Source: Rhodococcus gordoniae
GTDB lineage: Bacteria; Actinomycetota; Actinomycetes; Mycobacteriales; Mycobacteriaceae
NCBI RefSeq assembly: GCF_001646655.1
Contig: NZ_LPZN01000012.1
Span: 1 to 56,009 of the forward strand
DNA: 56,009 nt
Direction of reading: 5' to 3'
Shown here: in pieces, positions 1 to 56,009 of the stretch
Layout of the letters: each line of letters begins with the position of its first letter
Position numbering within the stretch: the stretch's first letter is position 1
Notes under the pieces: model-generated
Database searches by the model: none
Told to the model about the DNA's origin: nothing
Seen by the model: the letters and a program-made list of their open reading frames with translations, nothing else
Program-made: the position numbers and the translations under genes

Positions 1-291
1 CGGCTCGCCTGCGGCCGACAGGCCGGACAGATCGGACTCGACGTCCGCCATCACCACCGGAACCCCCGCCGACGACAGCTGTTCTGCCATCATCTGCAGC
101 GTCTCGGTCTTGCCCGTGCCGGTAACACCGGCGACGAGAGCGTGACGGTTGATCGTGGCGAGCGGGATGCGCACCTGCGCGTCCGGGTCGGCGACGCCGT
201 CGAGAACGACACTTCCCAGTTCGAGCGCCTCGCCGATCACGTCGTATCCGGACGCGATGGCAGCAGTGGAAATTTCCGGGTTCTCGGTCAT
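1..291 (-). CDS. HerA-like / DUF853 P-loop ATPase, N-terminal part (continues beyond window)
   Basis: Only the first 97 codons are present; the gene runs off the left edge. The translation begins MTENPEISTAAIASGYDVIG and reaches a Walker A motif, VAGVTGTGKTET, followed by a strand ending ADVESDLSGLS. This pairing of Walker A with a D-E/K-x-D-L-S-G motif is characteristic of the DUF853 family of HerA-related ATPases, thought to be hexameric DNA-translocating or remodelling enzymes of uncertain cellular role. The ATG at 291 is preceded by a strong GGAGGGGG sequence. A TAGCGT box at 342-347 (minus strand) is a plausible -10. Family assignment is good; the biological role is not known. Confidence 0.85.
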   Translation of the reverse strand, partial: MTENPEISTAAIASGYDVIGEALELGSVVLDGVADPDAQVRIPLATINRHALVAGVTGTGKTETLQMMAEQLSSAGVPVVMADVESDLSGLSAAGEP

Positions 292-452
292 GCTCGCCCC
301 CTCCGGCGTCGACCTGCCCACCGTGACGGTACCGGCCCCTCACGCTACGGAAAGACCATTTCTATCGAGCGCCAGAATTGTCGCATTACAGTGATTCCGA
401 TCACAACCGATGTCGCGCGAGCGTTTAGCTCGACACCCCTCATGACCTGCAT

Positions 453-467
453 GTTCTTCGGGAGAAC
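453..467. promoter_or_regulatory. 15-bp palindrome GTTCT-N5-AGAAC, candidate operator
   Basis: GTTCTTCGGGAGAAC has perfect 5-bp arms and lies in the 271-bp divergent region between the HerA-like gene and the monooxygenase gene, about 95 bp before the latter's start. It is not the actinobacterial SOS box, whose arms run GAAC...GTTC. The operator role is an inference. Confidence 0.3.
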
Positions 468-562
468 TCGAAGCGGCGAGGAAACGAAGATCATTCGCAA
501 AAACAATGACTTGTGCTAGCAACGAACTACGCGAAACATTTCACGAGCACAGGAGAAGCACA

Positions 563-2068
563 TTGACGCCCAAGATCGCCATTCTCGGAGCAGGTCCCAG
601 TGGACTCGCGCAGCTGCGCGCATTCGAAGCAGCCCGAAAGGCCGGTCTGGAGCAGATCCCCGACATCGTCTGCTACGAGAAGCAGCCCGATTGGGGCGGA
701 ATGTGGAACTACACCTGGCGCACGGGACTCGACGAGAACGGTGAACCCGTCCACGCGAGCATGTACCGCTACCTGTGGTCCAACGGCCCCAAGGAATGCC
801 TCGAGTTCGCCGACTACTCCTTCGAAGAGCACTTCGGCCGCCCGATCCCGTCGTACCCGCCACGGGCCGTCCTGCTCGACTACATCATGGGCCGCGTCGC
901 CGAGAGCGACGTGCGCAAGTACATCCGCTTCAACACTGCAGTGCGGTGGGTCGACTGGTCGGACGAGACGCAGAAGTTCACCGTGACGGTGATGGACCAC
1001 AACCGCGGCGTCCTCGAATCCGACGAGTTCGACTACGTCGTCGTCGCGACCGGCCACTTCTCCACTCCGAACGTTCCCCACTTCGAGGGCCTCGACCGGT
1101 TCCCGGGACGCGTACTGCACGCCCACGACTTCCGCGACGCCCGCGAGTTCACCGGAAAGCGCCTGCTCCTCGTCGGCAGCAGCTACTCCGCCGAGGACAT
1201 CGGCACCCAGTGCGTCAAGTACGGCGCCGAACAAGTGACCTTCAGCTACCGCACTGCACCCATGGGTCACGACTGGCCCGAACAATTCTCCGAGGTACCG
1301 CTGCTCACCCACGTCGACGGCAAGGTCGCCCACTTCCAGGACGGCAGCACGCGCGAGGTCGACGCCATCGTGCTGTGCACGGGATACAAGCACCACTATC
1401 CGTTCCTGCCCGACGAACTGTCGCTGCGCACCAACAACCGGTTGTACCCGCGCGACATCTACAAGGGCATCTTCTTCCAGCGCAATCCGAGGTTGATGTA
1501 CCTCGGCGCACAGGACCAGTACTTCACGTTCAACATGTTCGACGCGCAGGCCTGGTACGCACGCGACGTCATGCTCGGCCGCGTCGACCTGCCCGATCTC
1601 GCCACCCGCGAGAAGGACATCGACGTGTGGCGGGCACGCGAGGAGAAGCTGTCGTCACCGGTGGAGGACATCGACTTCCAGGCCGCCTACATCCGCGATC
1701 TCGTCGACCGCACCGACTACCCCGAGTTCCACGTCGAACGCCAGGGCGAGGTGTTCAAGCAGTGGAAGAAGGACAAGAAGAACGACATCATGGGGTACCG
1801 GAACAAGAGCTACGCCTCGACGTTGACCGGCACCCTCGCTCCGCCGCTGCCGGCGCCGTGGATGGAGATCCTCGACGACTCCCCCGAGTCCTTCCTGAGT
1901 CAGGATTTCACCCGCAACGGCTCGGGGCAGCTCGGGCCGGCAGCGCAGAACGGGACCGCAGTGCAGAACGGGACCGGCGAAGGCCGGACGATCGGCCGGC
2001 ACCGTGCCCCGGCCGCGCGCCGCCCGGTCCGGCCGACCGCATCACGCACCGTTCCCGTCAAGGCGTGA
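563..2068 (+). CDS. tmm: Flavin-containing monooxygenase, trimethylamine monooxygenase-like
   Basis: Class B FAD/NADPH monooxygenase, 501 aa. The likely reaction is N-oxygenation of trimethylamine to TMAO. FAD motif GAGPSG is at residues 9-14, the FMO fingerprint FxGxxxHxxxF at 180-190, an NADPH-loop motif VGSSYSAED near 204-212 and LCTGYKHH further on. Stretches such as [35 protein letters not shown] and [15 protein letters not shown] match the bacterial Tmm proteins of marine proteobacteria as I remember them. I chose TTG at 563 because AGGAG at 551-555 sits 7 nt upstream and the protein then starts [11 protein letters not shown]; an in-frame ATG at 506 would add an unrelated stretch. The last ~60 residues form a low-complexity Gly/Asn/Arg-rich tail not expected in Tmm. 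No other methylamine genes are nearby. Substrate is inferred from similarity. Confidence 0.82.
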
Positions 2069-2127
2069 TGTCGGGCATTTCGTCGCCGGCCCTCGATGCC
2101 GCCCCTCGGGAGTGCGCATCCGATGGC

Positions 2128-2133
2128 TAGTCT
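2128..2133 (+). promoter_or_regulatory. -10 box (TAGTCT) of leaderless orn promoter
   Basis: TAGTCT fits the actinobacterial TANNNT -10 pattern and ends 7 nt before the GTG at 2141, so transcription should begin at the start codon itself. Confidence 0.6.
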
Positions 2134-2140
2134 GTCTGTC

Positions 2141-2740
2141 GTGCAGGACAAACTCGTATGGATCGACTGTGAGATGACAGGGCTGCGTCTCGGCAGCGAC
2201 AAATTGATCGAGATCGCAGCTCTGGTCACCGACAGTGATCTCAACGTGCTCGGCGAGGGCGTGGACATCGTCATCCACGCCGATGACGACGCCCTCGCCG
2301 ACATGCCGGCGGTCGTGCAGCAGATGCACGAGCGGTCCGGGCTCACCGAGGAGGTGCGGCGCTCGACGGTCAGCCTCGCCGAGGCGGAGAAGCAGGTCCT
2401 CGCGTACATCCGCGAGCACGTCACCGAGGCCGGCACGGCCCCGCTGGCGGGCAACTCCATCGCGACCGACCACGCATTCATCACCCGCGACATGCCCGAG
2501 CTCGACAACTACCTGCACTACCGCATGGTGGACGTCAGCTCGATCAAGGAGCTGTGCCGGCGCTGGTATCCGCGCATCTACTTCGGCCAGCCGGAGAAGG
2601 GACTGTCGCACCGGGCGCTCGCCGACATCAAGGAGTCGATCCGCGAACTGCGCTACTACCGACGCACGGCGTTCGTGGCGCCCCCCGGCCCCACCCCGGC
2701 CGACCTCGCAGCCGTCGTGAAGGACCTGGGACCGGCCTGA
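2141..2740 (+). CDS. orn: Oligoribonuclease (DEDD exonuclease)
   Basis: 3'-to-5' exoribonuclease that degrades di- to penta-ribonucleotides, including pGpG, to mononucleotides in the cytoplasm. The 199-aa protein starts [15 protein letters not shown], with the first two acidic ligands in DCE, a central [12 protein letters not shown] motif, and [11 protein letters not shown] carrying the last His and Asp of the DEDDh set. The GTG at 2141 is preferred over ATG at 2123 because it gives the usual family N-terminus and sits 7 nt after a TANNNT box. Followed by tRNA-His as in mycobacteria. Length is close to the usual 180-215 aa. Confidence 0.95.
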
Positions 2741-2773
2741 CCAGCCGATTCGTCTTTTCCGTCATCGTCAGGC

Positions 2774-2779
2774 TAGTAT
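2774..2779 (+). promoter_or_regulatory. Candidate -10 box (TAGTAT) for tRNA-His
   Basis: TAGTAT is a good TANNNT -10 element about 47 nt before the tRNA-His gene. No convincing -35 is visible. Confidence 0.45.
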
Positions 2780-2826
2780 CTGTACCGCAGGCGCAAGCGG
2801 CCGAGAGGTTGCCGGCGAATGCGATG

Positions 2827-2899
2827 GTGAGTGTAGTTCAGTTGGTAGAGCACCAGGTTGTGATCCTGGCTGTCGCGGGTTCGAGTCCCGTCACTCACC
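2827..2899 (+). tRNA. tRNA-His (GTG anticodon)
   Basis: Acceptor arms GTGAGTG and CACTCAC pair, the TTCGAGTCC T-loop is present, and the anticodon loop reads TTGTGAT with anticodon GTG. The base before the acceptor is G (2826) and the discriminator is C (2899), the G-1:C73 pair diagnostic of tRNA-His. CCA is not encoded. Confidence 0.97.
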
Positions 2900-2908
2900 C
2901 CGAAGAAA

Positions 2909-2938
2909 CCCCCGATCGGATTCCCGATCGGGGGTTTT
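2909..2938 (+). terminator. Rho-independent terminator after tRNA-His
   Basis: An 11-bp perfect stem CCCCCGATCGG / CCGATCGGGGG with a 4-nt loop is followed by TTTT and starts 10 nt after the tRNA. Confidence 0.9.
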
Positions 2939-3025
2939 CTCGTCCACGACGAATCTTCACGCGCCGAACCGGGGTTCGCCGACGTTACAGCGCGCGCACG
3001 GCCCGGTTCGGGGCGCGAGGCGGGT

Positions 3026-4171
3026 CTATTCGAACGAGCGGGCCACGAACGCGCCGACCTCGGGCAGCGAACGCTCGACCGTCGTGTAGTGCCCGGCCAT
3101 GTAGACGCGATAGTCGACGTCCGCTCCTGCGGCCTTCATGTCGGCGGCGAGGGCCGCAGAAAGCGGCAGCGGGACCACCACGTCGTGGACGCCGTGGGCG
3201 AGGAACACCGGCCGGTCGTATCCGTTCGCCGGAGCGGCGAGATAATCGGCGAGCAGCGCCGCCATGGGCTCCTCGGCCAACGGACGCGCGAGCAACTCAC
3301 CGACCCGGATGCCGCGCACCGACTCCTCGAGATCGTCGTAACACAGCTCTTCGGCCCGGTCGACGACCTCCCGGCCGACAGGAGTCAGGAAGCTGTCGAC
3401 GTCCACCTCGGGGTAGGCATCGCGCAGCCCCGCGAAGATGTAGCCGCTGAAACTGACCAGACCCCCCAGCCCGGGATCCGGGAAACCCGGCACGCCGATC
3501 GTGAAGGCCCGCTCGAGATTCGCCGGTGCGCCCGTGGCGACCGTTCCGCGGAAGTCGAGTTCGGGTGCCCGGAAGGTCGCGATCGTGGCGGTGTGCAGCG
3601 CCGCGTGCCCTCCTTGCGACTGGCCCATCACGAGCCACCGCTCGGACAGCGGTGCCCCGCCCGCGCGGGCCGCCCGGACGATGTCGACGATACTGTTCGC
3701 GGCACTGGGGCCGTCGAGATAACGATGGAGACCTTCGGAGCCGAGACCGGGGAAGTCGGCAGAGACGATCGCGTAACCGGAGTCGAGCCAGTGCCGCAGA
3801 TAGGTGCGTTCCAGAGCGGATCGCGGCGTGCGGGTCGTGAGTGCGCAGTCGTCGCCCACGCCGGTCGTGCCGTGTGCCCACGCGATGACGGGCCAGCCAC
3901 CTTCGGGGGCGTCACCTTCGGGCAGGAACAACGCCCCGGTGGCGACGGTCGGCTCTCCCGACCGCCACTCGGTGCGGTATTCGAGCTTCGTCGCGGTGCC
4001 CGCGCCTGGCAGCGACACCTCCTCGGGCAGCGGCTGCTGTGAGACGACGGCACCGGGCGTCGACGCGGTCGACGACGCGACCGGAGCCGCCGCAGCCCCC
4101 GTCGGCGTCAGCGATGCGAGCAGTACGGCACCGCAGAATGCGGCGCGCAACGCTCGCCCCCGAACGGCCAT
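3026..4171 (-). CDS. Secreted alpha/beta hydrolase, secretory lipase-like
   Basis: Predicted exported esterase/lipase of 381 aa. The N-terminus MAVRGRALRAAFCGAVLLAS followed by ...TGAAAAP looks like a Sec signal peptide. The fold shows VIAWAHGTTG (oxyanion region, about 95-104), DFPGLGSEG, the nucleophile elbow GQSQGG with Ser185, then HGVHDVVVPL and AGHYTTVE near the C-terminus carrying likely Asp and His. This pattern fits the secretory lipase family. The ATG at 4171 has AGAGGGG 4 nt upstream; an alternative GTG at 4192 would overlap the stop of the upstream transpeptidase gene (GTGA) and suggests translational coupling. Substrate unknown. Confidence 0.8.
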   Translation of the reverse strand: MAVRGRALRAAFCGAVLLASLTPTGAAAAPVASSTASTPGAVVSQQPLPEEVSLPGAGTATKLEYRTEWRSGEPTVATGALFLPEGDAPEGGWPVIAWAHGTTGVGDDCALTTRTPRSALERTYLRHWLDSGYAIVSADFPGLGSEGLHRYLDGPSAANSIVDIVRAARAGGAPLSERWLVMGQSQGGHAALHTATIATFRAPELDFRGTVATGAPANLERAFTIGVPGFPDPGLGGLVSFSGYIFAGLRDAYPEVDVDSFLTPVGREVVDRAEELCYDDLEESVRGIRVGELLARPLAEEPMAALLADYLAAPANGYDRPVFLAHGVHDVVVPLPLSAALAADMKAAGADVDYRVYMAGHYTTVERSLPEVGAFVARSFE

Positions 4172-4188
4172 CGATCCCCTCTGATCCG

Positions 4189-5403
4189 TCACGCCGCAGC
4201 GTTACCGGCCTTCCATGTGGACCACGGAATGTTCCAGTCACCGAGTCCGTCCGTCCCCGGGAGAACACCGCCGACCGTGTTACGGACCACGACGATGTCG
4301 CCGCGCTTGGTGTTGTCGAAGATCCATTTCGCGTTGGCGGGGCTCAGGTTCAGGCAACCGTGGCTGACGTTGCGGACGCCCTGGTCGCCGAGTGACCACG
4401 GTGCAGAGTGGAAGAAGATGCCGCTGTAGGACATCCGCGTCGCCCAGTCCACCGGAGTGCGGTAGCCCTGCGCCGAGTCGGAGGGAACGCCGTAGGTGGA
4501 CGAGTCCATGATCATGTTCTCGAACCGGTCGCCGATGATGTAGACGCCGTTCGGGGTGGGCGTGGAGTCCTTGCCGAAGGACGTCGCCATCGTGATGACG
4601 TCGACGCCGTTTCGGGTGACGGTGACCTGCTTGGTCGCGTCGTCGGCGGTGATGATCACCGCATCGCCGATGGTGAAGGACGAATGGACGTCGGACTGGC
4701 CGAAGAGACCGTCGCCGAGATCCTTGCCGTAGACGTTCACGTCGACGGTGACGGTGGTGCCGGGAGTCCAGTAGTTCTCCGGGCGCCACCGCACCTCACG
4801 GTTGTTGACCCAGTAGAAGGCGCCCTCGACCGGAGGGTTCGTGGTGACGGTGACGGCCGATTCGGCCGCGAGCCGGTCCGGGATGTTCTCGTCGAACTGC
4901 ACGGCGATCGGCTGACCGATGCCCACGATCGAGCCCTCACCGGGCAACACGTAGGGCTGGGTGAGATTCGCGGGCGACGACGTGGTGAACGCCGCGGTCG
5001 AGGTGGTCGCGCCGCCGAGTCCGTACGCGACCGTCTCGAGGGTGTAGGAGCGGTTGTAACCGAGGGGTTCGGTGTTCACCCAGGTCAGTCCGTCGGCGGC
5101 GAGTTCGCCCTGCACCGGCTCCCCCGCCGGGTCGAGCAGGGTCACCGAATCGAGCTTGCCGTTGACGACCGAGACGGTCACCGGATCGATCGGCGAGAAG
5201 CCGACCGAGCCGTCGGCCACACTCGACGACACCGTCGGCTTGATGAGCGCGGCCACGGGATTGGAGTCGATCGGCACCTCCTCGGCGCCCGAACCCGTAC
5301 CGCCCGCACATCCGGTGACAAATGCCACAACGCCGACGACGACCACTCCGAGGATCCCTCGCACCCGACGACCCCGGGGGTTCCGCGCACTCGATTCCGC
5401 CAT
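4189..5403 (-). CDS. L,D-transpeptidase lipoprotein (LppS-like) with Ig-like domains
   Basis: Cell-wall enzyme making 3-3 peptide cross-links in peptidoglycan. The 404-aa protein has a signal sequence ending VTGCAGG (lipidated Cys32), two Ig-like beta domains (about 50-150 and 150-245), and a C-terminal YkuD domain. The catalytic signature is complete: [13 protein letters not shown] followed by [14 protein letters not shown] with the nucleophilic Cys. ATG 5403 is chosen because GGAG at 5411-5414 lies 7 nt upstream; ATG 5409 is only 1 nt from it. The location between orn and bcp matches lppS (Rv2518c) in M. tuberculosis. Probably co-transcribed with the downstream hydrolase, 17 nt apart. Confidence 0.93.
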
Positions 5404-5596
5404 TGTCATACTCCGATCCCGCCTCCCCCAAGGCACAAAAAACGCACGTCACAACACCGAACACGATGATGCCAGCCTCTGATGCGGCCGACCCGACGCG
5501 ACTCCCCCGTACGTCGGTAACGTTCGCATGACAATCGCTCCGACCACCCGAGCCGTTACGGCGACGACCGTACCGAAAACATTCTGACCAGGCGAT

Positions 5597-5625
5597 TTGG
5601 TACGTCGCGAGACGGTGTGTAATGT
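5597..5625 (+). promoter_or_regulatory. tRNA-Lys promoter (TTGGTA-17-TAATGT)
   Basis: A near-consensus -35 TTGGTA (5597-5602), 17-nt spacer and -10 TAATGT (5620-5625) lie about 43 bp before the first tRNA-Lys gene. Confidence 0.75.
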
Positions 5626-5667
5626 TCTCTTCGTTGCTGGGACGGCATCCTGGGAACAGATCGTCCA

Positions 5668-5740
<73 letters not shown>

Positions 5741-5745
5741 CAACA

Positions 5746-5780
5746 CGAAGGCCGGGCACCCAGTGTCCGGCCTTCGTTCT
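5746..5780 (+). terminator. Terminator after tRNA-Lys copy 1
   Basis: CGAAGGCCGG (5746-5755) pairs with CCGGCCTTCG (5767-5776), extended inward by a few weaker pairs, followed by TTCT. It begins 5 nt after the tRNA. Confidence 0.85.
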
Positions 5781-5834
5781 GGCGGTCACGCCGTACCCTC
5801 TCGCCGAGACGACGACCGGGATACACACCGCCAC

Positions 5835-5907
<73 letters not shown>

Positions 5908-5912
5908 CGACA

Positions 5913-5948
5913 CGAAGGCCGGATACCGGAAACGGTATCCGGCCTTCG
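5913..5948 (+). terminator. 16-bp hairpin with GAAA tetraloop after tRNA-Lys copy 2
   Basis: CGAAGGCCGGATACCG pairs perfectly with CGGTATCCGGCCTTCG around a GAAA loop. The outer 10 bp equal the hairpin after copy 1. The tail is T-poor (TCGTTCG). Confidence 0.8.
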
Positions 5949-6019
5949 TCGTTCGCGACCGGTGACGCCGTCGCACGGTACTGTCCCCCGCACTCGATGG
6001 CACTGTTCCCCGGAACGAG

Positions 6020-6050
6020 GAACACCCACGCCGAGTCGACGTGGGTGTTC
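6020..6050 (-). terminator. Terminator hairpin downstream of the DUF3618 gene
   Basis: GAACACCCACG / CGTGGGTGTTC, an 11-bp stem with a 9-nt loop, lies 24 bp past the end of the minus-strand gene at 6074. No U-tract follows on either strand. Confidence 0.6.
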
Positions 6051-6073
6051 TCCGAAGCGGTGGAGCGCGAAGG

Positions 6074-6298
6074 TCAGCGCAGGATCCTGCGCAGCACCAG
6101 CAATCCGACGACCGTGCCGGCCGCGATCGCCGCGTACTTCTTCACCTGCGGCTGGTTCACCTTTGCCAGGAGGGTCTGCTTCGTGCTCGCCACCAGATTC
6201 TTCGGGTTGGCGCGGACGCTCAGTTCGTCGAGTGTGCTCGCGAGCTGATTGCGGGCCTTCTCGATCTCCCGCTCGATGTCCTCGGTGTCCCTAGCCAC
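6074..6298 (-). CDS. DUF3618 small membrane-anchored protein
   Basis: A 74-aa protein. Residues 1-30 (ARDTEDIEREIEKARNQLAS) form the amphipathic helix typical of DUF3618, and residues ~53-70 (KYAAIAAGTVVGLLVLRR) form a single C-terminal membrane segment. The GTG at 6298 is used because GGAGG lies a few bases upstream and the family motif follows directly; a longer in-frame extension has no family match. It is divergent from bcp, as Rv2520c is from bcp in M. tuberculosis. Function unknown. Confidence 0.85.
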   Translation of the reverse strand: MARDTEDIEREIEKARNQLASTLDELSVRANPKNLVASTKQTLLAKVNQPQVKKYAAIAAGTVVGLLVLRRILR

Positions 6299-6374
6299 GT
6301 GTCCTCCAGAAGGTCGCTGCAGTGTGCTGCGACCACGGTAATGGACGCGCGCCGGGAATGGCTGCACGGTCCAC

Positions 6375-6380
6375 TACTGT
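6375..6380 (+). promoter_or_regulatory. -10 box (TACTGT) of leaderless bcp promoter
   Basis: TACTGT ends 7 nt before the ATG at 6388 and there is no Shine-Dalgarno sequence, consistent with leaderless transcription. Confidence 0.6.
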
Positions 6381-6387
6381 CGCCCTC

Positions 6388-6861
6388 ATGACGGAGAACA
6401 GCAGACTCACGCCCGGCGATCCCGCCCCCGATTTCACCCTCCCCGACGCCGACGGCAACGAGGTGTCGCTGTCGGACCATCGCGGCCGCAAGGTCGTCGT
6501 GTACTTCTATCCCGCCGCGAGCACCCCGGGATGCACGAAGCAGGCGTGCGACTTCCGCGACAACCTCGCCGAACTGAACGAGGCGGGCCTCGACGTGATC
6601 GGCATCTCACCCGACAAGCCGGCCAAGCTCGCGAAGTTCCGCGACGCCGAACAGCTGACCTTCCCGCTGCTGTCGGATCCCGAGAAGACCACCCTCCGGG
6701 CGTGGGGTGCCTTCGGCGAGAAGAAGATGTACGGCAAGACCGTCACCGGCGTCATCCGGTCGACCTTCCTCGTCGACGAGGACGGGAAGATCGAGGTCGC
6801 GCAGTACAACGTCCGCGCGACCGGGCACGTGGCGAAGCTGCGCCGCGACCTGTCGGTCTGA
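6388..6861 (+). CDS. bcp: Thiol peroxidase / peroxiredoxin Bcp
   Basis: Reduces hydrogen peroxide and organic hydroperoxides in the cytoplasm using thioredoxin-type reductants. It is 157 aa. The motif STPGCTKQACDFRD contains the peroxidatic Cys49 and the resolving Cys54 five residues later, the arrangement of the atypical two-Cys Bcp group. N-terminal GDPAPDFTLPDADG and C-terminal RSTFLVDEDGKI are standard peroxiredoxin elements. It ends 12 nt before the convergent peptidase gene. Equivalent to Rv2521 by position. Confidence 0.95.
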   Translation: MTENSRLTPGDPAPDFTLPDADGNEVSLSDHRGRKVVVYFYPAASTPGCTKQACDFRDNLAELNEAGLDVIGISPDKPAKLAKFRDAEQLTFPLLSDPEKTTLRAWGAFGEKKMYGKTVTGVIRSTFLVDEDGKIEVAQYNVRATGHVAKLRRDLSV

Positions 6862-6873
6862 TCGGTCCTGCCG

Positions 6874-8244
6874 TTACCGCGGTGCCAGCGAGGTCAGCAA
6901 CAGCGCTTCGGCGACGGCGAGATTCTCGATCTCGGTGGGGTCGACACTCTCGTTCGGCGCGTGGATGACGCAGCGCGGTTCCTCGACGCCGATCAGGGCG
7001 ATCTCGGCCTGCGGCACAGCGCGTTGCAGCGCGGTGCACAGCGGGATCGAGCCGCCCTGCCCGGCAGTCCCGACCTCCCGGCCGTAGGCGGTCTCGAGCG
7101 CGGTTCGCAGCGCGGCGTAACCGGGCCCGTCCGTCGGCGCACGGAAGGGTTCGCCGAGGACGTCGCGGTCGATGCGCAGATGCGCTCCCCAGGGCACGTG
7201 GGCCTCGAGATGAGCGACGAGCGCGTCCTGGGCGGTGCGGGCGTCGATGCCCGGCGGCACGCGCAGGTTCAGGCGTGCGGACGCTCGCGGCACGACCGCC
7301 GCGGCCGAGCCGACGACGGGCGGGGCGTCGATCCCGAGGACGGTCAGGGCCGGTCGCGCCCACACCGCGTCGGCGACGGTGCCGGAAGTAGGCAGCGTGA
7401 CACCGTCGAGCACGCCCGCATCGGCGCGGAAACGGTCCTCGGGGTACGGGACGCCGTCCCAGGTCGCGGAGCAGTCGAGTCCGTCGACGACCGTATTGCC
7501 GTGTTCGTCGCGGAGGGTGCCCAACAGGTGCACGAGCGCGGCGAGCGCGTCGGGGGCCGCTCCGCCGTACATCCCCGAGTGGATCTCGCCTCTCAACGTC
7601 TCGATGTGCACGTCGACGTTCGCGATGCCCCGCAGCGTGGTGGTGAGCGTGGGTTGCCCGACTGCGGTGTTGCCGCAGTCGCCGATGACGATGAGGTCGG
7701 CGTCGAACAACTCGGGTCGCTCGGCGACGAGGTGGTCGAGTCCGGCCCCGCCCATCTCTTCCGAGCCCTCGATGACGATGCGGACACCGACAGGAAGAGA
7801 GCCGTCCTCGCGCAGCGCCCGCAGTGCGAGCAGGTGCATGACGACATTGCCCTTGCAGTCGGCGGCACCGCGGCCGTACCAGCGACCGTCCCGTTCGGTG
7901 AGGGTGAAGGGCTCGCTGTGCCAGAGCGATTCGTCGCCGGGCGGCTGAACGTCGTAGTGGCTGTAGAGCAGAACCGTCGGTGCGCCCTCCGGTGCGGGTG
8001 TGTGGCCGAGGACGGCGAGCGAGCCGTCGGAGGTCTCGATCGTCTCGACGTTCTCGATTCCTGCGGCGGCGAAGGCATCCCGCACCCAGTTCGCGGCCCC
8101 TGTGCACTCCTCGGCGGGGAACTGACGCGGATCCGCGACGGAGCGGAAGGCGACGAGGGTTGCGAGGTCTGCCCGCGCGGCCGGCATCGCGATACGGATC
8201 CGCTCACGAATTCGGTCCGGGATGGTGGTGTCCACGCTGCTCAT
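6874..8244 (-). CDS. M20 family metallo-dipeptidase
   Basis: Cytoplasmic zinc dipeptidase/carboxypeptidase of 456 aa. Metal ligands are visible in order: SHYDVQPPGD (His96, catalytic Asp98), GRGAADCKGN (bridging Asp129), IEGSEEMGG (Glu162-163), IGDCGNT, and a C-terminal His in the PRCVIHAPNE motif. A lid/dimerisation domain occupies roughly 190-330. ATG 8244 follows GGAG with a TAGGAT -10 at 8274-8279. Position matches Rv2522c, immediately before acpS-fas in mycobacteria, but here a TetR gene intervenes. Substrate not determined. Confidence 0.9.
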   Translation of the reverse strand: MSSVDTTIPDRIRERIRIAMPAARADLATLVAFRSVADPRQFPAEECTGAANWVRDAFAAAGIENVETIETSDGSLAVLGHTPAPEGAPTVLLYSHYDVQPPGDESLWHSEPFTLTERDGRWYGRGAADCKGNVVMHLLALRALREDGSLPVGVRIVIEGSEEMGGAGLDHLVAERPELFDADLIVIGDCGNTAVGQPTLTTTLRGIANVDVHIETLRGEIHSGMYGGAAPDALAALVHLLGTLRDEHGNTVVDGLDCSATWDGVPYPEDRFRADAGVLDGVTLPTSGTVADAVWARPALTVLGIDAPPVVGSAAAVVPRASARLNLRVPPGIDARTAQDALVAHLEAHVPWGAHLRIDRDVLGEPFRAPTDGPGYAALRTALETAYGREVGTAGQGGSIPLCTALQRAVPQAEIALIGVEEPRCVIHAPNESVDPTEIENLAVAEALLLTSLAPR

Positions 8245-8273
8245 CGATCTCCGTCCGTCGAGGTTCTGCCGCC

Positions 8274-8279
8274 ATCCTA
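8274..8279 (-). promoter_or_regulatory. -10 box (TAGGAT) for the M20 dipeptidase gene
   Basis: On the minus strand TAGGAT lies about 30 nt before the ATG at 8244, leaving a short leader that contains GGAG. Confidence 0.45.
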
Positions 8280-8410
8280 GGACCGGCCGGGCGGGACCCG
8301 CCGGGACTCGGCGACGCTCCGGCGCGGACGAGTCCCGTTCCCGGCGTCACATCTTCCATTTCTGACACTCGGACTCACAGCAAGTATTCGGTAAAGAGAT
8401 GCCCTACGGC

Positions 8411-8416
8411 TAGCCT
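8411..8416 (+). promoter_or_regulatory. -10 box (TAGCCT) of leaderless TetR-gene promoter
   Basis: TAGCCT ends 6 nt before the GTG at 8423; there is no ribosome-binding site. Confidence 0.6.
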
Positions 8417-8422
8417 GGGCGC

Positions 8423-9223
8423 GTGGAGTCAGCAACGAACGGCCGCCGCGCCCCGCGCCGGATCGATCCGGCGCTCGAGGTTCAGGCCGAGCCCCAGGAG
8501 CTCGTGCCGCGTCGGCGGCCCACCCAGGAGCGGAGCCGCCGCAAGTTCGATGCCCTGCTGGCGGCCTCGCGTGAACTGCTCACCGAGGTCGGCTTCGAGT
8601 CGTTCACCTGCGAGGAGGTCGCGTCCCGCGCCGACGTCCCCATCGGCACCCTCTACCAGTTCTTCGCCAACAAGTACGTGATCGTGTGCGAGCTCAACCG
8701 GCAGGACCTCGTGGGGGTCCAGAGCGAGCTCGCCCAGTTCAACGGCAAGATCCCGTCGGTCGACTGGTTGCGCTTCCTGAACAGCTTCGTCGACCACCTC
8801 GCCGGGCTGTGGACCACCGATCCGTCCCGGCGCGAGGTCTGGCTCGCGATGCAGTCCACCCCGTCCACCCGCGCCACCGGCGCCATCCACGAACGCGAGT
8901 TCGCCGAGCAGGTCGCACGGATGCTCGCGCCGCTCACCCCCGACACCCCGCGGCCGCGCCGCAAGCTCATGGCCGAGGTGCTCGTCCACATCGTGTACTC
9001 GATGCTCAACTTCTCGGTGCAGGACGACCAGACCCACGCCGACGCCGTCGTCGAACTCAAGCGGATCATGGTCGCCTATCTGCAGATCGCCGAACAGGAT
9101 TCCCGCGCTCAGGCCAAGCGACGCCGACGCCGCGAGGAACGCGCGGAATCCTCACGCGAACAGACCGACCGGCAGGAGACCGAAACGGATCAGGCCGAGG
9201 AAGCTCGCGCTCCCTCGGCCTGA
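8423..9223 (+). CDS. TetR/AcrR family transcriptional regulator
   Basis: 266-aa regulator. The TetR helix-turn-helix spans about residues 34-82 (FDALLAASRELLTEVGFESF ... ADVPIGTLYQFFANK). The ligand-binding half is all-helical. The last ~40 residues are extraordinarily charged (KRRRRREERAESSREQTDRQ ...) and lie outside the normal TetR fold. The gene is convergent with acpS-fas (3 bp between stops) and divergent from the M20 peptidase. It is not recognisably FasR, so a role in lipid synthesis control is only a guess from position. The gene is absent from the corresponding M. tuberculosis interval as I recall it. Confidence 0.88.
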   Translation: MESATNGRRAPRRIDPALEVQAEPQELVPRRRPTQERSRRKFDALLAASRELLTEVGFESFTCEEVASRADVPIGTLYQFFANKYVIVCELNRQDLVGVQSELAQFNGKIPSVDWLRFLNSFVDHLAGLWTTDPSRREVWLAMQSTPSTRATGAIHEREFAEQVARMLAPLTPDTPRPRRKLMAEVLVHIVYSMLNFSVQDDQTHADAVVELKRIMVAYLQIAEQDSRAQAKRRRRREERAESSREQTDRQETETDQAEEARAPSA

Positions 9224-9226
9224 TCC

Positions 9227-9640
9227 TCACATCGTCGTCGGTCGGTCGCCGACCTCGTCGAGGACGACGAACGCGCCGGCCATGTCACCGTCGTGGGTGA
9301 GCGACACGTGGATCCGCATCCCGGTCAGCCTCTCCGCGACCTCCCGGTGCAGTCGGATGCTCGGGCGTCCCCACGCGTCGGACACCACCTCGATCTGCTG
9401 GTGGATCGTCTCCGGCAACACCGGTGGACTCCCGAACAGCGAGGCCGACCAAGCCTTGATCACCGCTTCCTTCGCCGCCCACCGGGCCGCGAAGTGACGG
9501 GCGGGATCGGAGCTGCGGGTGTTCGCGTCGCGCCGCTCACCCGGTGTGAAGTTCGCCAGCATCGTCGTTCCCGTACGACTCAGCTGTTCCGCGAACTCCG
9601 GCACCGACACGAGGTCGAACCCGACTCCCGCAACTCCCAT
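9227..9640 (-). CDS. acpS: Holo-ACP synthase
   Basis: Transfers 4'-phosphopantetheine from CoA to acyl carrier domains, here presumably the ACP domain of the FAS-I encoded directly upstream. It is 137 aa. The motifs are VGFDLVSVPEF near the N-terminus (Mg-binding Asp) and FAARWAAKEAVIKA (the WxxKEAxxK signature). It starts 16 nt after the fas stop codon, so it is almost certainly co-transcribed, the same fas-acpS pair as Rv2524c-Rv2523c. Confidence 0.96.
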   Translation of the reverse strand: MGVAGVGFDLVSVPEFAEQLSRTGTTMLANFTPGERRDANTRSSDPARHFAARWAAKEAVIKAWSASLFGSPPVLPETIHQQIEVVSDAWGRPSIRLHREVAERLTGMRIHVSLTHDGDMAGAFVVLDEVGDRPTTM

Positions 9641-9656
9641 CCCGAGACCCGTCTAC

Positions 9657-12600
9657 TTACTTGCAGCCGGGCAGACCCGAGCGGTACACGTCGTCGTCAC
9701 CGAGACGCGCCTCCGCCGAGAGCAGCATGTCCGCCTCGAGCTGACGCGTGGCCGCTGCAGGCACGTGATCGCCACCGAGGCGACGATCCGCGGGACGCTG
9801 GTAGAGCGACGCCCCACCGGTCATCGCGTCCACCAGGCGTCGCTTGCCGGCGACGGTGCGCTCGGCAGCCTCGGCCAGGTAGGCCTCCCGGCGCTCGGCC
9901 GGGACCGCCTCGACGAACGCCTGCGGATGCACCACGGCGATCAGACCCGACACGTGCCCGAACCCGAGGCTCGTGAGCAGACCCGCCTTGAGCGGGAGCT
10001 GCTCACCGAAGCGGATCGGTGTGCGCGGCCACACCAGGTGCTCGAACTCCGCCATCTTCTCGTCGACACAGTCGAGGCTGCGGTTCGGCGGAACCACACC
10101 CTGCGCGAGAACCTGGCACAGGCCGATCAGCTGGAAGGCGGCGGCGCCACCCTTGGCGTGACCGGTCAGCGACTTCTGCGAGACCACGAACATCGGGTTG
10201 CCCTCGCTGCGGCCCAGCGCACCGGCCAGACGCTCGTGCAGTTCGGCCTCGTTCGGATCGTTCGCCGCGGTCGAGGTGTCGTGCTTGGAGATCACCGCGA
10301 TGTCGTCGGCCGTGAGGCCGAGCTTGCGCAGTTCCTTCGCCAGACCCGACTCGCGTCCACCGCGACCCGCACCGAGTGCACCGATGCCGGGCGCCGGGAT
10401 CGAGGTGTGCACACCGTCGGCGAACGAACCCGCCCACGCGACCACACCGAGCACCGGCAGTCCCATCTCGAGCGCGACGTCGCCGCGGGCGAGCAGGATG
10501 GTGCCGCCACCGGCCGACTCGACGAATCCACCGCGACGACGGTCGTTGGCGCGGGAGAAGCGACGATCGCTGATGCCCTTGGCCTGCATGTCCTCCGACT
10601 TGGCGGTCGCGGACATGTCACCGAAGCCGACGATGCCCTCGATACCGAGATCGTCGAAGCCACCGGCGACGACCAGATCGGCCTTGCCGAGCTTGATCTT
10701 GTCCACGCCCTCCTCGACGGAGACCGCAGCCGTGGCGCACGCCGCGACCGGGTGCACCATCGCGCCGTAGCCACCGACGTACGACTGGACGACGTGCGCG
10801 GCGATGACGTTCGGCAGGGCCTCCTGCAGGATGTCGTTCGCGCGGGATTCGCCGAGCAGCGTGTCGATGTACAGCGACCGCATCGACGACATTCCGCCCA
10901 TGCCGGTGCCCTGCGTGTTGGCGACCATCGACGGGTGCACCCAGCGCAGCAGCTCGGACGGGGTGAAGCCACCGGTGAGGAAGGCGTCGACCGTGGTGAC
11001 GATGTTCCACAGACCCACCCGGTCCACCGAGTCCGCCATGTCGGCGGGGATGCCCCACTTCGTGACGTCGAAGCCGGTCGGGATCTGACCGCCGACCGTG
11101 CGGGTCAGCTTCGCCTTGCGCGGCACGCGGATCTCGGTGCCGGCCTTGCGGGTGACGGTCCAGTCGCCCGACTCGGCGTCGACCGACGCGACCGTGTTCT
11201 CCGGATCGGAGTCGACGAACGCGCGGGCCTCGGCCTCGGAACCGACGACGAAGGACAGATCCTTGTCGAGGAAGACCGAGGTCAGCAGCGGCGCCGTGTT
11301 GTCGATCATCCCGCCCTCGTCGCCGTAGCGGCGGATACCGCAACGCTCGACCACCGCGTCGTGGTAGCGGTCGGCGATCTCCGCCTCCGGCACCAGCTCA
11401 CCGGTCTCGGTGTCGTAGAAGCCCGGCTTCGGATCGTTCTCCCAGCCGATCAGGCCCGTGACCCACGCCAGTTCCAGCACACCGGCGGCCGACAGTTCCT
11501 CGTCGACCTCCATCTCGAAGCGGGTGCGAGCCGAACCGTAGGGGCCGAGCTCACCGGCACCGACGATGACGACCGTGTCGGACAGGTCGGCGGTGACCGT
11601 GCCCCACTCGGGGGTCGGCAGTGCCTCCGCGCGCGGAGGCTCGGGCAGCGCCGCGATGGTCGCGGTGCCGTCCTCGGTCTCCTCGACGGCGTCGGCCGCG
11701 TCCTGCGCCTGCTTCGCGAGCGCCGGCAGGTCGACATCCACCTCGGACAGTCCACCGGTCAGGTCCGCGACGAGCGGGGCCTCGGCAGCGAGACGCGTGG
11801 CCTCCGGTCCGACCAGCTTCAGCAGCTCGTCGGCCATCTCGTCCGTCGACCAGGTGCGCACACCGGCAGCCTCGACGGCGTCGACCAGCGGGTCGTTGCC
11901 GCCCATCAGGCCCGTGCCGCGCACCCAGCCGATGAGGGCGTGGGCCAGGGTGACGCGCTCGGCCCAGGTGCGCTCGGCGCTCCAGCGGTTGATGACCGCG
12001 TCGAGTGCGGCCTTGGCCTCACCGTAGGCACCGTCGCCACCGAACTTGCCGCGGTTCGGCGAACCGGGCAGCACGACGTGCAGGTGGGTATCGACGTCGC
12101 GGTCGTAACCGATCTTCGACAGTCCGGCGATCAGTCGCTCGACCGACCACAGCAGCACCCGCATCTCCATCTCGGCGCGCGCACCGGCGTCGGCGAGCGA
12201 ACCCGCCACGCGCGGCGCGGCGAACGGGAAGAGCAGCGTCGGGGTGAGCGCGTCCTTGATCAGCTTCTTCGCACCACCGGCGACCTCGACGGTCTCGGTG
12301 CCGATCCACTCGATCAGGGCGTCGACGTCGCTGTAGGACGCCATGTTCGCGGGAACCACCCACAGAGCGGCACCGGCCCGCGCGTTACGTGCGTACAGCT
12401 CCTTGTAGAAGCCCAGGCGGCTGTCGTTCAGCGAGGACGTCGTGACGACGACCGTCGCACCACCGGCGAGCAGCTTCGCGGCGACCGCTGCGCCGATACC
12501 GCCCTTGCTGGCGCCGGTCACCACGGCGATCTCGTCCGCGTACTCGGCGCCCTCGGTGACGACGGCGGCCTCGGCGATCGCGGCGTAGGTCTGCGCCAGC

Positions 12601-15600
12601 TCCGTGCGACCGGCCTCCGTGGCCTTGCGGCCCCAGAACTCGGCGTGCGCGGCGACGGTCCGGCCCGAACCGGTGAACCGCTCGCTCCGGAGCTGCTCAC
12701 CGAGCCAGACACGGGCCAGGTCCTCACGGGCGGTGGCCCAGCGGTCGTCGATCAGGACGGCCTTGCGCTCGTCGAAGGCAGGTGCGACCAGACGCGGCCA
12801 GTCGGAGCCGAGCTCCGCCGACACCAGGTCGACCAGTTCGTCGTCGGCCTTGTCGGCCGGACCCGAGACCTGCTCGGTGTGGCCGAGCTGCTCGAGCACG
12901 AGGCGTGCGGCGTTCGCGAGAACTCCGTCGCGGCCGGTGATCTGCTCGGCGAACTCGCCGAGGGCAGCGGCGTCGACCGTGGCTCCCCCGCCGCCACCGG
13001 CGGACGGCATGGACACGGCGATTCCGCGACGCGAGGCCACCGCCTGCACGGCGGCGTCGATCAGCTTGTCGACCGAAGCGGCATCCGCCAGGGCACCGTC
13101 GGTCAGACCACCGAGGTCACCGCCGCGGACGGACGCACCGTCGCGGCTACCGAGTGCAGCTTCGGCGGTGACGTGCGACGCCCAGCCCTCGCCCAGACCC
13201 CACACCTTGGTGACACGGTCGGCGATGTAGGCGGGACGCTTGCCCGACGGGCCGAACACCTTGCGCAGGTGGTCGTTGATCGAGTCCGACAGCACCGGGC
13301 CGAAGGGACGGTAGGTGCGGGCGAGACGGTCGACCGTGCCGGCGAGGGCACCCATGTCGGCGTCGGCGGCACCGTCGATCGCACCGAGCGAGAGTTCGGA
13401 ACCGAGGTCGACGAGCAGCTGGTTGCGGCGCGAGGACACGCCGTCGCACAGCGCCTCGATGGTGTCGGCGGGACCGATCTGATCCGGGCGCAGCTTCGTC
13501 CACAGGGCGATGAGCACCTTGGTGGCGTCGGCGGCCTTGAACGCGATGTCGTCCGGGGTGGGGCCACCGGCCGGCGCAGCAGGAGCCGCGGCGGGTGCCG
13601 GGGCCGCAGCGGCGGCGGGAGCGGCCTCGGCGGCCGGTGCGGCCGGCTCGTCGTCCTCGACCGGAGCCGGGTCGGTGTCGGTCGAGTACACGATCGACGC
13701 CTCGCGCTCGATGTTGAGCACCTCGACGGGCTGACCGAAACGACCGGGCAGCTTCAGCGTCTGCGACGCGAGGTTCGCGACGGTGGGCGCGCCACCGAGG
13801 CCGACCTCGACGAACCGCTCGACACCGAGACCACCGTCGGCCTCGTCGGCGAACAGCAGATCCTGGGTCTCGATCCAGCGCACCGGCGACGCGAACTGCC
13901 AGGCCAGCAACTCGGCGAGCACCACGCGGGTGAGCTCGACCGGAGTGACCGACCAGCGGTCGAAGTCCGCGAGGACCTCGGCGAGCGGCTGCGACGGCAC
14001 CAGGTCGGCGATCTCCTGGATGAACTCGCGGCCCAGGTTGAACGGCTTGGGCACGAGGTTGGGGATGTACCGGCCGATGAGGATGTCCGGGTCGATCTCC
14101 TGCGGCAGCAGCGCCAGCAGGCGCTCGCGGAAGTCGTCGACACCGCCCCGCAGCACGGTCGAGTGGAACGGCACGTCGATGCCCGGGACCAGGATGAACG
14201 CGCGCTTGCCACCGAACTCGGCGACCTTGCGCTCGATCACGGATTCGAGGGCTTCGAGACCCGCGACCGTGCCGGCGATCGCGTACTGCGAACCGCGCAG
14301 GTTCAGGTTGACGATCTCGAGGAACTCCCCGGTCTCCTCGGCGACACCGGCGACGAAGGCCTGCAGGTCGGCATCGTCCAGACCGAACTGCGACGGCCGG
14401 ATCGCGGCCATGCGGTAGTTCGAGCGGCCCTGCTCGTCGCGCGGCACGAGGGCGTGCATGGCGGAGCCGCGCTGGAAGACGACCTCGAGGACGGCCTCGA
14501 GCGGCAGCACACCGGCGACGGCGGCGAGCGCGTTGTACTCGCCCACCGAGTGACCGGCCAGGAAGGCGTCTTCGACGAACGCGCCGGCCTCCTTCAGCTC
14601 GGCGATCTGCGCGACACCCAGTGTCGCCATCGCGACCTGCGTGAACTGGGTCAGGTGCAGCACACCGTCGGGATGCTTGTGAGTGACCCCGCGGGCCTTG
14701 AGGACCGTCGGATTGTCGCGGACCACGGCGAGGATCGAGAAGCCGAGGGCCTCGCGGGTGTGCTTGTCTGCGCGCTCCCAGATCTCGCGGGCGGCCTTCG
14801 AGCGGGCACGGGCGTCGAGGCCCATGCCGGGACGCTGGATGCCCTGGCCCGGGAAGGCGTAGACGGTCTTCGGCGCGGCGATACGGCCGGTCGCGACCAT
14901 CACCAGGTCGCCGTCGACACGGCAGCCCACCTCGACGACCTCGGCTCCCCCGTCGGTGGCGATGCGGTCGACACGCACGTCGATCTTCGCGCCCGGACGG
15001 ACCATGCCCAGGAAACGGGCGGTCCACGCCGTCAGTCGACGGACCGGCAGCTTCGCGTCCTGCTCGATCGCGGTGACGACCTGCTGAGCCGCAGCCGACA
15101 GCCACATGCCGTGGACGATCGGGCTTCCGAGACCGGCGAGCAGCGCGGCGTTGTCGGAGGTGTGGATCGGGTTGTGGTCGCCGGAGACCTTCGCGAAGGC
15201 GCTCATGTCGGTCGGCGCGACGATCACGGCATCGCGGCGGCGGCGACGCGGGGTGTCGGTGACGGCCTCGGTGAGAGCGCCACCGGCGCGGACCGGATCG
15301 GCGAGATCGGCGGTGCCGGTGCGGCCGCGGATCGCGAACCGCTCGGCCAGGGTCGCGACCACCCGGTCGCCCGAGCCGTCACCGCTGTCGGCGGTGATGA
15401 CCACGTCGACCTCGACGACGCGACCCAGGTCGGTGTCGGAGACACCGGTGACCTCGGCCTTGACGCCCAGGAAGGCGGGATCGGTGGGCAGACCGTTCTT
15501 GACGTCGATCGCGTGGTCCAGGTGGACCAGGTCGAGCATGCCCTCGATGACCGAGAGATCGGTCTCGGTGCGGGCGGCACCGAGCGCGGCGAAGACGGCC

Positions 15601-18600
15601 GGCCAGCAGGCACCCACGAGCACGTCGGGCACACCGTTGCCGCTCGGCGTCAGGTTCGCGGGCAGACCCGAACCGGTGACACCGGCGTGGTCGGCGGTCT
15701 TCTCCGGCAGCCAGCCGAGGGTGATACGGGCAGCGCCCTTCCTGACCTCGGGGAGTTCCTGACCGGCGGCGACACCGAGCAGAGCGGACATCGACGCATC
15801 GGCGTCGGCTTCGGTGACGACGGGCGCGCCACCGGAGACGACCGAGGCGGGCACGGTGAGGCGGATCTCGACGGCCTTGTCGCGCACCAGCGGCACCCGC
15901 AGGCCGACGTGCTCGTCGTCGAGGATCGTCAGGGTCGCACCCGTCGGGGCGTGCGAGGCAGCGGTCTCCGACTCGACGGTCCACTCGCCCAGATCACCGA
16001 GACGGTGGATCGGGTTGCGGGTCTGGCGACCCGCCCACGAGACGTCGGGCGAGGACAGCACGGCGTCGAGCAGGCCCGGCGCGATGTCGCGGTGGCGACG
16101 CGCGGCGAGCTCCACCGGCTCCGCGCCCTCGGCGACGAGCTCGTCGGCCGTGGCCTTCTCGAAACGGTCGAGGAGTTCACCGACCGGCTCGTCGACACGG
16201 GTGATGCCGGCAACGGCGACGGTGCCGGGGATCACGCACACCTGGTCGGCGGAGTAACGCGGATCGTGGGCCTGCCACAGCGAATCCGAACGCCACCAGC
16301 GACGCACGTCCTGGTCGACGACCGGAACGAAGTTGACGGGCTTGCCGGGGGTGCGGCACAGCGACACGAAGAACGGCACGTCGGCGGGATGCAGCACGAC
16401 GTCACCCGCGTCGGGATACTGCGCGAGCAGCGACTTGATCGCGGCGTACGGGCGCTCGAGCACCGCGTCGTCGTCGAACAGGGTGGGGATCGGGCCCCGG
16501 CACACGGGATGCAGGCGGGCCTCGGCGCGCTGCAGCATGTCGCGGAAACGCTCACGCCACGACACGTCCAGCCACGGGCTGGTGTGCGCCTCGGCGAGGA
16601 CATCACCGAGATCGCTGCCGCAGTCGAACTCGGCGCCGTTGTCGGCACCGACCGCCAGCTCGAGGTAGCGCTCGAGCCACTGCAGGTAGGTCATGGTGTC
16701 GAGGTCGCCGAAGTACGGCTTCGCCGTTCCGTTCAGCGCCTCGACGATCTCGGCGCGGCGCACGGCCACGGCGTCGGCATCACCGGCGACCTCGTCGAGG
16801 AGGCGGCCCGTGCGCGAGGCGGCGTTGTCGATCTCGTGGATGTCGGCGCCGAGCTGGCTGCGGCCGGAGGCCATACCGCCGGTCGCGGTGCCGGCGGCGA
16901 CCCAGTCGGGCGTGCCGGGGGTGTCCACGAGAAGCTGCTTGACCTCGGGAGCCGTGGTGGCCTCGAGGGTCGCCATCGCGGCGGTACCGACGAGGATGCC
17001 GTCGAGCGGCATCGCCGGGAAACCGTAGACGGTCGACCAGCGACCGGTCAGGTACTCGGCGGCCTTCTCCGGCGTACCGATGCCACCGCCGACGCACAGC
17101 ACCAGGTTCGGGCGCGTACGCAGCTCCGCATAGGTGTCGAGGAGCAGGTCGTCGAGGTCCTCCCACGAATGGTGACCACCGGCGCGGCCGCCCTCGATGT
17201 GGGCGATGACCGGGTAGTCCGGGACCTCGTTGGCGATGCGGATCACCGAACGGATCTGCGCGACCGTGCCCGGCTTGAAGGCGACGTGCTCGATGCCGGC
17301 CTCACGCAGATCGGAGATGATCTGCACTGCCTCGTCGAGCTCCGGGATACCGGCGGTGACGACGACACCGTCGAAGGGCGCACCCGCCGCACGGGCCTTG
17401 GGCACGAGGCGCTTGCCGCCCACGTGCAGCTTCCACAGGTACGGGTCCAGGAACATCGAGTTGAACTGGACCGCGCGGCCCGGCTCGAGCAGCTCGGTCA
17501 GCTCGGCGACATGGTCGGCGAAGATCTGCTCGGTGACCTGACCGCCACCGGCGAGCTCGGCCCAGTGACCGGCGTTCGCGGCCGCGGCGACGATCTTCGG
17601 ATCGACGGTCGTGGGCGTCATACCCGCGAGCAGGATCGGCGAGCGGCCCGTCAGGCGGGTGAAGGCCGTCTCGACGGCGATGCGGCCGTCGGGCAGCGCG
17701 ACCGGCTTCGGAGCGAACTCCGACCAGGCACGCGGAACCTCGGGCTCGGCGCCCGGGGTGAGGAGATTGCGCTGGCCACCGCGGGTCGCGGCGGCGATGA
17801 TGCCGACGCCCTGACCCCGCAGGCCCGAGCTGGTCATGCGGGTGAGGAGCTCACCCGGACCGAGGTCGAGGATCCACGAGGCACCGGACGCGACGGCGGA
17901 GTCGACCTGCTCGACCCAGTCGATCGGGGCGACGAGGATCGCGTCCGCGAGCGAACGCGCGAGCTCGGCGTCGAGCTCGCAGCGAGCGGCCCACTCGGCG
18001 ACCTGCTCGACGGCGTCGGCGAAAGCGGGGTGATGGAATCCGACCTCGGCCGCGACAGGTTCGAAGGTCGGGGCGAAGACCGCACCGCCGCGCTTCTTGG
18101 CCTCGCGCTCGCGGGTCTCGGCGGCCGAGATCTGCTCGCAGCGCTGCTGCACGCGCTCGAGTGCGGCGGGCGGGCCCGACAGCACGACGCGACGACGAGC
18201 GTTGCGGATGGCGACGACGGCGCCGCGCTCGGCGTCCTGGCCTTCGAAGACGTTGGCGACGATCGCGCGCAGGCGCTCGGGGTCGACGTTGGCGACGGCG
18301 AGCATCGGGTACTTGCCGGCGCCGGAGATCAGGCCGCGGCGGCGGCCGACGAGGGTCGCGGCGGCACCGATGAGCTGGGCGATCGCCAGGATTTCGGTGT
18401 CCTTGCGGCCGGCAGCGGCGACGGACTCGACGGCGAGGACGCCCTGCGAGTGGCCGATGACCGCGCTCGGTGCGACGGAGTCGACGTCGAGGCCCTGGTT
18501 CGCGAGCGCGCGCAGCGCCGCGACCTGAGTGAGGAAGACGCCGGGAAGCGACACGGCGGCGGAGGTGAGAGCGGACTCGGACGGGCCGGCGGGCGCATCG

Positions 18601-18938
18601 TCCTCGTCGGCGAGTTCGGCCTCGAGGATCCACGCGACGGGGTCGAAGCCCGTCGGCCGGACCACGACGAGATCGCTCGCGACGGGGGCGAGGTGCGCGG
18701 CGGCGCGGTTGACCAGGTCGGTGAGGACCGGTTCGAGTCCGTTGTCGCGGCTGAGCTCCTCGAGCGAGGTGAGCCAGGGAGCGCCCTGTCCGCCGAAGGC
18801 GAGCGCGTAGGGCTCACCCGCGAGGAGCTTGTCGACCAGGGCACGCGCCGGAGCGGCTGCTGTGGACCGATCGGTGGTGCGTCGTGATGCCTTCGAGTTC
18901 CGTCCGTTGTCGCCTGGTGTGGTCTCGTCGATCGTCAC
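9657..18938 (-). CDS. fas: Type I fatty acid synthase, single polypeptide
   Basis: Multifunctional de novo fatty acid synthase of 3093 aa, supplying acyl-CoA including precursors for mycolic acids. Domain order is that of bacterial FAS-I: acetyltransferase (GHSQG, Ser about 164); FMN enoyl reductase (LLAGMTPTTVDPKI, about 17.6 kb); MaoC-like dehydratase (GDHNPIHTSDN, about 15.2 kb); malonyl/palmitoyl transferase (AGHSVGEYNAL, about 14.55 kb); an Ala/Pro-rich linker; ACP (GVSSRRNQLLVDLG, Ser codon at 13434-13436); ketoreductase (VVTGASKGGIGAA, about 12.5 kb); ketosynthase (HPVAACATAAVS, Cys near 10737, with ISKHDTSTAANDP and GHAKGG). All active-site motifs are intact. GTG 18938 follows AGGAGAGG (18949-18956); the upstream ATG 18962 lies before this site. 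First gene of the fas-acpS operon. Confidence 0.97.
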   Translation of the reverse strand: MTIDETTPGDNGRNSKASRRTTDRSTAAAPARALVDKLLAGEPYALAFGGQGAPWLTSLEELSRDNGLEPVLTDLVNRAAAHLAPVASDLVVVRPTGFDPVAWILEAELADEDDAPAGPSESALTSAAVSLPGVFLTQVAALRALANQGLDVDSVAPSAVIGHSQGVLAVESVAAAGRKDTEILAIAQLIGAAATLVGRRRGLISGAGKYPMLAVANVDPERLRAIVANVFEGQDAERGAVVAIRNARRRVVLSGPPAALERVQQRCEQISAAETREREAKKRGGAVFAPTFEPVAAEVGFHHPAFADAVEQVAEWAARCELDAELARSLADAILVAPIDWVEQVDSAVASGASWILDLGPGELLTRMTSSGLRGQGVGIIAAATRGGQRNLLTPGAEPEVPRAWSEFAPKPVALPDGRIAVETAFTRLTGRSPILLAGMTPTTVDPKIVAAAANAGHWAELAGGGQVTEQIFADHVAELTELLEPGRAVQFNSMFLDPYLWKLHVGGKRLVPKARAAGAPFDGVVVTAGIPELDEAVQIISDLREAGIEHVAFKPGTVAQIRSVIRIANEVPDYPVIAHIEGGRAGGHHSWEDLDDLLLDTYAELRTRPNLVLCVGGGIGTPEKAAEYLTGRWSTVYGFPAMPLDGILVGTAAMATLEATTAPEVKQLLVDTPGTPDWVAAGTATGGMASGRSQLGADIHEIDNAASRTGRLLDEVAGDADAVAVRRAEIVEALNGTAKPYFGDLDTMTYLQWLERYLELAVGADNGAEFDCGSDLGDVLAEAHTSPWLDVSWRERFRDMLQRAEARLHPVCRGPIPTLFDDDAVLERPYAAIKSLLAQYPDAGDVVLHPADVPFFVSLCRTPGKPVNFVPVVDQDVRRWWRSDSLWQAHDPRYSADQVCVIPGTVAVAGITRVDEPVGELLDRFEKATADELVAEGAEPVELAARRHRDIAPGLLDAVLSSPDVSWAGRQTRNPIHRLGDLGEWTVESETAASHAPTGATLTILDDEHVGLRVPLVRDKAVEIRLTVPASVVSGGAPVVTEADADASMSALLGVAAGQELPEVRKGAARITLGWLPEKTADHAGVTGSGLPANLTPSGNGVPDVLVGACWPAVFAALGAARTETDLSVIEGMLDLVHLDHAIDVKNGLPTDPAFLGVKAEVTGVSDTDLGRVVEVDVVITADSGDGSGDRVVATLAERFAIRGRTGTADLADPVRAGGALTEAVTDTPRRRRRDAVIVAPTDMSAFAKVSGDHNPIHTSDNAALLAGLGSPIVHGMWLSAAAQQVVTAIEQDAKLPVRRLTAWTARFLGMVRPGAKIDVRVDRIATDGGAEVVEVGCRVDGDLVMVATGRIAAPKTVYAFPGQGIQRPGMGLDARARSKAAREIWERADKHTREALGFSILAVVRDNPTVLKARGVTHKHPDGVLHLTQFTQVAMATLGVAQIAELKEAGAFVEDAFLAGHSVGEYNALAAVAGVLPLEAVLEVVFQRGSAMHALVPRDEQGRSNYRMAAIRPSQFGLDDADLQAFVAGVAEETGEFLEIVNLNLRGSQYAIAGTVAGLEALESVIERKVAEFGGKRAFILVPGIDVPFHSTVLRGGVDDFRERLLALLPQEIDPDILIGRYIPNLVPKPFNLGREFIQEIADLVPSQPLAEVLADFDRWSVTPVELTRVVLAELLAWQFASPVRWIETQDLLFADEADGGLGVERFVEVGLGGAPTVANLASQTLKLPGRFGQPVEVLNIEREASIVYSTDTDPAPVEDDEPAAPAAEAAPAAAAAPAPAAAPAAPAGGPTPDDIAFKAADATKVLIALWTKLRPDQIGPADTIEALCDGVSSRRNQLLVDLGSELSLGAIDGAADADMGALAGTVDRLARTYRPFGPVLSDSINDHLRKVFGPSGKRPAYIADRVTKVWGLGEGWASHVTAEAALGSRDGASVRGGDLGGLTDGALADAASVDKLIDAAVQAVASRRGIAVSMPSAGGGGGATVDAAALGEFAEQITGRDGVLANAARLVLEQLGHTEQVSGPADKADDELVDLVSAELGSDWPRLVAPAFDERKAVLIDDRWATAREDLARVWLGEQLRSERFTGSGRTVAAHAEFWGRKATEAGRTELAQTYAAIAEAAVVTEGAEYADEIAVVTGASKGGIGAAVAAKLLAGGATVVVTTSSLNDSRLGFYKELYARNARAGAALWVVPANMASYSDVDALIEWIGTETVEVAGGAKKLIKDALTPTLLFPFAAPRVAGSLADAGARAEMEMRVLLWSVERLIAGLSKIGYDRDVDTHLHVVLPGSPNRGKFGGDGAYGEAKAALDAVINRWSAERTWAERVTLAHALIGWVRGTGLMGGNDPLVDAVEAAGVRTWSTDEMADELLKLVGPEATRLAAEAPLVADLTGGLSEVDVDLPALAKQAQDAADAVEETEDGTATIAALPEPPRAEALPTPEWGTVTADLSDTVVIVGAGELGPYGSARTRFEMEVDEELSAAGVLELAWVTGLIGWENDPKPGFYDTETGELVPEAEIADRYHDAVVERCGIRRYGDEGGMIDNTAPLLTSVFLDKDLSFVVGSEAEARAFVDSDPENTVASVDAESGDWTVTRKAGTEIRVPRKAKLTRTVGGQIPTGFDVTKWGIPADMADSVDRVGLWNIVTTVDAFLTGGFTPSELLRWVHPSMVANTQGTGMGGMSSMRSLYIDTLLGESRANDILQEALPNVIAAHVVQSYVGGYGAMVHPVAACATAAVSVEEGVDKIKLGKADLVVAGGFDDLGIEGIVGFGDMSATAKSEDMQAKGISDRRFSRANDRRRGGFVESAGGGTILLARGDVALEMGLPVLGVVAWAGSFADGVHTSIPAPGIGALGAGRGGRESGLAKELRKLGLTADDIAVISKHDTSTAANDPNEAELHERLAGALGRSEGNPMFVVSQKSLTGHAKGGAAAFQLIGLCQVLAQGVVPPNRSLDCVDEKMAEFEHLVWPRTPIRFGEQLPLKAGLLTSLGFGHVSGLIAVVHPQAFVEAVPAERREAYLAEAAERTVAGKRRLVDAMTGGASLYQRPADRRLGGDHVPAAATRQLEADMLLSAEARLGDDDVYRSGLPGCK

Positions 18939-19339
18939 GCGTGTGGTTCCTCTCCTGAACACCCCGGCGTCGAGGCTTCGTGTTTCAGCGCTGCGCGCCG
19001 GTGTGCTGCTGGACTAGTGGTCCGCTGTTCGGGCACGCCCAGGTTCGCACAGAATCATGAGGGGTTCCTCATGTTTTGTTTCGCACAGTTTGCCCGACAC
19101 CCCTCTTGCCAGTGATTTCCCTCACAAGCTTCGGCAAAAGTAACCGGTCGGTAACCCGAGTCATTCCTGGCTACGCCGATGTGTGGACGTCCATGAACCC
19201 GAGGAATCCCTCACGTTTTTCGTTATCGAATTGTTATCTATTGACGGGCGGCGTGGATCGTGCATCGCAAGATCGAAAACGTGTCGGGCCCACGCGGTAA
19301 CTTCCGGACGATTCGAACACACATTCGACAGGGGGCGAG
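18939..19339. promoter_or_regulatory. Gene-free fas upstream region with palindromes and repeats
   Basis: About 400 bp without a gene, between fas (minus) and the first HNH gene (plus). It holds GGAC-TAGTG-GTCC (19011-19023), the perfect palindrome CATGAGG-GGTT-CCTCATG (19056-19073), the 9-bp direct repeat TTCGCACAG on both sides of it (19044-19052, 19080-19088), and a second GAGG-N4-CCTC site (19201-19212). The right half (19180-19290) is AT-richer than the surroundings. It must contain the fas promoter; I cannot place it exactly. Confidence 0.6.
19056..19073. promoter_or_regulatory. 18-bp palindrome, candidate fas operator
   Basis: CATGAGG/CCTCATG with a 4-bp centre, flanked at nearly equal distance by two TTCGCACAG direct repeats. 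It lies ~120 bp upstream of fas, a suitable place for a FasR-type regulator. Binding protein unknown. Confidence 0.45.
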
Positions 19340-19879
19340 ATGAGGAAGCGGATCGGATACACGAAGGAACTACTCGAGGAGGCGGTGGCGGCGTCCATCA
19401 GCACGGCAGGTGTCCTCCGATATCTAGGACTGCGGGCGGGCGGGGGTTCCTACGTTGTCGTCAACCGAAAGATCGAGGCCTACGGGATCGACACATCCCA
19501 CTTCCGAGGAATGGCCCACCAGAAGGGGCAACCGGCCCGGAACCGGCTGCACTGGTCGGACGTGCTCACGGTTGCACCGGCCGGTGCGAATCGGAAGGAG
19601 ACCAAGACACTCAGACGGGCGCTCCTCGAATACGGTCGCGCCCACGAGTGTGAGATGTGCGGTATCGGACCGGAATGGCTCGAATCCCGACTCGCGCTCC
19701 ATATCGATCACATCGACGGCAATCCGAACGACTCCCGACCGCACAACGTCCGCTTCCTGTGCCCCAACTGCCACAGCCAGACGCCGACGTGGGCAGGCCG
19801 AAACATACGTCGCGTTCTCGACGAATCATCCGAACGGATTCCCGGCCGAATCGGATCGAATTCCGACGAGGTGGCGTGA
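19340..19879 (+). CDS. HNH endonuclease-like protein, paralogue 1
   Basis: 179 aa. The C-terminal half carries a complete HNH fold: CEMCG (first zinc-Cys pair), LHIDHIDGNPNDSRPHNVRF (catalytic HNH core) and LCPNCHSQTPTW (second Cys pair). The N-terminal half (YTKELLEEAVAASISTAG ... LGLRAGGG ... YGIDTSHF) looks like a small helix-turn-helix/recognition region common in free-standing phage and mobile HNH proteins. ATG 19340 follows AGGGGGCG. Its stop overlaps the start of the next gene (TGATG), so the two are translationally coupled. Target unknown; no intron or intein is visible nearby. Confidence 0.85.
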   Translation: MRKRIGYTKELLEEAVAASISTAGVLRYLGLRAGGGSYVVVNRKIEAYGIDTSHFRGMAHQKGQPARNRLHWSDVLTVAPAGANRKETKTLRRALLEYGRAHECEMCGIGPEWLESRLALHIDHIDGNPNDSRPHNVRFLCPNCHSQTPTWAGRNIRRVLDESSERIPGRIGSNSDEVA

Positions 19880-20370
19880 TGGCGAGGCCGGTCAAATACA
19901 CGAAGGAGATGCTGGAAGAAGCGGTTCGGAACTGCGTCAATTTCGCCGAGGTCATGCGGCACTTCGGCCTCAAACCGAATGGCGGACACCACACCCACCT
20001 GAGCCGTAGGATCCGCGCACTCGGTATCGACACCTCCCACTTCACCGGGCGACCCCGGACAACCGAGCGCAGACCGTACGTCCGTCACGAGTGGCGCGAC
20101 CTGCTCATCGAGAAGCCGTACGGCTCTCGGCGCACGAGACCGGATCAGCTCCGACGGGCACTCGTCGAGTACGGACGCCCTTACCGGTGCACCCGATGCG
20201 GTATCGAACCCGAATGGAACGGAAGGCCGCTCACCCTGCATGTCGATCACATCGACGGGAACCCCGGCGACTCCCGCCCGGAGAACCTTCGCTTCCTCTG
20301 TCCCAACTGTCACAGTCAGACGCCTACCTGGGCCGGACGAAATGTGCAGCACCGTATCGCGCCGGAGTGA
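19879..20370 (+). CDS. HNH endonuclease-like protein, paralogue 2
   Basis: 163 aa and clearly related to the preceding gene along its full length: YTKEMLEEAVRN, LGIDTSHFTG, an EYGRPYRCTRCG Cys pair, LHVDHIDGNPGDSRPENLRF and LCPNCHSQTPTWAGRN. The two probably arose by tandem duplication and then diverged, most strongly in the N-terminal and middle parts. All zinc and catalytic residues are kept in both copies, which argues against decay. It ends 28 bp before tRNA-Leu. Its in-frame ORF extends upstream to 19657 but the ATG at 19879 gives the paralogue-like N-terminus. Confidence 0.85.
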   Translation: MARPVKYTKEMLEEAVRNCVNFAEVMRHFGLKPNGGHHTHLSRRIRALGIDTSHFTGRPRTTERRPYVRHEWRDLLIEKPYGSRRTRPDQLRRALVEYGRPYRCTRCGIEPEWNGRPLTLHVDHIDGNPGDSRPENLRFLCPNCHSQTPTWAGRNVQHRIAPE

Positions 20371-20398
20371 CATCTATGCCGTATCCTGCTGAGGTCTG

Positions 20399-20483
20399 GC
20401 GCGAGTGGCGGAATTGGCAGACGCCCGGGTTTTAGGTATCCGTGTCTTCGGACGTGGGGGTTCGAGTCCCCCCTCGCGCACCA
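20399..20483 (+). tRNA. tRNA-Leu (TAG anticodon), CCA encoded
   Basis: Acceptor arms GCGCGAG/CTCGCGC, D-loop GGCGGAATTGGCAGAC, anticodon stem CGGGT/ATCCG with loop TTTAGGT (anticodon TAG), a long variable arm and T-loop TTCGAGTCC. The 3' ACCA is genomically encoded (20480-20483), unlike the other three tRNAs in the window. Confidence 0.96.
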
Positions 20484-20496
20484 CGTGACCTCACCC

Positions 20497-20534
20497 ACGG
20501 TGCACCGACCGGTCTTGGCAGGTCGGTGCACCGT
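20497..20534 (+). terminator. Hairpin after tRNA-Leu
   Basis: ACGGTGCACCGACC pairs with GGTCGGTGCACCGT, a 14-bp perfect stem with a 10-nt loop and little T-tract. It ends only 5 bp before the -10 box of the next gene, so an operator role is also possible. Confidence 0.7.
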
Positions 20535-20539
20535 TCGGG

Positions 20540-20545
20540 TACCGT
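20540..20545 (+). promoter_or_regulatory. -10 box (TACCGT), leaderless promoter
   Basis: TACCGT ends 7 nt before the GTG at 20553. Confidence 0.55.
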
Positions 20546-20552
20546 CGAGGGC

Positions 20553-20969
20553 GTGTCCGAGCATCGCCCTCCCCGCCGGTTGGCCCTGATCATTCTGGTC
20601 CTGGTGGCCGCGGCCGGATGTCTCGGCCTCGGATACTGGCAGTGGGTCCGCTTCGAGGCGGTCGGCGGTACCTATCAGAATCTCGGCTACGCACTCCAGT
20701 GGCCCGCCTTCGCCTTCTTCTGCGTCTACGCCTACCGGCGCTTCGTGCGCCTCGAGGCCGAGGAGCAGGAAGCCGAGAGCACCGGCGGGCGACGCCCGTC
20801 CGAGCCGGACGAGCCCACCGAGATCCCCGAGGATCTTCTTCCCACCCGTCCGCGCACGCTCGCCGAGGCCCGCGAGCAGGAGGCCGCGGATCCCGACGCA
20901 CGACAGATCAACGAGTACAACGAGTACCTCGCGCAGCTCGCGCGCAGGTCCGATAGGAGCGCTCAGTGA
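20553..20969 (+). CDS. Conserved actinobacterial two-TM membrane protein
   Basis: 138 aa. There are two predicted membrane segments, residues ~10-30 (ALIILVLVAAAGCLGLGYW) and ~45-62 (LGYALQWPAFAFFCVYAY), followed by a long acidic, Pro-rich cytoplasmic tail ending in a helical NEYNEYLAQLARR segment. I recognise it as a conserved actinobacterial membrane protein but know no function for it. The GTG start is leaderless. Its stop overlaps the start of the DUF3817 gene (GTGA), so the two likely form an operon and perhaps a complex. Confidence 0.75.
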   Translation: MSEHRPPRRLALIILVLVAAAGCLGLGYWQWVRFEAVGGTYQNLGYALQWPAFAFFCVYAYRRFVRLEAEEQEAESTGGRRPSEPDEPTEIPEDLLPTRPRTLAEAREQEAADPDARQINEYNEYLAQLARRSDRSAQ

Positions 20970-21343
20970 GCACCACCCCCGAGCAGGCGTCCGGCCAGGC
21001 CACCACGCCGCGCGTCGTCAGTGACGCCGACCGGAAGAAGATCCGGTCCGCCCTGCTGCGTTACCGCGTGCTCGCCTACGCGACCGGTATCTGGCTGCTG
21101 ATCCTCACCGGTGAGATGGTCGCCAAGTACATCATCGGTGTCGAGAACGTGCCGGCCTGGATCGCGATCGTGCACGGCTGGGTGTACGCGGTGTACCTGG
21201 TCCTCACCTTCGACCTGTCGATCAAGGTGCGCTGGCCGATCGCCCGCACGGTGTGGACGCTTCTGGCGGGCACCATCCCGTTCCTGTCGTTCTTCGTCGA
21301 GCACAAGCGCACCCAGCAGGTGAAGGCCGACTTCGGCGTCTGA
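20966..21343 (+). CDS. DUF3817 integral membrane protein, paralogue A
   Basis: 125 aa with three predicted membrane helices (YATGIWLLILTGEMVAKYII, IAIVHGWVYAVYLVLTF, TVWTLLAGTIPFLSFFVEH). The VHGWVYAVY and PFLSFFVEH motifs are typical of DUF3817. GTG 20966 overlaps the upstream stop. A second DUF3817 protein is encoded at 45352-45711. Function unknown. Confidence 0.85.
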   Translation: MSTTPEQASGQATTPRVVSDADRKKIRSALLRYRVLAYATGIWLLILTGEMVAKYIIGVENVPAWIAIVHGWVYAVYLVLTFDLSIKVRWPIARTVWTLLAGTIPFLSFFVEHKRTQQVKADFGV

Positions 21344-21376
21344 ACCACCACCTCCACGAGACCTTCACGAACACGA

Positions 21377-21408
21377 ATCGGGCGGATCCCTTCCAGGATC
21401 CGCCCGAT
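21377..21408. terminator. Bidirectional terminator hairpin
   Basis: ATCGGGCGGATCC / GGATCCGCCCGAT, a 13-bp perfect stem with a 6-nt loop, between the convergent DUF3817 and response-regulator genes. Confidence 0.8.
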
Positions 21409-21428
21409 CTCGTCTGTGCAGCGCGAAC

Positions 21429-21869
21429 TCAGCGGCGCGGCAAGCGCACCACCTGGACGAAGAATTCGTCGATCTGGCGCACCGCGCGTATGAACTGGTC
21501 GAGGTCGACCGGCTTCGTCACGTACGCGTTGGCGTGCAGCTTGTAGCTGCGCAGGATGTCCTCTTCCGCGGCCGAGGTGGTGAGGACCACAACGGGAATG
21601 TCGGTGAGGTCGTCGTCGGACTTGACGTGTTCGAGGACCTGCCGCCCGTCGTACTTGGGCAGGTTCAGGTCGAGGAGGATCAGATCGGGCCGAGGAGCAT
21701 CCGCATGCTCCCCGCGCCGGTAGAGGAAGTCGAGCGCTTCCTCGCCGTCGCGTACCACATGCAGATTGTTGCCGATCTTGTTGTCCTCGAACGCTTCTCG
21801 CGTCATCAATTCGTCGCCGGGGTCGTCCTCCACGAGGAGGACGTCGATCGGCCGCCCGGAAACGCTCAT
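21429..21869 (-). CDS. Single-domain response regulator (Rcp1/CheY-like)
   Basis: 146-aa stand-alone receiver. Acid pocket VEDDPGD (Glu14, Asp15, Asp16), phospho-acceptor Asp67 in [16 protein letters not shown] motif, and the conserved Lys in YVTKPVD. The sequence type ([19 protein letters not shown]) is that of receivers that pair with phytochrome-like or CHASE3 kinases and have no output domain. ATG 21869 overlaps the stop of the histidine kinase gene by 4 nt, so this is its likely cognate partner. It probably passes phosphate, or binds, to another protein such as the adjacent PP2C. Confidence 0.93.
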
Positions 21870-23491
21870 GCAGATGCCCCTTTCAGAGCGACTTCGGTTG
21901 CAGACATGTCGTCGCCTGCCTTGGGAATCGTAAAGCAGAAACGACTGCCCTCCCGATACTGCGGGTCGAGCCAGATCTCTCCACCGTGGTACTCGACGAT
22001 CTTGCGGCAGATCGCCAGACCGATACCGGTTCCGGTGTAGACATCCCGGCCGTGCAGCCTCTGGAAGATCACGAAAACCTTGTCGGCGAACTCCTCGGCG
22101 ATACCGATGCCGTTGTCCTGCACGGAGAACCGCCAGAGTTCGTCGTCTCCCTCGACGATCTCCTCGCAGGCGACGCGGATCTCCACTGGCCGGTCCTCGT
22201 GGCGGAACTTGATCGCGTTCCCGATCAGGTTCTGCCACAACATGATCATCAGTGTGGGATCGCCCACGATCGTCGGCAGAGAGTCGGGCCGGAGGATCTT
22301 CGCGCCGGATTCCTCGACGGCATGGGAGATATTCGTCAGGGCCGCGTCGAGCGTGACGTCGAGTTCGGTGCGGACGTGCGCATCGCTGACGCGTCCGACC
22401 CGAGAGAAGGTCAGCAGATCGTTGATGAGCACCTGCATGCGTTTGGCGCCGTCCACCGCGAACGCGATGTACTGGGTGCCGCGCTCGTCGAGTTTGTCGC
22501 CGTACCTCTTCTCGAGAAGCTGGCAGAAGGACGCCACCTTGCGAAGCGGCTCCTGCAGGTCGTGGGAGGCGACGTAGGCGAACTGCTCCAGTTCGGAGTT
22601 CGAACGCCGGAGTTCCGTCGCCTGGCTCTCGAGCTGCTCCTCGCGCTCGTGCGCGACCTGCAGTTCGTGCACGATCCGCTCGCGCATGTCCTCGACGTCC
22701 CGGCCGAGGGCGTAGATGTCGGCAGGACCCTGAGGTTCGATCTCACGCCCGAAGTTCGCCCCTGCGATCACGGCGCGCGACGCCTGCCGCAGACGCTGGA
22801 TCGGCCGCACCACGATCATCTGGAGCAGGACGGCGAGGCCCACCCCGGTGAGAAGGAACACCCCGACCATGCCGGCAAGGATCCGATCACGGGTTGCCCG
22901 AATGTCCTCGAGTGACTCGATACCTTCCGTCTTGGCCTGCAAGAGATCGGCGTTCTGGACCTCGAATGCCTCGCGGAGACGATCGAATGCGACACGGCCT
23001 GCATCGACGGCGGCGGGGTCGACGAAGCGTGGCTCTCCCGGCATCACCGCGGAGACGAGAGGCTCGGCGTACACACGCCGCCATTCGGCGGCGTGGACCT
23101 CGATCGACCGGAGGTCGGCGAGCAACTTCGCGTCGTCGCCCACCAGTGTGCGCAACTCGGCAGCGGCCGCAGCTTCCTCCTGCCTGCCTTGCTCGTAGGG
23201 GGAGAGGAAGTCGGGATCGGCAGCCAGGATGTATCCGCGGGCGCCGGTCTCCTGGTTCAGAAGTGCACCTTGAAGGCGGTACGCCTCCGCTCGGGCGGGC
23301 TGGATGCGATCCCGCACGTAGTTGGAGGCCTCGGTCGTCTCTCGAAGGTAGTAGCTGCCCACCACCGTGCCGACGATCACCAACAGCCCCATCACGCTCA
23401 GTACGAGCAGGAACCAGCCCTGGACCGTCATTCGCCGGGACGGAGGGCGACGCGTGTCCCCCGCCTCTGCCGTTGCGTCGCTCTCGGTCAT
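21866..23491 (-). CDS. Membrane sensor histidine kinase (CHASE3-HAMP-HisKA-HATPase)
   Basis: 541 aa. TM1 is about residues 24-46, an extracytoplasmic CHASE3 domain (with [20 protein letters not shown]) covers about 50-200, TM2 about 206-227, then HAMP and a coiled coil to about 300. The H-box [14 protein letters not shown] has the phospho-accepting His310; the N-box NLIGNAIKF and G-box DNGIGI complete the ATPase domain. CHASE3 ligands are generally unknown. The ATG at 23491 follows the phosphatase gene by 10 nt with AGGAAG overlapping its stop. With the neighbouring response regulator and PP2C it forms a single minus-strand operon. Confidence 0.93.
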
Positions 23492-23501
23492 GCGGTGATG
23501 A

Positions 23502-24692
23502 TCACTTCCTGTTCCATTGCACGTGGACGACTGCCACGTCGTCGGACAGTCCCCCTCTACTGTCCGCGAGCTTCTCGGCGCCGTCGATGAGGGCGTCGGT
23601 GAACTCGGCGGGCGAGAGATGGGCACGTTCGCGCGCGAGCTCGAGAAGTCCTTCCTCGCCGAGTCGTTCCGGTCCCGGTCCGCGGTGGCCCTCGAAGAGT
23701 CCGTCGGTGAACAGCACGATCGCGCCGCCCTCGGGCAGATCCATCGTGTGGACGGGCCAGGTGGCCGTTCCCGGCAGCAGGCCCAGAGCAGGGCCGCCGG
23801 GGGCTTCCACCCAGTCGACGGTTCCGGCGTGGCGCAGCAGGAGGCCGGGGTGCCCTGCTCTCGTGACTTCCACGGTGCGTCGATCGGCACACATCGTGAG
23901 GTTGGTCATGGACGCGAAGAATCTGCTCTCGGTGCGTTCGGCGACGAGGAGTTCCTCGAGTTGCTGCAGCCGCCGGGGACCGTCGACGCCGCTGAGCACG
24001 AGCGTGCGCCACGCGATACGGAGCCCCACCCCGAGAGCGGCTTCGTCGGGACCGTGACCGGAGACGTCGCCGATGAGGACGTGCACGGTGCCGTCGTCGG
24101 TCTGCACGACGTCGTAGAAGTCGCCGCCGAGCAACGCGGAGGACCGGCCGGGGCGGTAGCGGGTGACGACATCGAAGTCCTGGGCGTCGCGCAGGAGCGG
24201 AGACGGGAGCAGACCGCGTTCGAGCCGGGCGTTCTCCTGCGCGTGCAATTGGCTCGCCTGGAGTTCCGCCGCCGCGATCTCGGTCTGCTTCCGCTGTATG
24301 GCGTAGCGGACGGCACGGCCGAACAGATCGGGCTCGACGCGTCCCTTGACGAGGTAGTCCTGGGCGCCGACCGAGAGTGCGGCGAGGCCGGTCTGTTCCT
24401 CGGCGAGGCCGGTGAGGACGACGATGGGTACCGAATCGGTGATCTCCTGGATGCGCGCGACCGCTTCGAGGCCGCTCGCATCGGGCAGGTGGAGGTCGAG
24501 AAGTACGCAATCGGGATGGGATGTGGTGAGTTCGTCGCGGGCCTGCGCGAGTGTCTGAACCCACACGACCGTCATCTCGGGGGCGCTGTCGACCACCAGC
24601 TCCTCGACGATGAGTGCGTCACCGGGGTCGTCCTCGATGAGGAGCAACGACGGCGGTTCGACCGACTCACTTTGCGCTCGGTGCATGTCCAC
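23502..24692 (-). CDS. Receiver-PP2C (SpoIIE/RsbU-type) serine phosphatase
   Basis: 396 aa. An N-terminal receiver domain (LLIEDDPGDA acid pocket; phospho-Asp in CVLLDLHLPD; Lys in YLVKGRVEP) is joined by a helical linker (ELQASQLHAQENARLERGLL) to a SpoIIE-type PP2C domain with metal motifs LLGGDFYDV, IGDVSGHGPDEA and GGLSDDVAVV. In partner-switching systems such enzymes dephosphorylate a STAS antagonist, so its target is probably the divergently encoded STAS protein. GTG 24692 is chosen because GGAGGGAGGGG lies 7 nt upstream; ATG 24686 is the alternative. Activity is presumably controlled by phosphorylation of the receiver. Confidence 0.92.
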   Translation of the reverse strand: MDMHRAQSESVEPPSLLLIEDDPGDALIVEELVVDSAPEMTVVWVQTLAQARDELTTSHPDCVLLDLHLPDASGLEAVARIQEITDSVPIVVLTGLAEEQTGLAALSVGAQDYLVKGRVEPDLFGRAVRYAIQRKQTEIAAAELQASQLHAQENARLERGLLPSPLLRDAQDFDVVTRYRPGRSSALLGGDFYDVVQTDDGTVHVLIGDVSGHGPDEAALGVGLRIAWRTLVLSGVDGPRRLQQLEELLVAERTESRFFASMTNLTMCADRRTVEVTRAGHPGLLLRHAGTVDWVEAPGGPALGLLPGTATWPVHTMDLPEGGAIVLFTDGLFEGHRGPGPERLGEEGLLELARERAHLSPAEFTDALIDGAEKLADSRGGLSDDVAVVHVQWNRK

Positions 24693-24833
24693 TCGGTCGC
24701 CCCTCCCTCCCTGGTCGAAAGGGAACATTACAGACTCCACGACACCGTGCTCACAGGGTGGCCACTGAGCGCCGGAGCCACGGCGAATGGACCGATGTGT
24801 GCATCTGTCGGCACGATCTTGCATGATGACAAG

Positions 24834-25220
24834 GTGAACGATCCACTGACCGCGCATCCACATATGACTCTTTCGACAGCTCGCAACGGTTCCGTTGCTG
24901 TGCTGTCCGTCAACGGTGAAGTCGACATGACGAGCGCTCCACTGCTCGAGAACGAAGCCTTGGGGTTGCTCGACACCGACATCACCGGACTGATCGTCGA
25001 CCTCAGCGGTGTTGATTTTCTCGCTTCGATGGGTATCGCTCTGTTGGTCGAGTTGTCCAAGCGTGCTACCGACGCCGTCGGTTTCGCCGTGGTCGCACAC
25101 GGTAGTGCCACGGCACGCCCGCTCGAGCTCCTCGGCCTCGGAGAGGTCCTGGCGATCCACCCGAAGCTCGACGACGCGCTCGCCGGCCTCGGTGCCTCGC
25201 CGGAAGGAGTCTCCGAGTAG
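24834..25220 (+). CDS. STAS-domain anti-anti-sigma factor (RsbV-like)
   Basis: 128 aa. The STAS fold is visible: VAVLSVNGEVDMTSAPLL, LIVDLSGVDFLASMGIALL with Ser65 in the position phosphorylated by anti-sigma kinases, and FAVVAHGSATARPLELLGL. In the known scheme the unphosphorylated form binds the RsbW-type kinase and frees its partner. GTG 24834 has a near -10 box (CATGAT) ending 6 nt upstream, so it may be leaderless; ATG 24864 is an alternative. It is divergent from the PP2C gene and followed 28 nt later by the kinase gene. Confidence 0.88.
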   Translation: MNDPLTAHPHMTLSTARNGSVAVLSVNGEVDMTSAPLLENEALGLLDTDITGLIVDLSGVDFLASMGIALLVELSKRATDAVGFAVVAHGSATARPLELLGLGEVLAIHPKLDDALAGLGASPEGVSE

Positions 25221-25248
25221 GCCGCCGCACCCGACGAACCGAGGAGTC

Positions 25249-25731
25249 ATGTCGTCTGCCCCCGAGGAGTCAGCCTTGCTCTTTCCCGACGAGATCCGTT
25301 CGTCGGGTGTGCGAGCCGACCCGACCGAGATTGCAGGCCTGCGGGTCGTCACGAGGCGGTGGCTGGCGAAGCTGCCGCTCGATGAGGACCGACGACAGGA
25401 CATTCTGCTCGCGAGCTACGAAGCGCTCGCGAATGCCGTCGAGCACGCCTATGCGCCGGACGATGCGCACGGGACCCTCGACTACGAGGCGACCTTCCTG
25501 CCCCACGAGGGTGAGGTGCTCGTGCGTGTCAGCGACCACGGTTCGTGGCACGAGGCCGTCGACAGCGACGCCCGGCGTTCACGCGGTCACGGGCTGACAC
25601 TGATCCGTAATCTGGCCAGCGACGTCCACGTCTCGGCCGGCCCCGAGGGCACGGTCATCGAGATGCGGTGGGCACTCGACGACTCGGAGAAGGCAGAGGG
25701 CGACGAACTCTCGTCACACGACGCGGGCTGA
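25249..25731 (+). CDS. RsbW-like anti-sigma factor / serine kinase
   Basis: 160 aa with a GHKL (HATPase_c_2) fold: N-box YEALANAVEHAY, G1-like VSDHGSWHE and G2-like RSRGHGLTLIRNLA. These proteins phosphorylate the STAS partner and hold a sigma factor or other client. ATG 25249 has GAGGAG just upstream (short spacing). No sigma factor gene is adjacent, so its client is elsewhere or is not a sigma factor. With the STAS, PP2C, kinase and receiver genes it makes a complete input-to-switch cascade. Confidence 0.9.
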   Translation: MSSAPEESALLFPDEIRSSGVRADPTEIAGLRVVTRRWLAKLPLDEDRRQDILLASYEALANAVEHAYAPDDAHGTLDYEATFLPHEGEVLVRVSDHGSWHEAVDSDARRSRGHGLTLIRNLASDVHVSAGPEGTVIEMRWALDDSEKAEGDELSSHDAG

Positions 25732-25770
25732 TCTGCGCGGTAGGCACGCGTCGCACGTTCCCGAAAGCAC

Positions 25771-25809
25771 ACGGCCGTGGGAGGAACACGATGTTCCTCC
25801 CACGGCCGT
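25771..25809 (+). terminator. Very strong 18-bp terminator hairpin
   Basis: A perfect 18-bp stem (25771-25788 with 25792-25809) around a 3-nt loop begins 39 bp after the RsbW-like gene. The outer arms read ACGGCCGT. Tail is TGTCG. Confidence 0.85.
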
Positions 25810-25962
25810 TGTCGTCACCCCTGCACGGCGCCGGCCTCTGGTTCGCGGTGCCGAACTGCGGAACCGCGACTCGCACGGGACGCGGAAATCGGTCCGGGCT
25901 CGCTGTGCCGGGGCTTCCTCGCAAGGAGGCCGTCGTCGCGGAGGTTGTCGACCGCCTGACGA

Positions 25963-25994
25963 GAGATGTGCCTGACCGGAGATGTGCCTGACCG
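25963..25994 (+). repeat. Tandem 16-bp direct repeat (2 copies plus a partial third)
   Basis: GAGATGTGCCTGACCG occurs twice back to back and a degenerate third copy follows from 25995. It lies within the ~400-bp gene-free stretch 25732-26131, which otherwise holds only the hairpin at 25771 and the DUF3349 leader. Confidence 0.8.
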
Positions 25995-26131
25995 GAGATG
26001 TGACTGCCCTGACGGGAAGAAGCAGGTGTTCCTCGCTATCGTGGCGGGAACCCTGTGACTTCGACAGGGGGTCCCGCCCGGCACTGCGTACGCGAAGTGG
26101 CCGACGCGGGGCGGTGAGTGAGGAGGCGACG

Positions 26132-26575
26132 ATGGCGCTGTGGAACCCACGGGTGGTACTGGACTGGTTACGGGCGGGATATCCCGAAGGGATCCCGGCC
26201 AAGGATCATTTCGCGTTGCTGGCCGTTCTCAAACGCCGACTCACGGACGAGGAACTCCTCGAGGCGATCGAGACGGCAGCGGCGACCGCGTCCGAGCACC
26301 CGGAGCGGAAGGTGGATCACGACACCCTCCGGAAGATCGTGGCAGGGGTGATCCACGAGGAACCCGACCCGCAGGACGTCGAGCGGGTCCGCGAACTGCT
26401 GGTCGCTGCGGGCTGGCCCGTCGTGGGAGGTGAGCTCTCCCGCGGGGACGAGCCGGATGGGCAGATCGCATCCGACCCGACCGCGGTGCCGGCGTCCGAT
26501 GCCGTTGCCACGCCGCATACCGGCGCTGCGGAACCCCTCCACGAGGAGCGCAGAACGCAGGCCCGCGTGCGTTAA
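26132..26575 (+). CDS. DUF3349 protein
   Basis: 147 aa. The first ~95 residues match DUF3349: WNPRVVLDWLRAGYPEGIPA, FALLAVLKRRLTDEELLEA, and VIHEEPDPQDVERVRELLVAAGWP. These are compact helical actinobacterial proteins of unknown function. The remaining ~50 residues are low-complexity and acidic/Pro-rich. ATG 26132 has AGGAGG 5 nt upstream. It shares its stop with the convergent rdgB gene: the palindrome TTAA at 26572-26575 supplies TAA to both strands. Confidence 0.88.
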   Translation: MALWNPRVVLDWLRAGYPEGIPAKDHFALLAVLKRRLTDEELLEAIETAAATASEHPERKVDHDTLRKIVAGVIHEEPDPQDVERVRELLVAAGWPVVGGELSRGDEPDGQIASDPTAVPASDAVATPHTGAAEPLHEERRTQARVR

Positions 26576-27189
26576 CCGGTCGCGGCGAGCGCAGCGAGGG
26601 CGGGTACGAGCTGGGCGAGTGCCCGTCCTCGGTGCGACTGCGCGTCCTTCTCGTCCGCGGACAGCTCGGCGGCGGTGCGTTCCTCGCCTTCGGGGCGGAA
26701 GACAGGGTCGTATCCGAAACCGTTGTCGCCGCGCGGTTCGCGCACGATACTGCCGCGCCACTCACCGCGCACGACGGTCGTGACGAATCCGTCGTCCGAC
26801 GGCACGACGAGCGCGCAGGCCGACACGAAGGCGGCCCCGCGCCGCTCGTCCGGCACGTCCTGCAGCTGCCCGAGCAGCAGTGCGGTGTTGGCCTCGTCGT
26901 CGCCGTGACGTCCGCTCCAGCGCGCGGACAGCACTCCCGGCATGCCGCGGAGGGCGTCGACCTCGAGACCGGAGTCGTCGGCCACACACGCCATGCCCGT
27001 GGCCGCGGCGCCGTCGCGCGCCTTGGCCCCGGCGTTCGCCTCGAAGGTCTCCCCCGTCTCGGGGGCCTCCGGGTAGGGCGGGACGGTGTCGAGGCCTACG
27101 AGCTCGATGCCCTCGATCCCTGCGCGGTCGAGCACGCGCCGCAGTTCGCGCAGCTTCTTCGCATTGCGGCTTGCGACCAGCACCCGCAC
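26572..27189 (-). CDS. rdgB: XTP/dITP pyrophosphatase (RdgB/HAM1)
   Basis: House-cleaning nucleotide pyrophosphatase removing dITP, XTP and related bases from the nucleotide pool. 205 aa. The family signatures are VLVASRNAKKLRELR, ETFEANAGAKA, CVADDSGLEVDALRGMPGV, SARWSG, and DNGFGYDPVFRP near the C-terminus. GTG 27189 starts one base after the rph stop codon, so the genes are co-transcribed, as in mycobacteria (Rv1340-Rv1341). Confidence 0.95.
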   Translation of the reverse strand: MRVLVASRNAKKLRELRRVLDRAGIEGIELVGLDTVPPYPEAPETGETFEANAGAKARDGAAATGMACVADDSGLEVDALRGMPGVLSARWSGRHGDDEANTALLLGQLQDVPDERRGAAFVSACALVVPSDDGFVTTVVRGEWRGSIVREPRGDNGFGYDPVFRPEGEERTAAELSADEKDAQSHRGRALAQLVPALAALAATG

Positions 27190-27190
27190 G

Positions 27191-27979
27191 TCAGACTCCG
27201 AACTTCTTCTTGACGGTCTCGGACTCGACCGGCTCGGGAAGAGCACCCGGGTACGGGTCGGCGAGCACCTCGCGCTGGATCCGGCACAGTTCCGCGATCC
27301 CGGCGAGCGACGAATCGAGCATCGCGTCGAGCGTGGAGCGCGGGAAGGTCGCACCTTCGCCCGTGCCCTGAACCTCGACGAGGGTGCCCGTCTCGGTCGC
27401 GACGACGTTCATGTCGACCTCGGCGCGCACGTCCTCCTCGTAGGGCAGGTCGAGGCGGACACGCCCGTCGACCACGCCGACGCTGACGGCGGCGATCTGG
27501 CACGAGATGGGCTGCGGGTCGGCGAGGCGGCCTGCGGCACGCAGGTAGGTGACCGCATCGACCAGGGCGACGTAGGCGCCGGTGATCGCTGCGGTGCGGG
27601 TGCCTCCGTCGGCCTGCAGCACGTCGCAGTCGATCGCGATGGTGTTCTCGCCGAGCGCGGCGAGGTCGATGCACGCGCGCAGCGACCGGCCGACCAGGCG
27701 GCTGATCTCCTGGGTGCGGCCGCCGAGCTTGCCCTTGACCGACTCGCGTCCGCTGCGGGTGTGGGTGGCGGCGGGGAGCATCGCGTACTCGGCGGTCAAC
27801 CAGCCGAGCCCGGATCCCCTACGCCACCGCGGGACGCCTTCCTCGGCGCTGGCGGTGCACATCACGCGGGTCTGCCCGAATTCGACGAGCACCGAGCCCG
27901 CCGGATGATTGGTGAATCCGCGGGTGATGCGAATGGTCCGGAGTTCGTCGTCCGCTCTGCCGTCTTCTCGTGTCGTCAC
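27191..27979 (-). CDS. rph: Ribonuclease PH
   Basis: Phosphorolytic 3'-exonuclease trimming tRNA 3' ends. 262 aa; residues [20 protein letters not shown], the substrate-contacting [18 protein letters not shown], and [20 protein letters not shown] are diagnostic. GTG 27979 is 7 nt after the -10 box TAGGCT (27987-27992), so the transcript is leaderless. Operon with rdgB. Confidence 0.96.
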
Positions 27980-27986
27980 CCGTCCG

Positions 27987-27992
27987 AGCCTA
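27987..27992 (-). promoter_or_regulatory. -10 box (TAGGCT) of leaderless rph-rdgB promoter
   Basis: Minus-strand TAGGCT ends 7 nt before the GTG at 27979. Confidence 0.6.
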
Positions 27993-28013
27993 GGCGATCG
28001 CGGGACGGGCGTT

Positions 28014-28784
28014 TCAGATGCGGTACACGTCTCCGGCCGAGACCGCGTGGACCGGTCCGGAGTACTCGGCCTTGGCTTCGGCGATGACGTCCTCGCGGGA
28101 GGTCCACGGCGGAATGTGGGTGAGGAGGAGTTCGCCGGCACCGGCGAGAGCCGCGATGCGACCGGCTTCGGTTCCGGACAGATGTATCCCCTCCGGGCGT
28201 TGCCCGGGTGCGTGGGTCCACGATGCCTCGGCCAGCAGCACATCGGCTCCGCGCGCGAGCTCGACCACCTCGTCGCACATCCCGGTGTCGCCGGTGTAGA
28301 CGAGGGTGCGACCGGAATCGCTGGAGATACGGAAACCGTAGGCTTCCGGCGGATGATGGACGCGCCCCGGGCAGATGGTCAGGCTCCCGAACCGGATCGG
28401 CTCGCCGTCGCCCAGTATCCGGACGTCGAGGGTGTCGCTGACGTCGTCGACCTCGCCGGGGATCTCCGCGGACGCCACGCCGATGCGGTGAGCGGTGCCG
28501 GCGGGACCGTAGGTGAGGACCCGCCCCTGCGGCGGGGACGGCGAGTAGCGGCGCCAGACCAACAGACCGGGCAGGTCGAGGCAGTGATCGGCGTGCAGAT
28601 GGGACAGGAGGATCGACACTTCGCCGGGGTCGGCGTGGCGCTGGAGCGCGCCGAGGACGCCGGGACCGAAGTCGATGACCAGGGGCGGGGTGTCCGGTGC
28701 CGTCAGCAGGTAGCCGGAGGCTGCGGAATCCGGCCCGGCCACACTGCCCGAGCACCCCAGAACGGTCATGCGCATATCAGCCAT
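28014..28784 (-). CDS. MBL-fold cyclic nucleotide phosphodiesterase-like protein (Rv1339-like)
   Basis: 256-aa metallo-beta-lactamase fold protein. The zinc motif [15 protein letters not shown] (HxHxDH), [11 protein letters not shown] (bridging Asp), and [15 protein letters not shown] are all intact. N-terminal [20 protein letters not shown] closely resembles the M. tuberculosis Rv1339 protein, which has been described as an atypical cAMP phosphodiesterase, and the rph neighbour is the same. The substrate here is inferred from that. Start uncertain: ATGs at 28784, 28775 and 28769 are in frame without a clear ribosome site. A membrane adenylate cyclase is encoded at 51095. Confidence 0.85.
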
Positions 28785-28918
28785 GCTGCCATGCCGAAGG
28801 TCCCTCGATGAAGCCAACGCGCGTATTGCGGCGCAGACTCACAGTGGCCGGGAAAGTGTGACGCGCGGATCGTTCGGCCACTTCGCGCGGCCGATCGGCG
28901 GGTTGTCGGCGCGGGTGG

Positions 28919-29545
28919 TCAGCGCGGCACGACCGAGGGAGTGGTGCGACGGGCGCGACGCGCGTCCGCGGACAGCGCCCACGCCGCGAGAACGCCACCG
29001 ACCGCACCGAAGAAGTGCCCTTCCCAGGAGATCCACGGTTCGCTCGGCAGCACACCCCACAGCATGCCGCCGTAGAGGAACAGCACCACGACTCCCAGCA
29101 GGATCTGCCCGGCCTTGCGGGTGAACACACCGCGCACGATCAGATAGGTGAGCCACCCGAAGATCAGGCTCGACGCTCCGATGTGGGTCTCGCCCGAGCC
29201 CGCGATCAACCACGTCCCCACTCCTGCGACGACCCAGATGATCGCGGTCGCGGCCAGGCCGCGCCCGATGCCGGAGAGCAGCACCAGGAAGCCGAGGACG
29301 AGCGCGGGCACGGTGTTGGCGGTGAGGTGGGCCCAGTCGGCGTGCAGGATCGGCGCGAACAGCACGCCCCACAGCCCGTCGGCGGTGCGGGGTTCGACAC
29401 CGGCCGCGTCGAGATCGGCGGGGAGCACCGCATCGACGGTCTCGATGCCGTAGAGCATCGCGACGAATCCCCCGATCCACAGGCCGGCACGTTGCCAGAT
29501 CGGCCGGATACGGGTGTCGGCGCCGGTACCGCTGGGAATGGTCAT
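28919..29545 (-). CDS. Rhomboid family intramembrane serine protease
   Basis: 208 aa, about six membrane helices. Catalytic Ser125 lies in HIGASSLIFG and His177 in EGHFFGAVGG; the HLTANT motif (Asn77) supplies the oxyanion residue. It starts 26 bp after the P1 peptidase stop. In M. tuberculosis the equivalent Rv1337 is separated from the peptidase gene by mec-cysO-cysM and followed by murI; both are missing here. Substrate unknown. Confidence 0.9.
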   Translation of the reverse strand: MTIPSGTGADTRIRPIWQRAGLWIGGFVAMLYGIETVDAVLPADLDAAGVEPRTADGLWGVLFAPILHADWAHLTANTVPALVLGFLVLLSGIGRGLAATAIIWVVAGVGTWLIAGSGETHIGASSLIFGWLTYLIVRGVFTRKAGQILLGVVVLFLYGGMLWGVLPSEPWISWEGHFFGAVGGVLAAWALSADARRARRTTPSVVPR

Positions 29546-29571
29546 GGCACCATTCTGCCGTCACATATCGG

Positions 29572-30645
29572 TCAGCGGCCGAAGACCGAGGGCAGCACGT
29601 CGCGATAGGCGGGGATGTCGGCCACCGAGGTTGCGGACAGGATCGCGTCGACGATCGCGCGTTCGACCACCACCGCCGCGGCCTCGCACACCGCGGCGAG
29701 GATCGGCAGTTCCGCGGGGAAGGCCGGAATCGACGGCGCGTTGCGCAATGCGTCGGACACGTCGGCGGTACCGGTCGACAGGGCGAAGATCGTGTCGCCG
29801 TCCAGCGGGGAATGCGCGGGACGTATCGCGCGTCCCAGCCCGTCGTGTCCGGTGACCGCGACCCGGCGGCACGCCGCCTTCGACAGCGGCGCATCGGTGG
29901 CGACCACACCGATCGTGGTGTTGAGGACGGTGCCCTTGTCGCCGAGCGCGCGGGCCGCGGCCAGATCCGACGCCGAGGGCGACGACAGTCCCAGCTCCTC
30001 GGCTCGTGCGGCGTCGACGCCCCAGGGCAGGCCGGTCACGGGGTCGAACGCCGAGCCGACGGGATTGGCGACCATCAGCGCCGCCACGGTCACGCCGGCT
30101 GCGGGACCGTCCGTGATCCGTACGCTCGCCGATCCGATGCCGCCCTTGAGTGCCCCGGCGCGGGCACCGGTGCCGGCGCCGACGCTGCCGCGGTCGAAGT
30201 GCGTGGAGCTGGCGGTGGCCGCGGCGGTGCAGCCGGAATCGGCGGTCGGGCGCGCGGACCACTGCCCCACCGGCAGGTCGAAGATGACGGCGCCGGGGAC
30301 GATCGGGACGACCGCGCCGGGGGCGCCCATCGGGATCCCCCTGCCGTTCTTCTCGAGATAGCGCATCACGCCGTCGGCGGCGGCCAGCCCGTACGCGCTG
30401 CCTCCGGTGAGGAGGACCGCGTCGACACGCTGCACCGAGTGGCTCGGATCGAGCAGGTCGGTCTCCCGCGTGCCCGGTCCCCCGCCGCGCACGTCCACCG
30501 ACGCGACGGCCGACGGGTCGGCGAGTACGACGGTGCATCCGGTGGCGGCACCCTCGAGGGTGACCTCGGGGTCGAGACGCTGCCAGTGACCGACACTCAG
30601 ACCCGCCACGTCGAGCAGCGAATCGGTCGGCCCCGGCACGATCAC
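29572..30645 (-). CDS. P1 family (DmpA-like) self-processing peptidase
   Basis: 357 aa. N-terminal-nucleophile fold of the DmpA/ornithine acyltransferase clan: LLTGGSAYGLAAADGVMRYL, GAGTGARAGALKGGIG and the autocleavage region LNTTIGVVATDAPL (Asn242-Thr243-Thr244), where a Thr would become the N-terminal nucleophile of the beta chain. Aminopeptidase activity is expected from the family. GTG 30645 overlaps the stop of the DUF2017 gene (GTGA), indicating translational coupling. Positional equivalent of Rv1333. Confidence 0.9.
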   Translation of the reverse strand: MIVPGPTDSLLDVAGLSVGHWQRLDPEVTLEGAATGCTVVLADPSAVASVDVRGGGPGTRETDLLDPSHSVQRVDAVLLTGGSAYGLAAADGVMRYLEKNGRGIPMGAPGAVVPIVPGAVIFDLPVGQWSARPTADSGCTAAATASSTHFDRGSVGAGTGARAGALKGGIGSASVRITDGPAAGVTVAALMVANPVGSAFDPVTGLPWGVDAARAEELGLSSPSASDLAAARALGDKGTVLNTTIGVVATDAPLSKAACRRVAVTGHDGLGRAIRPAHSPLDGDTIFALSTGTADVSDALRNAPSIPAFPAELPILAAVCEAAAVVVERAIVDAILSATSVADIPAYRDVLPSVFGR

Positions 30646-31220
30646 GGCTGCAGCGCCTGGACGAGGGAGTCCTGCATCCACGTCAGCCAGTGGTAGACGT
30701 CGAGATGCGGGGCACGCGGATCGTCGTCGTCGAGGACGTCGGGGGTGTCGGCGTCGATGCCGAGGGTGGTGCCGAGCGCGAGCCGCACATCGTTGAGTCC
30801 GTACAGCCAGGCCTCGGCCTGTTCGGGATTGAGCACCACCTTGCCGCCGCCTTCGGGCACGGTGCGGAGGATGACCGCGCCGGCGGCGAGCTTGGCATCT
30901 ATGATGCTCGGTTCGTGCAGGCTCCGCATCGCACCGTTGAGGTCGGCGGCGTCGTCTCCGACATCGGCGACGGCATCGGCGTCGGGGCGGTGGAAGTCGG
31001 GCAGGAGGCGGCGCAGCGCCGGGATCTCGGGCGGGGTGGCGTTACCGGTGCGCAGACCGGTCAGCGCCGCGAGGTCGTCCTGCGGGGCCTGTCCGGCGCG
31101 TTCCTCGAGCATGCCCAGCACGGAGGACACGAGCGACCGCAGCACCGACGCTTCGTGGGCGTCCATCTCCGACCGGAGCTTGGGCCCGCTGAGCGAGTTC
31201 TTCCTGGTCCACTGCCGCAC
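30642..31220 (-). CDS. aosR: DUF2017 protein, AosR-like regulator
   Basis: 192 aa, wholly helical by inspection, with DUF2017 features: EASVLRSLVSSVLGMLE, IPALRRLLPDFHRPDA, and a C-terminal LDVYHWLTWMQDSLVQALQ helix. The M. tuberculosis orthologue Rv1332 (AosR) has been described as a redox-responsive partner of SigH that activates the mec-cysO-cysM operon. That operon is not beside this gene. No classical DNA-binding motif is visible. GTG 31220 follows AGGAGG at slightly long spacing. It lies between clpS and the P1 peptidase and overlaps the latter. Whether the redox Cys mechanism applies is doubtful, since no Cys is present in this protein. Confidence 0.82.
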   Translation of the reverse strand: MRQWTRKNSLSGPKLRSEMDAHEASVLRSLVSSVLGMLEERAGQAPQDDLAALTGLRTGNATPPEIPALRRLLPDFHRPDADAVADVGDDAADLNGAMRSLHEPSIIDAKLAAGAVILRTVPEGGGKVVLNPEQAEAWLYGLNDVRLALGTTLGIDADTPDVLDDDDPRAPHLDVYHWLTWMQDSLVQALQP

Positions 31221-31244
31221 GTCGGTCGGGCCCTCCTGTGGGGA

Positions 31245-31601
31245 TCATTCGTCGCGTTGCATCGTCGCCCACAGTCCGGCGGCGTGCAGACGCTGCACGT
31301 CGTGTTCCATCTTGTCACGCGAACCACTCGACACGACGGCCTTGCCCTCGTTGTGGACCTTGAGCATGAGCTCGGTGGCCTTGGCCTTGCTGTACCCGAA
31401 CAGCTTCTGGAAGATGAACGTCACGTAGTGCATGAGGTTGACGGGGTCGTCCCAGACCACGGTCACCCATGGCTTGTCGACCGCTTCGATCTCCTCGACG
31501 ATTTCGGCTTCGGCCGGAACGGCCTGTCCTGCCATGACCGGAACGGCCTGGCCGGCCGTCGAGCGGACGTCGAGCGGAGTGGTCGTACTACACGGCGCCA
31601 T
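31245..31601 (-). CDS. clpS: ClpS, N-end rule adaptor
   Basis: 118 aa. Delivers proteins with destabilising N-terminal residues to ClpC/ClpP. The core [41 protein letters not shown] and the final AAGLWATMQ strand are standard; the DDPVN segment holds the N-degron-binding residues. About 40 extra low-complexity residues precede the core. The ATG at 31601 is 6 nt after the -10 box TACCCT, so the mRNA is leaderless. First gene of the minus-strand run with DUF2017, the P1 peptidase and rhomboid. Confidence 0.94.
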
Positions 31602-31607
31602 GTTCCC

Positions 31608-31613
31608 AGGGTA
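31608..31613 (-). promoter_or_regulatory. -10 box (TACCCT) of leaderless clpS promoter
   Basis: Minus-strand TACCCT ends 6 nt before the clpS ATG at 31601. Confidence 0.6.
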
Positions 31614-31658
31614 CGACTTCGGAGCACCGCGAAAAACCCGGCTCGGAGGCCGTGGCTC

Positions 31659-31664
31659 TACAGT
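31659..31664 (+). promoter_or_regulatory. -10 box (TACAGT) of leaderless pncB promoter
   Basis: TACAGT ends 6 nt before the pncB GTG at 31671. The divergent clpS start is only 69 bp away. Confidence 0.6.
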
Positions 31665-31670
31665 GATCGG

Positions 31671-33002
31671 GTGCCCGAAGCCATTCACCCTGCCGGTCGT
31701 CCCGGCACCGCACTGTTCACGGACATGTACGAGTTGACCATGCTCGAGGCTGCCCTGGCGGACGGCACGGGCGACCGCCCGTGCGTCTTCGAGGTCTTCG
31801 CCCGGCGTCTTCCCCCGGGCCGGCGATACGGCGTCGTCGCGGGCACCGCACGGTTGATCGAGGCACTCGAATCTTTCCGGTTCGACGAGGCCGAACTCGG
31901 ACTCGCGGCCGGTTTCCTCGCTCCGCGGACCGTCGAGTGGCTGCGCGACTTCCGGTTCTCCGGCGACATCGACGGCTACCGCGAGGGCGACTTCTACTTC
32001 CCCGGCTCGCCGATCCTGTCGGTGAGCGGCACCTTCGCCGAGTGCGTGCTGCTCGAGACGCTGACCCTGTCGATCTTCAACCACGACAGTGCGATCGCCT
32101 CGGCGGCCGCGCGCATGGTGAGTGTGGCCGACGGCCGCGCGCTCATCGAGATGGGTTCACGGCGCACCCACGAGGAAGCGGCGGTCGCCGCGGCGCGCGC
32201 CGCCTATCTCGCCGGTTTCGACTCGACGTCCAATCTGCAGGCCGCGCAACGGTACGGCATTCCCGCGGCGGGTACCGCCGCGCACGCGTTCACCCTGCTG
32301 CACACCACGACGGAGGGCCGCGACGAGGCGTCCGCCTTCCGCAGCCAGGTCGAGAGCCTCGGCGTGGGGACGACCCTGCTGGTGGACACCTACGACATCA
32401 CCGAGGGCGTGAACACCGCGATCGCGGTGGCCGGCCCCGAACTCGGCGGGGTGCGCATCGATTCGGGTGATCTCGGTGTGCTCGCGCGCCAGGTGCGCGA
32501 GCAGCTCGACAAGCTCGGCGCGACCGGCACGAAGATCGTGATGTCCGGTGATCTCGACGAGTACGGCATCGCGGGTCTGCGGGCGGAGCCGGTCGACGCG
32601 TACGGGGTGGGCACGTCGGTGGTCACCGGTTCCGGTGCCCCGACCGCCGGGATGGTCTTCAAGCTCGTGGAGGTCGACGGTCTCCCGGTCGAGAAGCGCA
32701 GCGCGGCGAAGGAGTCCCGAGGGGGCGCGAAGAAGGCCGTGCGGTACGCGCGGCGAACCGGCACGCTCGTCGAGGAGGTCGTCTATCCCGCGCGGGCCGA
32801 GCAGGTTCCGCCGGGCGAGGGTTCGCAGGTCCACCCGCTGATGATCCCGCTGATCCGCGGCGGCGAACCGGTCGACGATCTGCCTACCCTGGAGGAGAGC
32901 CGGGAGTTCCTCCGCCGGAGCATGGTGAGTCTGCCCTGGGAGGGTCTGACGCTCTCGGCCGGGGATCCCGCAATCCCCACCCGTTTCGTCCGTGAGAGGT
33001 GA
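31671..33002 (+). CDS. pncB: Nicotinate phosphoribosyltransferase
   Basis: Converts nicotinate and PRPP to nicotinate mononucleotide, first step of the Preiss-Handler NAD salvage route. 443 aa. Motifs: [15 protein letters not shown] at the N-terminus, [70 protein letters not shown] and [16 protein letters not shown] 31671 is leaderless. The last codons overlap a possible GTG of the next gene, nicotinamidase, so the salvage enzymes are coupled. Confidence 0.96.
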
Positions 33003-33007
33003 GTGCG

Positions 33008-33616
33008 ATGCGCGCACTACTGGTCGTCGACGTCCAGAACGACTTCTGCGAGGGCGGTTCGCTCGCCGTGGTCGGCGGGTCGCAGGTGGCGTCCGACATC
33101 ACCCGTCTGCTGCAGGTGCGCGGTGACGACTACGCGCACATCGTCGCCACCCGCGACCACCACGTCGATCCGGGAGAGCACTTCTCTCCCGAACCCGATT
33201 TCGTCGACTCGTGGCCGCCGCATTGCCGGGCGGGCACGCCGGGCGCCGACTTCCATCCGGAACTGACCACCGACCGGTTCGAGGCGATCTTCTCGAAGGG
33301 TGCTTCCGACGCGGCCTATTCGGGATTCGAGGGAGTCGACGACGACGGCACGGCGCTGGTGTCGTGGTTGCGCGACCGCGACGTGAGCGATGTCGACATC
33401 GTCGGTATCGCCACCGACCACTGCGTGCGGGCCACCGCGCTCGACGCGATCGCGGAGGGTTTCGGGGTCCGGGTGCTGCTGCCCTACACGGCAGGGGTGT
33501 CGGAGACGACGATCCGCGACGCGCTCGAGCGGATGCGGCAGGCCGGCGTCGAGCTGCTCACCGAGGTCCCGGATATCACGGAAGTCACAGGTCGCGGGGC
33601 CGCAGACCGAACGTGA
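33008..33616 (+). CDS. pncA: Nicotinamidase
   Basis: Hydrolyses nicotinamide to nicotinate, feeding PncB directly upstream. 202 aa. The catalytic triad is visible: Asp8 in VVDVQNDF, Lys98 in FSKGASDAAYSGF and nucleophile Cys139 in ATDHCVRATALDA; the metal site uses Asp50 and His52 in TRDHHVDP and His72 in PPHC. ATG 33008 has GAGAGG 8 nt upstream and 5 nt separates it from the pncB stop. In M. tuberculosis pncA is elsewhere in the genome, so this pairing is a difference. Confidence 0.95.
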   Translation: MRALLVVDVQNDFCEGGSLAVVGGSQVASDITRLLQVRGDDYAHIVATRDHHVDPGEHFSPEPDFVDSWPPHCRAGTPGADFHPELTTDRFEAIFSKGASDAAYSGFEGVDDDGTALVSWLRDRDVSDVDIVGIATDHCVRATALDAIAEGFGVRVLLPYTAGVSETTIRDALERMRQAGVELLTEVPDITEVTGRGAADRT

Positions 33617-33629
33617 CGGTGGAGACCGA

Positions 33630-33635
33630 TACCCT
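33630..33635 (+). promoter_or_regulatory. -10 box (TACCCT) of leaderless dinG promoter
   Basis: TACCCT ends 6 nt before GTG 33642, 25 bp after the pncA stop. Confidence 0.55.
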
Positions 33636-33641
33636 GTGCCG

Positions 33642-35669
33642 GTGCCGGATCTCCCCGAAGTCCCAGAATTGCTGCGAACCGCGGTACACGCGCTGGGTGG
33701 TAGGGAGCGGCGCAATCAGCTGACGATGGCCTCGGCCGTCGCGCACAGCATCGACACCGGCGAACACCTCGCCGTGCAGGCCGGCACGGGTACCGGCAAG
33801 TCGCTGGCCTATCTCGTGCCGAGCATCCGGTATGCGGTGAAGACGGGCCGCACGGTGGTGGTCTCCACGGCGACCATCGCGTTGCAGCGGCAGCTCGTCG
33901 AGCGCGACCTGCCGCGGCTCGCCGATGCCCTCACCGGCTCCCTCGGCCGGCGCCCGCGTTTCGCGATCCTCAAGGGGCGCGGAAACTACCTGTGCCTGAA
34001 CAAGATCCACACCGGCCTCGCCGAGGAGACCCCCGACGCCGAACTGTTCGACGCGTTCGCCCTCTCCCGCATCGGCCGCGAGGTGCGCCGGGTGACCGAG
34101 TGGTCGTCCACCACCGAGACCGGCGACCGCGACGACCTCTCCCCCGGCGTCTCCGATCAGGCCTGGCGCCAGCTCAGCGTCACCGCGCGCGAGTGCCTCG
34201 GCAAGTCGCGGTGCCCGGTGGGAGAAGACTGCTTCGCCGAGATCGCGCGCGCGGAGGCCGCACAGGTCGACGTGGTCGTCACCAACCACGCGCTCCTCGC
34301 GATCGACGCGATCACCGGCATCTCGATCCTGCCCGAGCACGATGTCGTGGTCGTCGACGAGGCCCACGAACTCGTCGACCGCGTCACGAACGTCGCCACG
34401 GCCGAACTGTCGTCGGGCACGGTGTCGGCGGCCGCGCGGCGCTGCGTCAAGCTCGTCGAGGACGAGGAGATCGACCGGCTCGAAGGCGCCGCCGAGAACT
34501 GGGAGTCGTTCCTCGACGAGCTTCCCGCGGGTCGCTGGGACGACCTGCCCGAGGGTGCCGCGGCCGCGCTGGCCTCGATCCGCGACGCCGCCTGGGCCGT
34601 GCACACGGCGATCGGACCGGCCAAGCCCGGCACCGATCCCGAGGTCGCCGCCGCGCGCAGCCAGGCACTGGCGGAGATCGACGAGGTACACGACTGCGCG
34701 GTCCGGGTGCTCACGACCTTCGAGCAGCGCGATCCCTCGCAGCGACCCGACGTCGTGTGGCTGGCCGTCGACGAGTTCCGCGGCAACGTCCGCCGCACCG
34801 TGCGGGTCGCGCCGCTGTCGGTCGGTGGGCTCCTGCGCAGCCGGTTGTTCGGCGAGTCGACCGTCGTCCTCACCTCCGCGACCCTCACGGTCGGCGGATC
34901 GTTCGACGGCCTGGCGGTCAACTGGGGTCTACCGCCGCAGTCGCCCGCGCGCAGCGACACCGCCGCCGCGTCCGGTGCCGAACCACCGTCCGACAAGGGC
35001 GATCTCGCGTGGAACGGCATCGACGTCGGCTCGCCCTTCGACCACGCGAAGGCCGGGATCCTCTACATCGCCAAGCATCTGACACCACCCGGCCGCGGCG
35101 GCCTGCCGCCTTCGCATCTGGACGAGATCGCCGAACTCGTCACCGCAGCCGAGGGCCGGACACTCGGATTGTTCTCCTCGATGCGCGCCGCGAAGGCCGC
35201 CACGGAGGCGCTACGCGAGCGCCTCGACACACCGATCCTGTGCCAGGGCGACGACGCCACCGGCGCGCTGGTCGAGAAGTTCGCGGCCGACGAGGCGACG
35301 AGCCTGTTCGGCACCCTGTCGTTGTGGCAGGGCGTCGACGTCCCGGGCCCGTCGTTGTCGCTGGTGATCATCGACCGGATCCCGTTCCCCCGGCCCGACG
35401 ATCCGCTGCTGGTCGCCCGGCAGCGCGCCGTCGAGGCCCGCGGTGGCAACGGGTTCATGGCGGTCGCCGCCAACCACGCCGCCCTTCTGCTCGCGCAGGG
35501 GGTGGGGCGATTGCTGCGCAGCACCGACGACCGGGGTGTGGTGGCGGTACTCGACTCGCGCCTGGCGACCGCGCGGTACGGCGGCTATCTGCGCGCGTCG
35601 CTGCCGCCCTTCTGGGAGACCGCCGATCCTGCGGTGGTCCGCCGGGCACTCACGCGTCTGCGGGAGTGA
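33642..35669 (+). CDS. dinG: DinG-type Fe-S superfamily 2 DNA helicase
   Basis: ATP-dependent 5'-3' helicase related to XPD, 675 aa. Walker A AGTGTGKSLAYL (about 48-58) and DEAH box VVVDEAHEL are present. Iron-sulphur cysteines are visible in YLCLNKIHTG and CLGKSRCPVGEDCF. C-terminal motifs include LFSSMRAAKAATEAL, SLFGTLSLWQGVDVPG and AQGVGRLLRSTDD (motif VI). Known family roles are in resolving unusual DNA structures. GTG 33642 fits both the leaderless spacing and the protein start. Same place as Rv1329c next to pncB1. Confidence 0.93.
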   Translation: MPDLPEVPELLRTAVHALGGRERRNQLTMASAVAHSIDTGEHLAVQAGTGTGKSLAYLVPSIRYAVKTGRTVVVSTATIALQRQLVERDLPRLADALTGSLGRRPRFAILKGRGNYLCLNKIHTGLAEETPDAELFDAFALSRIGREVRRVTEWSSTTETGDRDDLSPGVSDQAWRQLSVTARECLGKSRCPVGEDCFAEIARAEAAQVDVVVTNHALLAIDAITGISILPEHDVVVVDEAHELVDRVTNVATAELSSGTVSAAARRCVKLVEDEEIDRLEGAAENWESFLDELPAGRWDDLPEGAAAALASIRDAAWAVHTAIGPAKPGTDPEVAAARSQALAEIDEVHDCAVRVLTTFEQRDPSQRPDVVWLAVDEFRGNVRRTVRVAPLSVGGLLRSRLFGESTVVLTSATLTVGGSFDGLAVNWGLPPQSPARSDTAAASGAEPPSDKGDLAWNGIDVGSPFDHAKAGILYIAKHLTPPGRGGLPPSHLDEIAELVTAAEGRTLGLFSSMRAAKAATEALRERLDTPILCQGDDATGALVEKFAADEATSLFGTLSLWQGVDVPGPSLSLVIIDRIPFPRPDDPLLVARQRAVEARGGNGFMAVAANHAALLLAQGVGRLLRSTDDRGVVAVLDSRLATARYGGYLRASLPPFWETADPAVVRRALTRLRE

Positions 35670-35690
35670 GCACCCGGCGGGTCCCGACTC

Positions 35691-38267
35691 TCACGGGAGC
35701 GCGACCATGCCGAGCTCGGCGGGCGAGGCGAGCAGTCCGTGCCGGGGCAGCACCCGCACCGTGTACCCGACGGCGCCGGCGAGCGGCAACGGCACCGTCG
35801 CGGTGAACTCCTCCCCCAGCGGATCGGAACCGATGTGCTCCATCGGCACGGTGACGGGGTCGCTGAGCACGTCGTCGGAGCCCACACGTCCGACCACGGC
35901 CTGCACCTCCACGTCCTCCGGGGCCAGGTCGCCGAGTTGCACGTGCGCGGTCAGCCCCAGCGGCAGACCGATCTGCGGAACCTCCGGAATCGGAGTCGAA
36001 TCCACCTGCGCGACACGCACTCCCGGCCAGGAGGCGTCGATGCGGTGCCGGTACTCGGCCACCGCCCGCGCCCCCGCGTAGTCATCGGCCGTCACCTCCG
36101 CGGCCGCGGCGGCAGCGGGGATGTAGTAGTCGACGGCGTAGTCGCGCACCATCCGCGAGGCGAGCACCTTCGGACCGAGATTCTCGAGCGTGTGGCGCAC
36201 CATCTCGATCCAACGTGCCGGCACACCGTCGGGGTCGCGGTCGTAGAAACGCGGCAGCACGGAGCGTTCGAGCAGTTCGTACAGGGCGGCGGCCTCGAGG
36301 TCGTCGCGACGGGTGTCGTCGACACCGTCTGCAGTGGGGATGGCCCAGCCGTTCTCGCCGTCGAACATCTCGTCCCACCATCCGTCGCGGATGGACAGGT
36401 TGAGGCCGCCGTTGAGGGCCGACTTCATGCCCGACGTGCCACACGCCTCGAGTGGGCGCAGCGGGTTGTTCAGCCACACGTCGCAACCCCAGTACAGATA
36501 GCGGGCCATCGACATGTCGTAGTTGGGCAGGAAGACGATGCGGTGCCGCACGTCGTACTCGTCGGCGAACCGCACGACCTGCTGGATGAGCGCCTTGCCG
36601 CCGTCGTCGGCAGGGTGGCTCTTACCGGCGACGACGAGCTGCACGGGTCGTTCGTCGTCGAGCAACAGGGTGCGCAGCCGTTCGGGGTCGCGCAGCATCA
36701 GCGTGAGGCGCTTGTAGGTCGGCACGCGCCGCGCGAACCCGACGGTGAGCACGTTCGGATCGAAGACCGACTCGATCCAGCCCAGTTCGGCGTCGGTGGC
36801 ACCGCGTTCGATCCACGACTCGCGCAACCGGCGACGCACTTCGGCGACGAGCTGGGCGCGCAGCGCGTTCCGGGTGGACCACAGTTCCTTGCGATCGATG
36901 GCCTGGAGCAGTTCCCAGCCGCGGGCCTCCTCGACGCGATCGGGTCCGGCGAGGCGGTTGGCGAGCGCGATCCATTCGCGTGCGGCCCAGGTGGGGGCGT
37001 GCACGCCGTTGGTGACCGAGCCGATCGGCACCTCGGCGGCGTCGAATCCGGGCCACAGTCCCTCGAACATGCCGCGGCTGACCTCGCCGTGCAGTTTCGA
37101 CACGCCGTTGCAGCGCTGGCCGAGACGCAGGCCGAGATGGGCCATGTTGAACACGTTCGGGTTGCTCTCGCGCCCGAGGGCGAGAATGCGATCGACGGTG
37201 AGGCCGGGCAGCAGCGCCGACTCGTTCTCACCGTTGGTTCCCGAGAAGTAGTGGCGCACCAGATCGATCGGGAAGCGGTCGATGCCCGCGGGCACGGGGG
37301 TGTGCGTCGTGAAGACGGTGCCTGCGCGCACCGCGGCGAGCGCCTCGTCGAAGTCGAGTCCGGAGCCGGTGACGAGTTCGCGGATGCGTTCGGCTCCGAG
37401 GAATCCCGCATGCCCTTCGTTCATGTGGAAGACGTCGGGGTCGGGCAGGCCGTGGATGCGCGTGTAGGCACGCACCGCGCGAACACCGCCGACGCCGGCG
37501 AGGATCTCCTGCTTGATCCGGTGATCCTGGTCGCCGCCGTAGAGGCGGTCGGTGACCCCGCACAACTCCTCGTCGTTGGAGGGGATGTCCGAGTCGAGCA
37601 GCAGCAGCGGCACCCGCCCCACCTGGGCGATCCAGATCCGCGCGTCGAGTGTCCGTCCGCCGGGTACGGCGACCTGCACGAGCGCGGCGGTGCCGTCGGC
37701 CTCGGTGAGCAGGCGCAGCGGCAGACCTTGCGGGTCGTAGGAGGGATAGTGCTCCATCTGCCAGCCGTCGGCGCTGAGCGACTGCCGGAAGTAACCGGAG
37801 CGGTAGAGCAGGCCGACGCCGATGAGCGGCAGGCCGAGATCGGAGGCGGCCTTGAGGTGGTCGCCGGCAAGGATGCCCAGGCCGCCGGAGTAGTTCGGCA
37901 ACACCTCGGTGACACCGAACTCCATCGAGAAGTAGGCGATGCCGGCGGGCAGAGTCGTGCCGCGTTCCTGCTGTTCCTGGAACCAGCGGGGGCGGGCGAG
38001 GTAGTGCTCGAGGTCGGCCGCCGCGGCGTCGAGACGGGCGAGGAAGTCGCCGTCCTCGGCGAGCGCATCGAGGCGGGCGGGCGGCACCTCGCCGAGCAGC
38101 CGGACGGGATCGTTGCTGCACCGGCGCCACAGCTCCGGGTCGACCGATTCGAACAGGTCCTGGGTCTGCGGGTGCCACGACCATCTCAGGTTCGCGGTCA
38201 GGGCTCCCAGCGCGGCCAGCCGCTCGGGAAGATGGGCTCGTACAGTGAACCGGCGCAGTGCTTTCAC
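35691..38267 (-). CDS. glgP: Alpha-glucan (glycogen) phosphorylase
   Basis: Phosphorolysis of alpha-1,4-glucans to glucose-1-phosphate; 858 aa, GT35 family. The protein starts MKALRRFTVRAHLPERL, as in mycobacterial GlgP. Motifs include AYFSMEFGVTEVLPNYSGGL, FHMNEGHAGFLG, TTHTPVPAGIDRF and the PLP lysine in ACGTSGMKSALNGGLNL. GTG 38267 is 7 nt after the -10 box TAGTGT; upstream in-frame codons add a few unlikely residues. Divergent from glgE-glgB across ~320 bp, the Rv1326c-Rv1328 arrangement. Ends convergently 21 bp from dinG. Confidence 0.95.
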   Translation of the reverse strand: MKALRRFTVRAHLPERLAALGALTANLRWSWHPQTQDLFESVDPELWRRCSNDPVRLLGEVPPARLDALAEDGDFLARLDAAAADLEHYLARPRWFQEQQERGTTLPAGIAYFSMEFGVTEVLPNYSGGLGILAGDHLKAASDLGLPLIGVGLLYRSGYFRQSLSADGWQMEHYPSYDPQGLPLRLLTEADGTAALVQVAVPGGRTLDARIWIAQVGRVPLLLLDSDIPSNDEELCGVTDRLYGGDQDHRIKQEILAGVGGVRAVRAYTRIHGLPDPDVFHMNEGHAGFLGAERIRELVTGSGLDFDEALAAVRAGTVFTTHTPVPAGIDRFPIDLVRHYFSGTNGENESALLPGLTVDRILALGRESNPNVFNMAHLGLRLGQRCNGVSKLHGEVSRGMFEGLWPGFDAAEVPIGSVTNGVHAPTWAAREWIALANRLAGPDRVEEARGWELLQAIDRKELWSTRNALRAQLVAEVRRRLRESWIERGATDAELGWIESVFDPNVLTVGFARRVPTYKRLTLMLRDPERLRTLLLDDERPVQLVVAGKSHPADDGGKALIQQVVRFADEYDVRHRIVFLPNYDMSMARYLYWGCDVWLNNPLRPLEACGTSGMKSALNGGLNLSIRDGWWDEMFDGENGWAIPTADGVDDTRRDDLEAAALYELLERSVLPRFYDRDPDGVPARWIEMVRHTLENLGPKVLASRMVRDYAVDYYIPAAAAAAEVTADDYAGARAVAEYRHRIDASWPGVRVAQVDSTPIPEVPQIGLPLGLTAHVQLGDLAPEDVEVQAVVGRVGSDDVLSDPVTVPMEHIGSDPLGEEFTATVPLPLAGAVGYTVRVLPRHGLLASPAELGMVALP

Positions 38268-38588
38268 GGGGTGCACACTACCCACCGGGGACGCTCCGTG
38301 ACGGACGGGCGGATCTCACGTACCGGCATCCGCGCCGGTCGCGCAGAGATCCCCCGGCAGACGGGAAGGCCTCGCGACGTGCACACCGCGTGGCCTTCAC
38401 TCCCACGGCCCGGTCACCAGAAGTGAACGCAGAGTTACAGATATTTTCGGTGTGGCACCGGGGATCCTTCGCGGGTCCCGCCGCATGCACAGCCGTGCGC
38501 CGCGACCTCCATTACGGTGGTGCGAGACACGGTCGTTGCCCCCATCGGCCCTGCTCGTCCACCCGGACCCGCACGGAACGGAGCTAGT
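38268..38588. promoter_or_regulatory. Gene-free divergent region between glgP and glgE
   Basis: About 320 bp. On the minus side lies the glgP -10 box (38275-38280). On the plus side TACGGT (38513-38518) is a plausible glgE -10, giving a ~64-nt leader. An AT-rich TACAGATATTTT stretch near 38436-38447 may hold another promoter. I see no convincing riboswitch. Confidence 0.5.
38275..38280 (-). promoter_or_regulatory. -10 box (TAGTGT) of leaderless glgP promoter
   Basis: Minus-strand TAGTGT ends 7 nt before GTG 38267. Confidence 0.6.
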
Positions 38589-40607
38589 GTGACAGGTCGG
38601 CTCGCCATCGACGACGTACAACCCTCCATCGACGGAGGGCGTTATCCGACGAAAGCGGTCGTCGGGGAGGTGGTGCCGGTCTCCGCCGTCGTATGGCGCG
38701 AGGGCCACGACGCGATCGCCGCGACACTCGCGGTCCGAGGACCGGCCGACGACCCCGACTCCGCGGGCAAACTGGTGCGGATCCCCATGGTCCCCGGGAG
38801 TGAACCCGACACCTTCCACGCCACCTTCTCCCCCACGAGCGTCGGTGCATGGACCTACCGGGTCGAGGCGTGGAGCGACCCGGTGGCGACCTGGCGACAC
38901 GCGGTCACCGCGAAGATGGACGCCGGGCAGGATGCCACCGAACTCGCCAACGATCTCGAGGTCGGGGCACGGACCTTCGAGAAGGCCGCGAAGGGCGCTC
39001 CCCGCGGCAGCCGACCCGCCCTGCTCGCGGTCGCGCTGTCGCTGCGGTCCGACCGTCCGCTGCCCGAGCGCGTCGCCCCCGCCTTCTCCCCCGACGTCAC
39101 CGAGATCCTCCGCGCTCATCCGCTCCGCGAACTCGTCACGCGTGGAAGGGCGTTCACAGCGTTCGCCGATCGTCGCCGCGCACTGTTCGGTTCGTGGTAC
39201 GAGTTCTTTCCGCGGTCCACCGGAGGGTGGCACGAGGACGGAACCCCGCGGCACGGCAACTTCTCCACCGCCGCCGCCGATCTGCCGCGCATCGCGGCGA
39301 TGGGCTTCGACGTCGTCTATCTGCCCCCGATCCATCCGATCGGCAAGATCAACCGCAAGGGACCGAACAACACGCTCGTCGCCGGTCCGCACGACGTCGG
39401 GTCGCCGTGGGCGATCGGCTCCGACGAGGGCGGTCACGACGCGATCCACCCCGAACTCGGCACCGAACAGGACTTCCGCGATTTCGTCGCCCGCGCGAAG
39501 GAACTCGATCTCGAGGTCGCCCTCGATCTCGCTCTGCAGTGCGCTCCCGACCACCCGTGGGCGCGGGAGCATCCGGAGTGGTTCACCGTGCTGCCCGACG
39601 GCACGATCGCGTACGCGGAGAACCCGCCGAAGAAATACCAGGACATCTATCCCATCAACTTCGACGACGACCCGGACGGCATCTACGCCGAGGTCCTGCG
39701 CGTGGTCCGGCACTGGATCCGGCTGGGCGTCGACATCTTCCGCGTCGACAACCCGCACACCAAGCCCCCGAGCTTCTGGGAGCAGCTCATCGCCGAGGTC
39801 AAGCACACCGATCCGGACGTGCTGTTCCTGTCGGAGGCGTTCACCCGTCCGGCCCGCATGTACGGGCTCGCGCGGCGCGGATTCACCCAGTCCTACACGT
39901 ATTTCACGTGGCGGGTCGCGAAGTGGGAGCTCACGGAGTTCGGTACCGAGATCGCCGCGAAGGCGGACGAGGCGAGGCCGAACCTGTTCGTGAACACCCC
40001 CGACATCCTGCACGAAACCCTGCAGCACGGCGGGCCGGGCATGTTCGCGTTGCGGGCGGCGCTCGCCGCCACCCTGGCGCCGTCCTGGGGTGTCTACTCG
40101 GGTTACGAACTGTTCGAGCACCTCGCGGTGCGGCCGGGCAGCGAGGAGTATCTGGACTCGGAGAAGTACCAGTTGCGGCCGCGACGGTTCGACGAGGCGC
40201 GCCGGCGCGGCGAGTCGCTCGAACCGTGGCTGACCACCCTCAACCGCATCCGGCGGGCTCATCCGGCTCTGCAGCAACTACGCAACATCACCTTCCACCA
40301 CGTCGACAACGACGCCCTGATCGCCTACTCGAAGTTCGATCCGTCCACCGGCGACTGCGTGCTCACGGTGATCAATCTCAACCCCTACGGAGCCGAGCAG
40401 GGCACCGTCTGGCTCGACATGCCGGCGATCGGACACGACTGGCAGGACCATTTCCCCGTTTACGACGAGGTGAGTGGGGAACAGTACTCGTGGGGACAGG
40501 CCAACTATGTGCGCCTCGAGCCGTGGCGGGCGGTGGCGCACATCCTGACACTGCCCCCGATCGGCATCCCCACCCGCACAACGCTCGCCTACAGGAGGCA
40601 GTCGTGA
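38589..40607 (+). CDS. glgE: Maltose-1-phosphate maltosyltransferase GlgE
   Basis: Transfers maltosyl units from maltose-1-phosphate to the non-reducing ends of alpha-1,4-glucan; GH13_3 family, 672 aa. N-terminal beta domain, then [13 protein letters not shown], the GlgE-typical [20 protein letters not shown], catalytic Asp in [13 protein letters not shown], Glu in FLSEAFTRP and [17 protein letters not shown] 38589 has GGAG at 38580-38583. The last bases overlap glgB (GTGA), so the two are translationally coupled. They act together: GlgE elongates, GlgB branches. Confidence 0.96.
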
Positions 40608-42814
40608 CCGTGCCGCCCCAGACGCCGGGCGCCGAGGTGCCGCGCCGGCGCCACAGCCCGCGACCGGAGGATCTGGCGCTGCTCGCCGCCGGTGAGCACC
40701 ACGATCCGCACGCGGTGCTCGGCGCCCACCCGCACCCGGAGGGGACGGTCATCCGAGCGCTGCGGCCCGGGGCCGAGAAGGTCGCCGCCCGCATCAGCGG
40801 CCGCGATCATCCGCTCGAACCCGTGGGAGAGGACGTCTTCAGCGCCCTGATCCCCGTCTTCGATCTCGCCGACTACCGCCTGGTGGTGACCTACCCGTTC
40901 GAGCACGTCGAGGTCGTCGCGGACGGTTACCGCTTCATGCCGACGCTGGGCGAACTCGACCGGCACCTGCTGAGCGAGGGCCGGCACGAACGTCTGTGGG
41001 AAGTGCTCGGGGCACATCCGCAGACCTACGAGACCCCCGACGGCCCGGTGACGGGCACCTCGTTCGCCGTGTGGGCGCCGGGAGCACGCGGAGTCACCGT
41101 CGTCGGCGACTTCGACGGCTGGGGTGGGCGCACCGCCCCCATGCGGGTGCTCGGATCGAGCGGTGTCTGGGAGGTCTTCCTGCCCGGCATCGAACCGGGT
41201 GCGCTCTACAAGTACCGGGTGCACGGCCGCGACGGGTCGATCCGCGACAAGGCCGATCCGATGGCGTTCGCCACGGAGGTACCGCCGGCGACGGCGTCGA
41301 AGGTCACCGAGAGTCGCTACACCTGGAACGACGAGGACTGGATCGCGACCCGCGAGAAGTCGCAGCCCTGGCAGGAACCGATGGCGGTGTACGAGGTGCA
41401 CCTCGGTTCGTGGCGCCCGGGCCTGAACTACGCCGAACTCGCCGACCAGCTGGCCGAGTACATCCTCGGGACCGGTTTCACCCACGTCGAGTTGCTGCCG
41501 GTCGCCGAGCATCCTTTCGGCGGGTCGTGGGGCTACCAGGTCACCTCCTACTACGCCCCGACCTCACGGTTCGGCAGCCCCGACGAGTTCCGCGCGTTCG
41601 TCGACCGTCTCCACGCCGCCGGGATCGGCGTGATCATGGACTGGGTGCCCGCCCACTTCCCCAAGGACGAGTGGGCCCTCGCGCGGTTCGACGGCAGCCC
41701 CCTGTACGAACATCCCGATCCGCGCCGCGGTGAGCAGCTGGACTGGGGTACCTACGTCTTCGACTACGGCCGGCCGGAGGTGCGCAACTTCCTCGTCGCC
41801 AACGCCCTGTACTGGATCGAGGAGTTCCACATCGACGGTCTGCGTGTCGATGCGGTCGCCTCGATGCTGTATCTCGACTACTCGCGTCCCGAGGGCGGAT
41901 GGACACCGAACATCTACGGCGGACGCGAGAACCTCGAGGCCGTGGCCTTCCTGCAGGAACTCAACGCCACCGTCCACAAGCACTACCCGGGGATCGTCAC
42001 CGTCGCCGAGGAATCGACGTCCTGGCCGGGCGTGACCCGCCCGACGAATGTGGGCGGGCTCGGGTTCAGCATGAAGTGGAACATGGGCTGGATGCACGAC
42101 ACCCTCGGCTATCTCGGCCGCGACCCGGTGCACCGTACCTATCACCATCACGAGATCACGTTCTCGCTCGTGTACGCGTGGAGCGAGAACTTCGTGCTGC
42201 CCATCAGCCACGACGAGGTCGTCCACGGCAAGGGCACGCTGTGGACGCGCCTGCCGGGCGACGACGCGACGCGTGCCGCCGGTCTGCGGTCGATGCTCGC
42301 CTACATGTGGGCGCATCCGGGCAAACAGTTGCTGTTCATGGGCCAGGAGTTCGGGCAGGTCGCCGAGTGGTCGGAGGAACGTGGGCTCGACTGGTGGCAG
42401 CTCGACGAGCCGCTCCACGCCGGCATCCACCGTCTGGTGTGCGACCTCAACGGCATCTACCGCTCGCATCCGGCGCTCTACACGCTCGACACCACACCCG
42501 GCGGGTATTCGTGGATCGACGCGAACGACGCCCACAACAACGTCCTGTCGTTCCTGCGCTACGGCAGCGACGGCTCGGTGGTAGCGTGCCTGCACAACTT
42601 CTCGGGCACGACCTACGCCGACTATCGTGTCGGATTGCCCGAACCGGGCACGTGGGAGGAAGTCCTCAACACGGACGCCACCGACTACCAGGGCAACGGA
42701 GCAGGTAACTTCGGTGCCGTGGAGGCGGGCGAGCACTCGTGGCACGGACGCCCCGCATCGGCTCGGGTGACCTTGCCTGCGCACGGCGCGATCTGGTTGT
42801 CGCTGCGGAGGTGA
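40604..42814 (+). CDS. glgB: 1,4-alpha-glucan branching enzyme
   Basis: Introduces alpha-1,6 branches into linear glucan made by GlgE or GlgA; 736 aa, GH13_9. An N-terminal CBM48 pair ([36 protein letters not shown]) precedes the barrel with [19 protein letters not shown], nucleophile Asp in [15 protein letters not shown], acid Glu in [12 protein letters not shown] and [15 protein letters not shown] 40604 has AGGAGG 5 nt upstream and overlaps the glgE stop. Confidence 0.97.
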
Positions 42815-42842
42815 CGCTGCCCGACGACAGGAGCACAACGAC

Positions 42843-44291
42843 ATGCGACGGACGCACCGGTTCACGCGACTGGTGGTGCCCGCACTGACCGTCGTCCTGC
42901 TGGCGGGATGCGCCCAGCAGATCGAAGGAACGGCGGTGTCGATCTACGACAACCCCTTCACCGTGGCGGGTCTGCCCGTCACCTCCGGGGCGTCGGGTCC
43001 GCGCAGCGGGGTGCCCGATGCGGCCGTGGAGATCGAGAACACCGACGGCGGCCCCGTCGACGTCCTCGCCGGCAACGCGATCGCCGACATCGAGGAGTAC
43101 TGGCGTCAGGAGTTCGCGTCCGTCGCCCGCGGCACCTTCCGCCCGGTCGAGACGATCGTGTCGTGGGATCCGTCCGAACGACGGGGTCCGCGGTTCTGCG
43201 GCAAACCCACCTACGACTTCATCAATGCGGCCTACTGCAGTGGCGGCGACGAGATCGGCTGGGACCGCACCTTCCTCATGCCGCAGCTCATCGACAGCTT
43301 CGGTCCGATGGCTGCGGTGACGGTCCTCGCCCACGAGTACGGGCATGCCGTCCAGCACACGGCGGGTCTGGTCGCCGAGGACGATCCCGGCATCGTGTTC
43401 GAGCAGCAGGCCGATTGTTTCGCCGGCGCCTTCATGCGGCACGTCGCGGAGGGACGCGCGACGCACTTCCAGCTCGACACCTCGGACGGACTCAACAACG
43501 TGCTCGCGTCGATGGTGCTCTTCCGCGACGTCGACCCGAACGATCCCGACTCGATCCACGGCTCCGCCTTCGAGCGCGTGACGGCCGTGCAGATCGGTTT
43601 CACCGACGGGACCGCCGCGTGTGCGCGCATCGACGCCGCCGAGATCGAGTCGCGTCGCGCCGACCTGCCGCAGTACTACGACAGCGCGGACGACGGCGAG
43701 CTGCCGGTCACCGGCGAATCGGTCGAGGCGATCTTCGAGTCGTTCCATCAGGTTTTCGATCTCGGGGCTCTGCCGCGGCTCGATCTGGCGGGTGCCGACC
43801 TCGCCTGCGCGGACGCGCAGGCCACCTCACCGGTGTCGTACTGCCCCGCGACGAACACCGTGGGCGTCGACATGGAAGCACTCTCGGAGCGCGGGACGGC
43901 CGCCCCGTCGGGAAGCGGGTTCGATTCCGGTGTCCGCGGCGACTACAACGCCTACGTGCTCGTCGCGTCGCGTTACGCCCTCGCGGTGCAGAAGGAGGCG
44001 GGGCAGTCGCTCACCGAGCCGCGCACGGCACTGCGGGCCGCCTGCCTGTCCGGGGTGATCAGCGCGGCGCTGAGCCCGGACAGCACCGTCGCGTCGAACG
44101 TCGACCCGAGCCGGGTACTGGTGTGGCTGTCCCCCGGCGACCTCGACGAAGCGGTTTCGGGTCTGCTCACCGACGGTCTCGCGGCGAGCGACGTCAACGG
44201 CAACACGGTGCCGAGCGGGTTCGCGCGGGTGGACGCCTTCCGCACCGGGGTCCTCGGCGGTGAGGCGGCCTGCAGCGGGCGCTACCGCTGA
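42843..44291 (+). CDS. Lipoprotein neutral zinc metallopeptidase
   Basis: 482 aa. Signal sequence with lipobox VLLAGC (lipidated Cys23). The active site is AHEYGHAVQH (HExxH at 164-168), with a likely third ligand in the following EQQADCFAGAF helix. This pattern fits the YpfJ/PF04228 neutral zinc metallopeptidases, of unknown physiological substrate. The C-terminal ~200 residues lack an obvious motif. ATG 42843 follows AGGAG by 9 nt. It sits downstream of glgB but 28 nt apart, so may share its transcript. Surface location is inferred from the lipobox. Confidence 0.85.
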   Translation: MRRTHRFTRLVVPALTVVLLAGCAQQIEGTAVSIYDNPFTVAGLPVTSGASGPRSGVPDAAVEIENTDGGPVDVLAGNAIADIEEYWRQEFASVARGTFRPVETIVSWDPSERRGPRFCGKPTYDFINAAYCSGGDEIGWDRTFLMPQLIDSFGPMAAVTVLAHEYGHAVQHTAGLVAEDDPGIVFEQQADCFAGAFMRHVAEGRATHFQLDTSDGLNNVLASMVLFRDVDPNDPDSIHGSAFERVTAVQIGFTDGTAACARIDAAEIESRRADLPQYYDSADDGELPVTGESVEAIFESFHQVFDLGALPRLDLAGADLACADAQATSPVSYCPATNTVGVDMEALSERGTAAPSGSGFDSGVRGDYNAYVLVASRYALAVQKEAGQSLTEPRTALRAACLSGVISAALSPDSTVASNVDPSRVLVWLSPGDLDEAVSGLLTDGLAASDVNGNTVPSGFARVDAFRTGVLGGEAACSGRYR

Positions 44292-44297
44292 GACGAC

Positions 44298-44330
44298 ACC
44301 GGCCGCTCACCCGGAGGGTGAGCGGCCGGT
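44298..44330. terminator. Bidirectional 15-bp terminator hairpin
   Basis: ACCGGCCGCTCACCC / GGGTGAGCGGCCGGT with a GGA loop, between the convergent metallopeptidase and thioredoxin-like genes. No T-tract. Confidence 0.8.
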
Positions 44331-44349
44331 ACGACGGGTCGATGACGGA

Positions 44350-45294
44350 TCAGTACAGCGCCATCGCGAGCTTGCGACGCGACGCCACCACAACCGGGTC
44401 GGCGGCGTCGAACAACTCGAACAGTTCGAGGAGCCGGGTGCGTGCCGCGGTTCGTTCGTCCCCGGCGCTGCGACGCACGAACTCGATGAGACGACCGAAC
44501 GCCGCCTCGGGTTGCTGCGCGAACAGTTCGGCGTCGGCCGCCGCGAACTGTGCTTCCAGATCGGTCGGCGCGGCATCGGCTCGCTCGACCGCATCCTCGG
44601 GGAGGATGCTCGCGCGGGCCAGGAAACGCACCTGGCGCAGAGCGGCCTGAGCCTCGGTGTTACCCGGCTCGGAATTGAGGACGAGCTGGTAGGCAGCCTC
44701 GGCGCCTTCGAAGTCGCCGTTCTCGAGCGCCTGCTCGGCAGCCTCGAGACGCGGATCGACGGGTTGCTCCTCCGGCTCGGCGCCGGGCGGGCCCGACAGC
44801 TTGCCGGCGACCGCGTTCCGAATGGCATCGAGCCACTGACGCAGCGCGGGTTCGGGCTGGACGCCCTGGAAGTCGGCGAGCGGCTGCCCGGCGGCGATCG
44901 CGACGACCGTGGGCACCGACTGCACACCGAACGCCTGGGCGATGCGTGGGCTCGCGTCGACGTCGACCTTCGCGAGGACCCACGCACCGCCGGCTTCGTT
45001 CGCGAGCTTCTCGAGGACTGGTGAGAGCTGCTTGCACGGCTCACACCAGGTGGCCCACAGGTCGACGATCACGGGCACCTGCATCGAACGCTGCAGCACC
45101 TCGGTCTCGAACGTCGCTTCGGTGACCTCCACGATCGGGGCGAGGGTACCGGGCGCGGCGCCGTCGCCACCGGCAGGAGGCGGAGGCGGCGCGGTGGCCC
45201 TCTCCTTGAGCGGTGAGAGATCCACCGCGCCGGACATCGCCGCGGCGACGGCGGCAGAAGGTGCTGGACGGGAACCGGGTCGAGTCACGTCCAC
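44350..45294 (-). CDS. Thioredoxin-TPR co-chaperone-like protein (YbbN/CnoX-like)
   Basis: 314 aa. After a Pro/Ala-rich N-terminus, a thioredoxin domain (about 55-165) has the active site ATWCEPCKQL (Cys84, Cys87) and the cis-Pro loop SVPTVVAI. A C-terminal TPR region (about 185-314) includes ALENGDFEGAEAAYQLVLNSEPG and RLIEFVRRSAGDE. This is the architecture of CnoX/YbbN chaperone-redoxins; the CEPC motif keeps both cysteines so redox activity is possible. GTG starts at 45294 and 45288 are both plausible. Equivalent to Rv1324 by position. Confidence 0.88.
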   Translation of the reverse strand: MDVTRPGSRPAPSAAVAAAMSGAVDLSPLKERATAPPPPPAGGDGAAPGTLAPIVEVTEATFETEVLQRSMQVPVIVDLWATWCEPCKQLSPVLEKLANEAGGAWVLAKVDVDASPRIAQAFGVQSVPTVVAIAAGQPLADFQGVQPEPALRQWLDAIRNAVAGKLSGPPGAEPEEQPVDPRLEAAEQALENGDFEGAEAAYQLVLNSEPGNTEAQAALRQVRFLARASILPEDAVERADAAPTDLEAQFAAADAELFAQQPEAAFGRLIEFVRRSAGDERTAARTRLLELFELFDAADPVVVASRRKLAMALY

Positions 45295-45351
45295 CAGTTT
45301 GTCACGAGCGACCGGGATCGTGCTGCGCGGTCCGAGGGTGCGACCGCGAGG

Positions 45352-45711
45352 TCAGGCGTTGACCGTGGCTTGGTCGCGGGTCGCGGGAGCGGACAGCTCC
45401 CCGAGGCGGCCGGTGCGCACGGCCCAGCGCTCGAAGACGATGGTGCCGAAGGGCGGAACACTCGAGACGAGGGCGAGGAAGGTGGTCTTCAGGTCCCACT
45501 TCAGCTGCAGAGCGGTGAGGAGGGCGAGGGCGACGAACGGGATGAACCCGGCGACTCCGTGCACCATGCCCGGGATGGCGATCGCCTCTTCGTATCCGAG
45601 CACCCACTTGAAGAACATCGCGATCAGCAGGGCGAGCCAGGTCACGGCCTCCCAGATCGCGACGAGGCGGAAACGCTTCGCGGGCGTGGACAGGTCGAAG
45701 ATGTTCGTCAT
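45352..45711 (-). CDS. DUF3817 integral membrane protein, paralogue B
   Basis: 119 aa, three predicted membrane helices (FRLVAIWEAVTWLALLIAMF; GMVHGVAGFIPFVALALL; TFLALVSSVPPFGTIVFE). The VHGVAGF and PFGTIVFERW motifs place it in DUF3817, the family of the 20966 gene, but the two are only distantly alike. ATG 45711 has CACAAT ending 7 nt upstream, a near -10 for leaderless expression; ATG 45720 is an alternative. Function unknown. Confidence 0.82.
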   Translation of the reverse strand: MTNIFDLSTPAKRFRLVAIWEAVTWLALLIAMFFKWVLGYEEAIAIPGMVHGVAGFIPFVALALLTALQLKWDLKTTFLALVSSVPPFGTIVFERWAVRTGRLGELSAPATRDQATVNA

Positions 45712-45765
45712 GAGCCCCATTGTGCAGGAGCTTCTACGACGGCCCGTAGTGCCGTGAGAGACATC

Positions 45766-45794
45766 ACGGCCCCGACGCGACGCGCCGGGGCCGT
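45766..45794 (-). terminator. Hairpin downstream of the thiolase gene
   Basis: ACGGCCCCG / CGGGGCCGT, a 9-bp GC-rich stem with an 11-nt loop, 21 bp beyond the thiolase stop. Confidence 0.55.
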
Positions 45795-45814
45795 ATTCGT
45801 GCTCTCGGAATACG

Positions 45815-47005
45815 TCAGGCCTTGGGCACCCGCACGATGAGGGCGTCGCCCTGGCCGCCGCCACCGCACAGGGCAGCCGCACCGACGCCGCCACCGCGGC
45901 GCTTCAGCTCGAGCGCGAGGTGCAGCACGATGCGCGCACCCGACATGCCGAGCGGATGGCCGAGCGCGATCGCACCGCCGTTGACGTTCACCTTCGCCGG
46001 ATCGATGCCCAGCTCGCGGGCCGAGACGATGCCGACGGCGGCGAACGCCTCGTTGATCTCGACGAGGTCGAGATCGGCCGGGTCGATGCCCTCACGCTCG
46101 CAGGCCGTGGCGATCGCCCGTGCCGGCTGCGACTGCAGCGTCGAGTCCGGTCCGGCGACGACACCGTGGCGGCCGATCTCGGCGATCCAGCTCAGGCCGA
46201 GCTGTTCGGCCTTGGCCTTGCTCATCACGACGACCGCCGCGGCACCGTCGGAGATCTGCGAGGCCGAACCGGCGGTGACGGTGCCGTCCTTCGAGAAGGC
46301 GGGACGCAGCGCCCCGAGCGATTCGGCGGTGGTCTCCGGGCGGATGCCCTCGTCGGCGGCGAAGACGATCGGCTCGCCCTTGCGCTGCTTGATCGACACC
46401 GGCACGACCTCGTCGTCGAACAGGCCGTCCTTCCAGGCTCGGGCGGCGTTCTGGTGCGAGGCGGCGGCGAAGGCGTCCTGCTCGTCGCGGGAGACGAAGC
46501 GATCGCCGGAGTTGGCCGACTCGGTGAGGTTGCCCATCGCCTGGTCGGTGAAGATGTCGTGCAGGCCGTCGTAGGCCATGTGGTCGCGCAAGGTCACATC
46601 GCCGTACTTGAAGCCGGCGCGGGACCCCTCGAGCATGTGCGGGGCCCGGCTCATCGACTCCTGGCCGCCGGCGACGACGACGTCGAACTCGCCCGCGCGG
46701 ATCAGTTGGTCGGCCATCGCGATCGCGGTGATACCGGACAGGCACACCTTGTTGATGGTCAGCGCCGGCACGTTCATCGGGATGCCGGCGGCGACGGCGG
46801 CCTGCCGGGCCGGGATCTGGCCGGCGCCGGCGGTGAGCACCTGGCCCATGATGACATATTCGACCTGCTCAGGGGCCACACCGGCGCGCTCGAGCGCACC
46901 GGAGATCGCCACGCCACCGAGATCCGATCCGGAGAAATCCTTGAGCGAACCCTGCAGACGCCCCATGGGCGTACGGGCTCCGGCGACGATGACAGAACTG
47001 CTCAC
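45815..47005 (-). CDS. fadA4: Acetyl-CoA acetyltransferase (thiolase)
   Basis: Thiolytic/biosynthetic interconversion of acetyl-CoA and acetoacetyl-CoA; 396 aa. Acyl-accepting Cys88 in [11 protein letters not shown], the [16 protein letters not shown] His motif and the C-terminal CGGGGQGDA Cys motif are complete. GTG 47005 has GGAGG 8 nt upstream. The divergent methylmalonyl-CoA epimerase gene is the same neighbour as fadA4 (Rv1323) has in M. tuberculosis, hence the symbol. Confidence 0.94.
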
Positions 47006-47094
47006 GGGACATTCCTCCGAAAGATCGGCATGTGATCGGAAAACTCCACCGGTATTCACCTGAATCCCGGTAGGAGTGCACTCAACGGTACCGC

Positions 47095-47100
47095 TACCGT
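47095..47100 (+). promoter_or_regulatory. -10 box (TACCGT) of leaderless epimerase promoter
   Basis: TACCGT ends 7 nt before the ATG at 47108. Confidence 0.6.
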
Positions 47101-47107
47101 CTAGAGC

Positions 47108-47593
47108 ATGACCGAGACCTCTCCCACATCCTCTCCGGCAGCGTCCGTTCTCGCTTCCGGGCTCGTCACCGCCATCGACCACGTCGGCATCGCAGTTCCC
47201 GACCTCGATGCCGCTCTCACCTGGTACGCCGAGAACCTCGGCCTCGTGTCCACCCACGAGGAAGTCAACGAAGAGCAGGGGGTGCGCGAGGCGATGCTGG
47301 CCGTTCCGGGGACCCCCGAAGGGTCCACCATGATCCAGCTGCTCGCCCCGCTGAACGAGAACTCCACCATCGCGAAGTTCATCGACCGCAACGGCCCGGG
47401 TCTGCAGCAGCTCGCCTACCGCGTCTCCGACATCGACGCCGTCTCCACGGCGCTTCGTGAGCGCGGCGTCCGGCTGCTGTACGACGCACCCCGTCGCGGC
47501 ACCGCCGACTCGCGTATCAACTTCCTGCACCCGAAGGACGCGGGCGGCGTCCTCGTCGAGCTCGTCGAGCCCGCAGCGCATTCCGCTCACTGA
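47108..47593 (+). CDS. Methylmalonyl-CoA epimerase
   Basis: Interconverts R- and S-methylmalonyl-CoA in propionate/odd-chain fatty acid metabolism. 161 aa, VOC fold: [19 protein letters not shown] with the first metal His, [26 protein letters not shown], and final [17 protein letters not shown] with a metal Glu. A ~20-residue Ser/Pro-rich extension precedes the domain. Divergent from the thiolase gene; leaderless ATG. Confidence 0.94.
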
Positions 47594-47601
47594 CGGCTCT
47601 T

Positions 47602-47643
47602 CCGGATGCGCTCCCGAACACGGATGGGCGGGAGCGCATCCGG
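47602..47643 (+). terminator. 15-bp terminator hairpin after the epimerase gene
   Basis: CCGGATGCGCTCCCG / CGGGAGCGCATCCGG with a 12-nt loop, starting 9 nt after the stop. Confidence 0.75.
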
Positions 47644-47664
47644 GTCGTACCCGCATCCAACGGG

Positions 47665-47670
47665 TAGATT
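47665..47670 (+). promoter_or_regulatory. -10 box (TAGATT), leaderless promoter
   Basis: TAGATT ends 6 nt before the ATG at 47677. Confidence 0.6.
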
Positions 47671-47676
47671 GTCTCC

Positions 47677-48909
47677 ATGGTCTTCGATCGTGATCGCGCA
47701 CCCAGCCACCTGCCGTTCTCCATCGTGCGGAAGGGCTTCGACCGCGACGAGGTGACCAACTACTTCGCCCGGTTCGAAGCCGAGCTGCGCGTGACCGCCA
47801 CCGACCGCGACGCCGCCGCCGCGCAGGCCCGCGATCTGGCCCGTCAGCTCGAGAACGCCCGCAACGAAATCGACGAACTCCGCAAGGACGTCGACCGGCT
47901 GTCGGTGCCTCCCACCACTGCAGAGGGCATGAGCGACCGCATCTCACGGATGCTGCGGCTCGCCTCCGACGAGGCCTCCGAGCTGCGTGCCCGTGCCGAG
48001 GCCGACGCCGCCGAGATGATCTCGCTCGCGGAGCAGGAGGGCATCCGCCTCCGGGGCGACTACGAGAAGAAGCTCGCCGAACTCGAGGACACCCGCGTCG
48101 CCTTCGCGGCCGAGCACGAGCGGACGATGACCGCGGCCCGCGCGGAGGCCGAACGGATCGTCGCTGCGGCCCGCGCGGAAGCCGAGCGACTTGCCGCCGA
48201 GGCCGAGGCCAAGCGCGAGCAGGTGCAGCAGGATTTCGAGATCACGATGGCCGAACGCCGCACCAAGGTGCTCGGCTCCCTCGACGAACTCGAACGGACG
48301 AGCAAGGCCGAAGCCGAGCGCCGTCTCGAGGAAGCCACGCAGGAAGCCGAACGGCGACTCACCCAGGCCACCGAACAGTCCGAGCGGAAGGTGTCGAACG
48401 CGCGCGACCTCACCGAGGAACTCCGTGTGCTGCGCGGGCGCATCCTCGGCCAGCTCGACGCCGTTCGCGAACAGCTCGACGACGTCCCCACCCTGCTCGC
48501 AGCGATCACCCGCGAAGGCGAACTGCTCGACCGGGAGATCTCCCTCGACGAGCCCCGCACGACCGTCCTCGGCACGGCGCGCGACAACAAGCAGGGTGGC
48601 GACAAGCAGGGTTCGGACGACGAGAGTCCGAAGGAGCCGGCATCCCCCGAGGCCGACGCGAAGGCGGACAAGACCGCGCCGCTGCCGCAGACCGACAAAA
48701 CCACGCCCATGCCGCAGGCCGACCGGACGGTGCGGATCCCGAAGAGCGACGCCTCCGGCCCGAACTCGGCCGCGCAGCCGAACAGCGGCGCACAGGGATC
48801 CCAGTCCACTCCGCGTACGCCGAACGCCTCGGCGCCGCATCGCTCGCCCTCGGTCGGTGCCGGTGCGCAGGGTCGCTCCCCTGCCGTGGCCAGCAAGGTC
48901 CGCAACTGA
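47677..48909 (+). CDS. DivIVA-domain coiled-coil protein
   Basis: 410 aa. Residues ~12-37 ([19 protein letters not shown]) match the DivIVA N-terminal membrane-curvature motif. Residues ~45-280 are an almost continuous coiled coil with [20 protein letters not shown]-type heptads. From about residue 300 the chain is disordered, and ~329-357 contain three 9-residue repeats ([27 protein letters not shown]). DivIVA relatives in actinobacteria organise polar growth; this is not Wag31 itself because the length and tail differ. A cell-pole scaffold role is an inference. Confidence 0.82.
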
Positions 48910-48964
48910 CGAGTTCGGCGAACACGCCGATCGACATCATCTCCGGGTCGGTCACAGGCCCATC

Positions 48965-49637
48965 ATGAAGCTTCGACCGACTCGAAGGTCAAGCCCGACG
49001 GCCGGCGACCGTCGGATCGACCGCGAGCGCATTGCGGTTCTACGACGACGCCGGCCTGCTGCGTCCCGAGCAGGTCGATCCGTCGACGGGATACCGGTTC
49101 TACAGTCGCTCCCAGGTCCCGCGCGCCTGCCGGCTGCGGCAGTTGCGGGAGATCGGGATGCCGCTGCTCGCCATCGGCGAGTTCTTCGCCACCGACGCGG
49201 ACGAGGCCGCACGGCTGCTCGACGACCACGTCGCCGGGATGACCACGGAGGCCGAGAGGCTCCGACGGGCCGCCGAGACACTCGGGGCGTCCTTGCGTGC
49301 CGAATCCCGCCGCGTGATCTGCACGGTGCCGGGACCCGTCCTCGCCGGCGCCGTCGATCAGGTCTCCGCCTCCACCGGTCACGACCCCGACATCCCGGTG
49401 CTGAACGGCGTGCACATGGAAACCGGATCCGGCTGCGTGAGGCTGACTGCCACCGACCGGTACCGGCTCGCCACCCGGACGCTCGTGCCCACCGATCCGA
49501 CCTGCCCGTCCTGGGCCGGCACACTCGCCGGCGACGACCTGCTGCTCGACATTCGCGGCACCGATCTGCCCGTCACCGTCCGGTCGGCCGACGACGGGGA
49601 TCTCACCACACTCGTCATGCCGCGCAGCGCCCCCTGA
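48965..49637 (+). pseudogene. MerR-type regulator fused to a sliding-clamp-like domain, 5' frame disrupted
   Basis: From TTG 49032 the frame reads LRFYDDAGLLRPEQVDPSTG, the second half of a MerR DNA-binding domain, then a helical dimerisation region (to about residue 85) and a domain beginning LAGAVDQVSASTGHDPDIPVL followed by VRLTATDRYRLATRTLVP. The latter resembles one domain of the DNA polymerase III beta clamp (compare its ATDRFRLAVREL signature). The first half of the MerR helix-turn-helix has no start codon in this frame: an in-frame TGA lies at 48966. Removing one A from ATGAAGC (48965-48971) would join an ATG to the frame and give ...RRPATVGSTASALRFYDD. So it is either a frameshifted gene, a sequencing error, or an N-truncated protein of ~201 aa. 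MerR-clamp fusions occur in actinobacteria; function unknown. Confidence 0.6.
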
Positions 49638-49711
49638 AGCACTCCCCCTCAGCAGTGCCCTCCGGAACAGCGACACCCGGATCCGGCGAAGACCTCGACA
49701 GGAGCCCCGCC

Positions 49712-50013
49712 ATGTCCACTTCCCCCTCGACGCTGCCGATGTCCTCACCGACGAGCGCGCCCGAAAACACCACGACACCCTCCGCGTCGCGGGCTTCCAT
49801 CCGAGCCTGCACCTGAACCTGGCCGACGACTTCCGCCGTCTCGGGTCGTTCCGGGCGGCCGCGGAACATCTCGACCGCGCGCAGGACCACATGTCCGCGC
49901 TCCCCGACGATCCCTACGGCGACACCATCCGCACAGCCCTGCACGAGGTGCGGCAGGCGATCACCGACCGCGACACCGCGCCGCGAGCGTCCGCACCCGG
50001 TACCGCCCGCTGA
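49712..50013 (+). pseudogene. TPR-like small protein with a -1 frameshift near its start
   Basis: ATG 49712 has AGGAG 7 nt upstream but its frame ends at 49816. The conserved-looking protein is in another frame: LDAADVLTDERARKHHDTLR, HPSLHLNLADDFRRLGSFRA, AAEHLDRAQDHMSALPDDPYG, ending at TGA 50011-50013. One extra C in the CCCCC run at 49722-49726 would join MSTSP directly to LDAADVL. The LNLADDFRRLGxFxAAxEHL pattern looks like a single TPR unit. Function unknown. The break may be a sequencing error or real decay; the neighbouring gene is also frame-disrupted. Confidence 0.55.
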
Positions 50014-50051
50014 CGGATCCGCTACGACCGGACCTCAGCGATCCGTCGTGG

Positions 50052-50375
50052 CTAGGACCAGCGTCGGGTGGGTCGGCGGGTGCCGCGTCCCGCCCAGCAT
50101 CCGCTGTGCCAGTGCCGCCGGTCCTCCGTCCCGCCGAGCGCATCGGTCGGCCACGCGACGACGTGGGGCGTTCCCGGCGCGATCTCGTGATCGCATCCCG
50201 GGCACCGGTACGGCTTCGTGGCGCGCGAGCCCGGCACGGTGCGCACGGTGAAGCGCTCCCCCTCGGCCCCCGCGGGTCCGTTCTCGGTGCGCACCGTCGC
50301 CCCGAAATAGGTCGGGGCCTCGCCGGACGCCCCGCCGCGCTTGCGGTCGGTGCGGGATCTGTTGCGGCGCGGCAC
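50052..50375 (-). CDS. Small zinc-ribbon protein co-transcribed with nucS
   Basis: 107 aa. A basic N-terminus (PRRNRSRTDRKRGGASG) is followed by FGATVRTENGP and a likely zinc site formed by YRCPGCDHEI and HWHSGCW. GTG 50375 starts 2 nt after the nucS stop, so the pair is certainly co-transcribed. I recognise it as a conserved actinobacterial companion of nucS but not by function; nucleic-acid binding is a guess from the basic tail and zinc ribbon. Confidence 0.75.
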   Translation of the reverse strand: MPRRNRSRTDRKRGGASGEAPTYFGATVRTENGPAGAEGERFTVRTVPGSRATKPYRCPGCDHEIAPGTPHVVAWPTDALGGTEDRRHWHSGCWAGRGTRRPTRRWS

Positions 50376-50377
50376 GA

Positions 50378-51052
50378 TCAGAACAATCTGAACTCGGTGC
50401 TCTCGGTGCCCCGCATCGCCTCGTAGTCGAGCACGAGGCAGCGGATGCCGCGGTCGGTGGCCAATGTCCGTGCCTGCGGCTTGATCTGCTGCGCCGCGAA
50501 CACGCCGCTGACCGGAGCGAGCAGCGGATCCCTGTTGAGCAGTTCGAGGTAACGGGTGAGCTGCTCCACACCGTCGATCTCGCCGCGACGCTTCACCTCC
50601 ACAGCGACGGTCGCACCGTCGGCGTCGCGGCACAGCAGATCCACGGGCCCGATCGCCGTGGGGTATTCGCGCCGGATGAGAGTGAAACCCGTCCCGAGGG
50701 TCTCGACGTGCTCGGCGAGCAGTTCCTGTAGGTGTGCCTCGACGCCGTCCTTGATCAGACCGGGATCGACACCGAGTTCGTGGCTCGAATCGTGGTCGAT
50801 CTCTTCGAGAGTGATCCGGAGCTGTTCGCCTGCCTTGTTCGTGACCACCCACAGGGCCTCGGCGTCCTCGGCCGATTCCTCTTCGAGCCAGCAGGGTGGG
50901 CTCATCCAGTTCAGAGGCTTGTAGGCACGGTCGTCGGCGTGGACACTCACCGAACCGTCGGATTTGACGAGAAGGAGACGTCGGGCCGTCGGCAGATGAG
51001 CCGTCAGGCGTCCGATGTAGTCCACACGGCAACGGGCAATCACAAGACGCAC
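50378..51052 (-). CDS. nucS: Mismatch-specific endonuclease NucS/EndoMS
   Basis: 224 aa. Makes double-strand cuts at mismatches and provides the non-canonical, MutS-independent mismatch repair of actinobacteria. The PD-(D/E)XK nuclease core is visible: Asp138 in [10 protein letters not shown], and Glu152-Val-Lys154 in VAVEVKRRG, plus QLTRYLELL. The protein ends STEFRLF, a plausible sliding-clamp-binding tail as described for this family. GTG 51052 is 6 nt after a -10 box TAGGGT, so the message is leaderless. Same place as Rv1321. Confidence 0.95.
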
Positions 51053-51058
51053 ACAGCC

Positions 51059-51064
51059 ACCCTA
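51059..51064 (-). promoter_or_regulatory. -10 box (TAGGGT) of leaderless nucS promoter
   Basis: Minus-strand TAGGGT ends 6 nt before GTG 51052. Confidence 0.6.
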
Positions 51065-51079
51065 GAGGATCGACTCGAC

Positions 51080-51085
51080 TAGTCT
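51080..51085 (+). promoter_or_regulatory. -10 box (TAGTCT) of the adenylate cyclase promoter
   Basis: TAGTCT ends 9 nt before ATG 51095, giving a leader of at most a few nucleotides. It lies 15 bp from the divergent nucS -10 box. Confidence 0.55.
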
Positions 51086-51094
51086 CGAACGACC

Positions 51095-52642
51095 ATGCCC
51101 GCACGCAGTCACCGCACGGCCCCGCTCGGATCGGCGATCCTGGGAGAGCCTGCCGAACCGATCCGACGGCAACGCATCAGAATCCAGACCCTGCTGACGT
51201 TCTCCCTGATCGGCACGCATCTCGTCGGCGCTCTCATCGTGGCCGCACTGATCAACGTCGTCATCCCGGGCCCGTCCGTGCTGACCTCCGACTTCCTCGT
51301 GATCACCGCGATCCTCGCCCCGGTCTACGTGGTCTCGGCCGTCGTGATCGGCTCGGTCCTCGGCACCCGGGCGACGCTTCGCCGGCTGCGCTGGGCGCTC
51401 GAGAACCGCCCTCCCACATCGCAGGAGCAACGGATCGCGCTGCGAATGCCCTGGCGCACCACCCTCCAGCAGGGAGCACTGTGGTTCATCGGGCTGATCC
51501 TGTTCACCGTCGGCTTCGGGATCATCGATCCGCAGACCATCCCGAAGGTCGCGCTGACCATCACCCTGGCCGGCATCACGGTGTGCGGATTCGCGTACAT
51601 GTTCACCGATTTCGCGCTACGCCCTATCGCCGCGCGCGCACTCGAGGCCGGAACGCCGCGCCGTCCGCGCCTGGCCGGCACCACCGGACGGGTGATGCTC
51701 GCATGGACCCTGGGCAGCGCGGTACCCGTCGTGGGCCTGCTGTTCATCGCGGTGTTCAGCTTCATCCGTCCCGTCACCCCCACCCGACTGGCGATCACCA
51801 TCCTCGCCATCGGCGGGCTCGGTCTGTTCACCGGTTCGCTGCTGATGTTCCTCACCATCCGGTCGACCATCGCGCCGATCGAATCGGTACGGGCCGGGAT
51901 GCAACGCATCGCGTCGGGCGACTTCGACACCGCCGTCGTCGTCTACGACGGAACCGAACTCGGGCAACTGCAGACCGGATTCAACCGGATGGCCGAAGGC
52001 CTGCGCGAACGCGAGAAACTGCGCGACGTGTTCGGCAGACATGTCGGACGGGAGGTCGCGGCCGCCGCGCTCACCAATCCGAGTGTGCTCGGCGGGGAGG
52101 AACGGGATGTCGCAGTGCTGTTCGTCGACATCGTCGGATCCACCGCGCTGGCCGCCGGCCGCCCACCGACCGAGGTGGTGGCCCTCCTCAACCGGTTCTT
52201 CGCGGTCGTCGTCGAAGAGGTTCATGCCGCCGAAGGATTCGTCAACAAGTTCGAGGGCGATGCGGCGCTGGCCATCTTCGGTGCGCCGGTCGCCCTCGGC
52301 AATGCGGCCGGAGCCGCTCTCGGCGCCGCGAGACGGATGGCGCGACGCCTCGCGGACGAAGTGCCCGAGTGCCGTGCGGGAATCGGGGTCACGGCAGGTC
52401 GCGCGGTCGCGGGGAACATCGGCGCGCAGGAACGCTTCGAGTACACCGTGATCGGCGATCCGGTCAACGAAGCAGCGCGACTGTCGGATCTCGCGAAAAC
52501 CGTTCCCGGCTGTGTCGCGGCGTCGGCACGCACCGTGCTCCTCGCACCCGACGACGAACGTTCCCGGTGGGAGGAGGGCGAGGAGATCACCCTGCGCGGC
52601 CGTTCCGAGCCGACCCGGCTGGTCGTTCCGCGCCCGGATTGA
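51095..52642 (+). CDS. Membrane class III adenylate cyclase with HAMP domain
   Basis: 515 aa. Six membrane helices in the first ~265 residues, HAMP at about 250-305 (RSTIAPIESVRAGMQRIASG), then a cyclase homology domain. Metal Asp in VLFVDIVGST, the adenine-selecting Lys in VNKFEGDAALAIFG, the Asp in TVIGDPVNEAARL and the transition-state Asn/Arg in the same motif are all present, so it should be active on ATP. Resembles the Rv1318c-Rv1320c group, where M. tuberculosis has several tandem copies; only one is here. cAMP might be removed by the MBL-fold protein at 28014. Confidence 0.93.
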   Translation: MPARSHRTAPLGSAILGEPAEPIRRQRIRIQTLLTFSLIGTHLVGALIVAALINVVIPGPSVLTSDFLVITAILAPVYVVSAVVIGSVLGTRATLRRLRWALENRPPTSQEQRIALRMPWRTTLQQGALWFIGLILFTVGFGIIDPQTIPKVALTITLAGITVCGFAYMFTDFALRPIAARALEAGTPRRPRLAGTTGRVMLAWTLGSAVPVVGLLFIAVFSFIRPVTPTRLAITILAIGGLGLFTGSLLMFLTIRSTIAPIESVRAGMQRIASGDFDTAVVVYDGTELGQLQTGFNRMAEGLREREKLRDVFGRHVGREVAAAALTNPSVLGGEERDVAVLFVDIVGSTALAAGRPPTEVVALLNRFFAVVVEEVHAAEGFVNKFEGDAALAIFGAPVALGNAAGAALGAARRMARRLADEVPECRAGIGVTAGRAVAGNIGAQERFEYTVIGDPVNEAARLSDLAKTVPGCVAASARTVLLAPDDERSRWEEGEEITLRGRSEPTRLVVPRPD

Positions 52643-52651
52643 CGGCCGGTC

Positions 52652-53476
52652 TCACTCCCCCGCCAGTACCGCGTCGAGGAACTTGCGCGTGCGTTCCTCC
52701 CGCGGACCGGTGAAGATGCGCTCGGGTGGTCCCTCCTCCACGATGCGGCCCCGATCGAACATCAGCACGCGATCGGAGACGTCGCGGGCGAAGTGCATCT
52801 CGTGCGTCACGATCAGCATCGTGATGTCGGTCGTCTCGGCAATCGTCCGCAGCACGTCCAGCACGTCCGCGACGAGTTCGGGGTCGAGGGCCGAGGTGAC
52901 CTCGTCGAGCAGCAGGATCTCCGGATCCATGGCGAGCGCACGAGCGATGGCGACCCGCTGCTGCTGACCACCCGACAATTGCGTCGGGTGCGCGTTCTCC
53001 TTGTCGGACATGCCGACCATGGCGAGCAGTTCCCGCGCACGGTCGCGCGCGTCGGCCTTGCTGCGGCCGAGCACGTGGACCGGAGCCTCGGTGAGGTTCT
53101 CCATGACGTTCATGTTGGGGAACAGGTTGAACTGCTGGAACACCATCCCGATGCTGCGACGCATCGATCGGAGGTAGCGTTCGGAGGCCGGAACGAGACG
53201 TGACCCCTTGCGTTCGTGGCTGAGCGGCTCCCCCTTGACCCACACCACACCGTCGTCGATCTTCTCGAGGGTCATGAGCAGGCGCAGTATGGTCGTCTTG
53301 CCCGAGCCGCTCGGACCGATCAACGTCACCCGCTCTCCCGGAGAGACGGTGAAGTCGAGGTGGTCGAGGACCACGTGATCGCCGAATCTCTTGACGACGG
53401 AATCGAATCGGATCATGGATCCGTCGGAGGTGGCGGCAGGCAGCAAGTTGCCGTCCGCGCCGGCTTCCTTGTTCAT
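52652..53476 (-). CDS. ehuA: Ectoine/hydroxyectoine-type ABC importer, ATPase
   Basis: 274 aa polar amino acid-type ATPase. Walker A IGPSGSGKTTIL, Q-loop FQQFNLFPNMNV, signature LSGGQQQRVAIARAL, Walker B ILLLDEVTSALD, H-loop VTHEMHFA. ATG 53476 starts 1 nt after the upstream permease stop. Last gene of ehuBCDA; converges with the cyclase gene, with 9 bp between. Assignment to ectoine uptake rests mainly on the binding protein. Confidence 0.87.
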   Translation of the reverse strand: MNKEAGADGNLLPAATSDGSMIRFDSVVKRFGDHVVLDHLDFTVSPGERVTLIGPSGSGKTTILRLLMTLEKIDDGVVWVKGEPLSHERKGSRLVPASERYLRSMRRSIGMVFQQFNLFPNMNVMENLTEAPVHVLGRSKADARDRARELLAMVGMSDKENAHPTQLSGGQQQRVAIARALAMDPEILLLDEVTSALDPELVADVLDVLRTIAETTDITMLIVTHEMHFARDVSDRVLMFDRGRIVEEGPPERIFTGPREERTRKFLDAVLAGE

Positions 53477-53477
53477 C

Positions 53478-54122
53478 TCAATAGGCAAGGCGACGCTCCA
53501 ATCGGCGGACGAGCAACGACGTCGGATAGCTGGCGATGAGGAAGATGAGACCGGCCAGGGTGAGCGGCTCCAGATACTGGAAGTTGCGCGCACCGAACTG
53601 CTGGGCGGCCGTCACCATTTCCACGACGGAAATGGTGAACAGGAACGGGGTGTCCTTGAACAGCGACACCGCGTAGTTGCCCAATGCGGGCACGACACGA
53701 CGTACGGCCTGCGGGAGGATCACCGCTCGCCAGGTGCGCAGCGGCGACAGCGACAACGCCCGGCACGCCTCCCACTGCCCCTTCGGCACCGCCTCGATAC
53801 CCGCCCGGTACACCTCGGCCATATAGGTCGCGTAGTGGATACCCAGCACCGCGATGCCGATCTGCAGCGCGCTGAATTGTGGAAGCAGGTAGTACACGAA
53901 CAGCAACTGCACCACGAGCGGCGTGAGCCGGATGAACTGGACGACGGCGGACAACGCGGTGGCGAGAACCTTCGGCAGCGAACGGCGCGCGACTGCAACG
54001 ATCAGCCCGAGCACCGCTGCCACCACGAACCCGAGGACCGTGGCGAGCAAGGTGATCCGGAATCCTTCGAGCAGTACCGGTAGCGCCTCGGCCGCCCGTT
54101 CCCAACTCCAGTCGACGTTCAT
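53478..54122 (-). CDS. ehuD: Ectoine-type ABC importer, permease D
   Basis: 214-aa inner-membrane permease of the His/Glu/Gln type with about five helices. The EAA loop, which contacts the ATPase, is EACRALSLSPLRTWRAVILPQ. N-terminal WERAAEALPVLLEGFRITLL resembles EhuD. Its ATG overlaps the ehuC stop (ATGA). Confidence 0.85.
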   Translation of the reverse strand: MNVDWSWERAAEALPVLLEGFRITLLATVLGFVVAAVLGLIVAVARRSLPKVLATALSAVVQFIRLTPLVVQLLFVYYLLPQFSALQIGIAVLGIHYATYMAEVYRAGIEAVPKGQWEACRALSLSPLRTWRAVILPQAVRRVVPALGNYAVSLFKDTPFLFTISVVEMVTAAQQFGARNFQYLEPLTLAGLIFLIASYPTSLLVRRLERRLAY

Positions 54123-54853
54123 GATCGTGCCCCCACCGGCTGGTCGAAGACCGGGGCGAGTCCGAAGATCTCACGTAGTGTCGGACCGCTCCCCAGGCGA
54201 CTCTTGGCGCGTACCTCGAGCGCGTTCATCAACAGGGTCAGCACGTAGCCGAGCACGAAGTACAGCACCAACCCCACACCGAACGCGAAGATGGTGTCGC
54301 CGCTTCCCCGACGGAGCTGCTCGATCTGGAACGTGAGGTCCTGCAGCAGGATATAGCTCGCCAACGCCGTTCCCTTGAGCAACTGGATGAGCAGATTCGT
54401 CAGCGGCGGAATCATCTCGGCCCATGCCTGGGGGAAGATCACTCGTCGCATGCGTTGCCAGTAACCGAAATTCAGCGCGGTCGCCGCCTCCAGTTGCGGC
54501 GTGGGCACCGACGCGATCGCACCACGCACCACCTCGGCACCGTAGGCACCGTAGTTGAGCGACAGCGCGAGGATCCCGCACACGATCGATTCGAGCCGGA
54601 ATCCGAACAACGGCAGGACGTAGAAGAGCCAGAACAGCTGCACGAGAAGCGATGTGCCGCGGAAGAACTCGATGAACACCCGCGCGCTCCCACGCAGGGC
54701 GACGTTCTTCGCGCCTGCCGCCAGTCCGAGCGCGACGGCGAGCAGGAACGCGAAGATCGCGCTCCCCACAGTCAATTCGACGGTGACGAGCAGACCGTCG
54801 AACAGTTGCGGCAGGGAGTTCCACAGCAGATCGATCTTGGAACCGAAATCCAT
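54119..54853 (-). CDS. ehuC: Ectoine-type ABC importer, permease C
   Basis: 244-aa permease with about five helices and EAA loop EAATALNFGYWQRMRRVIFPQ. N-terminal LPQLFDGLLVTVELTVGSAI and FFRGTSLLVQLFWLFYVLP are typical of the family. It starts 16 nt after ehuB and overlaps ehuD, forming a heterodimeric channel with it. Confidence 0.85.
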   Translation of the reverse strand: MDFGSKIDLLWNSLPQLFDGLLVTVELTVGSAIFAFLLAVALGLAAGAKNVALRGSARVFIEFFRGTSLLVQLFWLFYVLPLFGFRLESIVCGILALSLNYGAYGAEVVRGAIASVPTPQLEAATALNFGYWQRMRRVIFPQAWAEMIPPLTNLLIQLLKGTALASYILLQDLTFQIEQLRRGSGDTIFAFGVGLVLYFVLGYVLTLLMNALEVRAKSRLGSGPTLREIFGLAPVFDQPVGARS

Positions 54854-54869
54854 GACTACGCAGCCGAGG

Positions 54870-55763
54870 TCAGGAAATGCCCTCGCAGAGCATCTCGGTC
54901 GTCAGTTCCGGATCGGGCATCTCCGCTTCCGTGAAACCGAACTCGCCGACGATGGACAGATACTTCTGCGGGTCGGACGTGATCTTGGCCAGTTCCTCGT
55001 TGTAGGCATCGCGCAGTTCGGTGTCCTCCTTACGGAACACCGTTCCGCCGGCACCCACCTGGGGTACGCCGTCGATCTCCGCGACGAACGACTCGGTGAC
55101 CTCGACGGGCGCGTCCTCGTTGTTCTGCTTCATCCAATTGAGCGAGATGCCGGTCAGCGCGAAGACGTCCGCACGTCCGTTGACGACCGCGTCCATCCCG
55201 TCCTGGGGAGACGCCACCTGCATCGCGTCGATTCCGAGCGAGGAGGCATAGTCGGCTTCGATGGCGCCGGTCATGACCGCCATCCGGACGCCGCTCTCGG
55301 CGATCGACTGCATGTCGTCGAGCTGTTCCGGATTGCCCTGCGGGACCATGAGGGCGGTCGTGTAGTTGAACTCCGGCTCGCTGAACAGCGCCTGTTCACA
55401 CCGCTGCGGCAGGATCGACATACCGGCGCTGACGACGTCGAACCGTCCTGCCTGCAGGCCCGGGATGAGCGCGCCGAAGTCCGTCGCCACCCCTTCGACA
55501 TTGTCGATACCGAGATTCTCGAAGATTTCGCGGTGGAGTGCGACGGTGGCACCGGTGAGCTTGCCGTCCAGCATGAAGCTGTAGGGTGCCTCGCCCGCGA
55601 AACCGACGGTGACGGTGCCTTCCTCCCGGAGCCGGTCGAGAGTCGATCCCTCGCTGCCGGTATCGACGCTCGTGCATCCTGTGACGGCCGCGCCGACGAG
55701 TCCCAGTCCCGCGATCACCGCCGTGAACCTGCCGGCGGTACCCGTAGTCGATCGATTCGTCAT
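54870..55763 (-). CDS. ehuB: Ectoine/hydroxyectoine-binding lipoprotein
   Basis: 297-aa periplasmic-type binding protein anchored as a lipoprotein (AAVTGC, lipidated Cys30). Mature-domain stretches LREEGTVTVGFAGEAPYSF, TDFGALIPGLQAGRFDVVSAGM, LPQRCEQALFSEP and FRKEDTELRDAYNEEL match EhuB of Sinorhizobium as I remember it, including the RCEQ motif. ATG 55763 follows GAGGAGGGG. First gene of the importer operon; no ectoine synthesis or degradation genes are in the window. Confidence 0.87.
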   Translation of the reverse strand: MTNRSTTGTAGRFTAVIAGLGLVGAAVTGCTSVDTGSEGSTLDRLREEGTVTVGFAGEAPYSFMLDGKLTGATVALHREIFENLGIDNVEGVATDFGALIPGLQAGRFDVVSAGMSILPQRCEQALFSEPEFNYTTALMVPQGNPEQLDDMQSIAESGVRMAVMTGAIEADYASSLGIDAMQVASPQDGMDAVVNGRADVFALTGISLNWMKQNNEDAPVEVTESFVAEIDGVPQVGAGGTVFRKEDTELRDAYNEELAKITSDPQKYLSIVGEFGFTEAEMPDPELTTEMLCEGIS

Positions 55764-55882
55764 CGTCTCGCCCCTCCTCGTCGTCGACGAGAACGCCCCC
55801 GACAGGCGCTCACACGCCGAACCCGCACGAACCGTGCGATCGTGCATGAGCGGACGTTACCGACATAAGGAGGCACGACCTG

Positions 55883-55897
55883 GAACAGAGCGTGTTC
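55883..55897. promoter_or_regulatory. Palindrome GAACA-N5-TGTTC inside a larger inverted repeat
   Basis: GAACA/TGTTC arms are nested within ACGACCT (55875-55881) and AGGTCGT (55904-55910). It lies 120 bp upstream of ehuB and is a candidate operator for a regulator of ectoine uptake. Confidence 0.4.
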
Positions 55898-55936
55898 GTT
55901 ACGAGGTCGTGATCCCCGGGAAGCCGGCAGCGGCAC

Positions 55937-55965
55937 GCCATACCCGGAAGACAACCGGAAGACAA
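55937..55965 (-). promoter_or_regulatory. Possible ehuBCDA promoter
   Basis: On the minus strand TTGTCT (55960-55965) and TATGGC (55937-55942) are 17 nt apart. The -10 is imperfect. A transcript from here would pass through the palindromes at 55875-55910. Confidence is low. Confidence 0.3.
55944..55965. repeat. Contiguous 11-bp direct repeat CCGGAAGACAA x2
   Basis: Two perfect adjacent copies upstream of ehuB, one helical turn each, overlapping the proposed -35 region. Confidence 0.7.
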
Positions 55966-56009
55966 TAGGACGCGCAGAACCTTGCTCAGGAAACACGAAA
56001 GGGGACCCA

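Follow-up and report, generated by a model that had tools for sequence, protein, structure and literature searches.

The window, which is the whole stretch of 56,009 nucleotides of Rhodococcus gordoniae DNA that was analysed, carries on its forward strand an ORF of 201 amino acids (49032-49637, with TTG as its first start codon) in which a MerR domain is fused to a portion of the beta clamp of DNA polymerase III, namely of its central domain, at a similarity far above chance. A fusion of this kind had been claimed in the first-pass annotation from the sequence alone and was confirmed for both halves with Pfam, each match lying above the curated cut-off: MerR_1 at E 9e-9 (profile positions 18-65 of 69, the first part of the HTH being absent from the ORF) and DNA_pol3_beta_2 at E 2.9e-8 (profile positions 2-54 of 116). 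The top eight matches of the ORF among PDB sequences were likewise all beta clamps (E 9e-9 to 3e-7). The following features were identified at the locus:

48908 to 49013, minus strand: inverted segment with the promoter, start and first 16 codons of the MerR-clamp gene (blastn to five siblings; ends GACG/CGTC)
48908 to 48955, minus strand: GTG start and first 16 codons of the MerR-clamp gene, severed from the remainder, the GTG lying six bases after the -10 box as in relatives
48962 to 48992, minus strand: MerR-type promoter/operator with -35 TTGACC, a 19-bp spacer with a dyad and -10 CATGAT (pattern match; same element in 33 of 33 relatives)
49011 to 49325, plus strand: rest of the MerR HTH and linking helix (MerR_1; family residues from about 16 on; first start codon only at 49032)
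49326 to 49541, plus strand: clamp domain II, first half only, including the pocket-loop motif ATDRYRLATR (DNA_pol3_beta_2, PDB matches and alignment to a relative)
49530 to 49541, plus strand: junction of an in-frame deletion, where two matches overlap; family residues 193-315 are gone (end of domain II and most of domain III)
49530 to 49637, plus strand: C-terminal end of clamp domain III (...VRSADDGDLTTLVMPRSAP) and stop (family residues 316-351, 67% identity)
49726 to 50010, plus strand: remnant of a TPR-like gene (tblastn to residues 75-169 of an intact relative, 67% identity)
50378 to 51052, minus strand: nucS, a neighbour outside the cassette (NF002876, E 2e-126)

The 5’ part of the gene had been described as frame-disrupted, which was correct but understated the damage, as neither the promoter nor the first 16 codons have been lost; both lie in the window in inverted form. 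The clamp part was also found to carry an in-frame deletion of 123 residues that had been missed, the window copy aligning to an intact relative at residues 16-192 and 316-351 only. The inactivity suspected for this strain is supported by the inversion together with this deletion. A second deletion relative to the siblings has removed the start and approximately 74 N-terminal residues of the TPR-like gene. No intact second copy was found in this genome, other matches being to the HTH alone or to the ordinary clamp gene. For the coding part that remains, dN/dS against four intact siblings was 0.10, 0.16, 0.18 and 0.44 (170 codons), with values of 0.20-0.34 among the intact siblings (351 codons), suggesting that the damage is recent and that the gene is under selection. 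One sibling, G004, likewise has a damaged copy, but the damage is of another type, its reading frame stopping after 223 codons. With near certainty, what the window contains is the remnant of a small cassette that was broken recently, and the present copy should do nothing.

Comparison of the inverted segment to five sibling genomes (blastn) gave 85-98% identity on the minus strand, with the flanks aligning on the plus strand, and the segment was found in its normal orientation in all five siblings. The segment is clean, with an identity of 95-98% to the three closest of these. Its ends share only the 4 bp GACG/CGTC (judged by eye on sibling DNA), which makes a one-off rearrangement likelier than a switch. 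A reversible switch (phase variation) that leaves the gene in use would fit the clean state of the segment, and is nonetheless very improbable given such short terminal repeats, the opposite orientation in every sibling, and the residues missing from both the coding part and the partner gene. The operator pattern has no match in this genome other than the one within the segment, and a shorter form of the pattern was matched once in the window against 0.00 expected from shuffles. From the position of its GTG, the gene was probably translated without a leader. As a separate observation, the inverted promoter now faces the 3’ part of a divIVA-like gene, where a leaderless antisense ORF of 149 amino acids (48506-48955, minus strand) would begin with the first 16 residues of the regulator.

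Architecture and promoter of the intact family

A search of public genomes with the window ORF identified 33 loci, all in actinomycetes as judged from the record titles, encoding proteins of 342-360 amino acids, with one of 405. The intact protein is found in many soil bacteria. Intact relatives were found to possess a complete DNA-binding half and a clamp half that ends like ...RSADDGDLTTLVMPxR. The MerR_1 match, corresponding to an N-terminal winged HTH of the MerR type, was obtained for all 23 intact relatives scanned, and among PDB entries the family HTH matched the multidrug regulators BrlR, EcmrR and ‘multidrug-efflux transporter 1 regulator’. The effector part consists of beta-clamp domains II and III, with domain I absent; the clamp fold expected from the first-pass annotation was borne out in these relatives by a fold comparison spanning residues 91-350, that is, without the HTH part. 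Positions 271-274, which include the ring contacts I272/L273, are gaps in 23 of 23 family members, and the DnaN hallmark of three repeated domains forming a ring of two was not found in the family. Lacking domain I and the I272/L273 segment, the clamp part is unable to form a sliding ring. In a quick tree the clamp parts formed a single clade (support 1.0) nested within actinobacterial DnaN (parent clades 0.79-0.94), of which such a tree does not fix the exact parent.

The ligand pocket was compared in an alignment of 23 family members and 28 DnaN sequences, using E. coli DnaN and the residues listed for subsites I and II in PMC11139829. A first run with 31 DnaN rows, of which three (L116, L122 and L125) were dropped as they look like wrong frames or proteins, gave the same picture. 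In subsite I, L155, T172, L177, P242 and M362 are unchanged in all 23 family members and R176 in 22, while position 175 is Y or F in 23/23, as it is in 27/28 DnaN. R152 is lost throughout the family, and R246 is kept in 2/23, being present in only 2/28 DnaN. In subsite II, N320 is lost in 23/23 family members and present in 28/28 DnaN, position 323 is T in 21/23 and never Y or F, P363 is kept in 23/23, and R365 in 11/23. A new, near-invariant stretch, ADDGDLTT, adjoins the pocket family-wide just before M362-P363. The alignment thus indicates that subsite I, the deep hydrophobic half of the putative ligand pocket, is largely preserved in the clamp part; in the tests for a DnaN-type peptide-binding pocket, subsite I was found to be retained and subsite II was not.

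Subsite I was closer to DnaN than equally conserved DnaN positions, with 49 of 5000 draws reaching the observed value; this support was weaker when positions were matched on conservation within the family (233 of 5000). The corresponding figures were 287 and 724 of 5000 for the whole pocket, and subsite II was no closer to DnaN than random positions (3587 and 3635 of 5000 draws).

The promoter was recognized in 33/33 loci and consists of TTGACC (once TTGACA), a 19-bp spacer with an inverted repeat, and an xAxxAT -10 box. The GTG start follows six bases past the -10 box in 31/33 loci and seven in the other two. MerR-controlled promoters with leaderless translation have this layout, with an over-long spacer that holds a dyad and a GTG near the -10 box. 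Across 34 genomes, the operator pattern was found at the family’s own promoter in 25 of 28 carriers and elsewhere only twice, with no match in the six non-carriers of the genus and no occurrence of a reversed control pattern in any of the 34. Among the three carriers without the pattern, a TTGACC-type element was missing from the stretch read in two, and the third had a variant dyad outside the pattern. As the pattern is almost confined to its own promoter, the operon is likely to be the main target of its own regulator, and appears, as far as operator matches can tell, to control little beyond itself and its partner. A wider regulon was considered and rejected, the only extra matches in the 34 genomes being those in G145 and G485. 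The former stands before a MerR gene with a phosphatase-like C-terminal half, and next to the latter nothing regulator-like was found within the 3 kb read. The G145 gene (L162, 0-1472, minus strand) is itself worth recording as a putative fusion of a MerR HTH to a PP2C-like phosphatase domain under a similar operator. The plasmid locus L173 carries one operator that is near-palindromic and so reads in both orientations.

The gene that follows the regulator in 28 of the 33 loci (tblastn), served like it by the one MerR-type promoter, encodes a TPR-like protein of approximately 165 amino acids. It was not found in the remaining five loci, at the intact sibling locus of G013, or in the 4.5 kb read in G040 and G199, which are divergent carriers of another genus; in a further divergent carrier (L165) it lies in front of the regulator. 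The protein was modelled with a pLDDT of 89.0, and a fold search with the model returned only weak matches, many of them TPR proteins and none at E 0.001 or better.

Distribution, mobility and neighbouring genes

In a sample of the taxonomic family, at least 107 of 301 genomes matched MerR-clamp, in 14 of 31 genera. In a sample of the phylum, at least 6 of 198 genomes did so, with the genome of the window included and four clamp-only matches set aside; these four (G054, G090, G101 and G144, among ten matches) start at model position 115 or later and were taken as ordinary clamps. Six candidates were scored per genome in the first search and ten in the second, so that misses are possible. Four phage records also matched, over the HTH only, and were rejected as phage copies.

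Six plasmid records were found to carry MerR-clamp. Their annotation reads ‘MerR family transcriptional regulator’ in four and has no gene at that place in two, and the TPR partner is a ‘hypothetical protein’ in the plasmid records read. Transposase-related genes lie within 5 kb in all three of the plasmid records read for them. The TPR-like gene occurs on 23 plasmid records, of which 16 are from Streptomyces clavuligerus. When neighbours were clustered across 23 loci (about 6 kb on each side), none recurred in four or more loci besides the regulator, found in 22/23 (the exception, L031, having been called on the opposite strand), and the TPR gene, which the ORF caller found in 9/23. The patchy spread, the plasmids with transposase-related genes and the unshared flanks fit a cassette that moves or is often lost. 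A known anti-phage system was also considered and rejected: with PADLOC on three proteins, only the HTH of two regulators matched (mad1) and the TPR protein matched nothing.

Several related arrangements were encountered in these searches. On plasmid pSCAT of Streptantibioticus cattleyicolor (L170, NC_016113.1), a TPR gene at approximately 3906-4486 stands under a closely similar operator with -10 GATGCT, and no match to the MerR-clamp regulator was found in the 8.5 kb read around it. At L163 (G396, C23:33500-38500; 1788-3626, minus strand), the clamp part without the HTH is fused in frame ahead of an ATPase-like sequence, which resembles a conjugation coupling ATPase and has the TPR gene after it; G466 gave a match of this kind too. 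On plasmid pADI95-16b (L171, NZ_CP033583.1; 1-1420 and 4995-6597), a dnaE gene lies approximately 3.6 kb upstream of the MerR-clamp/TPR cassette. G040, which matches MerR-clamp, also carries a second dnaN-like gene (C1:5443834-5444874; 44% identity to the DnaN of the window genome over residues 1-344), and second clamps elsewhere are tied to clamp-binding antibiotics.

Proposed function and the nucS neighbourhood

MerR regulators activate over-long promoters once a ligand reshapes the dimer. The intact protein is probably a self-regulating ligand sensor of this kind. The clamp part would bind its ligand at subsite I, because most of that subsite is kept; binding would then twist the over-long promoter into its active form in the MerR manner, yielding more of the regulator itself and of its TPR partner. 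The nature of the ligand is a more tentative matter, and that it is a clamp-binding small molecule is a reading held with some reserve. The likeliest class would be molecules that target the real clamp at the same pocket, such as the cyclic peptide antibiotics griselimycins and mycoplanecins. These are described in PMC10817943 as natural-product ligands of the clamp pocket, produced by actinomycetes from clusters that carry second clamp genes. Taken together, a self-regulating sensor of clamp-binding molecules that works like TipA, possibly for griselimycin-type antibiotics, is put forward as plausible at slightly under even chances. Its fullest form, in which a clamp piece fused to a MerR HTH lets clamp-binding natural products induce the sponge that takes them up, together with the TPR partner, so that a look-alike of the target serves as both drug sensor and sponge, is possible but on the doubtful side.

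The closest known parallel is TipA (TipAL/TipAS) and AlbA. According to PMC6078987 and PMC7762955, TipA raises its own expression on drug binding and belongs to a class of minimal autoregulated resistance systems; it shows that one MerR protein can combine the roles of sensor, self-activator and drug trap, and AlbA shows that such a protein can shield the target of the drug. The MerR-clamp protein would resemble these as a one-component sensor with a MerR HTH, a coil and a C-terminal effector domain, and its operon shows the same economy in seeming to control little but itself and its partner. It differs in that its effector consists of beta-clamp domains II-III, no helical TipAS-like fold having been found, and in its TPR partner gene. 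It also differs in that no shared internal start with a ribosome-binding-like site was found for a TipAS-like short form (24 genes, residues 61-135), which counts against the TipA-like model; a recurring ATG near residue 65 lies within the DNA-binding part and in most cases lacks such a site. Regulators of the BmrR type likewise join a MerR HTH to their own ligand domain, in agreement with the PDB matches of the family HTH to multidrug regulators, but use a GyrI-like fold (as named in PMC7762955) in place of the clamp fold. With DnaN, among whose actinobacterial members it is nested in a quick tree, the family shares domains II and III and most of subsite I, and departs from it by the loss of domain I and the ring-closing segment, by the changed subsite II and by the MerR HTH fused on. 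GriR and MypR, the second clamps of griselimycin and mycoplanecin producers, are also clamp homologues tied to clamp-binding antibiotics (PMC10817943), but encode clamps proposed for self-resistance, while MerR-clamp is a DNA-binding regulator with part of a clamp. In the open-access literature, no description of a MerR regulator with a beta-clamp effector was found; most subscription papers lie outside this scope, and an earlier description is possible.

Several observations weigh against the sensor reading. Griselimycins fill both subsites (PMC10817943), yet subsite II is changed here, and subsite I is not untouched either, given the loss of R152 and the rarity of R246, although the latter is rare in DnaN too. 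The support from subsite I and from the whole pocket falls when positions are matched within the family. No neighbour beyond the TPR gene recurs in four or more of the 23 loci, where neighbours were counted without annotation. The fold match of the TPR protein is weak, and its gene was not found in five of the 33 loci or in G013.

An unlikely but credible alternative is that the clamp fold has been reused as a scaffold for a ligand unrelated to the clamp’s own partners. The family-wide ADDGDLTT motif beside the pocket and the altered residues of subsite II would suit such a reuse, which is harder to reconcile with a subsite I that is nearer to DnaN than comparable clamp positions. It is improbable, though worth weighing, that the clamp part instead senses or decoys proteins or peptides with clamp-binding motifs (polymerases, repair factors or phage clamp inhibitors), with the operon reporting replication or repair stress. 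The LF part of such motifs docks at subsite I, most of which is kept, and one plasmid copy lies close to a plasmid dnaE gene; against this, N320 and Y323 of subsite II, the seat of the conserved Gln, are lost, the operator pattern is found outside its own promoter only twice, and the defence-model match with PADLOC was confined to the HTH in the three proteins given.

The remaining alternative, which had been raised by the first-pass annotation, is that MerR-clamp is a regulator or decoy of NucS-dependent mismatch repair. NucS was confirmed nearby, and its end, EFRLF, fits at four of five positions the clamp-binding tail [E/K][L/Y][T/R]LF that PMC8228993 gives for actinobacterial NucS. Among 18 genomes of the genus, 11 matched MerR-clamp; the cassette lies between the divIVA-like gene and nucS in six of the 18 and on a contig other than that of nucS in five. 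It was not found in the stretch read at nucS in 11 of 11 genomes of the genus other than those six (these five included, and one low-completeness genome left out), ten of which have the divIVA-like gene on that side of nucS. In the 33 loci of named genomes, nucS was found in none of the stretches read (about 6 kb on each side, L023 being cut approximately 1.4 kb downstream). Outside the genus, 80 of 96 carriers were examined and nucS was found in 77; in 55 of these the two genes lie on different contigs, so that distance is not measurable, and in the 22 with both on one contig none had them within 50 kb, the closest pair being 59.5 kb apart. Intact homologues show no conserved linkage to nucS, a result that the first-pass annotation had itself named as refuting; by that rule the mismatch-repair reading fails and is hardly tenable, and the position of the cassette beside nucS appears to be incidental, a matter of local history. 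A separate feature of this neighbourhood is a frame of 112 amino acids overlapping the end of nucS (50052-50390, minus strand), with CPGC and HSGC pairs that are perhaps zinc-binding. The frame is shared, with conservation of 64-96%, by all 12 other genomes of the genus read there, and Pfam gave nothing for it above the cut-off.

As regards the window alone, the outcome is a modest one, namely a dead copy with no special tie to mismatch repair. The MerR-clamp family ties the pocket of the replication clamp to gene control in a direct and testable manner, and may provide a natural biosensor for a class of drugs described in PMC10817943 as under study against tuberculosis. If the sensor reading is true, the family would mark actinomycetes that meet clamp-binding antibiotics and would provide a ready reporter for finding new ones.
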